A stretch of 64,000 nt of DNA. It comes from Methylomarinum vadi (GTDB taxonomy: Bacteria > Pseudomonadota > Gammaproteobacteria > Methylococcales > Methylomonadaceae). The stretch covers positions 558,001 to 622,000 of the forward strand of contig NZ_JPON01000001.1 in assembly GCF_000733935.1 (NCBI RefSeq), read 5' to 3'. Every line of letters starts with the position of its first letter. The stretch's first letter is position 1. The notes beneath the pieces were generated by a model. The model saw only the letters and a program-made list of their open reading frames with translations. It had not been told where the DNA came from and ran no database searches. This document shows positions 1-64,000 of this stretch, piece by piece. Made by a program: the position numbers and the translations under genes.

Positions 1-1683
1 GCTCTCAATTTGAGAGATTTTCATGCAGAAAGTTCTGGTAGAGTCATCGTCCCTGTTTTATGTGCCACAGACGCTCGACCCATTGATGAGCATGTCTATC
101 GCCTGAATGGAAGTCTTGTTGCCCCGCTGTTTAGGGCGAATGCTGCAACCCGTGGAACAACTTTGGGGACGAGTTATCGTATTTTGAAAGAGAGTTGCAA
201 CACTGAAAAATTGGATGCAAGCACATGGCTTTCTTCAGTTTATCGTCCTACCCTGACGATCATAGAGGCTGCAGAAACTCTTTACGAAAATCATAGTGTC
301 CGTGACATCTCACACAACTACGCTGAAAACTTATCGGCAACGACCGATATGGTGGCTCAAGCAATTCTTTCAGCCAAAGCTGAAAAAAAGAGAACATTGA
401 TTCTGATTACCGGTGTGCCTGGTGCAGGTAAGACGTTGACCGGTTTGAATGTCGTCCACGATCCATCCATTCGTTCCAAGCAAGGTCCATCGGGAATCTT
501 TCTTTCAGGAAATGGACCACTGGTAAAAGTCGTGCGAGAAGCTCTCGTGCTCAATGAACAAAAAGCAGGGCGCCGGAGAAACGAGGCCGAACACGAAGTT
601 TCGACTTTCATTCAGAATGTCCACCAGTTTCTTCGTTACCATCGAGAAAATTGCGGGGCTGTTCCACACGAGCATGTCGTCGTTTTTGACGAATCCCAGC
701 GTGCCTGGGACAGGCGCCAAATGAAACGGAAACAAGCCGTCGATTATTCCGAGCCGTTCGAACTACTGTCCGTCATGGAAAGAACACCTGACTGGTCCGT
801 CGTCATCGGCCTCGTTGGGGGAGGTCAGGAAATATTTCTTGGCGAAGCTGGGCTTGGGGAGTGGGGAAGAGCTCTACAAGAAACGACATGCAATTGGAAT
901 GTGATAGCCTCACCGGAAGTGATTTCGGGTGGTTCAAGCGTGGCAGGACATCGCTTGTTCGAACATGGAGTTCCAACAGAGCTTGCTTTCACTTCCGAAC
1001 CCCTGGCCCACTTGACCGTGAGTGTACGTAGCCATCGAGCCCAAAAAATTACCGATTGGGTCAACCAATTGTTGGAGCCGAATTCTGCCGCCGCCTGTAA
1101 GAGTTTTCCAGTTACCAAGGAGTTTCCATTATTCGTGACGAGAAGCCTGAGTGATGCACGTGAATGGTTGAGGTTGAGAAGTGGCGGGGATCTCCACAAG
1201 CGGTGTGGATTGGTTTGTGGCTCGGAAGACCAACGGCTGAGAGCTTATGGGTTGGAGAATTCAACTTCGTTTCGTAGCGGATACGCTTTCGAAAAATGGT
1301 TTCTCTCTTCTCCAGATGATGTTCGATCCAGTTATACACTTGAGGTGCCTGCAACTGAATTTGAATGTCAAGGTTTAGAGTTAGATTGGGTTGGTCTTTG
1401 TTGGGGCGGAGACCTCACGCTAGATGAAAAACGAAGTTCTTGGGTATACCGTAAATTTCGTGGTTCCAAATGGCAATACTGTCATTCGGAAGTAGAGAAG
1501 GGCTATGTTCGTAATAGATATAGAGTGTTACTGACGCGCGCTCGTGCGGGCATGGTCATTTGGGTTCCGCTTGGTTGCAATGAAGATTCCACTCGGCCAC
1601 CGGAATGGTTCGATAGGATATACGAGCATTTACGGAATGCTGGCGTGCCCAAATTATCTACGTTCAAGGAAAAGGTTCTATGA
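1..1683 (+). CDS. DUF2075 family ATPase, 5' end outside window
   Basis: The reading frame is open from the first base, so the start lies upstream; 557 residues are visible from a TTG at 10. The visible part contains a Walker A motif (GVPGAGKT, about residues 135-142), a Walker B-like stretch (VVVFDESQRAW) and late motifs of superfamily 1-like ATPases (ECQGLELDWVGLCWG; RNRYRVLLTRAR). This layout fits the DUF2075 family, P-loop proteins often found in restriction or defence loci. The stop overlaps the start of the next gene (ATGA at 1680-1683), so the two were probably translated together. No frame damage is visible here although its partner is broken. The exact biochemical role is not known to me. 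Confidence 0.75.
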   Translation, partial: ALNLRDFHAESSGRVIVPVLCATDARPIDEHVYRLNGSLVAPLFRANAATRGTTLGTSYRILKESCNTEKLDASTWLSSVYRPTLTIIEAAETLYENHSVRDISHNYAENLSATTDMVAQAILSAKAEKKRTLILITGVPGAGKTLTGLNVVHDPSIRSKQGPSGIFLSGNGPLVKVVREALVLNEQKAGRRRNEAEHEVSTFIQNVHQFLRYHRENCGAVPHEHVVVFDESQRAWDRRQMKRKQAVDYSEPFELLSVMERTPDWSVVIGLVGGGQEIFLGEAGLGEWGRALQETTCNWNVIASPEVISGGSSVAGHRLFEHGVPTELAFTSEPLAHLTVSVRSHRAQKITDWVNQLLEPNSAAACKSFPVTKEFPLFVTRSLSDAREWLRLRSGGDLHKRCGLVCGSEDQRLRAYGLENSTSFRSGYAFEKWFLSSPDDVRSSYTLEVPATEFECQGLELDWVGLCWGGDLTLDEKRSSWVYRKFRGSKWQYCHSEVEKGYVRNRYRVLLTRARAGMVIWVPLGCNEDSTRPPEWFDRIYEHLRNAGVPKLSTFKEKVL

Positions 1684-3992
1684 CAAGACAGATGTCTCAA
1701 CATACCGAGTGGCTCTCGATGATCGAAGTGTCCGGTCCTTTTCTGGCCGTGGCCGTGCTGGAGAAGATTTTTCCGCAGGGACTGGAGTCGTTGGACACCT
1801 ATGGGAAGAAACGTATCCGCTCCGCATACGAGGAATGGCGTGAGGCGGTGGAAGAAGACGATCCGCAGCTTCTCGAAATGCACCGGGCTTGGATAGAGCT
1901 TGTACTCAAAGAACTGTTGGAATACGAGGGCTTGGCGCTGATACTGGCGACGGACGACTTCACCTACAAGTCTCCGGATGGCGATGGCAGATTCAAGCCC
2001 GACTATGTCTTGAAGAGAGACGGTTCCCCTATGATGTTCCTCTCCGTCCTGCCCGAAGGCACGGATCTGGAAAAAGTGACTGTCGGAGATGGCTGGCCGG
2101 TTCCGGTTTTCGAACGGATGACCCTGCTTTGTCGTGACAAAGGAGTCCAACTCGGGCTAGTCACCAATGGCGAGCGCTGGATGCTGGTGAACGCACCGGT
2201 GGGCAGCACCTCTTCCCATGTATCATGGTACGCCCGTCTCTGGTTTCAGGAGCCGGTGACATTGAAGGCGTTTCAGTCTTTGCTGGGAGTGAGGCGCTGG
2301 TTCGGTCCCGAGGACGAGACACTTCCTGCCATACTCGAAGATTCGCTCCAGCACCATGAAGAAGTGACGGATACCCTCGGCGAACAGGTCAAGCGTGCCG
2401 TCGAGGTGTTGGTCCAGTGTCTGGACAAGGCCGATCAGGACAGAAACAGGGAACTCCTGCATGACGTGCCACCAGCTGAACTGTACGAGGCAGGATTGAC
2501 GGTGATGATGCGGCTGGTGTTCGTTCTTTGCGCCGAAGAGCGAGGTCTCTTGCTGCTCGACGATCCGGTGTACGATCAGCATTACGCCATCACCACCCTG
2601 CGTGGACAACTGGCCGAAGAAGCCGATCAACACGGCCACGAAGTTCTGGAAAGAAGGCACGTGCCTGGGGCCGGCTGCTTGCCGTTTTCAGAGCCGTCTA
2701 TGGCGGTATCGAACATGAATCGCTGCGGATGCCCGCATTGGGTGGATCGCTTTTCGACCCGGATCGTTTTCCGTTTCTCGAAGGACGGGCCAAAGGAACG
2801 CACTGGCAGGAGACGCCTGCACAACCACTTCCTATCGACAACCGAACCGTGTTGCTGCTGCTCGAAGCGTTGCAGGTCTTGGAACAACGAGGCGGAGCGC
2901 TACTACTTTCCTACAAGGCTCTGGATGTCGAACAAATCGGGCATGTCTACGAAGGTCTGTTGGAACATACCGTTCGCAGGTTGAAAAAAGACACACTCGG
3001 GCTGATTGGTTCCCAGAAAGCCAAGAATCCGAACATCGCACTCGCCGAGCTCGAATCGGCTCGACTGGAAGGTGAGGAAGACCTGATATCCATCGTCGAA
3101 AACAGGACGCATAGAAGTAGGAGCGCCATTACCAATGCGTTGGTCAAGGAGTTGGACGATGTAACTTTCGGCAAGATCGTCACGGTCTGTGGTGGCGATA
3201 TGGAACTGGCCGATCGCCTGAAACCGTTCGCGCATCTGCTACGAACCGATGCCCGATTCGTTGGACGAGCGCTTGATGATCGCCCGGCGTTTGGTGGCTG
3301 AAAAATGTCTGTATGGCGTCGACCTGAATCCGCTTGCCGTGGAGCTGGCAAAGCTGTCCATCTGGTTGATCACGCTGGCCAAGGGAAGACCCTTCGGCTT
3401 TCTCGACCACAATCTACGCTCCGGCGATAGTCTGCTCGGATTGACCAAGTTGGAACAATTGACCAAGTTCTCGCTGCATCCGGAAAAGAAACGAATTACG
3501 TCCATCTTCGCTTCCGATGTCGAAGCGACGATTGAGGATGCGTTATCGCTCCGCAAGCAGCTTCGGGAAATCCCGATTCGGGATATTCGTGACGTTCAAT
3601 ACATGGAGCGGCTGGATCAAGAAGCCAGACAGAAGCTCGAACATATCGAACACATTGCCGATGCCATGATCGGGGAAGCTTTGGCTTCCGGCGGCAGCCA
3701 GCGATCGCTGGACAATGCCATGGATAACCTGTCCACATGGGCGACTGCCTATACCGAAGGTGACGATGAGACCGGACGGAAGATTTTTGCCGAGGCGAGA
3801 AAATCACTCTCCCTAGACCTTCCGGCAGGCAAACCGCCACGGAAGCCTTTTCATTGGGCACTGGAGTTTCCGGAGGTTTTCGAACGGGGTGGATTTGATG
3901 GAATTGTCGGAAATCCGCCATTCATCTTTGGTAAAAACATAACCGCTAACCTTGGAAAAAATTACAACGATTACTTAGAGTTTACTCAGTAA
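1680..3992 (+). pseudogene. Eco57I-type adenine-specific DNA methyltransferase, frameshifted, internally deleted and truncated
   Basis: Three overlapping frames together read as one large restriction-modification methylase. Frame one runs from 1680 to about 2660, frame two from about 2662 (WGRLLAVFRAVYGGIEH) to about 3245, and frame three from 3249 (DERLMIARRLVAEKCLYGVDLNP) to the end. Family members carry a LAKGRPFGFLDH segment, present here, and a catalytic NPPF motif, also present (GGFDGIVGNPPF). The SAM-binding glycine-rich motif expected before the ARRLVAE segment is missing, so a deletion coincides with the second frame change. The C-terminus is cut by the insertion sequence that begins at 3978. 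It should be inactive. It overlaps the DUF2075 gene by 4 bases, which suggests a two-gene restriction or defence operon. Confidence 0.75.
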
Positions 3993-5711
3993 ATCAGCCA
4001 TAGTTATGTACAAGCCGGACGGCTAAGTGGAGCTGAGCGCGCTGAGTTAAAACCCTTTGTTCCCAGACCTGTGCAACTGCCCTCATCAAACTAGCAAGGC
4101 CGCATTGACTAAGGCCAAAAAAGATCCTTTCCAGGATCAACAGGTTCATGACCAGGAAGATGGTGTTGATCCAGGCGAATGAGGTGTTGGCACGCTTGGC
4201 CCGGATATAATTGAGCCGGTAACCATTCTTGCCCTGGCCGAATTTGCCCTTGATGGGGATGCGTTGCAAATAGTCTTGTCTGCGTTGGGCCTTGGCTTGC
4301 TTGAGTTGTTCGCGATTGGCGTCGGTGACTTGTTTGGGGCGGCCGAGCGGCTTGCCGGCAAAGTGGATGCTGCGTTGTTTCAAGTAGTCGCGGTTGGCGC
4401 GCGTGCCATAGATGGGGTCGGCGATCACCCGTTCCGGATAGTGGCCGAATCGCTCGCGGTAGGCCTCAACCTGTGCTGCCAGGTCTAAGCCTTCATGAAA
4501 GGCATCCCAACGCAGGCGGTCGACATGGGCCAAGCCCTCGCCGGTTAAACTGACGCTGAGCTTGGCACCAAACTCGACCGGCTGGTCTTGTTTGCCGCGC
4601 ACCATGGGCCGCACATAGGGCTGACTGATGCTGACGATGCGATGGTCACAGCGGCGTGTCTGGGTTTGATACATCTCCCATTGCTGCTGGTACACGTGCT
4701 GGATCACCCAGTAACGATGAAGCAGCCAGCCGGGTAGCGGCAGCGGCTGGCCCTCCGGAATCGGCGCTAAGAGTTGCTCGATATGGCCCAGATTGCGGCG
4801 CAGATACTGTAATTGTTGCTTGATGCCCCGGCGCAACGTTTTCCGGCCAGGACGCTTTTGTTTGGCGATGGCCAGATACGCGGCGCGGGCTTTCCGGCGA
4901 TAGGTTCTGGGTTTAGTGCCAACCTTCAGGTGGACACACAGGGTGTCGATGATTTGTTCACTGAATTCACGCGCTTCGTTCAGCAAACTCAAGTCAGTGG
5001 GAAAACGGATGGCTTGTTCGACCACGGTGGCATCTAAAATCAATTGGCCGCGATGCGCAGGCGCCATGCCTTCTGGCCCAGTTTGCTCAGAGGCGGCATC
5101 CGCGGAAGCACTGGGCTTTTCTTCGGTTGGGCCGGTGTCAGACTTGGAACCCAGGGCCGCATCAAGCGGTGCTTGCGGTTCAGGCTTGACCGGCTTTTTG
5201 CCTTCATGCGCCTCGATAATGGCCCGATGAAAGCCTTCGAACACCGCCTCGCCCATGCGTTTGCGGATTTCGACCAATAACGACGGGGGAAACGGTGCCG
5301 TTGCCTGATAACCCGGCAGGCCTACGAAGTATTGCAGGTACGGGTTTTCTTGGATCTGCAGCACGGTTTCTACGTCAGACAGGCATAGCTTGTGTTTGAT
5401 GATCACGGCGCCGATCACCAGGCGCGCGTCTTTCAACGGACGGCCTCTATCAGTCGGCAGGCCTTGATAATAGCTCTCCGCCAGTTCGTCCCACGGAATG
5501 CAGTCACTGAGCTTGACCCAGCGATTATTCTTATCCAGGGCCGTCTCAAAGGGCCAGTCGAATTCGGCTATCGTCAGTTGTTTTGCGCTGGTGGTTCGAA
5601 TCATCTCTGCACGGTTTTTGAAGTCAAAGGCATGTTTTTTGTGCATTAATTATAGCAAATATCACCTAATAAATATTTATAATCAGTAGGTTATATTTTC
5701 TGAGTAGACTC
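3978..5711 (-). mobile_element. Insertion sequence with DUF772-type DDE transposase
   Basis: The ends carry inverted repeats: GAGTTTACTCAG at 3978-3989 and CTGAGTAGACTC at 5700-5711, matching at 11 of 12 positions when one is inverted. One transposase gene fills the interior on the minus strand. No convincing target duplication is seen. The left flank is the methylase gene while the right flank reads as the tail of a different gene, so the element sits at a rearrangement point. Confidence 0.75.
3994..5646 (-). CDS. DDE transposase (IS5/IS1182-type, DUF772 domain)
   Basis: The 550-residue protein begins with the DUF772 transposase domain: GRPLKDARLVIGAVIIKHK followed by ENPYLQYFVGLPGY is characteristic. 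The middle (about residues 165-200) is a low-complexity linker rich in Pro, Ala and Glu. The C-terminal half carries the DDE fold, with VIADPIYGTRANRDYLKQR as the region of the second acidic residue and a basic segment before the C-terminus. The frame is intact and fills the element, so it may be active. Assignment between the IS5 and IS1182 families is uncertain. Confidence 0.8.
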   Translation of the reverse strand: MHKKHAFDFKNRAEMIRTTSAKQLTIAEFDWPFETALDKNNRWVKLSDCIPWDELAESYYQGLPTDRGRPLKDARLVIGAVIIKHKLCLSDVETVLQIQENPYLQYFVGLPGYQATAPFPPSLLVEIRKRMGEAVFEGFHRAIIEAHEGKKPVKPEPQAPLDAALGSKSDTGPTEEKPSASADAASEQTGPEGMAPAHRGQLILDATVVEQAIRFPTDLSLLNEAREFSEQIIDTLCVHLKVGTKPRTYRRKARAAYLAIAKQKRPGRKTLRRGIKQQLQYLRRNLGHIEQLLAPIPEGQPLPLPGWLLHRYWVIQHVYQQQWEMYQTQTRRCDHRIVSISQPYVRPMVRGKQDQPVEFGAKLSVSLTGEGLAHVDRLRWDAFHEGLDLAAQVEAYRERFGHYPERVIADPIYGTRANRDYLKQRSIHFAGKPLGRPKQVTDANREQLKQAKAQRRQDYLQRIPIKGKFGQGKNGYRLNYIRAKRANTSFAWINTIFLVMNLLILERIFFGLSQCGLASLMRAVAQVWEQRVLTQRAQLHLAVRLVHNYG

Positions 5712-5791
5712 TATATAAAAGGTTTTCAGACAATCAAAAGTTCAAGCAGGATGTGTTTAGCCTGATGTTCGATATTGCCATGAAAAAGTAA
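5712..5791 (+). pseudogene. C-terminal remnant, possibly HsdR-like
   Basis: Directly after the insertion sequence the frame reads LYKRFSDNQKFKQDVFSLMF and a few more residues before TAA at 5789-5791. The pattern of aromatic, Asp-Asn and Phe-Lys residues resembles the end of type I restriction HsdR subunits. Only about 26 residues remain, so the identification is tentative. It does not continue the methylase on the other side of the IS. Confidence 0.3.
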
Positions 5792-6225
5792 GAAATGGAA
5801 AACAGAATAAGGAGACGATAATTTTTACAAAGCACAAGGAATTTATGGCAAATACAGTAACATCAGCATTTAATGAATTTTTGAGAGATATAGTAAATTT
5901 AGATAGTGAGCAGGTAAAAAAAGCTAGAAGCAGTCGGGATTGGCTAATAGAAGAAATACATAAATTCCCATCTAAAAACTCATTATTTCCAGAGTTATAT
6001 TCTGAGCGAGATATAAACTTTGGTTCTTTTGCAAGAAGGACCAAAAAAAGGCCTCTTGATGATATAGATATGATGATTTGTTTGAGTGCGAGAGGCGGAA
6101 CTTATCATGAATATAGTCATGACAACATTGATATTACAATAGATTCAGATGTTAAAAGCCTTAAGGATTTATGCAACACATTCACAAATAAGCTGAACTC
6201 AATAAAAGTAGTAAACAAATTTGTG

Positions 6226-6279
6226 AGTGCTTTAAGCGGAGTTCCACAGTACAGTGCTTTAAGCGGAGTTCCACAGTAC
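6226..6279 (+). repeat. 27-bp tandem duplication inside the CD-NTase gene
   Basis: Bases 6226-6252 are repeated exactly at 6253-6279 and encode SALSGVPQY twice. The length is a multiple of three, so the frame is kept. It lies between the DxD pair and the third catalytic acid. Confidence 0.95.
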
Positions 6280-6515
6280 AGTAAAGCCGACATCAATAGA
6301 AGGCAAGAAGCCGCTGTTCTAAATTTGACAAGTTATGATTGGACTTTTGATATAGTTCCATGCTTTTTCACACAAGAGGACTACTACGGGAAAACATTCT
6401 ATCTTATCCCAAATGGAAGTGGAGTATGGAAAAAGACAGATCCAAGAATTGATCGAGATAGCGTTTCAACAATCAACCAGCAGAACAATGGAAATGTTCT
6501 TAATGTAATAAGTGC

Positions 6516-7112
6516 CTAGCAGAAAGTCAGTTGGTATTTAGAGCCAAAACCAGCGGAAATTTCTTCAATGGCTTGCTCAAGTTCAGCTGGCGTAAAGGAT
6601 TTGAATGGCAACCACTGATATTTCATTTTGCGCCATAGTATTTCAATGCGGTTCAACTCAGGACTGTATGGGGGCAGAAAGTAAAAGCGCATGCCTTTTT
6701 CTTCCAGTAACTCCCAATAAGGCTTGAGCTTTTTGGCCGTATGAATCGAGGCATTATCCAAAATTACCACCACCGGTTTTTTGATCCGCTCAATCAACGC
6801 CATCAAAAAACCAAAGAACCATAACCCGTTCACACTTTTCCACAATTTGGCCAGTAACAGTCCTCCCGAAGATAACAGAGCACCAATAACATTTAAGCGC
6901 TGCGTCCGTTTTGCCGTGACGGCGTGGCTCTCGCCACTTTTTGTCCAGGCCGAACGATTCGGCGGTTGCGCTGCAAATCCTGCCTCATCCACGTAGGCCA
7001 ATTCAATTTCACCAGCATTCGCCTGCTGGATCAATCCCTTAATCTCTTGCCGGGCTTGCTCGAACCGCTCGGGGTCGCGCTTTTTTTTAAACTGTAACGC
7101 GTGCGTTTCCAC
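6516..7112 (-). CDS. IS630 transposase, second frame (DDE catalytic part)
   Basis: This frame contains the DDE catalytic triad pattern of IS630/Tc1-mariner enzymes: Asp in AYVDEAGF, Asp in VVILDNASIHTAKK, and Glu in YSPELNRIEILWRKMKYQW. It overlaps the first frame around the A8 run at 7081-7088, and a one-base slip there would give a full transposase of about 300 residues. The free-standing ATG near 7112 is probably not the natural start. Confidence 0.8.
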   Translation of the reverse strand: METHALQFKKKRDPERFEQARQEIKGLIQQANAGEIELAYVDEAGFAAQPPNRSAWTKSGESHAVTAKRTQRLNVIGALLSSGGLLLAKLWKSVNGLWFFGFLMALIERIKKPVVVILDNASIHTAKKLKPYWELLEEKGMRFYFLPPYSPELNRIEILWRKMKYQWLPFKSFTPAELEQAIEEISAGFGSKYQLTFC

Positions 7113-7402
7113 ACATAACCCAAGCGCTTGAGTTCGTTTCGCAAGGTCGTCGCTCCGATCTGGATCTGATAGCGCTCAACCAAGCGCGTTAATATTTCCC
7201 GCGAGGATAAAGCTTCAGCGTCAACCCATTGCGCTAACTGCTGCCGATGCTCATCCGTCAGCTTACTGGGCGCACCGCTGCGGGGCTGGTCAGGTAAGCT
7301 AGCTAAACCATGCTTCAACCATTTGCGTCGTCGAATACGAACCGCCTCAACACACAGATTCTGTAGTTCGGCAACCTCTTTAACCGTTTTTCCGGAGGCC
7401 AA
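7031..7402 (-). CDS. IS630 transposase, first frame (HTH part)
   Basis: This frame of 123 residues holds the N-terminal helix-turn-helix and winged-helix parts of an IS630 transposase (KTVKEVAELQNLCVEAVRIR; SREILTRLVERYQIQIGATT). It starts with TTG at 7402, next to the element end. Near its end it crosses an A8 run (minus strand, 7081-7088) where the catalytic frame begins. IS630 elements commonly use translational slippage at such runs, so this is probably the front part of one fused protein rather than a broken gene. Confidence 0.8.
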   Translation of the reverse strand: MASGKTVKEVAELQNLCVEAVRIRRRKWLKHGLASLPDQPRSGAPSKLTDEHRQQLAQWVDAEALSSREILTRLVERYQIQIGATTLRNELKRLGYVWKRTRYSLKKSATPSGSSKPGKRLRD

Positions 7403-8097
7403 TTAAGAACAATGAAATATTGGAATAATAGGCCAACAATGCCTAGCATGTCATCTTATCTAATAGAAAACATGCTATTAAATTATTATCAAAACTCAAC
7501 TAGTGCAAGCCAATTTGTTGATATTGAGCTTCCTGGCTCTTTTCTCTATATAAGAGATAATATTTATAGCTATGTGCCAGACCCAAAGGAAATACAAGGA
7601 AACATAAATACTTTGACACTCGATGAAAAGTCAAAAATTTGGGATAGAGCAAACCTTGATTACAATAGATCCCTTGACGCACGAAGTTTAGAAAAACAAG
7701 GTAAACATAAGGAATCGATAAACAAATGGGGAGAGATCTTTGGTTCAGAATTCCCAACTTATGGATAATGAAATAATACTTAAGCAGAATAGAACGGAAA
7801 ACTTAGATTGCTTAGCAGCAATGCGTTACTTGTACAGCGATGCTAAGTTTTATATGAAGTGGCAAGTCTTCTCGAATGTCATTTTTATAGCCGTGTTCTC
7901 CATATTCGCTTATCTAACAAACAGCGATTTTTTGTGGTTTAAATATGATTTATCTGCCCATCTGGCTTTTTTAAGTATTGTTGTAACCCTTGTAAATATA
8001 TTGGTTCTTGTGCCGGTAATAAAAAGCAAAAAAGAGTTAGCAGCAAAAATACAAGAAAAATTTGATACAAATGTTTTATCTTTCGAATGGAATGATA

Positions 8098-9480
8098 GAG
8101 CTATTGTCAAATCTGGTGTATAGAAGAGAATCAAGCGGCGTCCTGTTTTTGATCTCCCGTTTGTTTAATACCGTCGACGAATTTCACGCCGGTAATCACA
8201 TCGGCTAAATGTTTATAGCCCCTAAGCCGAAACCATCTTCTCTGGGCTGTTTCGATCAGTTTAAACGCCATCGCCAACGTGGTTATCCGGCTGCCGCAAT
8301 TCTTGGTCTTAGTCGTTCTCAATCTCACCGTAGCAAAGACGGACTCGATCGGGTTGGTCGTTCGAATATGCTGCCAGTTTTCAGCAGGATAATCATAAAA
8401 TGCCAACATCGAGGCTTTGTCTTTTGCCAAGCATTCCATGGCCTTCGGGTATTTCGGACTAAACCGTTCGAGGCAGTGATCAAAGGCTTGATAGGCCGCC
8501 TCCCGCGTCTCGGCTTGCCAGATATTGTGCAACGCCTCTTTAACCTTGGGTTGCATGGCTTTGGGCAATTTCTCCAGTACATTGGCTGTCTTATGCACCC
8601 AACAGCGTTGCTGGTCGGTCTGCGGCCAAAGCTTAGCGACGGCTTTCCAGAAACCGAGAGCGCCATCTCCAATCGCTAATTTCGGGTCCGTAGAGAGGCC
8701 ACGCTGCCTTAAATCCATCAACACCTCTTCCCAGCTCGCAGCCGATTCCCGGTAGCCATCGACTAAGGCGATGAGTTCTTTGCGCCCCGTTTCATCGGAA
8801 CCAATGATGACTAGTAGACAGAGTCGATCATCCATTCTGACGTTGCTGTAAATACCATCGGCCCAGACATACACATATCGTTTATTACTCAGATCCCGAC
8901 GCGTCCAGTCCCGATAGTGATGCTCCCAATCCTGCTTGAGCCGACTGATCGTCGCAGCGGATAAGCCAGGAGCGTCCGATCCCAATAGGTGTTTTAAGGT
9001 CTCCGGGAAATCTCCCGTCGAGATTCCTCGCAAATACAGCCAAGGCAGAAATTCCTCGATGTTCTTGCTTCGCTTCAAATATGGCGGCACCAAGCGACTG
9101 TTAAACTTGATCCCCGAACCGGATCGATCCCGAACCTTCGGGACTTTGACTTCAATATCACCCAGCCCTGTTTGAATTGAACGTTCAGGCAAATAACCAT
9201 TTCTAACGACCGCTGCCTTACCTTCGTCGGTCTTCAGCCCGCTATGCTGATCAATAAAGGCTTTTACTTCCGCTTCAATCGCTACCTCCAGCATTTTACG
9301 GGCACCGTCTCGCAACACTTCTTGCAACGGATCATTTTGCTCTAGCTTATTCAGGTTGATGACATTACTATGTACCATGGCGGTGTTTCCTTCTCGTTTG
9401 GTGGTTGATCTGGCGAGATCTTAGCCAAACAGGTTACACCGCTTTCTTCTCAAGTCATACACCAGAAATGATCATAGCTC
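8098..9480 (-). mobile_element. IS256-family insertion sequence with 9-bp target duplication
   Basis: GGAATGATA occurs at 8089-8097 and again at 9481-9489, immediately outside the element, giving a 9-bp target duplication. The ends are 24-bp inverted repeats starting GAGCTAT on both sides with 20 of 24 positions matching. The interior codes one transposase on the minus strand. Confidence 0.85.
8131..9378 (-). CDS. IS256-family transposase
   Basis: The 415-residue protein is a full-length mutator-type DDE transposase. The N-terminal part has GARKMLEVAIEAEVKAF and RNGYLPERSIQTGLGDIEV; the catalytic core shows YVWADGIYSNVR (first Asp), AIGDGALGFWKA (second Asp) and RTTNPIESVFATVRLRT (Glu). The frame is uninterrupted, so it may be functional. 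It is carried by the element that splits the S-4TM effector. Confidence 0.9.
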   Translation of the reverse strand: MVHSNVINLNKLEQNDPLQEVLRDGARKMLEVAIEAEVKAFIDQHSGLKTDEGKAAVVRNGYLPERSIQTGLGDIEVKVPKVRDRSGSGIKFNSRLVPPYLKRSKNIEEFLPWLYLRGISTGDFPETLKHLLGSDAPGLSAATISRLKQDWEHHYRDWTRRDLSNKRYVYVWADGIYSNVRMDDRLCLLVIIGSDETGRKELIALVDGYRESAASWEEVLMDLRQRGLSTDPKLAIGDGALGFWKAVAKLWPQTDQQRCWVHKTANVLEKLPKAMQPKVKEALHNIWQAETREAAYQAFDHCLERFSPKYPKAMECLAKDKASMLAFYDYPAENWQHIRTTNPIESVFATVRLRTTKTKNCGSRITTLAMAFKLIETAQRRWFRLRGYKHLADVITGVKFVDGIKQTGDQKQDAA

Positions 9481-10025
9481 GGAATGATATAAATGTTGGC
9501 AATGTTCCTGATAATGAAGTTGTAAAGATTTATGCCGAAATATTTAAAGAACAAAGGAATTATTCAGAGCTGAAGGATTGGTATGCTACATCTGTGGCAA
9601 ATGTTCCCTTTTATGTTGCAAGATTTCTTTGCCAAAGGTCTAATCTTGTTTGGAATGTTGGTTTAAGAAGTGAGTACATAAAATGCATTTTTAAATTTTC
9701 TGTTATTTTTGGAGCCGTAATAGCTGTATTTGGTTTATTGTCCGACATAACATTTAATAATTTTGTCCTCAATGTTGCGACCCCATTATTGCCTATTCTT
9801 ACCTTTTGCATAGAACAATACAGAGAAAACAAGGATTCCATTGAAAACCTCGAGAAACTTAAACTAGATATGGACTCATACTGGCAGGAGTTGATTGAAA
9901 ATAAAGACTCAATGGAAACTGATGTTTTTGCAAGAAAAATTCAAGATGAAATTTTCAAGAATAGAAAAGACAACCAACTCTTTTTTGACGAAATCTATGG
10001 GGTGGTTGGCAACCAATCTTCCTAA

Positions 10026-10354
10026 GGGTACTAGAAAATGGCGATTAGATGATTTTCGATAGAATACATGTCGGGAATGAGCTTCAGAGACTTTGCTGCC
10101 TATCTTGAAATCGTGGAAATTATGTTAAGTTCGTGAGCAATATACAAGCTTCAAAGCCTGATCACATCGCGCTCGCGGCAATATCGCTATCCATAAAAGG
10201 AAACTTCACATAATGGCCGAAATTGCTCTATCAAAATCAGTAAACAATAACGGTTAAAAGGTTAATAGAAAGCACCGGTTACAAGGTGTTAATTGCCAAA
10301 CGGTCTTCGATAGACAATATACTCAATTAGTTCGAAAACAGCCAAATATCAGCA
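10026..10354. other. Intergenic region without recognised gene
   Basis: About 330 bases after the effector gene show no coding pattern, RNA gene or repeat that I can support. The sequence is AT-rich like the preceding genes and probably belongs to the same acquired segment. Confidence 0.5.
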
Positions 10355-10377
10355 ATAAGAGGCGGTTCCCGCCCGTG
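10355..10377 (-). terminator. Possible hairpin terminator after small membrane ORF
   Basis: On the minus strand GGCGG-GAA-CCGCC (10361-10373) forms a short GC-rich stem followed by TCTTATT, just after the stop codon of the small ORF. The stem is short and the T tract weak. Confidence 0.35.
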
Positions 10378-10497
10378 CTATGCCTCTAAGCCCTTGTCGG
10401 TTAGTTTGTTAAATAGTAGGTGTACGAGTTGAAAGCCTGCGACCAGCAGAATGACGATCGAAAATAGTGAATTAAGCAAAACTAATAAGACTTTCAT
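10378..10497 (-). CDS. Predicted small single-pass membrane protein (39 residues)
   Basis: An ATG at 10497 is preceded by a GAGG ribosome binding site about 7 bases upstream and opens 39 codons: a Lys, a run of about 23 hydrophobic residues (VLLVLLNSLFSIVILLVAGF) and a polar tail ending TDKGLEA. The shape is one transmembrane helix with a short cytosolic or periplasmic tail. A short GC hairpin follows the stop. The function is unknown. The combination of ribosome site, membrane helix and hairpin makes a real gene plausible, but it could be chance. Confidence 0.4.
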   Translation of the reverse strand: MKVLLVLLNSLFSIVILLVAGFQLVHLLFNKLTDKGLEA

Positions 10498-10829
10498 TGC
10501 AGGCCTCTTCCAAATCGAAAAAAAGAGGACACATTTTTTCATTTTTTAGTGTATTTTCAAGTCGATCGGCCGCAACAATCTGTTGCGTGAGGTAGTTGAT
10601 ATTCTGAAATCTCAACGTGTTAGCCAATTGAGTTTCTGTGAAATATAATTTCTAAAAGCGCTATAAATCGGTGTTTAACGCCGTTTCCACAGTTACTGTT
10701 GACTGCGGGCCAGGGCCCATAATCTAGATATTAGGTGTCTTGCCGGAGCGAATTAGGGACTCGACATCGTCAGTTACATTTTGAGCGAGGAACGGTCACG
10801 CAATACCTTCTTTTCTACAACGGGTTGAT
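10498..10829. other. Intergenic region upstream of methyltransferase
   Basis: No gene is visible. Any promoter of the methyltransferase should lie here, but I do not see a clear box pair. Confidence 0.4.
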
Positions 10830-11477
10830 ATGAAACAAAGCGATGAGCAATTACAAAAGATCGAAACACTTACCCTGAAGCATTACAATCAGAATGCTGA
10901 AGCCTTTTGGGCGGGCACACAAGACCACGATGTCACTCAGAACTATGCGGCATTTTTAGGCCATTTTCCAGTAAATAAACAACTGGATATTTTGGATCTT
11001 GGCTGTGGACCTGGAAGAGATGTCCGCTATTTTAAGTCGTTGGGTCACCGACCCGTCGGCCTGGATGGCAGCGAAGTATTTTGCAACATGGCCCGTGCTT
11101 ATACCGGTTGCCGGATTCTGCAGCAGACCTTTCTGAGTTTAGATTTGCCCGACAGTGCCTTCGATGGCATTTTCGCTAATGCGTCGTTGTTTCATGTGCC
11201 CAGCCAGGAATTGCCGAGGGTGCTTAATCAGTTGCACGCATCGTTAAGGTCAGGCGGTGTGTTATTTCTATCCAACCCTCGCGGCGACGGTGAAGGCTGG
11301 CACGGACAACGATATGGCCATTTCATGCAAATCGATACCAGCGAATCCTATTTGACGAACGCAGGGTTTGAGATACTCGACTTTTATTACCGGCCGGAAG
11401 GAAAGCCCTTACACGAGCAACCGTGGTTAGCGATCGTAGCTAAACGACATTCAGCCGAAAATGTAGGAAAGGAATAA
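10830..11477 (+). CDS. Class I SAM-dependent methyltransferase
   Basis: The 215-residue protein has the Rossmann-fold SAM site LDLGCGPGRDVRYF (motif I, about residues 52-65), an acidic residue at the end of strand 2 (PVGLDGSEVF) and motif IV/post-motif segments (FDGIFANASLFHVP; LRSGGVLFLSNP). It resembles the small Methyltransf_11/25 group that methylates small molecules. The substrate cannot be read from the sequence. The gene stands alone between the CBASS remnant and the nuclease remnant, with long non-coding stretches on both sides. The start ATG at 10830 is the first in frame. Confidence 0.8.
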   Translation: MKQSDEQLQKIETLTLKHYNQNAEAFWAGTQDHDVTQNYAAFLGHFPVNKQLDILDLGCGPGRDVRYFKSLGHRPVGLDGSEVFCNMARAYTGCRILQQTFLSLDLPDSAFDGIFANASLFHVPSQELPRVLNQLHASLRSGGVLFLSNPRGDGEGWHGQRYGHFMQIDTSESYLTNAGFEILDFYYRPEGKPLHEQPWLAIVAKRHSAENVGKE

Positions 11478-12044
11478 AGTTATCTTTCATGAAATGCGTT
11501 TTCTGAAAGCGGTTCACATTTCGGAATGAGCGAATATCATTCGCAATTCTGTAAGGAACACGTAAATCCTGCCACGGAATTCGGGTTGCGCGATGCAATC
11601 AAACGCCGGCAATTTTAATCGTTCAATTATCGACAAAATCAGGCACGACCATTCCAGACCGGCCCATACAAATACAAACCCCGAATAAAACAAACGGCTC
11701 AAGGAAGCGTTAACCGGCCTTAACGACAACACCGTCAGCAAGGGATTCTACATTTCCAAAGCCACAGTTATCGGATTATTGGTTGCCCGCGGAAGTGAAG
11801 AGGGGGAGGGCGGCAAGATATGCTATACCGTTCAGACGAGTCTTTCGGTACAAAGAGACAACATTATTCATTTCCGTGTTATAACTCGGAATGATTAAAG
11901 AGCCATCAGGATATTGTCTTCACCAGGGTAAATACCCGTTTTTTGCGATGTCTTGTAATAGATTGGTAACAAGCATCGCACTAGATTCTATGCTAAGTTT
12001 ATCAGCGGCAGTGTATTAAAAACATGGTATTTCTCTACCTAACT
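11478..12044. other. Gene-poor region with a possible short coding remnant
   Basis: Between about 11690 and 11898 on the plus strand one frame stays open for about 65 codons (LKEALTGLNDNTVSKGFYIS and onward to HFRVITRND) but starts after a stop and has no start codon. It reads like coding sequence and may be the tail of a lost gene. Nothing else is supported here. Confidence 0.3.
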
Positions 12045-12736
12045 ACTCGATAAACTTATTGCTCTTACCGGAGGCAAAATGGCTGGCTACAACTAAGATT
12101 TTCTGGGCGGAGGGATCAAGTTGCCCATCCCCACCGAAGTATACGAAGCCGGACGAATATTCGATTACCCGACGTATTCGCTCGTGATGAATAGTTGCGC
12201 CAACAAGCGTTCTCCGTTGATTGTTTGTCTGAATATCGACCAGAATCATCTGAAAAGCACGCATCGAAGCAATCGTTGGCGAATCGATCCCCGTATCGGC
12301 TCCGACAATCAGCTGGATAATGCCTATTACGCCAATAACCCATGGGATAGGGGGCATATGGCCCGCAGAACGTCGGCCGCTTGGGGGGAAACAACTCACG
12401 ATGCGCAATTGGCTTCGAACGAAACGTTCTTTTATTCGAACAGTTGTTTACAACATGCAAATCTTAACCAAGACGAATGGTTGGGCTTGAAGACTGGGTC
12501 TACGGCTTAAAACTGGATAGCAACGGTAAGATTACGTCCTTCTCGGGGCCGTTTTACGGCGACTTCGACCGAACCATTCGTCCGTCCGGTCGGAGGGAAG
12601 CCCTGATTCCGGCCGGCTTTTTTAAAGTGGTGTGTTTTGTAAACAAAGAGACGAACAAATTGGATGTTCGCGCTTTCGTGATCTACCAGGACGAGGCGGC
12701 GTTAAGAGATAAAAGCGGGCGTTCGCTTTACAATAA

Positions 12737-12774
12737 GGGGTAGAACAAGCAGTCGTGTCACCAGCCGCCATTTC
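12737..12774 (+). repeat. Left terminal inverted repeat of the mer transposon
   Basis: This 38-bp end starts GGGGTAGAACAAGCAGTCG and is an exact inverted match to 21414-21451. The 5 bases before it (AATAA) are repeated after the right end. Confidence 0.97.
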
Positions 12775-12885
12775 GCTGGATAACCTAATTTTCCATAGAC
12801 TTACTAATTTTTGGTCATAAGTCGGAACCGCTGAAAATTCCGTCAAACGCTCAGTCGCAATAGAAGCCTAAGCAAACAGTCGTGT

Positions 12886-14571
<1,686 letters not shown>

Positions 14572-14895
14572 TTATTTGTCTGAGTGAACAGTCGCCGGAT
14601 AGCCAGCATTCGTGGTGGCCTTGATCAAAGCGGCGGTATTGGTTTTTTGCGGATCAAAAGTGACTTTTGCTGTTTTGCTGCCGAAGTCCACTTTGGCGCT
14701 CTGGACGCCGTTAACAGCTTGCAGCGCCTTTCTGATGGTGATGGGACATATCGCGCAAGTCATGTTTTGCACATCAAGTATGACTGACTGGGTACTGTCC
14801 TGAGTCCGAGCCGGTGACTCTGCCTGTACCGTTGGCATCAAAAAAAGCCCCGATAACAAGAACAACCCCAAGAATAACGTTTTCATTTTCATCAT
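14572..14895 (-). CDS. merP: Periplasmic mercury-binding protein
   Basis: The start at 14895 is chosen because a strong GAGGAGA site lies just upstream; longer open frame before it is not coding. The 107-residue product has a signal peptide (KTLFLGLFLLSGLFLMPTVQA) followed by a heavy-metal-associated domain with the MTCAICPITIRKAL motif, whose two cysteines bind Hg(II) and pass it to MerT. It lies between merT and merA with short gaps, as in standard mer operons. Confidence 0.95.
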   Translation of the reverse strand: MMKMKTLFLGLFLLSGLFLMPTVQAESPARTQDSTQSVILDVQNMTCAICPITIRKALQAVNGVQSAKVDFGSKTAKVTFDPQKTNTAALIKATTNAGYPATVHSDK

Positions 14896-14903
14896 TGCTC
14901 TCC

Positions 14904-15275
14904 TCAGGCCATGAAAAACGGGGCATACCAGGGGAATGCCAATAATAATAAAATCAATCCGGAACCAATCCAGAAGAGCAAGCGTTGTTTTTGCTTGACG
15001 TCGGATGAGACGCAGGCTTGCCCTTCCTCGCAGTTTTCCGGTATCAAATAAAGTTTGCGATAGCCCAAGCTGATGAAGACTAGGGTGAGAATGATAAAAA
15101 AAGGCCGTACCGTTTCCATGGAGGTCAACATGCTCATCCAGGCGCCGCCGATACCCAAAGTTAAAAGCAGCAAAGGACCGACACAGCAAACCGATGCGCC
15201 GATGGCAGCCAGTATGGCCCCGATACCCAGCCAGGAGGTGCTTTTAGTCGTCGTTTCTTGTTCAGTTGTCATCAT
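14904..15275 (-). CDS. merT: Inner-membrane mercuric ion transporter
   Basis: MerT carries Hg(II) from MerP into the cytosol. The start at 15275 has a GAGGAGATCC site upstream. The 123-residue protein shows three hydrophobic segments; the first holds the vicinal cysteines of the transport pair (ASVCCVGPLLLL), and the loop between helices two and three has the second cysteine pair (NCEEGQACV). It is the first structural gene behind the mer promoter. Confidence 0.95.
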   Translation of the reverse strand: MMTTEQETTTKSTSWLGIGAILAAIGASVCCVGPLLLLTLGIGGAWMSMLTSMETVRPFFIILTLVFISLGYRKLYLIPENCEEGQACVSSDVKQKQRLLFWIGSGLILLLLAFPWYAPFFMA

Positions 15276-15373
15276 GGATCTCCTCAATCAAATTAATCGT
15301 TGTTGTCTGCATCACTATTTCAGCAGTACATCCTGGCTAAACGTCAAACAGACAATGATAGATCATGGTTAGA

Positions 15374-15405
15374 AGTCTAAACCCTGTACCATAGAACAGA
15401 GTCAA
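15374..15405 (-). promoter_or_regulatory. mer operon promoter and MerR operator
   Basis: On the minus strand a -35 box TTGACT (15400-15405) is followed by 19 bases and a -10-like TTAGAC. The overlong spacer carries an inverted repeat CTGTTC-TATG-GTACAG. A stretched spacer with a dyad between the boxes is the hallmark of MerR-activated promoters. Confidence 0.8.
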
Positions 15406-15445
15406 GGGGGAGATCATTCCCTGACGGAATCGAATTTGAGGCGGG

Positions 15446-15832
15446 TTATTTTGAAAGTGAATCGATGATGGAGCAATGTGCTGTGGACGGGTCGGTCTGA
15501 CAGCCTTTAATCAAGGCATCCAACGCAAGGCGCAGGGCTGTTAAGTCTCTAATTTGGTCGTCAATTTGTTGGCGTTTATGCTCCGCCATTTTTCGTACAT
15601 CTTCGCAATGACCGCTATCCAACGATAACAATTCCGAGATTTCCTTCAAGGTAAACCCTGATTGTTGGGCACGTTTGATAAACCGGATTCTGACAACCGC
15701 ATTGGAGGGGTATCGGCGGTAACCCGTGGCGGGTTTTTCAGGCTCAATCAATAAACCTTTACGCTGATAATAGCGGATGGTCTCAATGCTTACATTCGCT
15801 TGTTTGGCTAATTGACCAATCGTCATATTCAT
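15446..15832 (-). CDS. merR: Mercury-responsive transcriptional regulator MerR
   Basis: The 128-residue protein has the MerR HTH at the N-terminus (TIGQLAKQANVSIETIRYYQ), a long dimerisation helix, and three cysteines in the positions that form the trigonal Hg(II) site (GHCEDV, KGCQTDP, AHCSII). It binds the dyad in the mer promoter and activates by untwisting the DNA. It is unusual in lying upstream of merT on the same strand rather than divergent; known mer operons of Gram-positive bacteria and some proteobacteria also have this order. Confidence 0.93.
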   Translation of the reverse strand: MNMTIGQLAKQANVSIETIRYYQRKGLLIEPEKPATGYRRYPSNAVVRIRFIKRAQQSGFTLKEISELLSLDSGHCEDVRKMAEHKRQQIDDQIRDLTALRLALDALIKGCQTDPSTAHCSIIDSLSK

Positions 15833-16118
15833 TTTAATCGTATTGTTTTCAGTTTAACTTAACCGCTGCTCGATGATAACAAATCCCATATATAAGTTGA
15901 GATATATTGTCGGGAAGCCGACGATCGCACAATCGTAGATCGAACGGCGAGCATGCCATGATTGCTGCCAGTCTGGATTGATCTATCGTAAAACATCTGT
16001 TTTACGACAGCTCTCATGCCGTGCTTAAAATCCTACACAACTTCCCTCAAAAAATAAACGAAAAACAATGTCGGAAAGTGATATGATACGGAAACATAAA
16101 AACTAGGGTTTTCCGTCT
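15833..16118. other. Putative res region between merR and tnpR
   Basis: The stretch holds several AT-rich imperfect dyads, clearest around 16072-16100 (TGTCGGAAA ... ATACGGAAACA) just before tnpR. Tn3-family resolution sites sit in this position with two to three resolvase-binding dyads. Subsite borders cannot be fixed by eye. Confidence 0.45.
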
Positions 16119-16560
16119 ATGTTAGTGGGTTATATGCGGGTGTCTTCTGAATCCGATCGACAAAGCACCGATTTGCAACGCGATGCTTTGCTGGCTGCCG
16201 GTGTCGATGTCCGACATCTTTTTGAAGACCGAGCATCCGGAGCTAAAGATGACCGTGCCGGATTGACCAAAGCGCTGGACTTTGTCCGACCAGGCGATGT
16301 GCTGGTCGTGTGGAAATTGGATCGGTTGGGTCGGTCGTTATCCCACCTGCTTTCCATCATCAATACGCTCAAAGATAAACAAGTCGCTTTCCGTTCACTG
16401 ACTGAAGGGATGGACACCACAACGCCTTCCGGTGAATTATTGTTTCATGTGTTTGGTGCCTTGGCGCAGTACGAACGTTCTTTGATTCAAGAACGCGTGG
16501 TGGCCGGTCTTGAAGCGGCCAAAAAACGCGGTCGGGTCGGGGGGCGCCCACCGGCCATTA

Positions 16561-18304
16561 GAGGCTGTCGTAAAACCCCAATTTCTTTGATTTACCACTG
16601 GAAACCGGCCGTATTTCCCACGGCCGGCGAAGCTGGCAAGTCAGTAGTTTAACCATGACAAATGTCGAACTTTCGGTCAAACGAGCTCATAAACCGGCTA
16701 AGCCAATGATATAAAGCGCGAAAAAGAGCTGCCACTAATGCGCGGCTCAGATTGTAGGCCATGGCGTGCAAGGCGAATTCCACTTTGACGCCCGCCAAAC
16801 CTTTACGGCGAAAGCGATTCAAGCCTTGGCGACCGCGTAGCTGACTGAAGACTGGCTCCACCATGGCCTGCCGCTGCCGATAGCGTTGCCGAGGTTCGGG
16901 CTGGGCCATTTTCAGGCGCAGGGCTTCTTTTTGGGTATCGCTGTCATAGCGTTTGAGGGTGCGACCGCTTTCGCTACGCGTGCATTGGGATTTCAGCGGA
17001 CAGTCTGAACAGGCATCGCAGGCGTAGACGGTATAAGCATGGCCACTTTTACCGCCTTTGCAGGTGTGACGGCGAGTCAAGCGTTGTTGCCCCGGACAGC
17101 GATAAGTGTCGTCGTCGGCCTGATAAATAAAGCGGCTTTTGGGGATTTGTTTGTTGGATTGTTTGTTCCAATCGTCTCCTTCACTTTGGCCTTCCGGACA
17201 AAGCAATTCGATGTTGTGTTGCTCAGCAGTATCCAAGACGCCATTGCTGAAATAGCCAGCATCGAACAGAGCTGTTTCGACGCCTCCCAGGGCTTGGGCG
17301 CGATCCAGTAAGCCCGGCACCACCTCGGTTTCACTGGAAGGATGAACGTCGCAAGCCACGATCACTCGATTGTCGTTCGCCAATACCGACGGTTTATAAC
17401 TGCTGCGAAAGTCTTTGGAGTTCTTTTGCGGCTGTAATACCGCCTCCGGCTCGTTGCTTTGTACTTGGGTCTTGGCCGGATCTTTGCCTTTGGCGGCTTG
17501 TTTTTGCTGGCGAGACTTTAGCTCGGCTTGGGCTTGTTCCAGACCGTTCAAACGCTTAGTCGCAGCCGCATCGTTTGGGTTGGCTTGCGCGGCTTCCTTC
17601 GCTTGCGCCAAGGCTTGGTTGAGCGCTTCTTCCTTCATCAATCGAAACCGGGAGGACATGGCTTCGATCACGGTACCGTCACCCGCCAACGCCGTCGTGC
17701 CGGAGCCGGTGACTTTCAAAGTACGACGCGTTAGTTGATCGAAAAATTCGGTCGTCAATGAGTCGGCATGCTGATGGACGAAACGGCCAATGACGGAGTG
17801 ATCCGGCATGATACCGCCACTTAGCCACCAACACCCCACATCGGCTCGAGCTAAACGCTCCAAGTCGCGCAGGCTGCTGATGCCTTGTAACAGGCCGTAG
17901 AGAATGATCCCCACCATCGCACATGGCGCATACGGCGGACGCCCGCCGGGCCGATAACGGGCTTCGAACTCGGCGAAGGATAGCGATTGCAAGAAGGGGC
18001 GCAATTTCAACGGGATGGTTAAGCCGGCGTGCTCCAGATGTTCGCCGAGCGGTTTACCGTTGATCGATAAGCCGCGCGGGTCGGGCGCTTCAAAACGGGC
18101 CATCCGTTCGCTTGAGATCGTTTGAGCGATCAACTCAGGTAACGGTTCAACCTCGCATTCATCGAATAGCGAATATTGCTTGGCGCTATACAATGTCTTG
18201 ACGGGTCTAATGTTCGCTTCGGCTGCCATTGATCTATTTCTAATAGGTTTGGATAGTGGTATTTTACCGTATGTGTAGCTGGTTGGGGCTTTTACGACAC
18301 CCTC
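16561..18304 (-). mobile_element. IS1182-type insertion sequence, copy 1
   Basis: The 1,744-bp element has imperfect inverted ends (GAGGCTGTCGTAAAA at the left, GAGGGTGTCGTAAAA at the right read inward). CATTA flanks it at 16556-16560 and 18305-18309, a 5-bp target duplication. It is nearly identical to copy 2 at 26304-28047 but in the opposite orientation. Confidence 0.9.
16649..18229 (-). CDS. IS1182-family transposase, copy 1
   Basis: The start at 18229 (MAAEANIRPVKTLYSAKQYS) is shared with copy 2. The 526-residue protein has an N-terminal DUF772 region (GGRPPYAPCAMVGIILYGLL), a charged Ala/Gln-rich coiled linker in the middle, a DDE core (DAGYFSNGVLDTAE), a cysteine-rich insert (YACDACSDCPLKSQC) and a C-terminal segment with VEPVFSQLRGRQGLNRFRRK. 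It differs from copy 2 at only a few residues (QTISSERMA against QSISSEPMA). The frame is intact. Confidence 0.92.
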   Translation of the reverse strand: MAAEANIRPVKTLYSAKQYSLFDECEVEPLPELIAQTISSERMARFEAPDPRGLSINGKPLGEHLEHAGLTIPLKLRPFLQSLSFAEFEARYRPGGRPPYAPCAMVGIILYGLLQGISSLRDLERLARADVGCWWLSGGIMPDHSVIGRFVHQHADSLTTEFFDQLTRRTLKVTGSGTTALAGDGTVIEAMSSRFRLMKEEALNQALAQAKEAAQANPNDAAATKRLNGLEQAQAELKSRQQKQAAKGKDPAKTQVQSNEPEAVLQPQKNSKDFRSSYKPSVLANDNRVIVACDVHPSSETEVVPGLLDRAQALGGVETALFDAGYFSNGVLDTAEQHNIELLCPEGQSEGDDWNKQSNKQIPKSRFIYQADDDTYRCPGQQRLTRRHTCKGGKSGHAYTVYACDACSDCPLKSQCTRSESGRTLKRYDSDTQKEALRLKMAQPEPRQRYRQRQAMVEPVFSQLRGRQGLNRFRRKGLAGVKVEFALHAMAYNLSRALVAALFRALYHWLSRFMSSFDRKFDICHG

Positions 18305-18462
18305 CATTACCGGGGAAAAATTGGAAGCGATTCTTGAAGCCTTAAACAACGGCATGTCGAAAGCTGCCGTCTGTCGTAATTTTGAGGTCAAGCGAACCAC
18401 GCTGATTGACACCTTGGCTCGCATCGGCTGGCCTGCATCAAATCTAACTCCATAGCGGCACT

Positions 18463-21411
18463 ATGGACACTAGTAGCGAGAAAAATCAGTGGGTACTGAC
18501 ACCTGCCGAACGTTCGCTGGTCATGTCCAAGAACCGAGCAAACCGGTTAGGCTTTGCTATTCTGCTGACTTTCTTCCGCGAACGCGGCAGGTTCCCGCGC
18601 GATGAATCCGAAATTGAAACGCAAGGTATAGCTTTATTAGGCCAGCAGTTAGAAGTAACGATTCCAATAGATGGCGAGGCTATCCTGACGGGCCGTACTG
18701 CCGAACGGCTACGCGCTGAAATACGAATCCGTTTCGGTTTCCGCGAGGCCACGATTGCCGATGCGGAAATACTGACGGCCTGGCTACGCGATCATGTTGC
18801 CGGCGAAGTAGGTGGCGATATCGAACCCATGATTGTTCGATTGGAAGCACGCTGTCGCGAGCTTTCCATTGAACCGCCTACGCCTGATCGAATGGACCGC
18901 ATTGCACGTAGCGCATTACGTGCTCACGAAGACCGTTTCCATCATACTGTCTATGAGCGTCTTTCGCCCAAACAGCGCGAGAATTTGGACGCCTTGTTGC
19001 GACCGGAGAAGGGCGACGACGAGAATAACGACCAAGAAGATGCTACCGGCAGTGCGTCGGCGCTCTTATTGAAACTGTTAGGCAATCCTGGCCGCCCAAA
19101 CCTTGCCAGCATGCAAGACGAATTAGCTAAATTAGAAATCATCCGGAAAATCGGTTTGCCGGCCGATTTATTCGATAAGGTATCACCGCTTGATTTGGAA
19201 CGTTGCCGTAAACGCGTTTCTGTCGAAGTGCCCCGCGATTTACGTAGACATCCCGATGCGGTACGTATTACTTGGCTGGCAGCATTCGTTTACTTGCGTG
19301 CCCGCAGTTTGACCGATGATCTTGTGGACTTGCTGATTGAAACCATTCATCGGATCGGCGCACGGGCTGAGCGTAAAGTCGAGCGGGAATTGTTGGAAGA
19401 CCTTAAGCGCGTTTCCGGTAAACAAAACCTATTGTTCGAACTGGCAGATGCCACGCTAGCCCAACCCGATGGGGTGGTGCGCGATGTGGTATTTCCCGTA
19501 GTCAGCGAACAAACCCTACGTGATTTGGTTAAAGAATGGAAAGCCACCGGACCGACCTACCGAATTACGCTGCGAACCGTGATTCGCAATTCGTACAAAG
19601 GCCACTATCGCCGCATGGTGCCTACTTTGCTGAGCGCCCTGGAATTTCGGAGCAACAATGACCTTCACCGTCCGGTGATGGACGCGCTTGAATTGGTAAA
19701 ACGTTTTGCAGACACCAAGGTGCATACCTTTCCGGCCGATGAACATGTGCCGCTTGATGGCGTAGTGCGCGGATTATGGCGTGAGGCTGTGATGGAAAAG
19801 GACGCCGCCGACCGGGATCGCGTCAATCGCATCACTTATGAAATTTCTGTGCTTGAAGCGTTACGCGAACGGCTGCGCTGCAAGGAAATTTGGGTGGTCG
19901 GTGCAAACCGTTACCGCAATCCCGATGAAGACCTGCCAAGCGACTTCAATGAGAACCGTGCAGACTATTATCAAGCGTTAAATCTGCCGCTCAATGCGGA
20001 GCTGTTCATCACCAATTTACAGGCCGAAATGCGCGAAGCATTAAACGCCTTCGACACTAGCCTGAAAAAGAATCCTTACGTCCGACTCAGCGACAAAAAT
20101 AACGGCTGGATCATCTTAACACCGTTGGACGCCCAGCCCGAACCACCCAATTTGGCAACGCTCAAAGCCGAACTTAATACGCTGTGGCCGATGACCAGTT
20201 TGCTCGATGTCGTAAAGGAAACCGATCTGCGGCTGGGTTTTACAGACGTATTGAAAAGTCCGACTTCCTATGAAACGATGGATCGGTCAGTGTTGCAGCC
20301 ACGATTATTACTTTGCCTACACGGTCTTGGTACCAATGCGGGCTTACAGCGCATGGCCGGGCTTGATTCCGGCACAACGGCAAGAGACTTGGCTTATGTT
20401 CGTCGCCGTTATATTGGCGTCGAAGCCATGCGCCGCGCGATTGCTATTGTCGCCGATGGTACGTTACATGCTCGTAATCCAGCAATATGGGGTGACGGTA
20501 CTACCGCTTGCGCATCCGACTCCAAGCATTTCGGCGCATGGGATCAGAACCTAACCACACAATGGCATGTTCGTTATGGTGGCCGCGGCATCATGATTTA
20601 CTGGCATGTCGAACGCAATTCATTGTGCATCCATTCGCAACTTAAATCGCCGTCCTCTTCGGAAGTGGCGTCAATGATCGAAGGCGTTATCCATCATTGC
20701 ACCGAGATGGAAGTTGACCGCCAATATGTCGATTCTCACGGCCAAAGCACGGTTGCGTTTGCCTTTTGTCGCTTATTAGGATTTCAGTTACTACCCAGAC
20801 TAAAAGCTATTCACTCGCAGAAGTTAAATCGGCCGGATGTTGGTATGGCTGATGCCTATCCAAATTTACAACAGATTTTAACAAAACCGATTGATTGGGA
20901 TTGCGTTCGGCAGCAATATGATCAAATGGTGAAATACACGACCTCTCTTCGTCTTCGAACAGCGGAAACAGAAGCTATCTTACGGCGATTTACTCGGAAG
21001 AACGTACAGCATCCCACTTACAAGGCATTCGCAGAATTAGGCAAGGCGATTAAGACTATTTTTCTATGCCGTTATCTGCACGATGAATCGTTGCGCCGGG
21101 AAATTCACGAAGGACTGAATGTGGTTGAGCAATGGAATGGCGCAACTGATTTCGTGTTCTTTGCTCGTCGTGGTGAAATGTCAAGCAATCGCCAGGAAGA
21201 CCACGAAATTAGCATGCTATCCCTGCATCTCATTCAAAACTGCATGGTTTACATCAACACGTTGATGATTCAGAAGGTGTTAGCCATGCCGCACTGGCAG
21301 GGCAAGATGACAATACGAGACTACGCCGCATTAACTCCACTGATTTGGGAACATATCAATCCGTACGGGCGGTTTGACCTCGATATGAATACCCGGCTGG
21401 ATTTGCCCTAA
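18463..21411 (+). CDS. tnpA: Tn3-family transposase
   Basis: The 982-residue protein has the usual length of Tn3 transposases. The N-terminal DUF4158 DNA-binding region starts [15 protein letters not shown]; the C-terminal half is the DDE domain with [20 protein letters not shown], a mid Asp in [11 protein letters not shown] and the [15 protein letters not shown] segment near the Glu. It ends 3 bases before the right inverted repeat. No lesion is seen, so the transposon should still be able to form cointegrates. Confidence 0.95.
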
Positions 21412-21413
21412 TT

Positions 21414-21451
21414 GAAATGGCGGCTGGTGACACGACTGCTTGTTCTACCCC
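21414..21451 (-). repeat. Right terminal inverted repeat of the mer transposon
   Basis: This end reads GGGGTAGAACAAGCAGTCG inward on the minus strand and matches the left end over 38 bp. It begins 3 bases after the tnpA stop codon. Confidence 0.97.
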
Positions 21452-22141
21452 AATAATGAACATTATCAAGTCACTATTACGGAAATCGAGCAATTGACCG
21501 GTTCCGATTCGAAAACAGCATTTACGAGGCAAACCCGTTGTATTATCGCGAGGATAACGCACAGCCTAATGAAAACGTCGTGCATGTGCCGGAGCGCATC
21601 GAGGTCTCGAGGGCTGAAGACATGATTTCCTCAGGGCTGAAGAGACAAACGCTTAATGACGATATCGTGGATATTTTCATTGCCTCGGCGATGGTCAATC
21701 CGGAAGGACCCGATGCCCATCACGAATGGGTGTCCTTGATCACAACTTGGGCAGTGAAACCGTCGATATTACCGGATGGACGCTATCCGACAACTCCTAC
21801 AAGAAGTTATTGCTCGATAACGTCTTGACGGATCCCAACGAACGCATCATGCATCCCGGCGAATCGGTGGCCATCAAGGACATCAGTCCCGTTCAGCTTT
21901 CGAATAATCAGGATATCATTATGCTGTGCGACAGCACCGGCGCCCGTATCGATCGAGTGAACTATAACAAGCGGATGGTGCAGAGCGGAAAGCCTGTGGT
22001 GTTTTTATCGCCTCGAGATACATTGACCTAAAAATAGCGACACCGCCACTCAGGATAAACCGAACGTACATTAAGCGAATCCAGTTTTGCCACGCATCCA
22101 TGCGTTCAGTCTAATGGCGTGAAAATGAATATAACAAACAT

Positions 22142-22552
22142 TTATGTTGAGTGGCTTTTTCTTTCCGAAATTCGTGTGTCAGATTCATCGCTCTTCAAAC
22201 GTCGGCCGCGTTGCTGAATCGGCGTAGTATTGTGCAGCATGGTGCAGAGGCGAGCGCGCTCGATGCCGGCCGCTTGATACACATAGCCGATCGCGCGAAC
22301 TTCATGGGCGTAAATAAAGTCGCCGTCGGGCGACTCGATCGCTTCCGGCGTCAACCGAAAACCACGCCACGGATTGCCCAGGCAATCCAGCCGGCCGCTC
22401 ATCAGTTCCAAGCAGAATCGCACGGCTTTGGGTGGACGCTGTTTTTTCCAATTACGCACGGTTTTTTCGGTGACCTCAAAAAAAGCCGCCAGTTCTTTTT
22501 CATCTCGGAACCCGGCATCGACAAGCAACCAGTGAAAATGGGATTGATTCAT
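22142..22552 (-). CDS. Small HTH protein, DUF3653-like, paralogue 1
   Basis: The start at 22552 is chosen because GGAG lies 6 bases before it. The 136-residue protein begins with a HTH-like part (EKELAAFFEVTEKTVRNWKK) and has a conserved LELMSGRLDCLGNPWRGF segment and a YAHEVRAIGYVYQAAGIERA helix. This resembles short phage-associated DUF3653 proteins, probably DNA-binding. Two close paralogues follow at 22761-23069 and 23359-23769. The role is unknown; a regulator or plasmid/phage maintenance protein is possible. Confidence 0.6.
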   Translation of the reverse strand: MNQSHFHWLLVDAGFRDEKELAAFFEVTEKTVRNWKKQRPPKAVRFCLELMSGRLDCLGNPWRGFRLTPEAIESPDGDFIYAHEVRAIGYVYQAAGIERARLCTMLHNTTPIQQRGRRLKSDESDTRISERKSHST

Positions 22553-22760
22553 CGGCATCTCCATGAAAACACGATTTTCCTCGGATATCGGCCAGGTAAT
22601 ATCGTTCTTTAAAAAGTTAATAGTTATTGATTGAGAATCGATAGTAGTTTGTCAGTCCATCATCACACGACATTTTTTCACATCACATGGATCGATGTAA
22701 CGTCCCAGTGCGTTGTGATGAGCGCCATCTTTGGCGACGCAACGGTTCAACAGGAATGTG

Positions 22761-23069
22761 TCAGTTCCGCGCCACACGTTTGAAGGGACGCGCCGTGTCC
22801 GTGATGACGGTCAACGCCGGTTTTTCCGCTTTCCGGCAACGATTGCCGCGGTGAATCGGCGTCGTTTGTTGCAACATCGGACAAAGCCGGGCGCGTTCGA
22901 TCCCGGCCGCCAAATAGACATAGGCGATAGCGCGGACTTCGTATTTCGGCAAGCGATAACGCTGCCAGTTACGGACGGTGCGTTCGGTGACCTCGAAAAA
23001 GGTTGCCAGTTCTTTTTCGGTTTGGAAACCGGCGTCACGCATCAGCCAACGGAAATCGGACGGGGTCAT
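22761..23069 (-). CDS. Small HTH protein, DUF3653-like, paralogue 2 with internal deletion
   Basis: The protein matches its neighbours through the HTH (EKELATFFEVTERTVRNWQ) and the YEVRAIAYVYLAAGIERARL helix, but the block of about 40 residues between RLPK and YEVR (LELM to FIYA in the paralogues) is missing exactly in frame. The C-terminal tail is also different. The sequence before the start (TTAGGTGGGCGTG) is identical to that of paralogue 3, including the ribosome site. It could be a functional short form or an early decay product. Confidence 0.5.
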   Translation of the reverse strand: MTPSDFRWLMRDAGFQTEKELATFFEVTERTVRNWQRYRLPKYEVRAIAYVYLAAGIERARLCPMLQQTTPIHRGNRCRKAEKPALTVITDTARPFKRVARN

Positions 23070-23205
23070 CACGCCCACCTAACAGGCACACAAGCCGATG
23101 GCCGGTTGATGCATCCAGCGAATCGAAAAAATAGACCATAAAAGATCGCGCACAATTTGGAAAAGGCGTTTGCGGCGACGATACGGAGATACTTTAGTGA
23201 TTTGA

Positions 23206-23221
23206 CATAATATACATTATG
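23206..23221. promoter_or_regulatory. Inverted repeat between divergent HTH paralogues
   Basis: CATAAT-ATAC-ATTATG is a perfect dyad in the 280-bp gap between paralogues 2 and 3, overlapping a TTGACA box at 23202-23207. It could be an operator for these HTH proteins. No binding evidence exists. Confidence 0.35.
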
Positions 23222-23358
23222 CGAAGTTATGGCAGAATGCGTGGCGCCGTCGTAAAAGCCTTCTTACGCTTTTTCACGTCATTCTTCGGTTTCTGTTTCC
23301 CATTCCCGGGTCAACGGAACGACACCGGCTCGGGGCGCATTCGTGTTAGGTGGGCGTG

Positions 23359-23769
23359 ATGAGACACTGTGATTTCCGTTGGCTCATGCTCGATGCCGGT
23401 TTTCATAATGAAAAAGAACTGGCCCATTTTTTCGAGGTCACGGAAAAAACCGTGCGTAACTGGCAGACGAATCGACTGCCTAAATCAGTATCGGCTTGCC
23501 TGGAATTGATGGGCGGTAAACTCGATTGCCTGGGCAAACCCTGGCGAGGCTTTCGGTTGACGCCGGAAGCCATCGAGTCCCCCGATGGTGATTTCATCTA
23601 TGCCTACGAAGTTCGCGCGATTGCCTATGTCTACCTGGCGGCCGGCATCGAACGCGCTCGCCTCTGCACCATGTTGAAAAACACCACGCCGATTCAACGA
23701 CGCGACCGGCGTTTGAAGAACAATGAAACTAACACGCGAGTCTCGAAAGAAAAACGCCACTCAACATAG
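23359..23769 (+). CDS. Small HTH protein, DUF3653-like, paralogue 3
   Basis: The 136-residue protein is collinear with paralogue 1 over its whole length (EKELAHFFEVTEKTVRNWQT; LELMGGKLDCLGKPWRGF; YAYEVRAIAYVYLAAGIERA). ATG at 23359 has AGG 8 bases upstream. It is divergent from paralogue 2. Three copies in 1.6 kb indicate local duplication, with inversion of one copy relative to the others. Confidence 0.6.
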   Translation: MRHCDFRWLMLDAGFHNEKELAHFFEVTEKTVRNWQTNRLPKSVSACLELMGGKLDCLGKPWRGFRLTPEAIESPDGDFIYAYEVRAIAYVYLAAGIERARLCTMLKNTTPIQRRDRRLKNNETNTRVSKEKRHST

Positions 23770-23898
23770 ATATAAGTCTTATTTGTTACTTCATGAATTT
23801 TACCGATTAATCGGTCTCCGCTGTACGGTGAGAATCATATCATTCACAATCGTTTCGTAGCGTGACCTCTTACTATACTATTCTAAGCGTAAGCTCAC

Positions 23899-24060
23899 TT
23901 AATAATTAATCACACGAGGCATTTCCTTGGCTTGCGCAATCCAGTCTTCGACCTGGGATAATGCGGGAACCCTTTTCACCAGGTTTCTTTCATCGTTAAC
24001 CTCGACCATTTTGGCATGCAGGTTGTCGGCGCAAAGCAACTTCACATGACGATTTACTGC
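23899..24060 (-). pseudogene. C-terminal coding remnant of unknown gene
   Basis: The minus strand is open for about 54 codons (VKLLCADNLHAKMVEVNDER through VEDWIAQAKEMPRVINY, then TAA) without a start codon. It stops being collinear with anything at the end of the helicase gene at 24077. I cannot name the family. Confidence 0.35.
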
Positions 24061-24076
24061 TCAGTATGCTTCCAAT

Positions 24077-25246
24077 TTATTGAATAAATTTCGATAACGT
24101 CCCAAACCCTGATATTGAACAAAATCGTTTTGCGCGGGTTATAGCTACATAGAGCAAAGAACGCTCACGCCATTCGTGTTCTCTGACTATTGTTGGATCA
24201 TCAGATTCTAAAATTGCTAACGGTAAAACCCCGTCATTAACACCAGCCACATACATCGTATCGAACTCTAATCCTTTGACCCGATGCATTGTTGCCATCC
24301 GGACACCTGCATGATTTGCATCATCCAGCGAATTATGATCGACTTTATAGTAAGCAATACCTGCTTCACCAAAGGCCATACTATAACGATCAATATCGAT
24401 GTGACGCCTAACTGCAATACAAGTCCTCGTCAGCTCTTCTGGACTCGATGCAGCTAATGAGTCGATTAAATAATTTAATTCTTCTTGAGCATTGTTAAAA
24501 CACTGAACTACAGGCTCAACACCCGTCATCAATGACCGATAGCCTTTTTGCTCATCTAAACCATCATCCAAATCATCAAAAGGGATCCCTTCCAATACCG
24601 CAACCGCAGCATGGCGAATTTGTTCTGTTGTTCGATAATTCACTCTGAGTTTATGACTACGCCCAACAATTCTGATATCACAATGACCTAGGGTCACCTT
24701 ACTACCGTAGATTCTTTGATGCGGATCGCCCACGATAAACAAGTCGTTACTATGCTCAGAAACAAGATGGCGAATTAATTTAAAAGCATTAAATCCAAAA
24801 TCTTGCGCCTCATCGACAATTAAATGCCTATCCCTAATGCCGGAAAATAACCCATCACTTGCTTCTATCAAATTTGACTTTACGCGCTCCGCCTCATCGA
24901 TATATTCAGACTCTAAAAATTGCAAAACCCCATTTTCTGGGTTGATTTTTAAAACTTTATTTTGCGCCCAGTGATACGCATCATCATGTTTATCAGCCCA
25001 TAACAGAATAAAAACGTTCCCCTTATCAGGTGCTAATACAATCGCCCGATAAGCTTGATCAATTCTTACCGATCGCAAATTTTTATCTCGAGCAGCTTGA
25101 ATCGTTTCATAATTAATCCCAGGAGACTTCGGATCATGACGAAACTGCTCCATGAATTTAACAGCCTTGTCTTGCTGAGCTTTAGGCAGTTTTAAGACAC
25201 TAGTAAAAAATTCTGATGAAATAGCAACTTTTGGGCTGATTGACAT
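24077..25246 (-). pseudogene. UvrD-like helicase with RelE-like N-terminal domain, motor motifs deleted
   Basis: Residues 1-100 resemble the RelE/ParE fold found in front of a subgroup of UvrD helicases (INYETIQAARDKNLRSVRID; VFILLWADKHDDAYHWA). From about residue 140 the helicase motifs II to VI are present (HLIVDEAQDF; FIVGDPHQRIYG; VNYRTT; MATMHRVKGLEFD; LLYVAITRAK). The region with the Q motif and the Walker A loop is absent: the text jumps from LFSGIRDRHL straight to IVDEAQDF. About 250 residues are missing compared with full-length relatives as I recall them. The frame is open, so a shortened protein may be made, but it cannot hydrolyse ATP. Confidence 0.7.
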
Positions 25247-25299
25247 ACTACCTACTCATTATTGTTTTTTTAAATGAATTTTTTTACGTACACACATCG

Positions 25300-26303
25300 C
25301 TATTTTTTAAATAAATTAACAAAAGCGCTGCTATCTTCTTGCAATGCAGGACTAGTAAAAACAGTCCATCCCATAGCTGTAAAAACTGACTGATCTTCCA
25401 ATACATCATCGAACAAAACGGCAATTTTTTGATTTGTCCATGCTAAAAAAGCCTCTGCTAAAACTTCCCCTTCTTCATTTTCAAGCTCATACCCCAGAAT
25501 CGGTATTTCTACTCCCAAACTCGAAAGCAACACAATTAATGCCCGTTCCTCGTCACTGACAGCATCAGCCAACAATTCATCCCAAGCATCTCCGCTATCT
25601 TCAGTCGTTGTTTTATTCGATGCCAGACCGGAATAAAGACTATTCGCAATCCCCTTGATAGTAAAAAAGCAGCTGAGCGATTGAAATTGAAGTAGGTTAA
25701 TCATCCGTAAAAAACCATTCCATTGTTGCTTATCCAGGTCACTATCAGTAAGCTCCGAGGAATCATCAAATACACAATGCCCAGCTAGTTGATGCATATT
25801 GCCTGATTTGATAGCTGATTTATCTACAATCCAGCCCAAATGGAAACGCTGCCAGCTCTCTCCCATAACAATGCCTTTTAAGCATCCTTTTTTATCTCCA
25901 GAGAGCCACAAGTTTCCAAGCTGAGTCTGCGCATAATCCGGCAACTCAAATTCCTGATAAAACGCTTCGTTACTGGAAGGTGTTGAGCATGCCTTCAAAA
26001 AACCACCAAAAACAAACGCAGATGCAAAGGAATTCCATGCCGAAAAACATGGCTGGCTAAGCCATTCGACCAACCAATAAAAACTAGAACGACTTTTTAA
26101 TTCCATCAATGACCGAGCATTAAACTTCTCAAGAAAAGCCTCTAACTTTTCTTTTGGCATGCCAAGAAATAAATCGAATTGATCAACTGATTTATCTTCT
26201 AATATGCTCTGTACATCTTCATACGATAAAGACCAAACCAAAAACTCATTCGAAGCTAAGATCGCTAAACGTTGCGCACTATCCTGATCAACTCTATCTT
26301 TAT
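25300..26303 (-). pseudogene. C-terminal fragment of a large protein upstream of the UvrD-like helicase, cut by IS1182
   Basis: About 334 residues remain in frame from the IS border to a stop 53 bases before the helicase gene. The text (FLVWSLSYEDVQSILEDKS; GCLKGIVMGESWQRFHLGW; EIPILGYELENEEGEVLAEA; FTAMGWTVF) shows no catalytic motif. It may be the back half of a DEAD/DEAH helicase-like partner that accompanies RelE-UvrD proteins, but this is inference from position. All upstream sequence is lost at 26304. Confidence 0.45.
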
Positions 26304-28047
26304 GAGGGTGTCGTAAAAGCCCCAACCAGCTACACATACGGTAAAATAACCCTATCCAAACCTATTAGAAATAGATCAATGGCAGCCGAAGCGAACATTA
26401 GACCCGTCAAGACATTGTATAGCGCCAAGCAATATTCGCTATTCGATGAATGCGAGGTTGAACCGTTACCTGAGTTGATCGCTCAATCGATCTCAAGCGA
26501 ACCGATGGCCCGTTTTGAAGCGCCCGACCCGCGCGGCTTATCGATCAACGGTAAACCGCTCGGCGAACATCTGGAGCACGCCGGCTTAACCATCCCGTTG
26601 AAATTGCGCCCCTTCTTGCAATCGCTATCCTTCGCCGAGTTCGAAGCCCGTTATCGGCCCGGCGGGCGTCCGCCGTATGCGCCATGTGCGATGGTGGGGA
26701 TCATTCTCTACGGCCTGTTACAAGGCATCAGCAGCCTGCGCGACTTGGAGCGTTTAGCTCGAGCCGATGTGGGGTGTTGGTGGCTAAGTGGCGGTATCAT
26801 GCCGGATCACTCCGTCATTGGCCGTTTCGTCCATCAGCATGCCGACTCATTGACGACCGAATTTTTCGATCAACTAACGCGTCGTACTTTGAAAGTCACC
26901 GGCTCCGGCACGACGGCGTTGGCGGGTGACGGTACCGTGATCGAAGCCATGTCCTCCCGGTTTCGATTGATGAAGGAAGAAGCGCTCAACCAAGCCTTGG
27001 CGCAAGCGAAGGAAGCCGCGCAAGCCAACCCAAACGATGCGGCTGCGACTAAGCGTTTGAACGGTCTGGAACAAGCCCAAGCCGAGCTAAAGTCTCGCCA
27101 GCAAAAACAAGCCGCCAAAGGCAAAGATCCGGCCAAGACCCAAGTACAAAGCAACGAGCCGGAGGCGGTATTACAGCCGCAAAAGAACTCCAAAGACTTT
27201 CGCAGCAGTTATAAACCGTCGGTATTGGCGAACGACAATCGAGTGATCGTGGCTTGCGACGTTCATCCTTCCAGTGAAACCGAGGTGGTGCCGGGCTTAC
27301 TGGATCGCGCCCAAGCCCTGGGAGGCGTCGAAACAGCTCTGTTCGATGCTGGCTATTTCAGCAATGGCGTCTTGGATACTGCTGAGCAACACAACATCGA
27401 ATTGCTTTGTCCGGAAGGCCAAAGTGAAGGAGACGATTGGAACAAACAATCCAACAAACAAATCCCCAAAAGCCGCTTTATTTATCAGGCCGACGACGAC
27501 ACTTATCGCTGTCCGGGGCAACAACGCTTGACTCGCCGTCACACCTGCAAAGGCGGTAAAAGTGGCCATGCTTATACCGTCTACGCCTGCGATGCCTGTT
27601 CAGACTGTCCGCTGAAATCCCAATGCACGCGTAGCGAAAGCGGTCGCACCCTCAAACGCTATGACAGCGATACACAAAAAGAAGCCCTGCGCCTGAAAAT
27701 GGCCCAGCCCGAACCTCGGCAACGCTATCGACAGCGGCAGGCCATGGTGGAGCCCGTCTTCAGTCAGCTACGCGGTCGCCAAGGCTTGAATCGCTTTCGC
27801 CGTAAAGGTTTGGCGGGCGTCAAAGTGGAATTCGCCTTGCACGCCATGGCCTACAATCTGAGCCGCGCCTTAGTGGCAGCTCTTTTTCGCGCTTTATATC
27901 ATTGGCTTAGCCGGTTTATGAGCTCGTTTGACCGAAAGTTCGACATTTGTCATGGTTAAACTACTGACTTGCCAGCTTCGCCGGCCGTGGGAAATACGGC
28001 CGGTTTCCAGTGGTAAATCAAAGAAATTGGGGTTTTACGACAGCCTC
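26304..28047 (+). mobile_element. IS1182-type insertion sequence, copy 2
   Basis: Same 1,744-bp length and same ends as copy 1, in opposite orientation. No target duplication is seen: the left flank ends TTTAT and the right flank begins CCTTCG. The two sides belong to different broken genes (helicase partner and MobH), as expected after recombination between IS copies. Confidence 0.88.
26379..27959 (+). CDS. IS1182-family transposase, copy 2
   Basis: The 526-residue frame is intact and starts at the same ATG as copy 1, 30 bases after a conserved ACGGTAAAAT stretch. The N-terminal extension of the open frame (26154-26378) runs into the neighbouring gene and is not part of the transposase. Substitutions relative to copy 1 are few (QSISSEPMA here). 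Confidence 0.92.
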   Translation: MAAEANIRPVKTLYSAKQYSLFDECEVEPLPELIAQSISSEPMARFEAPDPRGLSINGKPLGEHLEHAGLTIPLKLRPFLQSLSFAEFEARYRPGGRPPYAPCAMVGIILYGLLQGISSLRDLERLARADVGCWWLSGGIMPDHSVIGRFVHQHADSLTTEFFDQLTRRTLKVTGSGTTALAGDGTVIEAMSSRFRLMKEEALNQALAQAKEAAQANPNDAAATKRLNGLEQAQAELKSRQQKQAAKGKDPAKTQVQSNEPEAVLQPQKNSKDFRSSYKPSVLANDNRVIVACDVHPSSETEVVPGLLDRAQALGGVETALFDAGYFSNGVLDTAEQHNIELLCPEGQSEGDDWNKQSNKQIPKSRFIYQADDDTYRCPGQQRLTRRHTCKGGKSGHAYTVYACDACSDCPLKSQCTRSESGRTLKRYDSDTQKEALRLKMAQPEPRQRYRQRQAMVEPVFSQLRGRQGLNRFRRKGLAGVKVEFALHAMAYNLSRALVAALFRALYHWLSRFMSSFDRKFDICHG

Positions 28048-29087
28048 CCTTCGACGACGGCTGGCCAGATCGCTTTGTCGCCATACGGGATCAGTACGCC
28101 ATGCTCTTGGAGTATGTCGAACATACGGCCGTTTTTCGTTGGTATGCCGGAGTGCCCTTCTTGGGTTAATTGATCCCTGGTTGCATCCACGGTTCGTTTG
28201 CTCACCAACCAACAGTCGTCGCCGCTAACCCATCCGGCCGCGCCGTTCCGGTTTAACGGTAGTTCCCCTTCGTTCAATAAATGGCGTAGAGCGGTCAACA
28301 TCTTTTCGTGCAATGGTTTTGTTCTGACGGCCGGCATCCGGCTGGAATCGGCTCCCAGGTTCGTCGCCACCGATTTACTATCGGCAGCGCCAACAATCTC
28401 GCCGATCGATGACGCATTTTCGATATCGCCAGATACGCAAGCCAGCCATTGTTCAAAAATGTGTCGATCGCCGGACAACCAATTTAAAGCGTATGACGGA
28501 ATGATTCGATGGATTAACAGCAGCGAGGCTTTCTCATGCAGGCGGTATTTCCGTCCGCGTTGGAACTCCGTGCTGTACCATACACCCTGCTCGTCCAAAA
28601 ACGAATCCCAAGGCGACCAGGGTATTGCCTTGCGATCGGCATCGTAAACCGTCACCGATTGATCGACGGCGACTTTGGCCAAGTCGTGTGATAATGCGGC
28701 CAGAAAAACGGCGTAAGTCCATAAATCCTGTTTGGCGGCTATCTCCTCGGCTCCGCCGCTTTCGGACAATAAATAAGATCGTCGGATCTTCAACGCATTC
28801 ACGCAGACTTCCAAGGTATGCGTTAGCATTCCTCCTGGGCCGGCGTGGTGATGCACTTCCGAGGCTGGAAGCAATTGCACGAATCGCGCGAAATTCCGAA
28901 TGGTGTGAAGATAATAGCGGTTGAAATTGCGTTCCGACAAACCGGCCAATTCATCGATTTGCACCATCATTCCTTGATGAGGAGACAACAAATCGTCGAC
29001 ACTTCGAATCGACAAAATTCCGGGAATATCCGGCGGTACCGCTTCGGATTTAGCCTTGTCTTTTTTCAACCAGCTAATATTCAACAT
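28048..29087 (-). pseudogene. MobH-family relaxase fragment (TraI_2/HD-type), C-terminus lost
   Basis: MobH relaxases start conjugative transfer of integrative elements such as SXT-like ICEs and IncH-type plasmids. The N-terminal domain is recognisable by the histidine cluster EVHHHAGPGGMLTHTLEV and the metal-binding pair in ALSHDLAKVAVD, and by the conserved FLDEQGVWYS region. The start at 29087 is one base after the resolvase stop. The open frame runs into the IS1182 border at 28047, so the C-terminal part is missing. It shows that an ICE or conjugative plasmid once occupied this region. Confidence 0.75.
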
Positions 29088-29088
29088 G

Positions 29089-29706
29089 TTATTGCTTAAT
29101 CCCCAACACTTTTTTGCCAAATTCCCGCAAGGAGCCGTCAGGACCGACATAGCGATACAAAGTAGGCTTGGTGATACCTAATTCCTTACAAAGCTCAGAG
29201 ACCACGGTTTCGCGCTTCCCCATCGAGGCCTGTGCCTGTCTGATTTGCGCTTTTGTCAACGAGGGCTTGGCTCCGCCTTTCCGTCCCCTGGCCCTAGCCG
29301 CAGCCAGTCCTGCCTTCGTGCGTTCGCTGATCAAGTCCCGCTCGAACTCTGCCAGCGCTGCAAAGATGCCGAAAATCAATTTTCCGTTTGTCGTTGTGGT
29401 GTCGATATTAGCGCCCTGCCCCGCTAATACACGAAAACCGATATCCTGGTTGGATAGCTCGTGAGTGGTCGTGACCAGGTGTTTTAAATTCCTACCCAAT
29501 CGATCGAGCTTCCAAACAATCAACGTATCACCCGACCTCAGCGCTTTCAAACAGGCCTGCAATCCTGGCCGATCATCTTTGGTTCCGGAAGCGTGATCGG
29601 TATAGATATGATTTTTCTCGACCCCAGCCCCCAGCAACGCATCGATTTGCAAATTCAGCATTTGTGATCCGTCCGCTTTAGAGACTCTGGCGTAGCCGAT
29701 TAGCAT
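29089..29706 (-). CDS. Serine recombinase (resolvase/invertase)
   Basis: The 205-residue protein has a complete catalytic domain: GYARVSKADGSQMLNLQ with the active serine, WKLDRLGRNLKHLV with the conserved Arg, and AEFERDLISERTKAGLAAAR leading to the E helix. The C-terminal HTH (VVSELCKELGITKPTLYRYV) is present. It is followed after one base by the MobH fragment. The AT-rich upstream region has dyads that could be its recombination site. It is distinct from the transposon tnpR at 16119. Confidence 0.9.
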   Translation of the reverse strand: MLIGYARVSKADGSQMLNLQIDALLGAGVEKNHIYTDHASGTKDDRPGLQACLKALRSGDTLIVWKLDRLGRNLKHLVTTTHELSNQDIGFRVLAGQGANIDTTTTNGKLIFGIFAALAEFERDLISERTKAGLAAARARGRKGGAKPSLTKAQIRQAQASMGKRETVVSELCKELGITKPTLYRYVGPDGSLREFGKKVLGIKQ

Positions 29707-30047
29707 CTTCCTCCCGTTTCAAGAACGATCGTTTATGAAACTCCTGAGTTTTACTGAAATTTACTACTAAAAGTAGTAATAAAACAAGTAAAATTAACAA
29801 AGTAATGAAAAAGTATGTAAAACTACTTTGATACTTTAACAATCAAGTTCTGATACCCTTCAGAAGAGAATTGTAAGAATCAATTATACATGAGCAGCAT
29901 GATGAATCCTGAGCTTGCATCGGTTTTACCAGATATTTATCACACCAGGTTTGTTTAGCCACTGGCCTTATTCCGTGAATGGGAACGAATTAGTTCTCCA
30001 GGCACTATCCGTGAAGTAGAAAAGGTGTTTTTCTCTGAAGTTAATTA
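29707..30047. other. AT-rich region upstream of resolvase with dyads
   Basis: Between about 29758 and 29842 several AT-rich inverted segments occur (TTTACTACTAAAAGTAGTAA; AAAGTAATGAAAAAGTAT; AAACTACTTTGATACTTT). This fits a resolvase-binding site array. The rest holds no supported gene. Confidence 0.4.
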
Positions 30048-30581
30048 TTAGGCTGCAGCGCTTGTCGGGTCTGTCACCTCCCAGTTGTTGATCTGTAATT
30101 CATTTTGTAATTGCTTAATCCAATTGACAATTCTGGTTGCCGTCAAATCAGCCAGTCTATCTTCATCTAAGGCTAATCCCACAAAAGTTTTTCTATCAAT
30201 CAAAGCTTTGGCTTCAGTAAAATGATAATTCTCAGCCGGCCAATGTCCGAGCAGTGTCGCGCCTGAAGAACTGACTCTTTCTGCCAGCGCCCCCATCGCG
30301 TTGCAAAAGTATTCACCCCAGTCTTCTTGGTCTCCTAATCCATAAACAGCAAACTTAAGACCGGTCAGATTAAGCTTGGTAAGCTCTTCCGCATTATCCT
30401 GCCAATCGGTTTGCATTTCGCCATCATACCAAGTGGGAATATCCAAAATGAAAAAATCGTATTGTCTCAGCACATCAGTTAATTCTATAGTGTGGACTTG
30501 ATGGAGGGTAACGACTTCCTGACCGATTTCATCTTGTATCATTTTCGCGACCGTTTCCGTATTACCGGTATCGCTGGCATA
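30048..30581 (-). pseudogene. Long-chain flavodoxin, 5' end removed by IS5 element
   Basis: The fragment contains the FMN phosphate loop ASDTGNTETVAKMI, the FILDIPTWYDGEMQTDW 50s loop and the VYGLGDQEDWGEYFCNAMG 90s loop, so 177 of roughly 184 residues remain. The IS5-type end begins at 30582 and replaces the first strand and the start codon. Flavodoxins replace ferredoxin as electron carriers, often under iron limitation or for nitrogenase. Without a start it is probably not expressed. The extra N-terminal residues of the open frame (MVVGRPVFK and on) come from the IS. Confidence 0.85.
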
Positions 30582-30880
30582 GGCTTTGTTGCATAAATCG
30601 GCATAGCCCCCATATTCGAGGACATGGAAAAGAAAGGCAAGCAACGGTACAAGCTTAAAAACTGGTCGGCCTACAACCAAGCGCTGATCAATCGAGGTTC
30701 GCTCACGTTATGGTTTGATGAATCAGTCGTTCAACATTGGCATCAGCCGGAAAAAACGGGGTATAGAGGCAGTCCGATGACCTATTCTGAGATGGCGATC
30801 CAATGTGCACTCACTCTCAGAGAAGTGTTTAAACTGACCTTGCGAGCGACGCAAGGATTTTTGCTATCGCTGATTCAGCT
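30582..30880 (+). mobile_element. IS5-family fragment (one end plus transposase N-terminus)
   Basis: GGCTTTGTTGCATAAATC at 30582 is the classic IS5/IS903-group end. From 30624 the frame reads KLKNWSAYNQALINRGSLTL and MTYSEMAIQCALTLREVFKL, the N-terminus of an IS5 transposase (DDE_Tnp_1-associated domain). It is cut at about residue 86 by the IS200 element starting at 30881; the remaining part is absent. Confidence 0.85.
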
Positions 30881-31471
30881 ACTAAACAACCACCCGCTCA
30901 AGCGGGTGGGTTCCAATAACGGACTGAAAGTCCGGATACGCGTCGACTAAACGACGCGTCTTAGTCGGGCTCCAACTTGAAATTATCGTTTGGATTAGGT
31001 TCAAAGTGATGCTCCAAATATTGCTTTATCATCTCATCAGTCATTTGCCCCTTGTGGCGCAAAAATAACCGCGGGCCCAAAAATGTCGACCCCAATATCG
31101 CTTTTTCAAGTGCGGGAACTCTTCGAGCAGATAACTCGAAGTTCGTCCCTTGATTCGCCTCATGATTTCGCTTGGGGCCATAGTTGGTGGTGCACTCACC
31201 AATATGTGCACATGATCTTTGCTCACGACACCTTTGATAATCCGTATCTCAAAGGCTTCGCATGTCTGCCGCACCAAGTCTCTCACTCGTTCGGCTATTT
31301 CGCCCTTCAGCACTTTATAACGATACTTCGTAACCCAAAAAAAATGATACTCAATTTGGTAAACCGTATGGCTGCCGTATCTATAGTCCATCGCCACCTC
31401 CTTGGGCAAATTATCGCAGCTAAAGCTGACCGGCTAAAGCCGGTGGTTTAAACCTTAGGATGGATAATTAA
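30881..31471 (-). mobile_element. IS200-group element, copy 1
   Basis: The 591-bp element has hairpins at both ends: CCACCCGC-TCAA-GCGGGTGG near 30890 and CAGCTAAAGCTG plus CCGGCTAAAGCCGG near 31418-31442. It encodes only a HUH transposase. It is one base shorter than copy 2 at 49030-49621 and otherwise nearly identical. IS200 elements do not duplicate their target. Confidence 0.85.
30961..31409 (-). pseudogene. IS200 TnpA transposase with C-terminal frameshift
   Basis: The Y1 HUH transposase has its metal-binding HVHIL motif (VSKDHVHILVSAPP) and YHFFWVTKYRYKVLK N-terminus. After ARGYFCATRGK a stop follows at 31041-31043. Copy 2 keeps one more base and reads CATVGQMTDEMIKQYLE in the same place. 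The lost base therefore removes about 27 C-terminal residues, including the helix after the catalytic tyrosine region. Confidence 0.8.
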
Positions 31472-31489
31472 TATCCTAGCTTCCTTTCT

Positions 31490-31657
31490 TTGAAAAAATT
31501 TGCATCAATTTTTGAGGCGCTAGACCACATCAACCGGCGCTTTCCCAAAGCGATATCGCTGGCAGCCACCGGCTTCGACAAGTCCTGGTAATCTAAGGCG
31601 CAGCGTATTTCACCGCGCTATACGACAAATTGGCAGGAATTGGCCCAAATTAAATGA
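31490..31657 (+). pseudogene. Remnant of umuC (DNA polymerase V, DUF4113 end)
   Basis: The frame reads ALDHINRRFPKAISLAATGF, DKSW, an in-frame TAA at 31589-31591, then SKAQRISPRYTTNWQELAQIK and TGA. This matches the C-terminal DUF4113 domain of UmuC-type error-prone polymerases. The catalytic part is gone, replaced at its 5' side by the IS200 element. Confidence 0.7.
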
Positions 31658-32448
31658 TGGGGAAAATCCATTACCAAAAATTGGATATTACGGAGGGGAT
31701 TATGGAGCGTTGATTATTCCAATAAGAAATCTATGCCGAGTACGGGTAACGTTAGTCAACTATTTTGTCAAAAACTTAAAGAAGATCGCCTCCGGGATAG
31801 ACCGCTCTAAGATCTTCTGACAATTGCCAAAATCGACCTAATATTGCCGCCAACTGATCAGGGTTTTTAACGGATCATCAATGGGATACATACTGGATGT
31901 CAGATTAATCTAAAAACATCAGTTGAGCACGGATTTTGTGGAAAATCTGGGCATGGAAGACAAAGAATCGCTTGACGATAATGGTCGTTAGTCCTTGTCT
32001 AGAGCTATTCTGCTGAATTCCGCGTTTAGATTTTTCACAAAACCGTGAAGCGGGTTTGAATCAACCCATGGGTGAATCAGAGGAAATGAAGTTAAATTTA
32101 TCAGTCAACGCCTTATTACGCTACGCAGCATTCGACTGATGTTTTTAGGCTAATAAGAGGTCGGCGAGGGTACGAGCCAGCGGCTGAGGGGATGCCGCAC
32201 AGCGTTAACGCGTTGACTTTACCCATGGCCGTTCGCCGGGCTTTGGAGCCTCAAGGGCATAAGTGCGCAATCACTATCGTCCCGATGAGCACGGTAAAGC
32301 CTTTGGCGAGTCCCGACCGGCCACTTCGGATCGATGCTCGAACCCGACAACACGGCCGCTAGTACCGCCTGTTCCATGCCCTCACTCGTCGAAGTCCAAA
32401 TAGTCCGCCCCGCTTGTTCCCTGTAGCGATCACCGCCCGAATACCCGC
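31658..32448. other. Gene-poor region between umuC remnant and mxaL
   Basis: About 790 bases without a gene I can support. The minus strand stays open after mxaL for about 75 codons in another frame (GGDRYREQAGRTIWTSTSEG) but without homology or start. The mxa accessory transcript probably ends here; I see no clear hairpin terminator. Confidence 0.4.
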
Positions 32449-33417
32449 TCACGCGCCGATATTCGTCAATCTTCCCAACGGCAGATAAGCCAGTGCGACC
32501 AGGCACAAGGCGGCCGCAGCGGCGTAAGACCGGATATCGACCGCCACGCGTCTCATTTCGGCGAATGCCGGATTGCGCAACGCCCGGCTCCATTGTTTCA
32601 AGTTTTTCAGGCGGTGATAACGCCAACCGGTTTCGTTACTCAGTTGTTGCAAATAGGGTTCGTACAACCGGCTCAGATGCTGGTCGCTGGTCACCTTGGC
32701 TCCGCCGAACGGCGCGTTGCGGGCGTGGACATTGCCGGCATCCGTCGGCAGGCGGTTGGGGATGCCGAAGGTGGAGCGGTGCGGCACGTCGTCGGCCTTA
32801 TAGAAACCGATTTGTTTGCCGCGCTTGTCGTATTTCGGAATCGGCACGTTGTTCAAGCCGCCGACGCCGACTATCATGCCCCGAAATCTCCCTTTGACGT
32901 CCGAAAAATCGCTGCGGTAGCGCGGATTCAGCGGCGGCGCCTCCTGGCCGTCGGTCACAAAGACCAAGGTCGTGTCCAGCGGCGTCAACGTGTCGACGGC
33001 ATGCCGCAGGCCCTTGCCGATGCGGCTGTCGGCGGCCCAAGCCATGCGCCAGTCGAGGGCTTCGATGACCCGGTCGATTTCAATCCGCGCCGAACACACT
33101 TCCAGCGGCTCGAACAACAGGCTCGCTTGCCGGTCGGTGAACACGGCCAGCCCGATTTTCGATTGGCACGGCAATTTCGGAATCAGCGCGCGCAACTGCC
33201 GTTTGACGAAATCCAGCCGGCTGACCGCTTCGTCGTTCAGCCGATAATCGCGCGTGTTCATGCTGCGGGTGATGTCGATGACGAAGGTGAAGTTGTAGAC
33301 CGGCCGTTCGCGAACGATGCTCGGTTTGACGAAAGCCGCCAGCATCGCCGCCAGCGCCAGCAGCAACAGCAGGAAACGGTGATCGTGAATATTCTTTTGC
33401 AGATGTTCGCTCAACAT
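32449..33417 (-). CDS. mxaL: Methanol dehydrogenase accessory protein MxaL (von Willebrand A)
   Basis: The 322-residue protein has an N-terminal membrane helix (FLLLLLALAAMLAAFV), a von Willebrand A domain with the metal-ion site DITRSMN and downstream TDGQEAPP, and a C-terminal membrane helix. MxaA, MxaK and MxaL are needed to insert Ca2+ into the methanol dehydrogenase. It is the last gene of the accessory block and is separated from mxaK by 53 bases that hold a GGTGCAT palindrome. Confidence 0.88.
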   Translation of the reverse strand: MLSEHLQKNIHDHRFLLLLLALAAMLAAFVKPSIVRERPVYNFTFVIDITRSMNTRDYRLNDEAVSRLDFVKRQLRALIPKLPCQSKIGLAVFTDRQASLLFEPLEVCSARIEIDRVIEALDWRMAWAADSRIGKGLRHAVDTLTPLDTTLVFVTDGQEAPPLNPRYRSDFSDVKGRFRGMIVGVGGLNNVPIPKYDKRGKQIGFYKADDVPHRSTFGIPNRLPTDAGNVHARNAPFGGAKVTSDQHLSRLYEPYLQQLSNETGWRYHRLKNLKQWSRALRNPAFAEMRRVAVDIRSYAAAAALCLVALAYLPLGRLTNIGA

Positions 33418-33429
33418 GATGATATTCCA

Positions 33430-33447
33430 GGGTGCATTTTATGCACC
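33430..33447. repeat. GGTGCAT palindrome, intergenic copy in mxa cluster
   Basis: GGTGCATTTTATGCACC forms a 7-bp stem; GCATGGAACGCACCC follows at 33458-33472. Related units occur at 43423-43440, 43489-43506 and 44205-44222, so this is a dispersed short repeat of the genome. Confidence 0.6.
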
Positions 33448-33470
33448 GTAAATGGCGCATGGAACGCACC

Positions 33471-34028
33471 CTACGGCAAACCGCGTGGAAAGCCCGGTAT
33501 GGTGGTCCATGGCTTGCTTTTTTTCGCGGTTTCCTGTTCGTCTTCGATATTGACACGTTCCATTTCCGGCAACAACCGCATCGCCACCTCGAGATTGTAT
33601 TTCGCGTCCCAATGCCGGCTGTCCAGCGCCAGCACCCGGCGGTAGGCGTTCTTGGCCAGACCGGTCATTGCCATCGCCTCGTCGAAACGGCTGTCCAGGG
33701 CGGCGTCCATCGCTTTATTCAGATAGAGGTTGCCGAGGTTATACAGCCTGGTGATATTCAAGGCCGCATCGCCGCGATCGATCTCGCGGCCGAGCAGCTC
33801 CAGCGCTTCCTCGGAACGGCCGTGTTGTTGCAGATAACCGGCTGCGGCCAAGCGAATGGCGGGCGCGGCCCGCTCGGCTCCGTCCGGAACCGGTCCCTTG
33901 CCCTGATTCAGCCGGGCGATCGTATGATTGTCGCGCTCGATCCGGTACAGCGAAATGGCGCTGTAACCAGTGACCAGCACGGCCAGCGCCAGCACCGTCC
34001 AAATACCGTAATAACGTAAACTTCTCAT
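33471..34028 (-). CDS. mxaK: Methanol dehydrogenase accessory protein MxaK
   Basis: The start at 34028 overlaps the mxaC stop (ATGA) and begins MRSLRYYGIWTVLALAVLV, an N-terminal membrane helix. The remaining 160 residues form helix pairs resembling tetratricopeptide repeats (GYLQQHGRSEEALELLGREI; LYNLGNLYLNKAM; RFDEAMAMTGLAKNAYRRVL). MxaK is needed with MxaA and MxaL for calcium insertion. The longer open frame upstream is antisense to mxaC structure and not coding. Confidence 0.85.
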   Translation of the reverse strand: MRSLRYYGIWTVLALAVLVTGYSAISLYRIERDNHTIARLNQGKGPVPDGAERAAPAIRLAAAGYLQQHGRSEEALELLGREIDRGDAALNITRLYNLGNLYLNKAMDAALDSRFDEAMAMTGLAKNAYRRVLALDSRHWDAKYNLEVAMRLLPEMERVNIEDEQETAKKSKPWTTIPGFPRGLP

Positions 34029-35008
34029 GCTCTGGCCTCGCACAGTTTCAGCCCCAGCAATAGGGCCAGCAATAGCGCAGCGGCGCCGTAGCAGGTCCCC
34101 GACAAGTCCTCGCGGGGAATTTTCTCGCGATAATGCAGCGGCAGATTCTCCAAGCGGTCGATCTCGGCGACCGCATCCCGCATCGCGTCGGGGCTTTCCG
34201 CCTGGTAGGCCTGATAAGGAATGCCGAGACTCTTGAAAAACAAATGCAGATAGCGTTCTGGCCTGGACTGGGCGTTGTCGTCGCGCGGGTCCTCGGGTTG
34301 CTCGAAAATGCCCGGACTGTTCTTGCCGCGCAGAAATATCCAGTACAACCGCAACGGTTGCTCGGCGAACCATTGCCTCAATTTACGCTCGTTGTCGGCG
34401 TCGATCGCGGCGGCGCCGTCGGACACCAACAGTATGATCTTCGAGCCGGTCGTTTCGGGTTGTTCCCGGTAAAACGACAGGGCCATCCCCAGGCCCTTGG
34501 CGATATTGGTGTAGGCCAGCCCCGGCTTATCGGTCGCGGATATCGCCGCGGCCACCGCATCCTTGTTTTCAGTCAACGGCATCACCAACAACGGCGAAGT
34601 GCTGTAGGAGGCGACGCCGACGCGGTCATGCGGCCGCCGGGCGATGAAATCGAGCAGCAGGCGCTTGGCGGCACTGGCTTTGGCTTCCTCGCCGCCGCCC
34701 GGCGCCCGGCCGGCGAAGGTCTGGTCCATGCTGCTGCTGCGGTCGAACAGCATAACGATGTTGGCGCCGTGGCCGACCCGTTCAATCCAATGCTCGCCGC
34801 GATAGAGCCCGGCAATGCCAAGAATCAGCGCAGCCATCACGCTCATCGCCAGCGCCTTCAGCAACAGCGAATACAGGGTCGACGGCCAATCCTCCGGCAA
34901 CAACGCGGCGTTGGCATAGCGGCGGATCGTGACGCCGTTGTTGAACAGGGGCAACAGCGTCAGGAGCAGCGCGCTCAGCACCCAAGGGTGGACGACGGCG
35001 AGAGTCAT
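34025..35008 (-). CDS. mxaC: Methanol dehydrogenase accessory protein MxaC (von Willebrand A)
   Basis: The start at 35008 (MTLAVVHPWVLSALLL) overlaps the mxaA stop by 4 bases. The 327-residue protein has N-terminal membrane helices, a von Willebrand A domain with complete MIDAS (DRSSSMD, then Thr in GLAYTNIAKGLG and Asp in LLVSDGAAAID) and a C-terminal membrane helix (YGAAALLLALLLGLKLC). MoxR ATPases act together with such proteins in complex assembly. Translational coupling on both sides supports co-assembly with MxaA and MxaK. Confidence 0.9.
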   Translation of the reverse strand: MTLAVVHPWVLSALLLTLLPLFNNGVTIRRYANAALLPEDWPSTLYSLLLKALAMSVMAALILGIAGLYRGEHWIERVGHGANIVMLFDRSSSMDQTFAGRAPGGGEEAKASAAKRLLLDFIARRPHDRVGVASYSTSPLLVMPLTENKDAVAAAISATDKPGLAYTNIAKGLGMALSFYREQPETTGSKIILLVSDGAAAIDADNERKLRQWFAEQPLRLYWIFLRGKNSPGIFEQPEDPRDDNAQSRPERYLHLFFKSLGIPYQAYQAESPDAMRDAVAEIDRLENLPLHYREKIPREDLSGTCYGAAALLLALLLGLKLCEARA

Positions 35009-35949
35009 CGCTGCCCCCGCTCGATGGCCCGGCATTGCCGGCACAGTTCGCGGATGCGTTGCGCCGCTTCGCTATCGATCGCGCTCTCGCCGGCAAAATG
35101 CAAGCGGTTGGAGAGATCGAAGAACCATTCCAGCCGTTCCCTTAATGCGCGGTAAGCCGGCTGGCTTCGATAAAACGCTTCCAGGCCGTGTTGGAACAAA
35201 ACCTCCCCATGCAGTTCGTTCAGCGCCTCGTGCAGCACTTTGCAATGCATCTTCAGTCTGTCATCGCCAAGCCGGGCCAGACGTTTCTGGGCGCGCTTGA
35301 AAACCGTCCGCCGCGAGAAGCGCCGGAACAGGCCGTGGCAATAGGCCAGATAAGCTCCCGCCAGCGCGGCGGCGGCCAGCGAAATCCACAAGCCGAGACG
35401 TTGCGGCGTCGTCTCGATGGACGGCGCCGGCATGTTCGGGCGCATATACTGCTTTCCGTCCTGCTTGCGTATCGCCAGTTCGCGGATCGGCGCGACGGTG
35501 AAATGCCAGTCCGGGACCGGCCGTTCGACTTGGTTGACGCCTTGACGGAACTGCACCGGGAAGCCCGGCAACGTCAACATCTTCACCTCCAGCGGCGCAT
35601 AGAAAAATTGATAACGCAAGGCGATTCGATAGCGGACGCCTTGCGGAGCGTCCGTTTGCCGGACCTTGACATGCTTCAAATCCAGCCAACGGTTGATCTT
35701 GCCCTTCCCCGGCAGGCTGCTGTACTGCAGCTCGAATCCTCGGCGCACGACGACCTCGATGCGCTGCTCGATTTCGTCGCCGATGACGTAACCGAAAGGC
35801 CTGGGCGTTTGCACGGCGAAATGGCTGATCGCTTCGTCGATCCTGCCGGAGCAGGCGCTCAGCGCCAACAGTATGAAAACCAGGCCAGCCAACGGCAAGC
35901 GTTTTAACCCTGAAACATCGAAAAAGAATACGTTCATCTTCATGGTCAT
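35005..35949 (-). CDS. mxaA: Methanol dehydrogenase accessory protein MxaA
   Basis: The 314-residue protein has an N-terminal hydrophobic segment ending in a lipobox-like ALSACSG, a periplasmic beta-rich part (GDEIEQRIEVVVRRGFELQY), a central membrane helix (LWISLAAAALAGAYLAYC) and a helical cytosolic tail. MxaA is required for calcium insertion into methanol dehydrogenase. The start follows the mxaS stop directly (TGAATG). The lipoprotein reading is an inference from the cysteine position. Confidence 0.87.
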   Translation of the reverse strand: MTMKMNVFFFDVSGLKRLPLAGLVFILLALSACSGRIDEAISHFAVQTPRPFGYVIGDEIEQRIEVVVRRGFELQYSSLPGKGKINRWLDLKHVKVRQTDAPQGVRYRIALRYQFFYAPLEVKMLTLPGFPVQFRQGVNQVERPVPDWHFTVAPIRELAIRKQDGKQYMRPNMPAPSIETTPQRLGLWISLAAAALAGAYLAYCHGLFRRFSRRTVFKRAQKRLARLGDDRLKMHCKVLHEALNELHGEVLFQHGLEAFYRSQPAYRALRERLEWFFDLSNRLHFAGESAIDSEAAQRIRELCRQCRAIERGQR

Positions 35950-36813
35950 TCAGGCGCTATGGCGTAAAAAATACTGGTTCAGGCGCTCGGCCTGAAATCC
36001 CTCGTCGAGAAACAGCGGCTCGCAGCCGAAGGCGCGGAATTGCCGCGTCAGTTCATCGCGCCGGCGCTCGAAGGCGGCGATGATTTTACGCCGCAATGCC
36101 GGCCTCATCAGCAGCGTGCGCTGTCGGCCGTTTTCCAGATCGCGCAGCCGAATACTGCCCCAGGCCGGCAGGCGTTCATATTCCTGTTTGTCCCACAGCG
36201 CCAACGGCACGACGAAATGGCGGGACAGCGCCTGCAGCAGGTGCGTTATTTGCCCTGCCGGCCAGTAGAAGTCGGACAACAGGAAGACCAGCGCGGGCCG
36301 CGCCGGCAGATAACGGACGGCCTGCAACAATCCCTTGGCTTGGCCATGCAGCGGCACTTGTCGCAAACTTTCCGCCACCCGCCGGATGCGCTGCTGGCCG
36401 TGGGCCGACGGCAACAACAGATAATCGCTATCCACCGCGTCGGCGCAGCCGATGAAACCGAACAAATCGCCGGCTTGACTAGCGGAATCGGCCACCGACA
36501 ACAGGCCATCGGCCAGTGCGCCGCGTTTGTCGCGATCGCCCTGAAATCTCATCGAGGCCGACAGATCGGCGAGCAAGAACACCGTCAGTTGGGTCGCCTG
36601 TTGATAGACGCGCACGTTGAATTGCTGGAACGGGTCCAGCAAGCTGGCTCGCAAATCGATGCGCCGTGGATCGGGGCTGGCGATCAATGGTGCATGGCGC
36701 TTGAACAGTTGCCCTGAGCCGACCATCTGACCGACATGGGCGCCGGGATAGGTGCCGCAAACCTTGCTCGAAACGCGGTAATTGAAGGTTTGGGGTCGGG
36801 ACATCGCGATCAT
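35950..36813 (-). CDS. mxaS: DUF58-type protein MxaS
   Basis: The start at 36813 (MIAMSRPQTFNYRV) overlaps the preceding stop by 4 bases, so the longer open frame is rejected. The 287-residue protein has the DUF58 signature (LTVFLLADLSASMRFQG; a MIDAS-like DLSAS) and a RPALVFLLSDFYWP segment. DUF58 proteins pair with MoxR ATPases and von Willebrand proteins, here MxaR, MxaC and MxaL, in assembling the dehydrogenase. It is probably cytosolic. Confidence 0.88.
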   Translation of the reverse strand: MIAMSRPQTFNYRVSSKVCGTYPGAHVGQMVGSGQLFKRHAPLIASPDPRRIDLRASLLDPFQQFNVRVYQQATQLTVFLLADLSASMRFQGDRDKRGALADGLLSVADSASQAGDLFGFIGCADAVDSDYLLLPSAHGQQRIRRVAESLRQVPLHGQAKGLLQAVRYLPARPALVFLLSDFYWPAGQITHLLQALSRHFVVPLALWDKQEYERLPAWGSIRLRDLENGRQRTLLMRPALRRKIIAAFERRRDELTRQFRAFGCEPLFLDEGFQAERLNQYFLRHSA

Positions 36814-37433
36814 TGTTGATTGATCAATGTCAGTACGAAAGCGCCGGTCAACAGCAGATAGGACGGCGCGCTGTATTTCAGCGGGCTGTTCAGCGCCAGC
36901 GTGACGAGGCCGGAAACACTCTTGTCCATCCGATTGTAGATCGATTCGCCCAACCACCACAGCAGCGAATTGGCCAGCAGCATCGCGGCCAGGATGCCGA
37001 AGCTGTTATCGCTGAACAAGAACGATTTGGAGATGATCAGGTCGGCGCGCTCGCTGACACCGAGCATCGTGCCCAGCAGGATACCCACCATCAGCGCGCC
37101 TTCGTCGAAGGCGACCAGAAAAAACATATAGGTGAAAAAACGCAGGCGTTCGGACAGCCAGTGATGTTGCGGATAATCGCGCAGGCCGTAGGCGACCGGC
37201 AGCGCCAGGCAAAACAACAGCAGGCCGGTGCTGCTGATCAGCAGCCAGAAATGAAAGCCGATCGCGGCGTTGACCGCGTCGGTGTAGTGAGCGGCGTAGG
37301 CGATGCCGGACAGATCGTCCAGCCAGTCGGCGACCAGCACGCTGACGAAACCGACCCCGGACCAGTTGATATAGACGGTCAGCAAATCGCGCCAACCGCT
37401 TTTCGGCAATAATTGTTTCATCCGCTGTTGCAT
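36810..37433 (-). CDS. mxaP: MxaP-like integral membrane protein
   Basis: The 207-residue protein has at least four hydrophobic segments (FVSVLVADWL region; FWLLISSTGLLLFCLALPVA; LMVGILLGTMLGV; FGILAAMLLANSLLWWLG) and no catalytic motif. It sits between mxaR and mxaS, where methanotrophs carry the uncharacterised mxaP gene, and it overlaps mxaS by 4 bases. The symbol is given by position and I am not certain of it. Confidence 0.65.
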   Translation of the reverse strand: MQQRMKQLLPKSGWRDLLTVYINWSGVGFVSVLVADWLDDLSGIAYAAHYTDAVNAAIGFHFWLLISSTGLLLFCLALPVAYGLRDYPQHHWLSERLRFFTYMFFLVAFDEGALMVGILLGTMLGVSERADLIISKSFLFSDNSFGILAAMLLANSLLWWLGESIYNRMDKSVSGLVTLALNSPLKYSAPSYLLLTGAFVLTLINQQ

Positions 37434-37540
37434 GTTCGTTTAATCGTTTCTTTGTTCATTGGGTTATCGAAATAACCGATGTCGGGTTGGTTTGTTGGGC
37501 TTCATTTCATTCAGCCCAACCTACGGGGTTCCAAACCATT

Positions 37541-38560
37541 TTATGGGGCGGCGATATAGCGCAGCATGCCGTCGAGCAAGGCCGGCAGCAGTTCGTCCTG
37601 GCGGTAGGCGTAGACCGGGTTCAGGAAAATCCGGTGCCCCATCACGACATGAAACACCGCCTGCAGGTCCTCCGGCAGCAGCATGTCGCGTCCTGCCAGC
37701 CAGGCGTGGACGCGGGCGGCTCGGATCAAATAACTCATGCCGCGCGGGCTCGATCCGGCGACGATCGCCTGGCTCATGTCGACGTCGCTCAATGCGATGC
37801 CGTAGGCGTCCGGCCGGCTGCTGGCCCGGCATAGGTCCACCGCGTACTGGCGCAGGGTCGGGCTGGGGTTGATCGCCTGCTGCAACTGTTCGGCGATTTC
37901 GTTCAATTGGTAATAAGGGATCGCGCCGGTTTCCGATGCATCGATCAGGCGGTCGACATCGTGGAAACGGGGATTGAAAATCAACTCTTCCAACAACGCG
38001 TCGTCGTCCGGCCGGTCGATACCGATTTCCATCATGAAGCGGTCGCGCGCGGCGGCCGGCAATTCGAAGGTTTCCTCCTTTTCGACCGGGTTGCGATCGG
38101 CGAACACCTGGATATGCGGAAAACGGTATTCGCGATTGAAGGCGCTGACGCTGCGTTCGGCCATGACCCGCAGCAGCAGCGAATGCACTTGCGGCCTGGC
38201 GCGATTGATTTCGTTGAAGAAAAAGGTCGCCAACCGTTCGCCCTGCTGCAGCAGCGGTCCCGGGTCGACGCTGGGGCGGCCGTTGCTGTCCAGGTGGGTG
38301 TAATAAATCAAATCAGCCGGCATCAGATCGATCGTGCCTTCGATGCGTTGATAATCGCCGCCCAGGCCGTGGGCGACGGCGCGCAGCAAGGTGGTCTTGC
38401 CGACCCCGACATTGCCTTCCAGCAGCACATGGCCGCGCGCGAACACGGCGATCAGCACATGACGAATGGCTTGTTGCTGGCCCAGCACGGTTTGGTTGAT
38501 TTGTCGTTCAAACTGCAATGCGCGTTCGCGCCAGTCACTGAGTTGATTGTCTGAATTCAT
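37541..38560 (-). CDS. mxaR: MoxR-family AAA+ ATPase MxaR
   Basis: The 339-residue protein has Walker A GNVGVGKTTL, Walker B FFFNEINRA, the sensor segment FADRNPVEKEETFELP and the arginine-finger segment AARDRFMMEI typical of MoxR ATPases. The family is named after this gene. It acts as a chaperone in activating methanol dehydrogenase, with MxaS/C/L as partners. An intrinsic terminator lies directly before its ATG, so its expression depends on read-through from mxaI or on its own promoter. Confidence 0.93.
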   Translation of the reverse strand: MNSDNQLSDWRERALQFERQINQTVLGQQQAIRHVLIAVFARGHVLLEGNVGVGKTTLLRAVAHGLGGDYQRIEGTIDLMPADLIYYTHLDSNGRPSVDPGPLLQQGERLATFFFNEINRARPQVHSLLLRVMAERSVSAFNREYRFPHIQVFADRNPVEKEETFELPAAARDRFMMEIGIDRPDDDALLEELIFNPRFHDVDRLIDASETGAIPYYQLNEIAEQLQQAINPSPTLRQYAVDLCRASSRPDAYGIALSDVDMSQAIVAGSSPRGMSYLIRAARVHAWLAGRDMLLPEDLQAVFHVVMGHRIFLNPVYAYRQDELLPALLDGMLRYIAAP

Positions 38561-38564
38561 CGAT

Positions 38565-38594
38565 AAAAAAACTCCGGCAGTTAATTACCGGAGT
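38565..38594 (-). terminator. Intrinsic terminator between mxaI and mxaR
   Basis: On the minus strand ACTCCGG-loop-CCGGAGT (7-bp stem, 38571-38577 with 38588-38594) is followed at once by a T run (plus-strand A run 38565-38571). The T run ends 4 bases before the mxaR start codon. This would keep accessory proteins far below the structural subunits. Confidence 0.75.
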
Positions 38595-38732
38595 GTGAGG
38601 TTATATTAGTCATAAAACACAATGGAACGCCTGCAAGCGTACACAGGCGATTCCTGAGGAAACGCAACCGACTGAACCTAATCCGCTAGGAAGGGGGAAA
38701 CCGGAATAGGCTTGGCCGTTTGAGTTACCGTT

Positions 38733-38764
38733 GACATGAATACCGGAGAGAGGGTATTCATGTC
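38733..38764 (-). promoter_or_regulatory. Stable hairpin after mxaI
   Basis: GACATGAATACC (38733-38744) and GGTATTCATGTC (38753-38764) form a perfect 12-bp stem with an 8-base loop, 11 bases after the mxaI stop. There is no T run, so it is more likely a 3' stabiliser of the structural-gene mRNA than a terminator. Confidence 0.6.
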
Positions 38765-38775
38765 CGAGAAAACCG

Positions 38776-39057
38776 TTAGATTTCCTCTACGTCATAAACA
38801 AACTCGCCGGTCTTGTTAAGGTGTTGCCAGCGTTTGTAATTGCGGGCTTCCATCTCTCGGATCGACTCGGATTGTTTATTCAGTTCGTTGGGATCGTGCT
38901 TGGGATCATACTTGCTGCCGGCCACCTGCTCGGGATAGCCGGGTTTGGGCTCCCAGCAGTTACCGGGTTCCTTACAGTTGGTGCCGTCATAGGCCTGCGC
39001 GGCCAGCGGCAAAACTAAGCTCAACAGCGCGCTTGTCACCAGTGTTTTTTGCTTCAT
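38776..39057 (-). CDS. mxaI: Methanol dehydrogenase small subunit
   Basis: The 93-residue precursor has a signal peptide ending AAQA and the typical mature start YDGTNCKEPGNCWEPKPGYP with the two cysteines of the small-subunit disulfide. The rest is a long charged helix (NELNKQSESIREMEARNYKR) that wraps on MxaF. The small subunit is found only in the calcium-type alpha2beta2 enzyme. Confidence 0.96.
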   Translation of the reverse strand: MKQKTLVTSALLSLVLPLAAQAYDGTNCKEPGNCWEPKPGYPEQVAGSKYDPKHDPNELNKQSESIREMEARNYKRWQHLNKTGEFVYDVEEI

Positions 39058-39208
39058 TATTCACTCCTCTTTATTTCACTCGTTATCGTTGCCAAAATGG
39101 GACCGGTAGGTCAGGGTGCGCGACAGCGTTCCCTGACAACCTAAAAAGCCTTGCGGTTTCAATCGTCACGTAACCCAGCGTCTAATTCGGCGACGTTGTT
39201 TAACGGTC

Positions 39209-39682
39209 TTACTTCAACCATTTGGCTTTCTTGGGATCGCCTTGGTAAATGGATCGTAGCCAAGCCATGATACGCAGCATTTCGTCGGTGTTGAAATTGA
39301 CATACTGCGGCCCCATCATACCGTTGGCGCCGCCGAACAGGATCTCGAACAACCCTTGGTCGGTCAGGCCGCGCGGATAAGTCCAATAATCGTCCGCCAA
39401 GCCCGGCCCCAGTTTGCCCTCGGCCTCGTGGCCGTGGCAGCCGGAACAGCCGGTCAAAAACAGGCTATGACCTTCCTCTATCGCTGCGTCATCGCTGTTG
39501 TAGGGGTTCTTGCCGGTTTCCAAAAACTTCCTGAAGGCCTCGGTATTGCCCCCTTTTTTGGCGTAGCTGAGATCGAGCACTTCGCCGGTCAAGGCATGTC
39601 TCGGCGTGATCTCGGCCTGGGCGTGGGCCGCCCATATCGTCGTTGCGACAGTCCCGGCGATTAATATATTTTTCACTTTCAT
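39209..39682 (-). CDS. mxaG: Cytochrome c-L, electron acceptor of methanol dehydrogenase
   Basis: The 157-residue precursor has a signal peptide ending AHAQA and one c-type haem motif CSGCH (residues 79-83) within LFLTGCSGCHGHEAEGKLGPG; an axial Met is expected in GGANGMMGPQY. It takes electrons one at a time from PQQH2 of MxaFI in the periplasm. Its start overlaps the mxaJ stop by 4 bases. Confidence 0.95.
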   Translation of the reverse strand: MKVKNILIAGTVATTIWAAHAQAEITPRHALTGEVLDLSYAKKGGNTEAFRKFLETGKNPYNSDDAAIEEGHSLFLTGCSGCHGHEAEGKLGPGLADDYWTYPRGLTDQGLFEILFGGANGMMGPQYVNFNTDEMLRIMAWLRSIYQGDPKKAKWLK

Positions 39683-40593
39683 TCGTTATCCTGTGTGGTT
39701 AAAGCCAATTCCGTCTCCTCCAGAGGCAACAGCGGAATACCTTCCTGTTCCAACAGCGCGGTGATTTGGTTTTGGTTTTGTTGAATAAATTGATTCAGTT
39801 GTTGCAATAGTTCTTTATCGTCCTTGCGCACCGCCATCGACGTGCTGTAGTGGAATCCCACTTTTTGCCCATCTCTGCGGGTGTTGTTGTCCGGGATCAC
39901 CGTCATCCTCAGCGGGGTAGAGGATTCCCGCACATAACGTGCCGCTGAAGGTCCCCACAGCACCGCGACTTCCGCCTTGCCGGCGGAGACATCGGCGACC
40001 AGCTTGGACGGTTCGTACTTGACATACTGGTTGCGGCGCGATTTAAAGCCGACCAGTTCCTTGTTGTAATTGAACATGTCGTGGTAACGGCCGATCTTCT
40101 TCAGCATCACTTCCGACGGCGTGCCGGGAATGAAGCCGATGCGTCTGGCCCGCTGCAATACCTCGCTGTCCCAGTTCGCCAGAGCCAGGTCGTCCTCTTG
40201 CCGGGAAATGAAGACATAGCCCGAACGGTAATAAGGGATCGTCGTCGCCACCCGCGGATCGCCGGTGTCGACCCCGACCGCGACATCGCACAATCCTTTT
40301 TGCAGGAAATCGCGCACGTAATAACGCGGGTCCTTCCAGTAAACGTATTCGATCTTGCGGTTCAGTTTCGCCCCGAGGAATCGGGTCAAGCGGTTCTCGA
40401 AACCTTCGCCTTGTTGGTTGGAATACGGCATTTCGTTTTCCGCGGCGCAGACCTTCAACACCGGCCCGTCGACCACGGTGCTTTCGACATAACGGTCGAT
40501 GTCTTCGGCCTTGAGCCCCGCGCAACCCTGCAGGGCGATGCTGCCGAGGCCAACGGTCAGCAAAGAAATCAATTTTTGTTTAAACGCCATCAT
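39679..40593 (-). CDS. mxaJ: Periplasmic solute-binding-like protein MxaJ
   Basis: The 304-residue precursor has a hydrophobic leader with a lipobox-like LQGCAG and a type II periplasmic binding fold (LKVCAAENEMPYSNQQGEGF; GLCDVAVGVDTGDPRV; GKAEVAVLWGPSAARYV). MxaJ is required for methanol oxidation, probably as an assembly or chaperone factor of the dehydrogenase; no transporter genes accompany it. It is the second gene after mxaF and overlaps mxaG. Confidence 0.93.
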   Translation of the reverse strand: MMAFKQKLISLLTVGLGSIALQGCAGLKAEDIDRYVESTVVDGPVLKVCAAENEMPYSNQQGEGFENRLTRFLGAKLNRKIEYVYWKDPRYYVRDFLQKGLCDVAVGVDTGDPRVATTIPYYRSGYVFISRQEDDLALANWDSEVLQRARRIGFIPGTPSEVMLKKIGRYHDMFNYNKELVGFKSRRNQYVKYEPSKLVADVSAGKAEVAVLWGPSAARYVRESSTPLRMTVIPDNNTRRDGQKVGFHYSTSMAVRKDDKELLQQLNQFIQQNQNQITALLEQEGIPLLPLEETELALTTQDNE

Positions 40594-40617
40594 TTACTTC
40601 ATTTTTGTTGGTTAATC

Positions 40618-40640
40618 GTTGCCGGCGTAGTGCCGACAAC
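40618..40640 (-). promoter_or_regulatory. Intercistronic hairpin between mxaF and mxaJ
   Basis: GTTGTCGGC-loop-GCCGGCAAC on the minus strand pairs at 8 of 9 positions, with no T run. It may protect the mxaF part of the transcript and help unequal expression. Confidence 0.4.
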
Positions 40641-40649
40641 ATTAACGGT

Positions 40650-42458
40650 TTAAAGTGAGAACACCATCACGCCGCCGCCCATTTGGGTATGGTGCGCCAG
40701 CTCCTTGAACGCGCCCACCGCGCCCAGGCCGGCGGTTGGATCCTGTAGGTCGAACACCAGACCGACCCCCGGCCAGCCGCCGACGCCATAGTAGATCGCG
40801 ACGTATTGTTTGCCGTCGTGTTTATAGGTGATCGGGTGGCCGATGACGCCGGAAGGCAGCTTGAATTTCCATAGCTCCTCGCCGGTTTCAGAATGAAGGG
40901 CCTTGATGTAGCCGTCCAGCGTGCCGTAGAAGACCAGATCGCCGGCGGTCGCCAACGTGCCGCCCCAGACCGCGAATTTCTCCTGCACTTCCCAGGCGAA
41001 CTCGCCGGTCACGGCGTTCATCGCCTTGACCTGACCCAACGTTCCTTTAGGCCCCGGATACATGTTCAGCGTCGCGCCGACGAAGAACTGGCCCGCGCGG
41101 TACGGCAGCATGAACGGCTCCCAGTCCATACATATATGGTTGACGCCCATGAAGAACAACTGCCTGGCCGGGTCGTAGGACTCGATGCCCTGGTTGTGAT
41201 AGCCCATCGCCGACGGACAAATGCCTTTGGCCTCGTGGTCCATGCGTGTCGAATATTCCGGATCGCGGATCGGCAGTCCGGTTTTCAGGTCGACCTTCTT
41301 GACCCAGTTGACGGTGTCGTCGATCTTGAAGGCGTTGACCAGATCGCCGGTCTCACGATTCAGGGTGTAGACGATGCCGTTGCGGTCCGGATGGGTCAGC
41401 AGCTTGGTCATGCGGCCGTTGACTTTTTGCTCGGACAGACCCATGTAGTTGACGCCGGCGTAATCCCATTCGTCGTGCGGCGTTTTTTGATAACCGAACT
41501 TGGCCTCGCCGCTATCGATGTCGCGGCCCCAGATGGTCATGGTCCATTTGTTATCGCCGGGACGCATGGTTTCGTTCCAAGGCGCCGGGTTGCCGGAACC
41601 GTAATACAGCATTTCCAGATCAATGTCGTAAGCGTACCAGCCCCAATTGGTGCCGCCGCCGATTTTCCAGGCGTCGCCTTCCCAGGTTTTCTGGCCCAAA
41701 CCGAAACGGCCGTAATGCGGGTTGGCGGCGTTGAAATCCTTGGCCAACTTGATGTCCTCGTCCGGCCCGGTGGCGTAAACGCGCCATTCCTGCTTGCCGT
41801 CCTTGATGTTATAGGCGGTCGCATAACCGCGCACGCCCAACTCGGCGCCGGAACTACCGACGATCACCTTATCCTTGGCGACGAACGGGGCGACGGTCAG
41901 CGTCGAACCCATCGCGATATCGGAGTTTTCCATTTTCCAGCGCAGTTTGCCGTTTTTCGCGTCCAGTGCGACGATATGGCCGTCCAGTTGATTCAGGAAA
42001 ATGGTCGCCGGATAATCCTTGGTGCCCGGCGCGTAAGCCAGGCCCCGGTTGACGACGTCGCAACAGGCGACGGCCCGCGCCGCCGGATTTTGTTTCGGCT
42101 TGTACTGCCACAGGATTTCGTCGGGTTTGTCCAGGTTTATCGCGTAGACGTTGTTCGGGAAGGGGCTGTGCACATACATGATGCCGTCGATCACTAACGG
42201 ACCGCCCTCGTGCCCGTTCAACACGCCGGTCGAGAACGACCAGGCCGGCTTCAGCTTATGCACGTTGGTGACATTGATGTCGTACATCGGACTATAGTGA
42301 GTGGACTTGTAGTCCTTGGTCTGCATCACCCAATTGGTGTTTTGCATCGACAGCTTGTCCAATTCTTTGTTGGCGTATGACGGTTGCGACACCGTCATAG
42401 CGACGCCCGACGCAATCGCCGCCGCGCCCATGTTCCGCGCAAATTTCGAAATTTGCAT
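40650..42458 (-). CDS. mxaF: PQQ methanol dehydrogenase large subunit, calcium type
   Basis: MxaF oxidises methanol to formaldehyde in the periplasm with PQQ and Ca2+. The 602-residue precursor has a signal peptide ending QPSYA, the vicinal cysteine pair C132-C133 that stacks on PQQ, propeller repeats ending in tryptophan-docking motifs, and the catalytic Asp in [12 protein letters not shown]. The residue two after that Asp is Ala (A334); lanthanide XoxF enzymes have Asp there, so this is the Ca2+ form, consistent with mxaI and mxaG nearby. A GGAGG site precedes the ATG. It is the first gene of the minus-strand cluster. Confidence 0.98.
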
Positions 42459-42512
42459 GTTTCCTCCAGGTCGTTTTTTTAATCAGGTCGGCGCCGGACG
42501 ATGGCAACAATG

Positions 42513-42541
42513 TTTATTTGTGATAACAGCCACTTGATCAA
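42513..42541 (-). promoter_or_regulatory. Candidate mxaF promoter
   Basis: On the minus strand TTGATC (42536-42541) and AATAAA (42513-42518) are 17 bases apart, about 55 bases before the mxaF start. The boxes are weak, as would suit activation by MxaB. The rest of the 310-bp mxaF-mxaB gap shows no gene. Confidence 0.3.
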
Positions 42542-42768
42542 GGCGAAATAAGTATTTCCATCGCCCGGAACCTGCGGCATATGATATTTTTTTCACCGTT
42601 TTCGGGATACGGAATCAGCGCCCGATGCGGCGGGAAAAACGCTGCAAAACCGCCAAGAAAAATTCCCGTTTTTCTCTTTCGTGCGGGAACGGGAAAATCT
42701 CCTATGGTCATGCCCAATCAAAACGCGCAAGATAGGTGGCTGTTTAAGGTAACGAACTCTATTTAAGG

Positions 42769-43410
42769 ATGGCCAAGTACAGTGTTTTGCTGGTAGACGA
42801 CCACGCCGTCGTCAGGACCGGCTATAAAACCTATCTGTCGCTTTCAGACAAGATCGGCACGATCCATGAAGCCGACCGCGGCGAGACAGCCTGCCAGCTC
42901 TATCATCAACACGACATCGATGTCGTCGTGCTGGACTTGTCGATGCCGGGCATCGGCGGTTTCGAATGCATCCGCCGCCTGTTGAGCCGAGACAGCCGCT
43001 GCAAGATCCTGGTTTTCAGCATTCATGACGAGGCGATTTACGCGACCCGCGCGATCAAGGCCGGCGCCAAGGGATACATCACCAAAAACAGCGTGCCGGA
43101 AACCTTGGTCACCGCGGTCTGCGCGATCGCTCAAGGCAACACCTATATCGATCCGGAGCTGGCGCAGAAACTGGCCGTGGCGATGGCGACCGGCGAAGAC
43201 GAGGAAAAAAAGATCGGCAAGCTGTCGCCCCGGGAATTCGACATCTTCCGCCTGCTCGCGCAAGGCCAGACTTCCCGCGACATCGCCGATAAACTCCACT
43301 TGAGTTACAAGACCGTGTGCAACCACGCCACCAATATCAAGGACAAGCTGGAAGTCAAGAATATCGCCGAATTGACCTTGCTGGCCAATCGCCAGGGATT
43401 GATTGAATAG
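42769..43410 (+). CDS. mxaB: Response regulator MxaB (NarL/FixJ family)
   Basis: The 213-residue protein has a receiver domain with the acidic pair D10-D11, phosphorylation site D56 (VVVLDLSMPG) and the conserved Lys in AGAKGYITKNS, followed by a LuxR-type HTH (LSPREFDIFRLLAQGQTSRD through YKTVCNHATNIKDKL). MxaB is an orphan regulator required for methanol dehydrogenase expression in methylotrophs. It is divergent from mxaF, so it may act on the shared gap. No sensor kinase lies next to it. Confidence 0.9.
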   Translation: MAKYSVLLVDDHAVVRTGYKTYLSLSDKIGTIHEADRGETACQLYHQHDIDVVVLDLSMPGIGGFECIRRLLSRDSRCKILVFSIHDEAIYATRAIKAGAKGYITKNSVPETLVTAVCAIAQGNTYIDPELAQKLAVAMATGEDEEKKIGKLSPREFDIFRLLAQGQTSRDIADKLHLSYKTVCNHATNIKDKLEVKNIAELTLLANRQGLIE

Positions 43411-43422
43411 ATTCGCGGCGGC

Positions 43423-43506
43423 GCATGGAATGCAGCCTACTCGAGACGCGGAAACACCGGACGGCCGAACCTTCATCCACTGTCGTGCGGGGCATGGAAT
43501 GCACCC
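43423..43506. repeat. Two GCATGGAATGCA repeat units
   Basis: GGCGCATGGAATGCAGCC near 43425 and GGGGCATGGAATGCACCC near 43489 are close copies of the unit seen at 33458 and 44205. They lie between mxaB and the group II intron. Confidence 0.55.
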
Positions 43507-43550
43507 TCGAGACGCGAAAGCAACCGCACCCCCTTGGCTTAAATCAACCG

Positions 43551-44202
43551 ATCGGGTGGAGGTGACGGGATTGCGCCCGTCACCCCACCCACACCACCGG
43601 ACATGCGGTTTTCCGCATCCGGCGGTTGGAATCAACGGCCTAAGTCGTTCAAGGTTTTACTCCTCGTCGATACATCTTACTTTTGCCGCCCTGTTCGACA
43701 CTCGTCACTTCCTGTTTTGTCCATGCTTGGAATCCACCAAACCCAACAAAACATCGCATTCGGGTAGCTTGTCGCTCGCGACTACTCCGTCCTGTTTCAA
43801 GTGACTACTCGTGTTTCCACAGAAGTCATTTCGCCGTATCTCGATTCCTTCGGCCCTTTGCTCCAACCTGTTTCCAGGCCTTCTTCGCTACTACGGCCTC
43901 TGCTGACTTCTCCCAAACTCTCATTCGGGAGATCTCCCCGGATAAGGCGCTAAAACTTTCTGCCCGTGCCGCCAAGCTCTACGTGATGCGTCTTTCGGTA
44001 ACGGTTGGATTTCGTGTTCCCTAGCACACTCATCGCCCGCACTCAGCCTCGCTGCTTGTTCGTGTTCCTACGGTCGTGCATTTGCTATCCGCTTCTTTCA
44101 GGCTGGCCTCGCGGCTTTCCCCTTGCGGTTTCGCTTCGGTTGTCGTTACTCTCTCCGGTTATCTCCTTTCAGATAACAAGTTTTAGCCCATCCCGGGCAC
44201 AC
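43551..44202 (-). ncRNA. Compact ORF-less group II intron
   Basis: Read on the minus strand the segment starts GTGTGCCCGGGATGGG, a group II intron 5' end. It has a GGGGAGATCTCCCGAATGAG internal domain known from bacterial introns, then a domain V-like hairpin (CCGGATGCGG-AAAA-CCGCAT.GTCCGG, 43598-43624) and a domain VI-like hairpin (GGTGACGGG-CGCAAT-CCCGTCACC, 43560-43583), ending CCACCCGAT. No reverse transcriptase frame is present in its 652 bases. A GGTGCAT palindrome stands just before the 5' border, as group IIC introns like to insert after hairpins. The secondary structure was judged by eye only. Confidence 0.6.
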
Positions 44203-44204
44203 TA

Positions 44205-44222
44205 GGGTGCATTTCATGCACC
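44205..44222. repeat. GGTGCAT palindrome at intron border
   Basis: GGTGCATTTCATGCACC is a 7-bp stem palindrome directly outside the intron 5' end and is a copy of the unit at 33430. Confidence 0.6.
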
Positions 44223-44237
44223 TTGATCGATTCGCCT

Positions 44238-45173
44238 CTATTGGTCGCTCGACACGAACCGGCCGAAGGCGCGGCTGCCCTCCTCCAGCGGCACCGTCCG
44301 CAACAGTTTGTGAATGCGGATATCGTACACGCCGAGCGTGGCGTCCAGCCAATTCAACACATACAGGCGCCGATCAGCTCGATCCAGGGCGATGTTTTCC
44401 GGATAGGCGCCGGTTTTAATAGTCCCGCTAATGCGCCCTTCGACGATGTCGATGACGCTGACGGTATTTTCCAGTTGATTATTGACATAGAGCCTATGTT
44501 CCGATGCATCGACGGCAACGCCAAAAGGCATGCGGCCGGTGGCGATGCGTCGGGTTTCGGCCAACCGACCTAGGTCGATCACACTCAGATCATTGTCGCC
44601 GGAATTGGCTACATAGGCATAGCGGCCGTCATGATCGAGGGCGAACGGCGCCTTGCCGACAGGAATATCCTTTAACCGTTTCAATGCGTGCACATCGATG
44701 ACCGAAACACTATCGCTTTCGCGGTTGGCCGCCAGAAGCAGCCCCTTGCCGGCGACCGCAACCAGTCCCGCCGGGGCTTGGCCGACCGGAATCTTTGTCA
44801 ACAGACGGCCGCTGGCCGGGTCGACGACGCCAACGACATCCCCGTTCCAATCGCTGTAAAACAATTTTCCAGTGATAACGGCCAGGCCGAAAGGACTGCC
44901 GCCGACGGCAACATGCTCCAGCGGAATCAACCGGCGGCTATCGATGAAGCTGATCATGCCTCGTTCGGGGTAACTGACCGCGAACCAATCGTTTTCCGTG
45001 TCGATGACGATGCCCGCCGGACCTTCCAAGGTGGGTACGCTGCGCAGCAGACGCATGTCCTGGCCGTCATACACATTGACCGAACTACCTTGCTGCCGGT
45101 TGATGAAAACATAGGAGCCAGCCTGGGCCACCCCGGAGAAGGTCAGCATCATGGTCAGGAAAAACACCTTCAT
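44238..45173 (-). CDS. Secreted YVTN-type beta-propeller protein
   Basis: The 311-residue protein has a signal peptide ending VAQAG and six to seven repeats of about 42 residues of the YVTN/NHL kind (YAYVANSGDNDLSVIDL; LYVNNQLENTVSVIDI; LYVLNWLDATLGVYDI). Such propellers are structural or binding proteins of the periplasm or surface. It starts one base after the mxaD stop on the same strand, so both are probably co-expressed and it may serve methanol oxidation. I know no direct functional assignment. Confidence 0.8.
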   Translation of the reverse strand: MKVFFLTMMLTFSGVAQAGSYVFINRQQGSSVNVYDGQDMRLLRSVPTLEGPAGIVIDTENDWFAVSYPERGMISFIDSRRLIPLEHVAVGGSPFGLAVITGKLFYSDWNGDVVGVVDPASGRLLTKIPVGQAPAGLVAVAGKGLLLAANRESDSVSVIDVHALKRLKDIPVGKAPFALDHDGRYAYVANSGDNDLSVIDLGRLAETRRIATGRMPFGVAVDASEHRLYVNNQLENTVSVIDIVEGRISGTIKTGAYPENIALDRADRRLYVLNWLDATLGVYDIRIHKLLRTVPLEEGSRAFGRFVSSDQ

Positions 45174-45174
45174 G

Positions 45175-45693
45175 TCATTCGAATTTGCTTTTCAGTCCGG
45201 CCAAACCCTGCCGGATAAAATCCGTCATGGCCTTGACCGCGGCGGCGTCGTTGAGATTTTCCGGCGGAAAGTTACTGGTGTCGCCGCGGTAGAAACGGCC
45301 CTTCCAATTGACCAAGGTTTTGTCGCCCTCCGCGCTCAATTGCAGCGACGCGGTATAAAAGCTGACCGGTAGCGCCTCGAGATTCTCGGCCTTGAGGCGA
45401 TAGCTGTATTCATGGTCGGCGTCGCTGTAATAATCCAGGCTTTCCTCCAGCACGCCGCCGTTTTCCAGGGTGATCTTGCGCGCCACGCCAGCCTCGTTGC
45501 CGCCGTCTCCGGAACTGGCGGATACGCCGGGATGCCAGTCGGCGATGCGGTCGAAATCCTTGACCACTTCCCAGACTTTTGCCGGCGGCGCGTCGATCAC
45601 GATGCTTTCCTTGGCCTTCTGCGGGGTCGGTCCATGCGCTTGTGCCAACATCGGTAACAGGGCAAGGTAAATGCAAAGCAACAAGGGTTTCAT
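45175..45693 (-). CDS. mxaD: MxaD, SRPBCC-fold periplasmic protein
   Basis: The 172-residue precursor has a signal peptide ending MLAQA and a polyketide-cyclase/SRPBCC fold (SIVIDAPPAKVWEVVKDFDR; WHPGVSASSG; NWKGRFYRGD). MxaD stimulates the interaction of methanol dehydrogenase with cytochrome c-L. Here it is separated from the mxa cluster by mxaB and the intron and is followed by the propeller gene. Confidence 0.88.
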   Translation of the reverse strand: MKPLLLCIYLALLPMLAQAHGPTPQKAKESIVIDAPPAKVWEVVKDFDRIADWHPGVSASSGDGGNEAGVARKITLENGGVLEESLDYYSDADHEYSYRLKAENLEALPVSFYTASLQLSAEGDKTLVNWKGRFYRGDTSNFPPENLNDAAAVKAMTDFIRQGLAGLKSKFE

Positions 45694-46022
45694 AGTTGTC
45701 GTCCGTCTTCCAAAAAGCGGATATTATCGACCGGGGCACTGTCTCGGACTAAGGGAACTCTCCCCGAGTGGAAGCAGGAATTATTCATTGAAAGGAAGCG
45801 GGGCCAAGTAGTCGGGCAACCGCTTTTCGTTGCCCGACGTATTAGCGCCAATAATCGCATCGGTCTCTGAAATTCCGGGCGATAAGCCTCACGAATGATC
45901 GTATCCAGCAACGCCACCAGATTGGTGTCGTCCTCCGCCGAGTCCGTCTCGGGCGCGGCGGTCTTGCCGGCCAGCGCCCGTTCGATGCGAAGGCGCAACT
46001 GCGACGGATCCGCCATCGCCAC
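45690..46022 (-). CDS. Hypothetical protein of unknown family
   Basis: The open frame of 110 residues (MAMADPSQLRLRIERALAGK; TNLVALLDTIIREAYRPEFQ) overlaps the mxaD start by 4 bases. The first 60 residues look like real protein, the rest is low in pattern. It may be a fragment of a decayed gene shared with the next remnant. I do not recognise it. Confidence 0.3.
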   Translation of the reverse strand: MAMADPSQLRLRIERALAGKTAAPETDSAEDDTNLVALLDTIIREAYRPEFQRPMRLLALIRRATKSGCPTTWPRFLSMNNSCFHSGRVPLVRDSAPVDNIRFLEDGRQL

Positions 46023-46033
46023 CGGCCGGCGAG

Positions 46034-46551
46034 GACAGCGGCTATTTCTCTATATTCAGCATCAGCACAGTGATCTAGTAAGACAAGTCGCCCAGGCCGT
46101 GAACGAATTTACGTTTCGCCATATACGAACCTTCCAGCTCGATTCGCTGCATCGGCCGGTGAAACATTGTTCCGGGCGACATCCGCGCGATCCAGCCCGA
46201 GGTTTCCGGCAAGATCAGCGGTTCTATCGGCTCGGCTATAGTCTTGCCGCATTTTTTACCCACTCGCTTGGCATTTTTGCTCGTCGCCGTTTGCGGCGGC
46301 GGCTGCAATTTCTCGTTGCTGCGTATTCTCACGCCGCTGTCGCGCGCCAGTTGCGAAATCCGCACCTTGAGTTCCTGAGAATCGAACGGCGCCAGCGGTT
46401 GTTGCATCGTTTTTGCCTGTTCGCCAACCAGCGCCATCGCCCGCTCCAGATCGTCGAGTTGCGCCGTCAATTCTTCCACGTTTTCCAGTGGCTCGTCCGG
46501 GAGGCGCGCTTTCAGCAAACGTTTTTGCGTCGACTCTGTGCTTTTTTGCAA
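46034..46551 (-). pseudogene. Coiled-coil protein remnant, perhaps pilus/secretion-assembly-like
   Basis: The frame reads a coiled segment (VEELTAQLDDLERAMALVGE) and APFDSQELKVRISQLARDSG, which recall GspM/PilO-like assembly proteins. After GLGDLSY an in-frame TAG interrupts, and ITVLMLNIEK follows before the next stop, as if one codon had mutated. The identification is weak. Confidence 0.35.
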
Positions 46552-46629
46552 CTGCCTAATTCTACTTTGTCAGATTCATTGTAGCGCCACCTGAGACCGT
46601 CTAGCGAGAGATTCCCTGGCCTTTCGCCT

Positions 46630-47500
46630 CAGGTCATGGCGCTTGCTAATAACGTCCGCCAATTCTTCAGCCGTGAACAGCGTTTCGCCGTCGACCAGTT
46701 CTTGATGCAGGGCGGCAGCGTGGTTCTTACCACGTCTCCCTTCGACGTGCAGGTGAGCGGCAGCCTGAACCCGGACAATCCCATCACCGCCTCGCTGGGT
46801 CAGTTGATCCTCAACTGGGCCTTGCCGATTCAGGTGGATGTGGACAAGAACCAGGCGCGCAAGGTCATCGAGTTGCTGCACAGCTCCGAAAACAGCTGGA
46901 CCTAGGACAGCCTGAACCTGGTGCCTGATTACCGCGCCCATCCAGATGCAGGTTTTAGCGTCAGCGGCGAATGCAAGTCACAACTCCTGGCCGTGGCCAT
47001 CGAAGAGCGTTTCGATTCGTTCTATAAAGATAAGGAGTCGCCCCTGGCCAAGGTTGAAGATAGCGACGACGCAGCCAATGATAACGAGGCAGACGGTGAA
47101 AGTGCGGATAAAAAGAGGAGAAAGAGGCCGAGCAGCGCATCACTGGTGTGATCGAGCGCTCGCCGGAATCGGCGCGGCTGATCCTGGTGTCGAGCAACAC
47201 CTTCGCTTCTAACGCCGCCATCGACCGCGCTTCCCAGGGCCTCAGCACCCTGAACACCAAGCCGCTGGCCTTCGTACAGAACGCCATCAACTGGTCGCTG
47301 GAAGACCGCGGATTGCTGGCCTTGCAGGGACGAATGCAACTGGCGGTCACCCTCGACCCCATGCCCGATGACGAACAACGGATTTGGGGGTGGCCAACTA
47401 CGGCCTGGCCGTCCTCGGACTACTGGCCGTGTGTGGCTGGCGCCGCAAGGTAGCGGCCGCTGACAAGCAACATTACGACACCGTGTTGGCGGAGGTATAA
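46630..47500 (+). pseudogene. GldG-like ABC transporter auxiliary protein, C-terminal remnant
   Basis: The text RFAVDQFLMQGGSVVLTTSP matches the periplasmic domain of GldG-type proteins that accompany gliding-motility-like ABC transporters. An in-frame TAG lies at 46903, a frame change near 47110 leads into ITGVIERSPESARLILVSSN, and another near 47390 leads into a C-terminal membrane helix (NYGLAVLGLLAVCGWRRK). The N-terminal part and the ATPase gene are missing. It is followed after 3 bases by the DUF4340 gene, the normal neighbour of GldG. Confidence 0.65.
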
Positions 47501-47503
47501 ATC

Positions 47504-48546
47504 ATGCAAAAAACTGTCAAGATACTGGCCGTTCTGCTCGCCGCCCAATTGATGCTGGCAGCGGGGACCGGCTTTAGCGACCAAGAAATTTCCGCCGGAA
47601 ATAAACCCGTTCCTCTGGTGAACTTCGATGGTGAAAAAGTTGATCGCATCACCTTGGAAGGACCGGACGACGCGAAAGTGTTGCTTGAGAAGAAAGGTGG
47701 CACTTGGGTGCTGCCGGATGTGGCCGACTTCCCTGTCAACAGCGACAAAGTGAAGCAGCTATTCGACCGACTCGAAGCCCTGCGCTCCGGCACGCCGGTG
47801 GCTACCAGCTACGGCGCATGGGAACGCTTCAAGGTGGGCAACGAGGCATTTGAACGCCGCATCACATTGTCCGACAGAGATGAGACGGTCGCCCGGCTAT
47901 ACCTAGGTAGCTCGCCGGGTATGCGGCTGATCCACGCCCGTGATGAAGCGTGTGACGCCATCCATGTTGTCAAGATGGCCGCAAACGATGTGCCGGTCAA
48001 AGCGTCGGCCTGGGAAGACAAGTCCGTTCTGACCTTATCGAAAACGGCCATCACTGCCAACGGCCTGCATATCGAGCGCAGCTCATCGGCAACAAAAGAC
48101 GTCAAGGTGACCGAAGACTCAACGACAGCGCCGACATGGCAAGCCAAAGGCGTACCGGAAGGCAAGCGACTGAAAACCGAGGCGGTAGACAAGCTGGTCG
48201 GATTGCTTGCCGATCTGCGGTTCGATCGAGTTTTGGGGCAAGAGGGAAAGCCGAGTACGGCTTAGAAGAACTCGTGCTGGAGCTGGCTCTAACCCGGAAT
48301 GGGGGCGAGACGCTGACCTACCGCGTAAGTAAAGCCAAAGACAAGGAAGAGTACACCCTCAAGGTCTCCAGCCGGCCGGAATACTTCCGGCTGACCAGTT
48401 ACCAGGCCAAGCCGCTGATCGAGTCCGCCAGCCTGAAAACGGTGACGGAAACGATCGCTGGAGTGGGTGAGCAAGAGTCGGTTTCCAATACCGACAAAAA
48501 AGTGACAGTCCCCGATACCAGCGGTGAAGGAACGGCCTCCGAGTAA
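47504..48546 (+). pseudogene. DUF4340 protein, frameshifted
   Basis: The N-terminal part has a leader helix and the DUF4340 pattern (DRITLEGPDDAKVLLEKKGG; GTWVLPDVADFPVNSDKVKQ). Near 48240 the frame changes and continues as LEELVLELALTRNGGETLTY to a stop at 48546. DUF4340 proteins are encoded next to GldG-like ABC components; their role is unclear. One indel is enough to explain the damage. Confidence 0.7.
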
Positions 48547-48603
48547 ACCTTAAAATTATAACTTTGCCAGGAACCGGCTGACTCCAATAAAAAAGTCAGC
48601 CGG

Positions 48604-48745
48604 CTAATCCTGACAACCTGCGCTTTGAGATTTTAGAATGCCATCACGACGAGACTCGTTGAGCAAGTGAAGGAACTCCTCCTCCGACAGGACAGTAACA
48701 CCAAGATTCTTCGCTTTCTCGGCCTTGTTACCGGGGCGATTTAGC
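48604..48745 (-). pseudogene. BRCT-domain C-terminal remnant
   Basis: The minus strand reads NRPGNKAEKAKNLGVTVLSE, EEFLHLLNESRRDG and a stop. This resembles the end of a BRCT domain as in NAD-dependent DNA ligase (KAEKAKNLGV.VL.E..F..LL). Only the last helix and strand remain. Confidence 0.5.
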
Positions 48746-48799
48746 TATTTTTGCCCATCCCCTCGAAAAGGTAAAAATTAGAAATATCTAATAGACAGG

Positions 48800-48976
48800 T
48801 AAGAACATGGCTTTGTTTTTACTAAGCTACCTGGCATATAACCCATTTCCGCTATACCCATTTCAACACGAGCCATTACCCCACCTTGCGGTGACGCAGT
48901 TACTTTCGGCTTCGGAGTCATGGCTTTCTCCGGTGCGGACTTTCACCACACAGACTGTGCGCCCTCACGGGCGCAC
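48800..48976 (-). ncRNA. 5' fragment of a second group II intron
   Basis: On the minus strand the segment begins GTGCGCCCGTGAGGGCGCAC and continues GTGTGGTGAAAGTCCGCACC, a pattern of bacterial group II intron 5' ends. No reverse transcriptase or domain V follows. It is distinct from the intron at 43551. Confidence 0.4.
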
Positions 48977-49029
48977 GCATTCATCTGCATGCCGATCCAG
49001 CTTGATAAATCCAACGGGACGAAAACGCA

Positions 49030-49621
49030 ACTAAACAACCACCCGCTCAAGCGGGTGGGTTCCAATAACGGACTGAAAGTCCGGATACGCGTCGACTAAA
49101 CGACGCGTCTTAGTCGGGCTCCATCTTGAAATTATCGTTTGGATTAGGTTCAAAGTGATGCTCCAAATATTGCTTTATCATCTCATCAGTCATTTGCCCC
49201 ACTGTGGCGCAAAAATAACCGCGGGCTCAAAAATGTCGACCCCAATATCGCTTTTTCAAGTGCGGGAACTCTTCGAACAGATAGCTCGAAGTTCGTCCCT
49301 TGATTCGCCTCATGATTTCGCTTGGGGCCATAGTCGGCGGCGCACTCACCAAAATGTGCACATGATCTTTGCTCACGACACCTTTGATAATCCGTATCTC
49401 AAAGGCTTCGCATGTCTGCCGCACCAAGTCTCTCACTCGTTCGGCTATTTCATCCTTCAGCACTTTATAACGATACTTCGTAACCCAAACAAAATGATAC
49501 TCAATTTGGTAAACCGTATGGCTGCCGTATCTATAGTCCATCGCCACCTCCTTGGGCAAATTATCGCAGCTAAAGCTGACCGGCTAAAGCCGGTGGTTTA
49601 AACCTTATGATGGATAATTAA
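49030..49621 (-). mobile_element. IS200-group element, copy 2
   Basis: Same hairpin ends as copy 1 (CCACCCGC-TCAA-GCGGGTGG; CCGGCTAAAGCCGG) and 592 bp long. It borders the Zur cluster on its left side. Confidence 0.85.
49110..49559 (-). pseudogene. IS200 TnpA transposase with nonsense codon
   Basis: The 149-codon frame runs to FKMEPD and TAA at 49110-49112, so the C-terminus is complete here, but TGA replaces TGG after YWGRHF (stop at 49227-49229). The HUH motif (HVHIL) precedes the stop and the catalytic tyrosine region (ARGYFCATVGQ) follows it. Copy 1 has TGG at this place but a frameshift 10 codons later. Confidence 0.8.
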
Positions 49622-49783
49622 CATTCAAATAATTCGCTTATAGGATTTCTTAAGCAAACTGATAAGTATAAGCCACCATTTTGCTACATTCAGATCGCGG
49701 AAAAACATCGCTCGCCACTGGCTGATGTTTACCAGTGATCGGACGGAGGCTTAATGTGGGAAATGTTGCTATATCGCAATGAA

Positions 49784-49795
49784 ATGTTATAACAT
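49784..49795. promoter_or_regulatory. Zur box in front of zur
   Basis: ATGTTATAACAT is a perfect 12-bp palindrome inside GAAATGTTATAACATAAC, very close to the proteobacterial Zur consensus (GTTATA-centred dyad). It lies 31 bases before the zur start codon, where a repressor would block transcription, so autoregulation is likely. Confidence 0.75.
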
Positions 49796-49826
49796 AACGC
49801 TAAGAACGAGATACGCCATTTTCTCA

Positions 49827-50336
49827 ATGACGCAACAAGCTGAAATGATTGTGCTAGAGCATTCTCCGACAACGCATGACCATAATGGTTGCCGTGCGAA
49901 GGCGATGCACACTGCGGAACAATTGTGTAGCCAACGCGGGGTTCGCTTTACACCCATTCGACGTGAAGTACTCGAACTGATCTGGGAAAGTCATCGGGCG
50001 GTCAAGGCTTATGATTTGCTTGATCGGATCAAGCCAAAATCGGGTACAGCCAAGCCCGCCACGGTCTACCGGGCATTGGATTTTCTGTTGGAACAAGGAC
50101 TGATTCACAAGGTGGAAAGTCTGAACGCCTTTATCGGATGCAGTTTTTCGGATCGTCGGCACGAGCAGTTATTGCTGACTTGCGTTCAATGCCATGAAGT
50201 CGAGGAAAGGCCTGGCGAACGGGTGATGGAAGCCATAGCAAAGGAACTTGAATTGGCATCATTTACTATGCAACGTAAGGCCATCGAAATTCATGGCATC
50301 TGCGGTCGATGCGCGCAGGCCAAAGCAGTTGGCTAA
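49827..50336 (+). CDS. zur: Fur-family zinc uptake regulator Zur
   Basis: The start at 49827 is preferred because the longer frame (from 49779) would begin inside the operator palindrome. The 169-residue protein has a Fur winged helix (RGVRFTPIRREVLELIWESH; KPATVYRALDFLLEQGLIHK) and two CxxC structural zinc pairs (LTCVQCHEVEE and GICGRCAQ). The FIGCSFSDRRHEQLLL segment matches Zur rather than Fur. With zinc bound it should repress the cluster that follows; loss of zinc opens it. Confidence 0.88.
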   Translation: MTQQAEMIVLEHSPTTHDHNGCRAKAMHTAEQLCSQRGVRFTPIRREVLELIWESHRAVKAYDLLDRIKPKSGTAKPATVYRALDFLLEQGLIHKVESLNAFIGCSFSDRRHEQLLLTCVQCHEVEERPGERVMEAIAKELELASFTMQRKAIEIHGICGRCAQAKAVG

Positions 50337-50386
50337 CTCGGCATAAACCTAGGAAAACTGACATCCTTTTCACGCACTTAGATGAA

Positions 50387-50398
50387 ACGATATAACAT
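50387..50398. promoter_or_regulatory. Second Zur-like box, before the TonB receptor
   Basis: ACGATATAACAT matches the zur box at 10 of 12 positions, with one half-site (TATAACAT) intact. It lies 29 bases before the receptor start and may give the receptor and following genes a second Zur-controlled promoter. Confidence 0.55.
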
Positions 50399-50427
50399 TG
50401 GAAATTAACAACAAATTTGGAATGCTG

Positions 50428-52470
50428 ATGCACAAAAAACTCATCTTACTGGCCGCTTCGGACTCTATTGCAATAAGCGTTCAAGCCGAAGAACAAGCTA
50501 TCACTGAGCTCGAACCGGTGATCGTCACATCCCCATTGCAATTGAAACTATCCGAAAGCGCCATGCCTGTGACGGTTTTAAGCGATGATGAATTACGGAT
50601 GAAAACCGGTCACAGCATTGGCGAAACCCTGAAAAACGAGTTGGGCATCAACAGCCAGTCGTTTGGCCCCGGAGTCGGTACGCCGGTGATACGCGGCCAA
50701 GCTGGCCCCAGGGTACGGGTGTTGAACAACGGCATCGGCAGCAACGACGCGTCTGCGATCAGTCCGGATCACGCGACCAGCATCGAGCCGCTGCTCGCCG
50801 AACGCATTGAAGTGCTGCGTGGACCGGCGACATTGTTGTATGGCAGCGGTGCGATGGGCGGCGTGGTCAATGTCATCGACAACCGAATTCCCGGCAAGGC
50901 TTTTGACAAAGCGTTGAATGCCGCACTGGAGCAACGCTTCGACTCCACCAGCGACGAAACCAGCACAGCAATGAAAGTCGAAGGCAGTAAGGATCACATC
51001 GCTTACCATGTGGACGGTTTCTACCGCCACCGTAATAACCTGGATATTGGCGGTCGCGGCATCGATACCGCCAAAGTCGCCATCACCGACCCTTCCTTGG
51101 AGGTTGTCGACAATCCCTATGGCTATCTGAATAACACCGGTGCCGAAGCCATCAGCGGCTCGGCCGGTTTGTCGTGGATAGACGATTTCGGCTTTGCCGG
51201 CGTTTCATACAATAACATCAATAACAATTATGGCATTGCGCCGGACGGTACCGGCGAAGAAACAGTGCGCATCGCCATGCGGCAAAGCAAATACGATTTT
51301 AAGAGCGAGTTGAACAATCCGTTTAAATTCGCCAAAAGCATCAAGACTCGGCTGGGCTATACCGACTATGAGCATACCGAAATTGCTAATGGTGAACCGG
51401 GTGCTTATTTCACCAATCAAACCTATGAAGGCCGTATGGAGTTCGAACACCACGATATCGGTCCACTGCGCGGTGTCGTCGGATTTCAAGCGCAAGCGAG
51501 CGATTTCAACGCCATAGAAAAACTCAGCGGTGAAATTATTGTGCCGCGATCGGATATCACCAGTTATGGCGTATTTGGCGTCGAATCCTTCGATATCGGT
51601 CCGGTCACTTATCAATTCGGCATCCGCGTCGAACAAACCGACATTCGCCCGGACGGCATGAACAGCCTCAGTTACACCCCCGTCAGCGCCTCGGCTTCTG
51701 CTTTATGGAAACTGGATAATCGCAACAGCCTGAATCTGGCCATCACCCGTTCATCGCGGGCGCCCAATGTCCAGGAGTTGTTATCCAACGGCTATCACGA
51801 CGCTACCCGCAGTTTCGAGATCGGCAGCCTGAGTTTAAAAGAAGAAACTTCGTACAACCTGGATCTGGGCTACCGCTTCAAAAGCGACTGGCTGCGCGCC
51901 GAGTTCGACCTGTTCCACAACTGGGCGACCGACTATATCGCCCAGCAACGCAGTGGCGAATTCGTGGATGAAGACGGTAGCAATGCCTGTGCACCAGACT
52001 GCACTATTCCCGTGGTTGTCAGTACCCAGAACGACGCGATATTCAAAGGCTACGAAGCCAAGTTGATTTTCCCGATGATGGAAAACCACTATGGCCTGCT
52101 GGAGCTGACCCTGTTCAGCGACTACACCCGCGGCGAATTCGTCAATGGCGGCGACGTGCCGCGCATGCCGCCACTACGTTACGGCTTTCAGTTGGATTAC
52201 AACAAAAATAAACTTTCCAGCTACCTGCGCTTGACCCGCGCTGACGACCAGCCTCATGCCGGGGATTTTGAAACCTCGACCGCCGGCTATTTCCTGCTCA
52301 ACGTCGGCGTCAATTATCAGGTCAAGCTGTATAAAGAGTCCAATTTAATGCTGTTCGCGAAAGGCAACAATCTGCTGGACGAAAACATCCGTAACTCGAC
52401 GTCATACCTGCGCAACTTTGCGCCGGAAGCAGGACGCGGTGCGGAAGTCGGCTTTAGAGTCAGTTACTAA
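50428..52470 (+). CDS. TonB-dependent outer-membrane receptor, ZnuD-like
   Basis: ATG 50428 is chosen over upstream ATG and TTG codons because GGA lies 6 bases before it. The 680-residue protein has a leader ending VQA, a TonB-box-like LEPVIVTS, the plug domain (VIRGQAGPRVRVLNNGIGSN; RIEVLRGPATLLYGSGAMGG) and a 22-strand barrel ending in Phe-like aromatic (GFRVSY). Position under a Zur box suggests zinc or zinc-chelate uptake, as for ZnuD. The GNNLLDENIRNSTSYLRNFA end is common in this group. Substrate identity is inferred. Confidence 0.85.
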   Translation: MHKKLILLAASDSIAISVQAEEQAITELEPVIVTSPLQLKLSESAMPVTVLSDDELRMKTGHSIGETLKNELGINSQSFGPGVGTPVIRGQAGPRVRVLNNGIGSNDASAISPDHATSIEPLLAERIEVLRGPATLLYGSGAMGGVVNVIDNRIPGKAFDKALNAALEQRFDSTSDETSTAMKVEGSKDHIAYHVDGFYRHRNNLDIGGRGIDTAKVAITDPSLEVVDNPYGYLNNTGAEAISGSAGLSWIDDFGFAGVSYNNINNNYGIAPDGTGEETVRIAMRQSKYDFKSELNNPFKFAKSIKTRLGYTDYEHTEIANGEPGAYFTNQTYEGRMEFEHHDIGPLRGVVGFQAQASDFNAIEKLSGEIIVPRSDITSYGVFGVESFDIGPVTYQFGIRVEQTDIRPDGMNSLSYTPVSASASALWKLDNRNSLNLAITRSSRAPNVQELLSNGYHDATRSFEIGSLSLKEETSYNLDLGYRFKSDWLRAEFDLFHNWATDYIAQQRSGEFVDEDGSNACAPDCTIPVVVSTQNDAIFKGYEAKLIFPMMENHYGLLELTLFSDYTRGEFVNGGDVPRMPPLRYGFQLDYNKNKLSSYLRLTRADDQPHAGDFETSTAGYFLLNVGVNYQVKLYKESNLMLFAKGNNLLDENIRNSTSYLRNFAPEAGRGAEVGFRVSY

Positions 52471-52549
52471 ACACGCTGTAGATCAAGACGTTACGGGTTA
52501 TCCGTCACGTCTTTTTTAAACCTCATAAACGTCACAATATATCATTGCC

Positions 52550-53773
52550 ATGTCGTTAACTGTCATTGACCCGAGCTCCGCAAAATTACCTGTCACCGTA
52601 CTCTCCGGTTTTCTCGGTGCCGGTAAAACCACGCTGCTAAAGCATATTCTCACCAACCGCGACAATCGCCGTGTGGCCGTTATCGTCAATGATATGAGCG
52701 AAGTCAATATTGACGCGGCATTAGTCAAAAACGAAGTGCAACTGAATCGTGGCCAGGAAAAACTGGTCGAAATGAGCAACGGGTGCATTTGCTGCACCTT
52801 ACGCGAGGACTTGCTGATCGAGGTCGGCAACTTGGCCAAGGAAGGCCGCTTTGATTATCTGGTGATCGAGTCCACCGGTATCGCCGAACCCTTGCCAATC
52901 GCCGAGACCTTCACTTTCCGGGACGAACAAGGCATCAGCCTGTCCGACATCGCCCGCCTCGACACCCTGGTCACCGTGGTGGATGCAGTCAATTTCATGC
53001 GCGATTACCAGGAAGCCTTGAGCCTGAAAGAGGCCGGCGAAGCCCAGGGCGAAGACGATGAGCGCAATGTCGCCGATCTGCTGGTCGATCAAATCGAATT
53101 CGCCAACGTCATCCTGATTTCCAAGATCGACCTCATTTCCAGCGACGAAATCTCTAACCTCAAAGCCGTCTTATATAGCCTCAATCCCGACGCAGACATC
53201 GTGTCCATGGTGATGGGTCAAGTCGATTTGCATAAGGTACTGAACACCGGCCTGTTCGATTTCGAAAAAGCCGAACAAGCGCCGGGTTGGCTGAAGGAAC
53301 TGCGCGGTGAGCACATTCCAGAGACCGAGGAATACGGCATCGGCAGCTTTGTTTACAGTGCCCGCCGGCCGTTTCATCCACAACGCTTCTACGAGCATCT
53401 GCATGACGGCGAATGGGACAACGGCACTCTGTTGCGCTCCAAGGGCTTTTTCTGGCTGGCTTCGCGTCCTGATCACGCAGGCAGTTGGTCCCAGGCGGGT
53501 GGCGTCATGCATCACGGGCTGGCCGGTCGCTGGTGGGCGTCGGTCCCCAAGGAACAATGGCCGGCGGACTATCTGGACGACATCGAATCGCAATGGGAAG
53601 AACCTTACGGCGATTGCCGTCAGGAACTGGTGTTCATCGGTCAAAACGTCGATGCTAAAAAAGTGTGCATGGAACTCGACGCCTGCCTGCTAACCGAAGC
53701 CGAATTGGCGGCCGGTCCGAACACTTGGCGCAACTACCGGGATGATTTCCCTCAGTGGTTTGCCGATGGCTAG
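52550..53773 (+). CDS. COG0523 GTPase, ZigA-like zinc metallochaperone (first of three)
   Basis: COG0523 G3E GTPases deliver metal to client proteins. The 407-residue protein has Walker [10 protein letters not shown], the metal-binding CxCC in NGCICCTLR, Walker B region [10 protein letters not shown], the guanine motif SKID and a long C-terminal CobW_C domain ([36 protein letters not shown]). The long form with RRPFHP resembles ZigA/YciC proteins of zinc starvation. It overlaps the next gene by 8 bases. Confidence 0.9.
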
Positions 53774-54011
53774 CCTCGACACCTATTTACACATCATTGG
53801 CATCGAGTTGTTGGCGATTCTGGCAATTGTCCTACCGCTGTTGAACAACCGGTCCCATAAGCGTGCGTTATCGACGGTATTTCTGGTCGTGATGGGCTTC
53901 ACGTTGGCGCACTTCGCCACGCACTTATTACCCGGCAAAATCGCCGCGTTCATCTACAGCTCGCACCACGAATACCGTTCCATAAAAACACCGGCTCTGG
54001 GCAGAACATGA
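53766..54011 (+). CDS. Small two-helix membrane protein of unknown function
   Basis: ATG 53766 lies within the end of the GTPase gene, and the stop at 54011 overlaps the ZIP start (ATGA), so the gene is tightly coupled on both sides. The 81-residue product has two hydrophobic segments ([36 protein letters not shown]) and a His-rich tail (HFATHL, SSHHEY). The coupling suggests a partner of the ZIP transporter or the GTPase. No family is recognised. Confidence 0.65.
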
Positions 54012-54793
54012 CCATTGTCTTAACGACCGTAACCGGCACAATTGCCGCCTGTCTCGCCGTCAGTTTATGCACGCTGTCGAGTGCGATTGCGCTCTGGCTA
54101 AAACCTGAGACATTAAAATGGCTGGTACCCAATCTGGTGGCCTTGGCTGTTGGTGTACTGCTGGGCGATGCCTTCATTCATCTGATTCCCGATGCCATTC
54201 AGCGCCATGGGGCAGTCAGCGAGGTCTGTCTGACCGTGCTAATCGGTATGTTTGTTTTTTTCATGTTGGAAAAAGGCGTGCGCTGGCGTCACGACCACAA
54301 CGTCGACACCCGCCCATCCACCGATCACATTTTGCCTTTGGCCAAAATGAATCTGATCGGCGATGCCATGCATAACTTTGTCGACGGCATTCTGATCGCG
54401 GGTAGCTTTCTGGCCGATCCGGTTATGGGACTGACCACCACGCTGGCCATCATTGCGCACGAAATCCCCCAGGAGCTGGGCGATGTCGGTGCGCTGCTGC
54501 GCGGCGGATTTAAGCCGCGTCAGGCCGTGCTGTACAACTTTTACTGCTCGCTGAGTGTGTTGCCGGGCGCAATTTTTACCTTGCTGCTCAGTCAGGTCGC
54601 CGAATCGTCCTTAATCGTATTACTGCCGATTGCCGCCGGCGGCTTCATCTATATTGCCGCTTCCGACCTAATTCCCGTGTTGCATGAACGCTCCAGCCTG
54701 ATTCATCTAGGCGGTCAGAGCGCGGCTTTTGCATCGGGCATCGGTTTCATGCAATTCATCGTATTTTTCGAACAAGCCTTGCTGACTACCTAA
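54008..54793 (+). CDS. ZIP-family zinc transporter
   Basis: The 261-residue protein has about eight hydrophobic segments. The two transport motifs are present: GDAMHNFVDGILIAG (helix 4) and IAHEIPQELGDVGALL (helix 5), whose His, Asp and Glu form the binuclear metal site. The cytosolic loop has HDHN. ZIP proteins bring divalent metal into the cytosol without ATP; zinc is the likely substrate given the Zur box. Confidence 0.92.
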   Translation: MTIVLTTVTGTIAACLAVSLCTLSSAIALWLKPETLKWLVPNLVALAVGVLLGDAFIHLIPDAIQRHGAVSEVCLTVLIGMFVFFMLEKGVRWRHDHNVDTRPSTDHILPLAKMNLIGDAMHNFVDGILIAGSFLADPVMGLTTTLAIIAHEIPQELGDVGALLRGGFKPRQAVLYNFYCSLSVLPGAIFTLLLSQVAESSLIVLLPIAAGGFIYIAASDLIPVLHERSSLIHLGGQSAAFASGIGFMQFIVFFEQALLTT

Positions 54794-54804
54794 GGAGTTT
54801 TTCA

Positions 54805-55521
54805 ATGTTCGCCCGTGTTCCATTTCGTCAATCTGACATTGCATCGCCCATCATTGCCTCTGGATTTCGCCCGCTATTCAACCCCTCGGCAAGCAGGAAC
54901 GTCATCTCTAATCAGTTCGCCGATTTATCGCGCATCTATGAAGACGGCGTCAATTTGTGCCTGATCGAACGGCCGTTACCTGCAGCTATAGAGCAATTCG
55001 TCTACCGGGCTTTGCAAAATGTCGGCAGTATCGAGATTAGCCAGCCGGTCGATCCGCTGCAATTCGACTTCAACAAGCTATGGCCGGCAACCGCACAAAT
55101 ACCCGGTTATCGAGACTGGCTGGCCGATGTCGAGTTACTGGTCACGGCGTTCTGCGAACTGTTCGAACGCCGTGAAGCCGGTTTACGCCTAAGGACACTG
55201 GATAAAGCCATGTGCCCGCGCTTCCACGTCGACCGGGTGCCGGCGCGGATGATTTGCAGTTACGGCGGCATCGGTACCGAATGGCTACCGGAATATGCAT
55301 TCGAGCGCGCCAAATTGGGCATGGGCGGTTGCGGCTTGCCGGATGCCGAATCCGGCCTGATTGCCGATCCCACCGCAATCCGGCAAATGCCCGCTTACGC
55401 GGTGGGGCTGATGAAAGGCGAAAACTGGGAAGGCAACGAAGGTCATGGCTTAGTGCATCGCTCGCCGCAGCCAACCGCCGTGCAGCCACGCAGATTGTTG
55501 TTGACTCTGGATATGCTGTAG
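54805..55521 (+). CDS. DUF1826 protein
   Basis: AAGGAG precedes ATG 54805 at good distance. The 238-residue protein has the DUF1826 features DKAMCPRFHVDRVPARMICS, a possible metal site with Cys and His, and a C-terminal GNEGHGLVHRSPQPT, with a TYGGIGTEWL-like middle. DUF1826 genes are known neighbours of COG0523 GTPases in Zur-controlled clusters; the function is unknown. It may be a zinc-independent or zinc-scavenging oxygenase-like protein, but that is only a guess from the HxD-like motif. Confidence 0.8.
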   Translation: MFARVPFRQSDIASPIIASGFRPLFNPSASRNVISNQFADLSRIYEDGVNLCLIERPLPAAIEQFVYRALQNVGSIEISQPVDPLQFDFNKLWPATAQIPGYRDWLADVELLVTAFCELFERREAGLRLRTLDKAMCPRFHVDRVPARMICSYGGIGTEWLPEYAFERAKLGMGGCGLPDAESGLIADPTAIRQMPAYAVGLMKGENWEGNEGHGLVHRSPQPTAVQPRRLLLTLDML

Positions 55522-55531
55522 GGAGACGGAT

Positions 55532-57208
55532 TTGCTGATCAAGTTAACGGGTGGGCGGATTTACGATCCCGCGCAAAACCTACACGGCGAACAGCGTGAC
55601 CTGTTCATTCAAGATGGACTGATGGCAAATGATCCCGGTCCGGATGCGCACTTCGACGCGGTTTATGATCTGGCGGGCAAAATTGTCATGGCCGGGGCCA
55701 TCGACATTCACAGCCACATCGCCGGCGGTAACGTCAACACTGCCCGGCTGTTGCTACCGGAACAGCATCGCAACCACATGGCCCGGCGGCTTAACCATCC
55801 CTTCAGCACCGCCAAATGGTCGACCACCGACACCGGCTACCGCTACGCCCGCATGGGCTACACCACCGTGGTCGAACCGGCGATGCTGCCGGTCGACGCG
55901 TTGGACGTGCATCTGCAAATGGCCGACATTCCAATTCTGGACACCGCCGCGCTGGCGATACTGGGCAACGACGATTTATTGCTGCGGTTGATGCGGTCCA
56001 AGGCCAGCCAGAACCAGATCAACGATTACGTGGCCTGGACCTTGAACGCCACCCGCGCGATGGGCCTGAAGATCATCAACGCCGGCGGCGCCAACGCCTT
56101 TAAAAGTAACGTCCGCCAATTCGGCCTGGACGACATCGTGCCGGATTACGGCGTCAGCTCGCGGCAAATTCTGCAAACCCTGCAAACTGCCGCCTGCCAG
56201 ATCGGCGTACCGCATCCGCCGCACGTCCATTGCAACAACCTCGGCATTCCCGGCAACGTCGACACCATCGTTGCCACCATGGACGCCGCGCAAGGCTTGC
56301 CGATGCACCTTGCCCACGTGCAGTTCTACGCCTACGGCAGCGAAGGCGCGAAAGGCTTTTCGTCGGCGGCGGCCAAACTGCTGGAAGCCTTCAACCGCCA
56401 CCCCAACATCACCATGGACGTCGGCCAAGTGCTGTTCGGCCAAACGGTGACGATCTCCGGCGATGTAATTGCCCAATACAGCCGCCACGCCGACGCCAGC
56501 CCGAGCAAATACGTGATGTGGGACGCCGAAACAGAAGGCTCCGGCGGCGTGGTGCCGTACCGTTACCGCGAAGCCAGCTTCGTCAACACCCTGCAATGGG
56601 CGATCGGTTTGGAACTGTTTTTACTGGCCGAGGCGCCGGAACGGCTGTTTTTTACCACCGACCACCCCAATGGCGCACCATTTACCGCCTACCCGGAACT
56701 GTTGCGCTTACTGATGGACGCCGACTACCGGCAGCAGTGCATGGCACGTCTGAATCAGGAAGCCTTGGCACTGACCCTGCTGCCGAATTTGAAGCGCGAA
56801 CTGAGCTTGAGCGAAGTTGCCACCATGACCCGCTCCGCCGCTGCCAAATTGCTGGGCCTCAACGATCGCGGTCATCTCGCCCCTGGCGCCATCGCCGACA
56901 TTGTGGTTTACGATCCGCACACGCGATCCGACCAAGCCGCTGGTTCTCGTCCCGATTACCAAGCCATGTTCGCTAACGCCGCACTGCTGTTCAAAAACGG
57001 CCGCCTGGTGGTGCAGGACGGTGTGGTGATCGAGCGGCCGACCGGTCTGGCGCAAACCGTCAGCCCGATCTACGACACCGGCATCACCCGCACCGTCAAA
57101 CAGCATTTCGACCGTTTTTACAGTTTGAAACTCAGTCAATACGGGGTCAACGATGCCGATTTCGATGATCTCGGGCAGCCGCGTTTCCGCAATATTGCCT
57201 TGTCTTAG
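55532..57208 (+). CDS. fhcA: Formylmethanofuran dehydrogenase/hydrolase subunit A-like amidohydrolase
   Basis: FhcA hydrolyses formyl-methanofuran to formate in the methanopterin-linked formaldehyde oxidation path of methylotrophs. The TTG start has GGGAG 7 bases before it. The 558-residue protein has the expected family length, and the ligands of the binuclear metal site are visible: HSH at 60-62, a carboxylatable Lys at 180 (MGLKIINAGG), His 233 (HVHCNN), His 262 (MHLAHVQF) and Asp 377 (TTDHPNG). fhcB, C and D are not here, and the gene sits within the Zur cluster, so it may be a second copy for zinc shortage. Dihydroorotase is less likely given length and the HVQFYAYG segment. Confidence 0.85.
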   Translation: MLIKLTGGRIYDPAQNLHGEQRDLFIQDGLMANDPGPDAHFDAVYDLAGKIVMAGAIDIHSHIAGGNVNTARLLLPEQHRNHMARRLNHPFSTAKWSTTDTGYRYARMGYTTVVEPAMLPVDALDVHLQMADIPILDTAALAILGNDDLLLRLMRSKASQNQINDYVAWTLNATRAMGLKIINAGGANAFKSNVRQFGLDDIVPDYGVSSRQILQTLQTAACQIGVPHPPHVHCNNLGIPGNVDTIVATMDAAQGLPMHLAHVQFYAYGSEGAKGFSSAAAKLLEAFNRHPNITMDVGQVLFGQTVTISGDVIAQYSRHADASPSKYVMWDAETEGSGGVVPYRYREASFVNTLQWAIGLELFLLAEAPERLFFTTDHPNGAPFTAYPELLRLLMDADYRQQCMARLNQEALALTLLPNLKRELSLSEVATMTRSAAAKLLGLNDRGHLAPGAIADIVVYDPHTRSDQAAGSRPDYQAMFANAALLFKNGRLVVQDGVVIERPTGLAQTVSPIYDTGITRTVKQHFDRFYSLKLSQYGVNDADFDDLGQPRFRNIALS

Positions 57209-57215
57209 CCAACCT

Positions 57216-58994
57216 ATGCCATCAAATCGCTCAACACTCGAAACCGATCTGGAAACCTTGCGCCACGACTGCGCCCACCTGTTGGCGCAAGCCGTCAAGG
57301 AGTTATATCCGGCCGTCCAAGTCGCCATCGGTCCGGCCATCGAACACGGCTTTTATTACGATTTTGCGTTTCCAGAGCCGTTGACCGCCGACGAATTGCC
57401 GGCCATCGAGCAGCGCATGCGCGAGATCGTTTTCCGCCGCGAACCCATTCGGCGGGAAGAATGGCCCCGTGCCGAAGCCGATGCGTTTTTCGCCGCAACA
57501 GGCGAACGCTTTAAACAAGAGTTGCTGGTCGCCATTCCGGAACACGAGACCATCAGCGTCTACCGGCAGGGCGAATTTACCGACCTGTGCCGTGGCCCGC
57601 ACGGCGCGGATACCGGGCAAATTGGACTTGCCTTTAAATTACTGAAGCTGGCGGGCGCTTATTGGCGCGGCGATCATCGCCAGCCCATGCTGCAACGCAT
57701 CTACGGCACGGTATGGCCGACTCAGGAGGAGCTGGATCGCTATCTCAAGCAATTGGCGGAAGCGGAATTGCGCGATCATCGCCGTCTGGGGCGAGACATG
57801 GACTTATTTCATTTTCAGGAACAGGCACCGGGCTCGGTATTCTGGCACCCCAAGGGTTGGCGTTTGTTCCAGCGGCTAATCGATTACTTGCGGCAACGGC
57901 AAAAGGCGGCGGGTTATCAGGAAATCAACACCCCGGATGTCATGGACATAGGCCTGTGGCAAGACTCCGGCCACTGGGAAAAATTCGGCGAACACATGTT
58001 TACCACCCAACCCCCGGATGAACGGATTTTCGCACTCAAGCCGATGAACTGCCCCGGCGGCGTTCAGGTATTCAAACAGGGTTTGCGCAGCTACCGGCAA
58101 TTGCCCTTGCGGCTGGCGGAGTTCGGTAAGGTGCATCGCTACGAACCGTCCGGCGCCTTGCACGGTTTGATGCGGGTGCGTTCGTTCACTCAGGACGATG
58201 CCCATATCTTTTGCAGCGAGCAGCAGATTACTCAAGAAAGCCTGACCATTTGCGAACTGATATTAAGCATCTATCGCGACTTCGGTTTTCACGACATCCG
58301 CATCAAATTTTCCGACCGCCCGCCACAACGGGTGGGTAGCGATGCGGTTTGGGACCAGGCCGAGCAGGCCTTGATTCAAGCCATGCAAACCAGCGGACTG
58401 CCCTATACGCATAATCCCGGCGAAGGCGCGTTTTACGGTCCGAAGCTGGAATTTGTGCTGCGCGATGCGGTGGGGCGCGACTGGCAATGCGGTACCTTGC
58501 AAGTCGACCTCAATTTGCCTGGGCGATTAGGCGCTTATTACATCGATACCGACGGCAACAAGCAAACCCCGGTGATGCTACATCGGGCTTTGTTTGGTTC
58601 GCTGGAGCGCTTTACCGGTATTTTGCTGGAGCATTACGCCGGTTGGCTGCCGTTCTGGCTGGCACCCTTGCAAGTGGTGGTCGCGCCCATCAGCGCACCA
58701 ACCGAAGCCTATGCGCTGGAGGTTGCCGGGCAATTAAACACCGCCGGTTTGCATGTGGAAACCGACTTACGCAATGAAAAAATCGGCTACAAGATCCGTG
58801 AACACAGTTTAGCCAAAGTGTCGCTGTTAATCGTGGTCGGCCAGCAGGAAATGCAAGACGGTCTAGTCACACTGCGCTGGCTGCACGGCGGACATCAGCA
58901 AACCTTGCCATTGGTGCAAGCGGTCGCTGAATTGACGAGACAAAATCGTTTCCCTTCAGGAAAAGCTAATAACGAAACAGAACCCGTTGAATAA
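57216..58994 (+). CDS. thrS: Threonyl-tRNA synthetase paralogue lacking the TGS domain
   Basis: ATG 57216 is chosen because it is the first after the fhcA stop; the longer frame overlaps fhcA. The 592-residue protein starts directly with the editing domain (HDCAH at 17-21, CRGPH at 125-129), so the usual N-terminal TGS domain of about 60 residues is absent. The catalytic domain keeps all three zinc ligands by pattern (MNCPGG, QDDAHIFC, MLHRALFG) and motif 2/3 sequences, followed by an anticodon domain. Extra thrS copies under Zur are known from cyanobacteria. It remains a zinc enzyme, so any advantage must be in affinity or regulation. Confidence 0.9.
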   Translation: MPSNRSTLETDLETLRHDCAHLLAQAVKELYPAVQVAIGPAIEHGFYYDFAFPEPLTADELPAIEQRMREIVFRREPIRREEWPRAEADAFFAATGERFKQELLVAIPEHETISVYRQGEFTDLCRGPHGADTGQIGLAFKLLKLAGAYWRGDHRQPMLQRIYGTVWPTQEELDRYLKQLAEAELRDHRRLGRDMDLFHFQEQAPGSVFWHPKGWRLFQRLIDYLRQRQKAAGYQEINTPDVMDIGLWQDSGHWEKFGEHMFTTQPPDERIFALKPMNCPGGVQVFKQGLRSYRQLPLRLAEFGKVHRYEPSGALHGLMRVRSFTQDDAHIFCSEQQITQESLTICELILSIYRDFGFHDIRIKFSDRPPQRVGSDAVWDQAEQALIQAMQTSGLPYTHNPGEGAFYGPKLEFVLRDAVGRDWQCGTLQVDLNLPGRLGAYYIDTDGNKQTPVMLHRALFGSLERFTGILLEHYAGWLPFWLAPLQVVVAPISAPTEAYALEVAGQLNTAGLHVETDLRNEKIGYKIREHSLAKVSLLIVVGQQEMQDGLVTLRWLHGGHQQTLPLVQAVAELTRQNRFPSGKANNETEPVE

Positions 58995-59407
58995 TGAATC
59001 ACTCCGAATCAGCGCCGCCGACTTGCGGCCTCTATACCCTGAAAATCCAGGCCCAATTTTGCGCCGCCCATGCCTTGCGCGATTACCCCGGCGATTGCCG
59101 CCGCCTGCATGGGCATAACTGGAAAGTCGAAACCGAGGTAGAAGCCAAAGTGCTGAATGACATCGGTATTGCCATCGATTTCAAAGCCATCAAGGCGGCC
59201 ACCCGGACTTTGGCCGATAGCCTGGATCACCGGTTTTTGAACGACATCGAACCCTTCGACCGCATCAACCCCAGCGCCGAAAACCTGGCGGCCTGGTTTT
59301 ACCGGCAATTGTCGAAAATCTTGAATGGCAGCGGCGTCAGTGTCAGCGCCGTCACGATCTGGGAAACCGACACCGCCTGCGTCCGCTACAAGGAGATCGC
59401 TGCATGA
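58994..59407 (+). CDS. queD: 6-carboxytetrahydropterin synthase QueD-type
   Basis: The 137-residue protein has the zinc ligands in [10 protein letters not shown] and LHGHNWKVE and the catalytic Cys in GDCRRLHGH, the form typical of QueD rather than of folate-bypass PTPS-III. It converts dihydroneopterin triphosphate to carboxytetrahydropterin for queuosine. It overlaps thrS by one base (TAATG) and folE2 by 4, so it is supplied with its precursor by the next gene. Confidence 0.88.
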
Positions 59408-60189
59408 ACAATTGTGTTATCGAAGACATCCAAGGTCGCGCCGACAGTCGCCGCATCGCCATCGACAAAGTCGGCATCAAGGACATCCTGCATCCGGTGC
59501 GGGTACAGGATAAATTCGGCGGCGAGCAACATACCGTGGCCCGCTTCGACATGACCGTGAATCTGCCGCACGACTTCAAGGGCACTCACATGTCGCGTTT
59601 CGTCGAGATTTTGAATAGCCACGACCGCGAAATCAGCATCGCCTCGTTCCCGATCATGTTGCAAGAAATGCTGCAGCGGTTGGAAGCCGAATCCGGCTAC
59701 ATCGACATGCGCTTTCCGTATTTTGTCGAAAAAGCCGCGCCGGTCAGCGGCGTGCGCAGTCTGCTGGATTATCAGGTCAGCTTCATCGGCGAAATCGACG
59801 CCCAAGGCTGCCGCACCAAAGTCAAAATCGTGGTGCCGGTGACCAGCCTGTGCCCGTGTTCCAAGGAAATCTCCGCGCGCGGCGCTCACAACCAGCGCTC
59901 GCACGTGACCGTGACAATTGCGACCAGGGAATTCATCTGGCTGGAAGAATTGATTGCGCTGGTCGAGTCCGAGGCTTCGTCGCCCATCTATGGCTTGCTG
60001 AAGCGTCCCGACGAAAAATACGTGACCGAATACGCTTACGACCACCCCAAATTCGTCGAAGACATGGTTCGCGACGTGGCCGCCCGACTGGAAGCTGAAC
60101 CTCGCATCACGGCTTACATCGTGGAATCCGAGAACTTCGAGTCGATTCACAATCATTCGGCGTATGCCTTGATCAAGGGGGTGAAATGA
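59404..60189 (+). CDS. folE2: GTP cyclohydrolase IB (zinc-independent type)
   Basis: The 261-residue protein is the COG1469 form: [20 protein letters not shown] with the catalytic Cys, and [18 protein letters not shown] near the end. FolE2 replaces zinc-dependent FolE under zinc limitation because it works with other divalent metals, and it is a classic Zur target. In a methanotroph the product also feeds the pterin path to methanopterin. It overlaps both neighbours by 4 bases. Confidence 0.95.
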
Positions 60190-60602
60190 ATCTGTTCAAA
60201 CATGCGGAAACCCTGGCCGTTGGTGACAGCCTGTCCTGGGAAGCCGTCTTGGCTGAGCTACCCTTCAACGCCGACGGCCTGTTACCGGCCATTGCCCAGC
60301 AAGTCGACAGCGGAGAAGTATTGATGCTGGCCTGGATGAACCGCGCCGCCATCCTGGAAACCCTGAGTAGCGGCCGGGTGTGCTATTGGTCGCGTTCGCG
60401 GCAGCGCTTATGGCGCAAAGGCGAGACGTCCGGGCATTATCAAACGCTGAAAGAACTGCGCATCGATTGCGACGGCGACACCTTGTTGCTGCTGGTCGAT
60501 CAGCAAGGGCCAGCCTGTCACACCGGGCGCCGCAGCTGTTTCTATCATACGGTGCAGGGTGATCGCGTGGTTATGAACAGCGCACCGCAGAACACCGCTT
60601 AA
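60186..60602 (+). CDS. hisI: Phosphoribosyl-AMP cyclohydrolase paralogue
   Basis: The 138-residue protein has the HisI motifs [34 protein letters not shown], and the metal ligands in [20 protein letters not shown] and [10 protein letters not shown]. HisI is a zinc enzyme of histidine synthesis. It overlaps folE2 by 4 bases and is not with other his genes, so it is likely a second, low-zinc copy, as known for Zur clusters. Confidence 0.9.
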
Positions 60603-60628
60603 TTCACTTCTTTGGAGAAATCTCGTTC

Positions 60629-61627
60629 ATGAATACCGCCCCAAAACTCAACTACCCGGTGCCAGTCACCATCCTGACCGGCTTTCTAGGCGCTGGTAAA
60701 ACCACGTTACTGAACCGCATTCTCACCGAACATCACGGTCGGCGCATTGCGGTGATCGAAAACGAATTCGGCGAAACCGGTATCGACAACGAGTTGCTGG
60801 TGCAAGCCGACGAGCAAATCGTCACCATGAACAACGGTTGTATCTGTTGCACGGTACGCGGCGATCTGGTACGCATCCTGGGCGAATTGTCCGAGCGCCG
60901 AGAAAACGGCGACGTGCATTTCGAGCGGGTGATCATCGAAACCACCGGTCTGGCCGATCCGGCGCCGGTGGCGCAAACCTTTTTCATCGAGCAGGACATC
61001 GCCGAAAACTACAAACTGGATGCCATTGTCACCGTGGTTGATGCGGTGCATGCCCATCAACAACTGCAAGAACACCACGAAGCGCAAGAACAAGTCGGCT
61101 TCGCTGATCGGATTTTGTTGTCAAAAACCGATTTGCAGGAAGCCGAAGTGGTCGCCGATCTGGAAACCCGCTTGCGAGCGATGAACCCAAGAGCGCCGAT
61201 CAAACGCGTACATTTCGGCGCCACCGAGTTGCACGACATCCTGGACATCGACGGCTTCAATCTGGACGACATCCTGAAAATCGAACCGGACTTTCTAGAA
61301 GATGTCAGCCACGAACACGAGGACGACATCAGCTCGTTCGTATTCAGTTGTGAACGGGAGCTGGATGCTGCAAGGATACTGGCCTTTCTGGACATCATGG
61401 TGCGCCATTTCGGTAACGACCTATTGCGCTACAAAGGCATTTTGAACATTGCCGGTTGCGACAAGCGAGTAATTTACCAAGGCGTACACATGTTGATGAC
61501 GCAGGATTTTGTCACTCCCTGGCAAAATGGGGAAACCAAGACATCCAATCTGGTCTTTATTGGCCGTAATTTACCCAAACAGGAGATGCTGGAGGCGTTG
61601 GAATCGTGCCAAGTGGTGTCTCAATGA
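60629..61627 (+). CDS. COG0523 GTPase, YjiA-like (second of three)
   Basis: The 332-residue protein has Walker [10 protein letters not shown], the switch segment IENEFGETGIDNELL, CxCC in NGCICCTVR, the Walker B region IIETTGLADPAP, guanine motif SKTDL and a C-terminal domain with HEHEDDISSFVF and a His-rich run. It belongs to the YjiA/CobW-like short form. The histidine segment suggests binding of zinc or a similar metal. Confidence 0.9.
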   Translation: MNTAPKLNYPVPVTILTGFLGAGKTTLLNRILTEHHGRRIAVIENEFGETGIDNELLVQADEQIVTMNNGCICCTVRGDLVRILGELSERRENGDVHFERVIIETTGLADPAPVAQTFFIEQDIAENYKLDAIVTVVDAVHAHQQLQEHHEAQEQVGFADRILLSKTDLQEAEVVADLETRLRAMNPRAPIKRVHFGATELHDILDIDGFNLDDILKIEPDFLEDVSHEHEDDISSFVFSCERELDAARILAFLDIMVRHFGNDLLRYKGILNIAGCDKRVIYQGVHMLMTQDFVTPWQNGETKTSNLVFIGRNLPKQEMLEALESCQVVSQ

Positions 61628-61664
61628 ACTTTCAAAGCTTGTTAGCGAATCTTTTGTGCATCGC

Positions 61665-62648
61665 ATGACCAGGGAATTGCCCAAAATCCCCGTTATTGTG
61701 ATCACCGGTTTTCTCGGTAGCGGCAAGACCACGCTGTTAAACCGTTTATTGGCAGACGGGGTGAAGACGGCGGTGGTGATCAACGAATTCGGCGCCACGC
61801 CTATCGATCAGGACTTGATACTGAGTCAAGACATCCCGATGACGGTATTATCGGGCGGTTGCTTGTGCTGCCAGATCAAAGGCGCACTGGCACCGACTTT
61901 GAAGAACTTGTGGATGGCTTGGAATCAGATTGAAGCCAAGCCGTTCGAACGGCTCATCATCGAGACCAGCGGCGTTGCCAGTCCGGAACCCATTTTGGAT
62001 ACACTGCTGCGCGAATCCTGGTTGTGCAAACGCTACCGCTTGCAGCAAATCGTCGCTACGCTGGCGATACCGTCGGCCATTGACCAATTGCAGCGCCACG
62101 CCGAAGCGCGTGCGCAAATGACTTGGGCCGACCTGTTGCTGTTGACTCACGCCGATCTGGCCAATACCGCGCAACAGGCGGAATTGATCGGCTACTTGCA
62201 GCGTCATGCACCGGCCACGCCAACGTTGGCGGTTAGGCTGGATCAGTTCGACGCAGCCACTTTGCAAGGCTATGCGTATCCCGCTTTTCGACGGATGCCG
62301 ACCGGCAAGCTTGTGGCTGAACACGGCTTTCGTAGCGTGTCGCTTTATCTGGAGCACATTCCGGATTGGCCCAGATTGCAAGCCACGTTGCAAACCTTGT
62401 TGGCAAACCATGCCGATGACTTGGTTCGAATCAAAGGGCTGATTTATTTGCCTGACTGTGCGGCGCCGTTGGCCGTGCATGGTGTCGCCGGTCAATTGTA
62501 TCCACCTGTACCATTGCCGGAACGTCCGAACCAGGACAGACGTAGCCGATTAGTGTTGATTACGGTTTCCAATCCGGAACTTTTGGCCAACGAATTGTTA
62601 ATCCACTTGGGAGCGGAACCCAATCAGAGCCCGATACGGCTGCATTGA
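61665..62648 (+). CDS. COG0523 GTPase (third of three)
   Basis: ATG 61665 is the first start after the previous stop at 61627. The 327-residue protein has Walker A GFLGSGKTT, INEFGATPIDQDL, a variant metal motif GGCLCCQIK, IIETSGVASPEP and a C-terminal CobW_C-like part (LYLEHIPDWPRLQATLQTLL; DDLVRIKGLIYLPD). It lacks a His-rich segment, and the guanine motif is degenerate (THADL in place of SKxD). It may serve a different client. It is the last gene of the cluster. Confidence 0.85.
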   Translation: MTRELPKIPVIVITGFLGSGKTTLLNRLLADGVKTAVVINEFGATPIDQDLILSQDIPMTVLSGGCLCCQIKGALAPTLKNLWMAWNQIEAKPFERLIIETSGVASPEPILDTLLRESWLCKRYRLQQIVATLAIPSAIDQLQRHAEARAQMTWADLLLLTHADLANTAQQAELIGYLQRHAPATPTLAVRLDQFDAATLQGYAYPAFRRMPTGKLVAEHGFRSVSLYLEHIPDWPRLQATLQTLLANHADDLVRIKGLIYLPDCAAPLAVHGVAGQLYPPVPLPERPNQDRRSRLVLITVSNPELLANELLIHLGAEPNQSPIRLH

Positions 62649-62984
62649 GGGTTAATGGAAATGGATGAGCATAGTCTTAGTCATCTGTTACCGTTCGGCT
62701 GAGGTTACGCAAATATAACGTTCCCGGTGATCAAAAAACCATCAGATCACTTGTGTTTTGCAAAGGCAGATTCGACATCAGGTTTTTTCAGATTCTGCAT
62801 CCTGCCATTTCAAGACTGGATTGGCAGATATATCATATACAGAGAACATAGCTGTTTGAAACAAATAAACGGCAGAAAGGGGGGCGAGTGTTGCTGACCA
62901 GACGTGCCATACAAAATGCTTAGCGCCTTATTTTAGGTGCTAACTCGGTTTTCCGTTCGATTGCGTCCCAATTCAAATACAATT
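62649..62984. other. Region between Zur cluster and Tn3-type element
   Basis: No gene is seen in these 336 bases. Around 62878-62925 the sequence GGGGGGCGAGTGTTGCTGAC starts a stretch that resembles a Tn3-family terminal repeat (GGGG start, GCTTAGC end), which would be the left end of the element at the window edge. No partner end is in the window. Confidence 0.35.
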
Positions 62985-63584
62985 TTACGTTTTACCAGAG
63001 CCATTCCGTTTTTCTGCCACATAGGAGAAGAATTTTCGCCTCCCTACGCCGGTAATCTCACAAACCTCGGCGGCGGTTTTGTCCGAGTTTTCGTAGAGGA
63101 TTCTGGCATTCTCCAATTTTTCCGGGTCAGTTTTAGGTCTTCCACCCGTTTTGCCCCGCGCTTTAGCGGATGAACGTCCCGCTGCCGCCCGCTCTGCGCG
63201 AAGTTCCCGCTCCATTTGGTGAATAGCGCCCATCATCGACAAGAAACAACGACCCGTTGCGGATGTGGTATCGATATTTTCACGCAATGACACTAAGTTA
63301 ATTTGCCGCTGTTCCAGCACCTTTGCAGTGGTCAGTAAATCCATCAAAGAGCGCGTCATGCGGCTTAATTCGCTGACCACCAAGGTATCGCCTGGGCGAG
63401 CATATTCTAAAAGCTGATCCCAGCCGGGTCGATCCATGTGCGAACCGGTCATCTTGTCGGAAAATATTTTGCCGCCCCCGGCTTTTTGCAACGCATCAAT
63501 CTGAGAATCCAGATTTTGGTGAACGTAGAGTGCAAAAAGTGTACTTTCTGCACTCGCCGAAAAGCGGTGTCGAATGAACGTCAA
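62985..63584 (-). pseudogene. tnpR: Tn3-type resolvase lacking the catalytic-serine motif
   Basis: From NLDSQIDALQKAGGGKIFSD on, the protein follows Tn3-family resolvases (SELSRMTRSLMDLL; TSATGRCFLSMMGAIHQMER; HTH AAEVCEITGVGRRKFFSYV). The expected N-terminal Y-A-R-V-S-T segment is replaced by LYVHQ, so the active serine and about 4 neighbours are gone in frame. The residues before this (FIRHRFSASAESTLFA) read into the res region and are not resolvase-like. It should be unable to recombine DNA. Confidence 0.7.
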
Positions 63585-64000
63585 TTCGCGCCGCCTGTCT
63601 ATCCTGACGAAAAGTGAGATCGATGATCTTTACGGGTTGCCTCGTTTCAGCGAAGACGACCGCAGTCTCTTCTTCGATTTAAGCGCGGTTGAACAGGGAG
63701 CTGTCGATGCCGTTCATACCTGCTCGTCGGCAGTCCATCTAATCCTTCAAATCGGGTATTTCAAGGCCAAGCAACAGTTTTTTGTTTACGGGCGGGAGGC
63801 TGTGCTCGACGACCTACACTATATTCTCCAGCGGTATTTCCCCGACCAGGCATTAGATAAGATCAAAACCCTTTCCAAGCCGACCCGGCTCGAACAGCAA
63901 CAGATCATCCTCCAATTATTCGACTATCGCCTATGCGACGGCGAAGCCAAGGCGGCACTGGAACGGAAAGCGCAACGGGTCGCCATGCTGTCGACACAGC
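63574..64000 (+). CDS. tnpA: Tn3-family transposase, N-terminus, continues beyond window
   Basis: ATG 63574 opens a frame without stop to the last base (142 codons): MNVNSRRLSILTKSEIDDLY and GLPRFSEDDRSLFFDLSAVE, then YILQRYFPDQALDKIK. This is the DUF4158 N-terminal domain of Tn3 transposases, different in sequence from the transposase at 18463. It is divergent from the damaged resolvase, the usual Tn3 layout. Confidence 0.88.
   Translation, partial: MNVNSRRLSILTKSEIDDLYGLPRFSEDDRSLFFDLSAVEQGAVDAVHTCSSAVHLILQIGYFKAKQQFFVYGREAVLDDLHYILQRYFPDQALDKIKTLSKPTRLEQQQIILQLFDYRLCDGEAKAALERKAQRVAMLSTQ

Follow-up and report, generated by a model that had tools for sequence, protein, structure and literature searches.

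Within the window (the whole 64,000-nucleotide stretch of Methylomarinum vadi DNA analyzed here), open reading frames (ORFs) and a family profile search located 13 genes at 49827-62648, including a second fhcA gene (fhcA2), 3′ of a Zur-box-like palindrome. An earlier note on this sequence had described a 13-gene cluster after a Zur box, and every gene that it named was found in its place. The palindrome (GAAATGTTATAACATAAC; 49781-49798), retrieved by a pattern search and akin to the boxes of related loci, is located 28 nt 5′ of the likely start of zur (49827-50336; all 13 genes lie on the forward strand). This Fur family gene (PF01475) scored 142 bits against PRK11639 Zur, under the cut-off of 167; its longest ORF begins within the box, and the likely start at 49827 was chosen by eye. 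A weaker Zur-box-like site (GAAACGATATAACATTGG; 50384-50401; 14/18 match) is positioned 5′ of znuD, encoding a ZnuD-like TonB-dependent receptor (50428-52470; best family ZnuD, under cut-off; longest ORF from 50398, start by eye). These are followed by the COG0523 GTPase gene zigA (52550-53773; NF038288, 679 bits, cut-off 600), a gene for a small hydrophobic protein of 89 amino acids (53742-54011) that has no family match and recurs at 12 of the 34 other loci in the family, a ZIP-family metal transporter gene (54008-54793; PF02535), a DUF1826 gene (54805-55521; PF08856), and fhcA2 itself (55532-57208; formyltransferase/hydrolase subunit A). The remainder comprises thrS2, a second threonyl-tRNA synthetase gene (57216-58994; TIGR00418; longest ORF from 57153, start by eye), the profile-matched genes queD2 (58994-59407), folE2 (59404-60189; GTP cyclohydrolase of FolE2 type), and hisI2 (60186-60602; second phosphoribosyl-AMP cyclohydrolase), and two further COG0523 GTPase genes (PF02492/PF07683), here named cobW2 (60629-61627) and cobW3 (61665-62648; longest ORF from 61509, start by eye). 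From the ZIP gene to the cluster end, intergenic gaps range from -4 to +37 nt, with some start codons chosen by eye. A resolvase gene is located 3′ of the cluster.

The reading of thrS, queD, folE2, and hisI as back-up copies agrees with the rest of the genome, which carries a further thrS (55% identity to thrS2), a further hisI (54% identity to hisI2), another queD, and a folE-type GTP cyclohydrolase I gene as the folE2 counterpart. One pmoA/amoA-family gene supports the methanotroph label given to the host.

Putative Zur boxes

The search pattern was composed after sight of the site at 49781-49798, so its zero mismatches there are by construction; it is the sole zero-mismatch site in the whole genome. 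With up to three mismatches, the window contained two matches, both strands of this same site, against 0.17 expected, and 4 of 100 shuffles reached two. At three mismatches, the two strands of the genome gave 6 and 6 sites, and a control with the pattern reversed gave 4 and 2; inspection by eye of two weaker sites (444498 and 3919909) revealed no evident zinc gene among the ORFs there. In related loci, similar palindromes occur 5′ of zur, znuD, or zigA. After removal of duplicate contigs, a box was detected in 30 of 61 distinct fhcA2 loci (4.1 expected from first-order Markov sequences) and in 1 of 25 controls (2.9 expected), an enrichment that is partly post hoc because the consensus was picked after sight of the boxes; at the other 31 distinct loci, no box reached the threshold used. 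At L109, where fhcA2 has no zinc genes in its vicinity, a box starts 85 nt 5′ of it. Zur presumably binds the boxes of the cluster.

FhcA2 and the canonical Fhc complex

FhcA2 passed TIGR03121 with 643 bits (cut-off 392.75), covering profile positions 2-552 of 556. It is not the only FhcA of the genome, the case that the earlier note had named as speaking against its reading: a canonical fhcB-A-D-C operon (order as read) is found elsewhere, and its FhcA is 52% identical to FhcA2. This canonical locus (L059) gave no zinc-family match. A search of the genome for fhcB and fhcC returned one of each and no second copy, and FhcA2 may therefore take the place of FhcA within the existing complex. Canonical FhcA was present in all 13 FhcA2 genomes that were re-searched.

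FhcA2 keeps all six of H60, H62, K180, H233, H262, and D377, the presumed metal ligands; H231 is likewise invariant. The binuclear site of FhcA consists of four histidines, an aspartate, and a carboxylysine (PMC11656701). The alignment contained the window copy with 36 of 43 Methylococcales-type, 8 of 10 Methylophaga-type, and both other FhcA2 sequences, and for comparison 18 of 20 controls, the resident canonical copy, and 11 of 14 rows of group B, with near-copies, short rows, and very divergent rows omitted. Every aligned sequence had the six presumed ligands, among them 37 FhcA2 proteins of Methylococcales type (with that of the window), 8 of Methylophaga type, and 2 others. Of the 135 columns that do not vary among other FhcAs, the Methylococcales-type proteins matched 129.4 (about 96%). 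FhcA2 is thus probably an active, metal-dependent enzyme, given the six presumed ligands and the approximately 129 of 135 invariant positions retained. A zinc-independent isozyme produced by ligand loss, as in the Zur-linked PyrC, HemB2, and DksA, was ruled out since the ligands are kept, and the sequence therefore gives no sign of a lower zinc need. The AlphaFold model of FhcA2 has FhcA of Methylorubrum extorquens (6s6y) as its best structural match, with confidence below 50 at residues 64-96, 184-193, 300-344, and 379-385. At the 27 columns that split canonical from sister FhcAs, Methylococcales-type FhcA2 was sister-like at 23 and resident-like at 4, giving no clear sign of adaptation to resident partners.

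Distribution and ancestry

Among the matches listed, at least 34 of the 151 family genomes searched (own included) carry FhcA2, a count in which FhcA2 fragments may be missed, and 34 of 35 FhcA2 loci in the family adjoin at least two zinc-cluster families. FhcA2 was undetected among these matches in the other 117 genomes, incomplete ones included, and is therefore not essential to the group. ZigA accompanied FhcA2 in 31 of 34 genomes, compared with 19 of 117 genomes without FhcA2 (among the matches listed, without correction for relatedness). In a scan of named genomes confined to the best 80 loci, two or more zinc families were nearby at 40 of 43 Methylococcales-type, 8 of 10 Methylophaga-type, and 1 of 2 other loci, whereas zinc-cluster neighbors were seen at none of 20 control loci having an fhcB neighbor (14 with fhcB, fhcD, and fhcC matches; 6 with an fhcB-like match only) and none of 5 marine alphaproteobacterial controls. 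Among the named genomes with fhcA2 are Methylotuvimicrobium buryatense 5G and Methylomonas sp. LW13. The six of 55 loci with fewer than two zinc families were L063, L075, L077, L109, L111, and L119, of which only L111 is on a very short contig. Interrupted FhcA2 copies were observed at L035 and L052/L095.

Other methanotroph zinc clusters do carry fhcA, as the earlier note had proposed to look for. These clusters and the second fhcA of the genome both support its reading of a dedicated subunit for zinc shortage, with sustained formaldehyde oxidation a proposal, as the note itself had said. The gene is not methanotroph-specific, since Methylophaga and a Methylophilaceae metagenome-assembled genome (MAG) also have it in their zinc clusters. 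Gene order and partners around fhcA2 differ among Methylococcales, Methylophaga, and the Methylophilaceae MAG.

A COG0523 gene lies directly beside fhcA2 in 30 of 55 loci of the best 80 (21/43 Methylococcales-type, 8/10 Methylophaga-type, 1/2 others), against 0 of 25 controls, and is absent from this position at the remaining 25. In several Methylophaga genomes, fhcA2 overlaps a COG0523 gene; in the window, it is flanked by the DUF1826 gene and thrS2 instead. To our knowledge, the clients of COG0523 chaperones are mostly unknown, and the GTPase and FhcA2 form a plausible chaperone-client pair.

An origin of FhcA2 as a recent duplicate of the resident fhcA was ruled out, with canonical FhcAs forming one group (support 99; 100/100 in a second analysis). 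A topology that joins Methylococcales FhcA2 to canonical FhcA, to the exclusion of every other row, was rejected (p-AU 2.6e-7). A single origin of all FhcA2 rows, including the Methylophilaceae copy, was not rejected (p-AU 0.31); the best tree places that copy on a long branch apart from other FhcA2. FhcA2 is 71% identical to its Methylotuvimicrobium buryatense counterpart, compared with 89% for canonical FhcA, and five genus mates have neither FhcA2 nor ZigA; horizontal transfer may have brought in the cluster of the window. A plasmid search gave 38 records, all below 60% identity, with no FhcA2-clade match. One copy is on a Methylocystis plasmid.

Discussion

In the main text of Haas et al. 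(2009, PMC2770081), nine families of Zur-linked zinc-enzyme paralogues are described (HisI, PyrC, Cam, HemB, CysRS, ThrRS, amidase, QueD, and DksA), and such clusters resemble ours in having zur, COG0523, DUF1826, folE2, thrS, queD, and hisI after a Zur box, with other copies elsewhere. FhcA is absent from these nine families, and that main text contains neither "formylmethanofuran" nor "Methylococcus"; the literature searched yielded no report of FhcA in a zinc cluster. FhcA2 keeps its ligands, as noted there for the HisI, ThrRS, and QueD paralogues, but unlike the families of that text, FhcA is an enzyme of dissimilatory one-carbon metabolism and one subunit of a four-subunit complex. Another parallel is dihydroorotase PyrC, a member of the same amidohydrolase superfamily that has a binuclear site of this type and a Zur-linked spare copy, although that spare copy lost its zinc ligands (PMC2770081), which FhcA2 keeps. 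FhcA2 is a full-length homologue of FhcA of M. extorquens (6s6y), with the ligand motifs aligned and 6s6y as the best structural match of its model; it differs in lying outside the fhc operon, as a second copy beside zinc genes.

We consider it probable (about 0.68) that fhcA2 encodes a Zur-controlled alternative that replaces FhcA. Under zinc sufficiency, Zn-Zur would repress the cluster, and canonical FhcA would hydrolyze formyl-methylofuran to formate. Under zinc shortage, derepression would yield FhcA2 along with the ZnuD-like receptor, the ZIP transporter, the COG0523 GTPases, and the spare zinc-enzyme copies; FhcA2 would then take the position of unmetallated FhcA beside the FhcB, FhcC, and FhcD already present, and formaldehyde could still be oxidized to formate. 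The binuclear center of FhcA2 would most likely be filled by preferential loading through a COG0523 GTPase, or by a substitute metal such as cobalt, a step that is the least certain and about half as probable as the Zur-controlled replacement of FhcA. From sequence, we infer the induction of fhcA2, its assembly into the complex, and the source and identity of its metal. In Cupriavidus metallidurans, according to the abstract of PMC11340326, cobalt is supplied to metal-promiscuous paralogues, and the CobW2/CobW3/ZupT network resembles our cluster in combining a ZIP transporter with COG0523 GTPases under zinc starvation; FhcA does not appear in that abstract, and cobalt in FhcA2 is conjecture. 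The full proposal, in which zinc-limited methylotrophs swap the Fhc catalytic subunit for FhcA2 loaded by a dedicated COG0523 protein of the same cluster, often one whose gene adjoins or overlaps fhcA2, possibly with a non-zinc metal, is less likely than not.

It is also possible that FhcA2 is an ordinary zinc FhcA acting by dose, with extra apo-enzyme competing for scarce zinc and no special metal or chaperone. The retained ligands fit this, and Haas et al. state the same extra-dose option for the ligand-keeping paralogues HisI, CysRS, ThrRS, QueD, and AmiA (main text of PMC2770081). However, FhcA2 did not arise by copying the resident gene but forms a lineage of its own, and dose by itself would not require such a lineage; the adjacency of COG0523 genes to fhcA2 also argues against this reading. 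Since dose and replacement by a specially metallated FhcA2 agree except at the metal step, our confidences in them overlap.

We regard as unlikely a role outside the Fhc complex, in which FhcA2 would hydrolyze another formyl or acyl compound, or store zinc, during zinc shortage. Amidohydrolases are functionally diverse, no second fhcB or fhcC accompanies FhcA2, and the low-confidence stretches of the model could be loops without a partner or altered loops; yet the conservation of about 96% of invariant columns, the structural match to 6s6y, and the canonical FhcA in every re-searched genome all speak against this role. It is very improbable that fhcA2 is in the cluster by chance or as a passenger of a mobile zinc island, with no function among its genes. 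The possible horizontal acquisition of the cluster, the lower identity of FhcA2 than of canonical FhcA to the M. buryatense proteins, the genus mates lacking FhcA2 and ZigA, and the nearby resolvase gene would fit such hitch-hiking, but fhcA2 is found with zinc genes in Methylococcales, Methylophaga, and the Methylophilaceae MAG alike, while gene orders and partners vary, and one copy that lacks zinc genes in its vicinity has its own box.

As judged from its sequence and setting, FhcA2 is an energy-metabolism enzyme added to the known repertoire of Zur paralogues. The position of a second fhcA among genes expected to be on when zinc runs out suggests that some methanotrophs and other methylotrophs protect a central energy pathway against zinc shortage. 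With FhcA2, zinc-linked paralogues would serve not just biosynthesis and translation but also the formaldehyde detoxification and energy pathway of methylotrophs. FhcA2 would couple methane oxidation to zinc supply and would be a concrete client candidate for COG0523 chaperones. If true, its loading would name such a client, and the swap would represent a metal-responsive subunit exchange in the main dissimilatory one-carbon pathway.

A second FhcA in a predicted zinc-shortage cluster

The cluster comprises 13 genes, all on the + strand, at 49827-62648 of the window, in the order zur, a ZnuD-like TonB receptor gene, zigA (COG0523), a gene for a small hydrophobic protein, a ZIP transporter gene, DUF1826, the FhcA homologue (FhcA2), thrS, queD, folE2, hisI and two more COG0523 genes. 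FhcA2 scored 643 bits against TIGR03121 (cut-off, 393). The palindrome GAAATGTTATAACATAAC, for which the search pattern was composed once the site had been seen, lies at 49781-49798, and a second, weaker palindrome was located 5' of the TonB receptor gene. The small hydrophobic protein between zigA and the ZIP gene (53742-54011), which has no family match and is present at 12 of the 34 other family loci, is possibly a component of the zinc uptake system. The genome carries one pmoA/amoA-family gene, so M. vadi is likely a methanotroph. On the - strand at 40650-42458, a PQQ-dependent methanol/ethanol dehydrogenase family gene (TIGR03075) is followed, as judged by eye, by genes for a probable cytochrome c and a solute-binding protein; these genes look like an xoxF-type group and are separated from the zinc cluster by 7 kb.

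In the single-contig genome (4.34 Mb), a higher-scoring FhcA, 52% identical to FhcA2, was found at 3797718-3799328. The surrounding operon was interpreted from its open reading frames as fhcB-A-D-C, the B, D and C labels being backed by matches to FhcA-neighbour genes in alphaproteobacterial loci; the search revealed one fhcB and one fhcC in this genome. Further copies of thrS, hisI and queD also lie outside the cluster, together with a folE-type GTP cyclohydrolase I gene. The copies in the cluster are thus second copies, as the earlier note proposed.

Recurrence of FhcA2 with zinc-cluster genes

FhcA2, called at ≥66% identity to the window protein, was present in 34 of the 151 family genomes (M. 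vadi included) at 35 loci, and at least two zinc-cluster families were found near 34 of these loci. The sole exception (L034) is a second FhcA2 copy, located behind a bioA-like gene by eye; the other FhcA2 of its genome (G137) lies in a zinc cluster (L039). Among the matches listed, canonical FhcA accompanied FhcA2 in 32 of the 34 genomes; the remaining two were G013, whose matches extend beyond those listed, and G025 (76% complete), which had FhcA2 only among those matches. ZigA occurred in 31 of the 34 genomes with FhcA2 versus 19 of the 117 without it, an association among related genomes uncorrected for phylogeny; in the three exceptions (G025, G065 and G082), FhcA2 lies on short contigs. 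FhcA2 copies at L035 and at L052/L095 are broken (apparent frame change; in-frame stop), through either decay or sequencing errors.

Among the best 80 of 519 relatives, scanned across named genomes, FhcA2 was found in Methylomonas, Methylobacter, Methylotuvimicrobium, Crenothrix, Methyloprofundus, Methylocaldum and Methylococcus capsulatus Texas; Methylophaga and one Methylophilaceae MAG yielded relatives. In this set, at least two zinc-cluster families adjoined 40/43 Methylococcales-type, 8/10 Methylophaga-type and 1/2 other loci, versus 0/20 control loci with an fhcB neighbour and 0/5 marine alphaproteobacterial control loci, four of the latter having a hisI neighbour. In M. muralis (L104), ZigA, the zinc-uptake protein ZrgA, a Fur-family regulator and a TonB receptor are encoded near fhcA2, which a COG0523 gene overlaps by 17 nt, and the Methylophilaceae locus (L120) encodes ZIP, HisI, QueD, an AstE/AspA-like protein, COG0523, FhcA2, DksA, ZigA and DUF1826. 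When 20 genomes were re-searched, canonical FhcA was present in all 13 with FhcA2, and the other seven had one FhcA each above the cut-off.

Several loci showed other arrangements. FhcA2-clade copies at L034/L075 and L077 have no zinc genes nearby. In streamlined marine alphaproteobacteria (L129, also L126, L131 and L135), hisI adjoins the FhcA gene on the opposite strand, and at L129 folE lies between them, placing three zinc-enzyme families side by side; two re-searched marine alphaproteobacteria (G161, G169) had one FhcA above the cut-off. Genome G164 had three, including a very divergent extra FhcA (L171; 43% to canonical) approximately 5 kb from the canonical gene. Plasmid pGW6_1 of Methylocystis rosea (L189) encodes an FhcA 54% identical to FhcA2, with pyrC approximately 6 kb away.

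Palindromes within three mismatches of TTATGTTATAACATAA were detected at 30 of 61 distinct FhcA2 loci (4.1 expected) versus 1 of 25 control loci (2.9 expected). At 28 of the 61, the palindrome lay ≤400 nt 5' of a cluster gene, and at none of the 25 controls did it lie ≤400 nt 5' of a cluster or fhc gene. Since the consensus was fixed after a first look, this enrichment is counted as support, not proof. At L109, where zinc-cluster homologues were not found across 21.6 kb, the box GATATGTTATAACGTATC starts 85 nt 5' of fhcA2, after a chaperonin gene; at L119, a perfect palindrome is followed by hisI and then fhcA2.

Nine paralogue families are given by Haas et al. (PMC2770081), FhcA not among them, and the words "formylmethanofuran", "methylotroph" and "methanotroph" are absent from the accessible sections of a Zur-regulon review (PMC6103462). 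Among the openly licensed papers listed, none on a Zur-linked fhcA was found, although one may have gone unnoticed; in the single paper where "fhcA" and "Zur" co-occurred, "Zur" was a German word in a reference.

Ancestry of FhcA2

Canonical gammaproteobacterial FhcA formed a single group in both a 69-row quick tree (99) and a 37-row careful tree (100/100). The careful tree united Methylococcales and Methylophaga FhcA2 (100/100); the quick tree left that union unresolved, grouping both with alphaproteobacterial and Sedimenticola-type FhcA, separate from the canonical group (99). The positions of the Methylophilaceae copy and L119 in these sequence trees are unsure. The window cluster may have been gained horizontally, because FhcA2 is 71% identical to its M. 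buryatense counterpart versus 89% for canonical FhcA, five genus mates have neither FhcA2 nor ZigA, and a resolvase-family gene (62985-63584, - strand) lies directly 3' of the cluster. Alternatively, the genus mates may have lost both genes.

Predicted activity and COG0523 partnership

The active site of FhcA-type subunits comprises four histidines, an aspartate and a carboxylysine (PMC11656701). The residues H60, H62, K180, H233, H262 and D377 were kept in every aligned FhcA2. At 135 alignment columns, 12 canonical and 18 control FhcAs shared a nearly invariant residue. Of these columns, an average of 129.4 were kept by Methylococcales-type FhcA2, 127.0 each by the Methylophaga-type and by the two others, and 123.0 by marine alphaproteobacterial FhcAs. 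The AlphaFold model of FhcA2 (mean pLDDT, 77.8; four stretches <50) best matched FhcA in 6s6y (TM-score, 0.84-0.87; rmsd, 5.8-6.5 Å). Because the presumed ligands and most conserved columns are kept and the model matches FhcA, FhcA2 is most likely an active, metal-requiring formyl-methylofuran hydrolase subunit. A zinc-free FhcA2 arising by ligand loss was ruled out by the six retained residues, in contrast to Zur-linked PyrC, whose zinc ligands have been lost (PMC2770081).

As a second fhcB or fhcC was not found, FhcA2 would most simply take the place of FhcA in the existing Fhc complex. A COG0523 gene, recognized by its G-loop and CxCC motif, directly adjoined fhcA2 at 21/43 Methylococcales-type, 8/10 Methylophaga-type and 1/2 other loci among the best 80 of 519 relatives, versus 0/25 controls; in that set it lay 5' of fhcA2 at 26 loci, overlapping it at 14. 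In the window, the COG0523 genes and fhcA2 share the cluster, not being adjacent. This gene order suggests that COG0523 and FhcA2 may form a chaperone-client pair. Cupriavidus cells are described as using cobalt in metal-promiscuous paralogues of zinc proteins with the aid of COG0523 proteins and ZupT (PMC11340326), and by analogy this model could apply to FhcA2.
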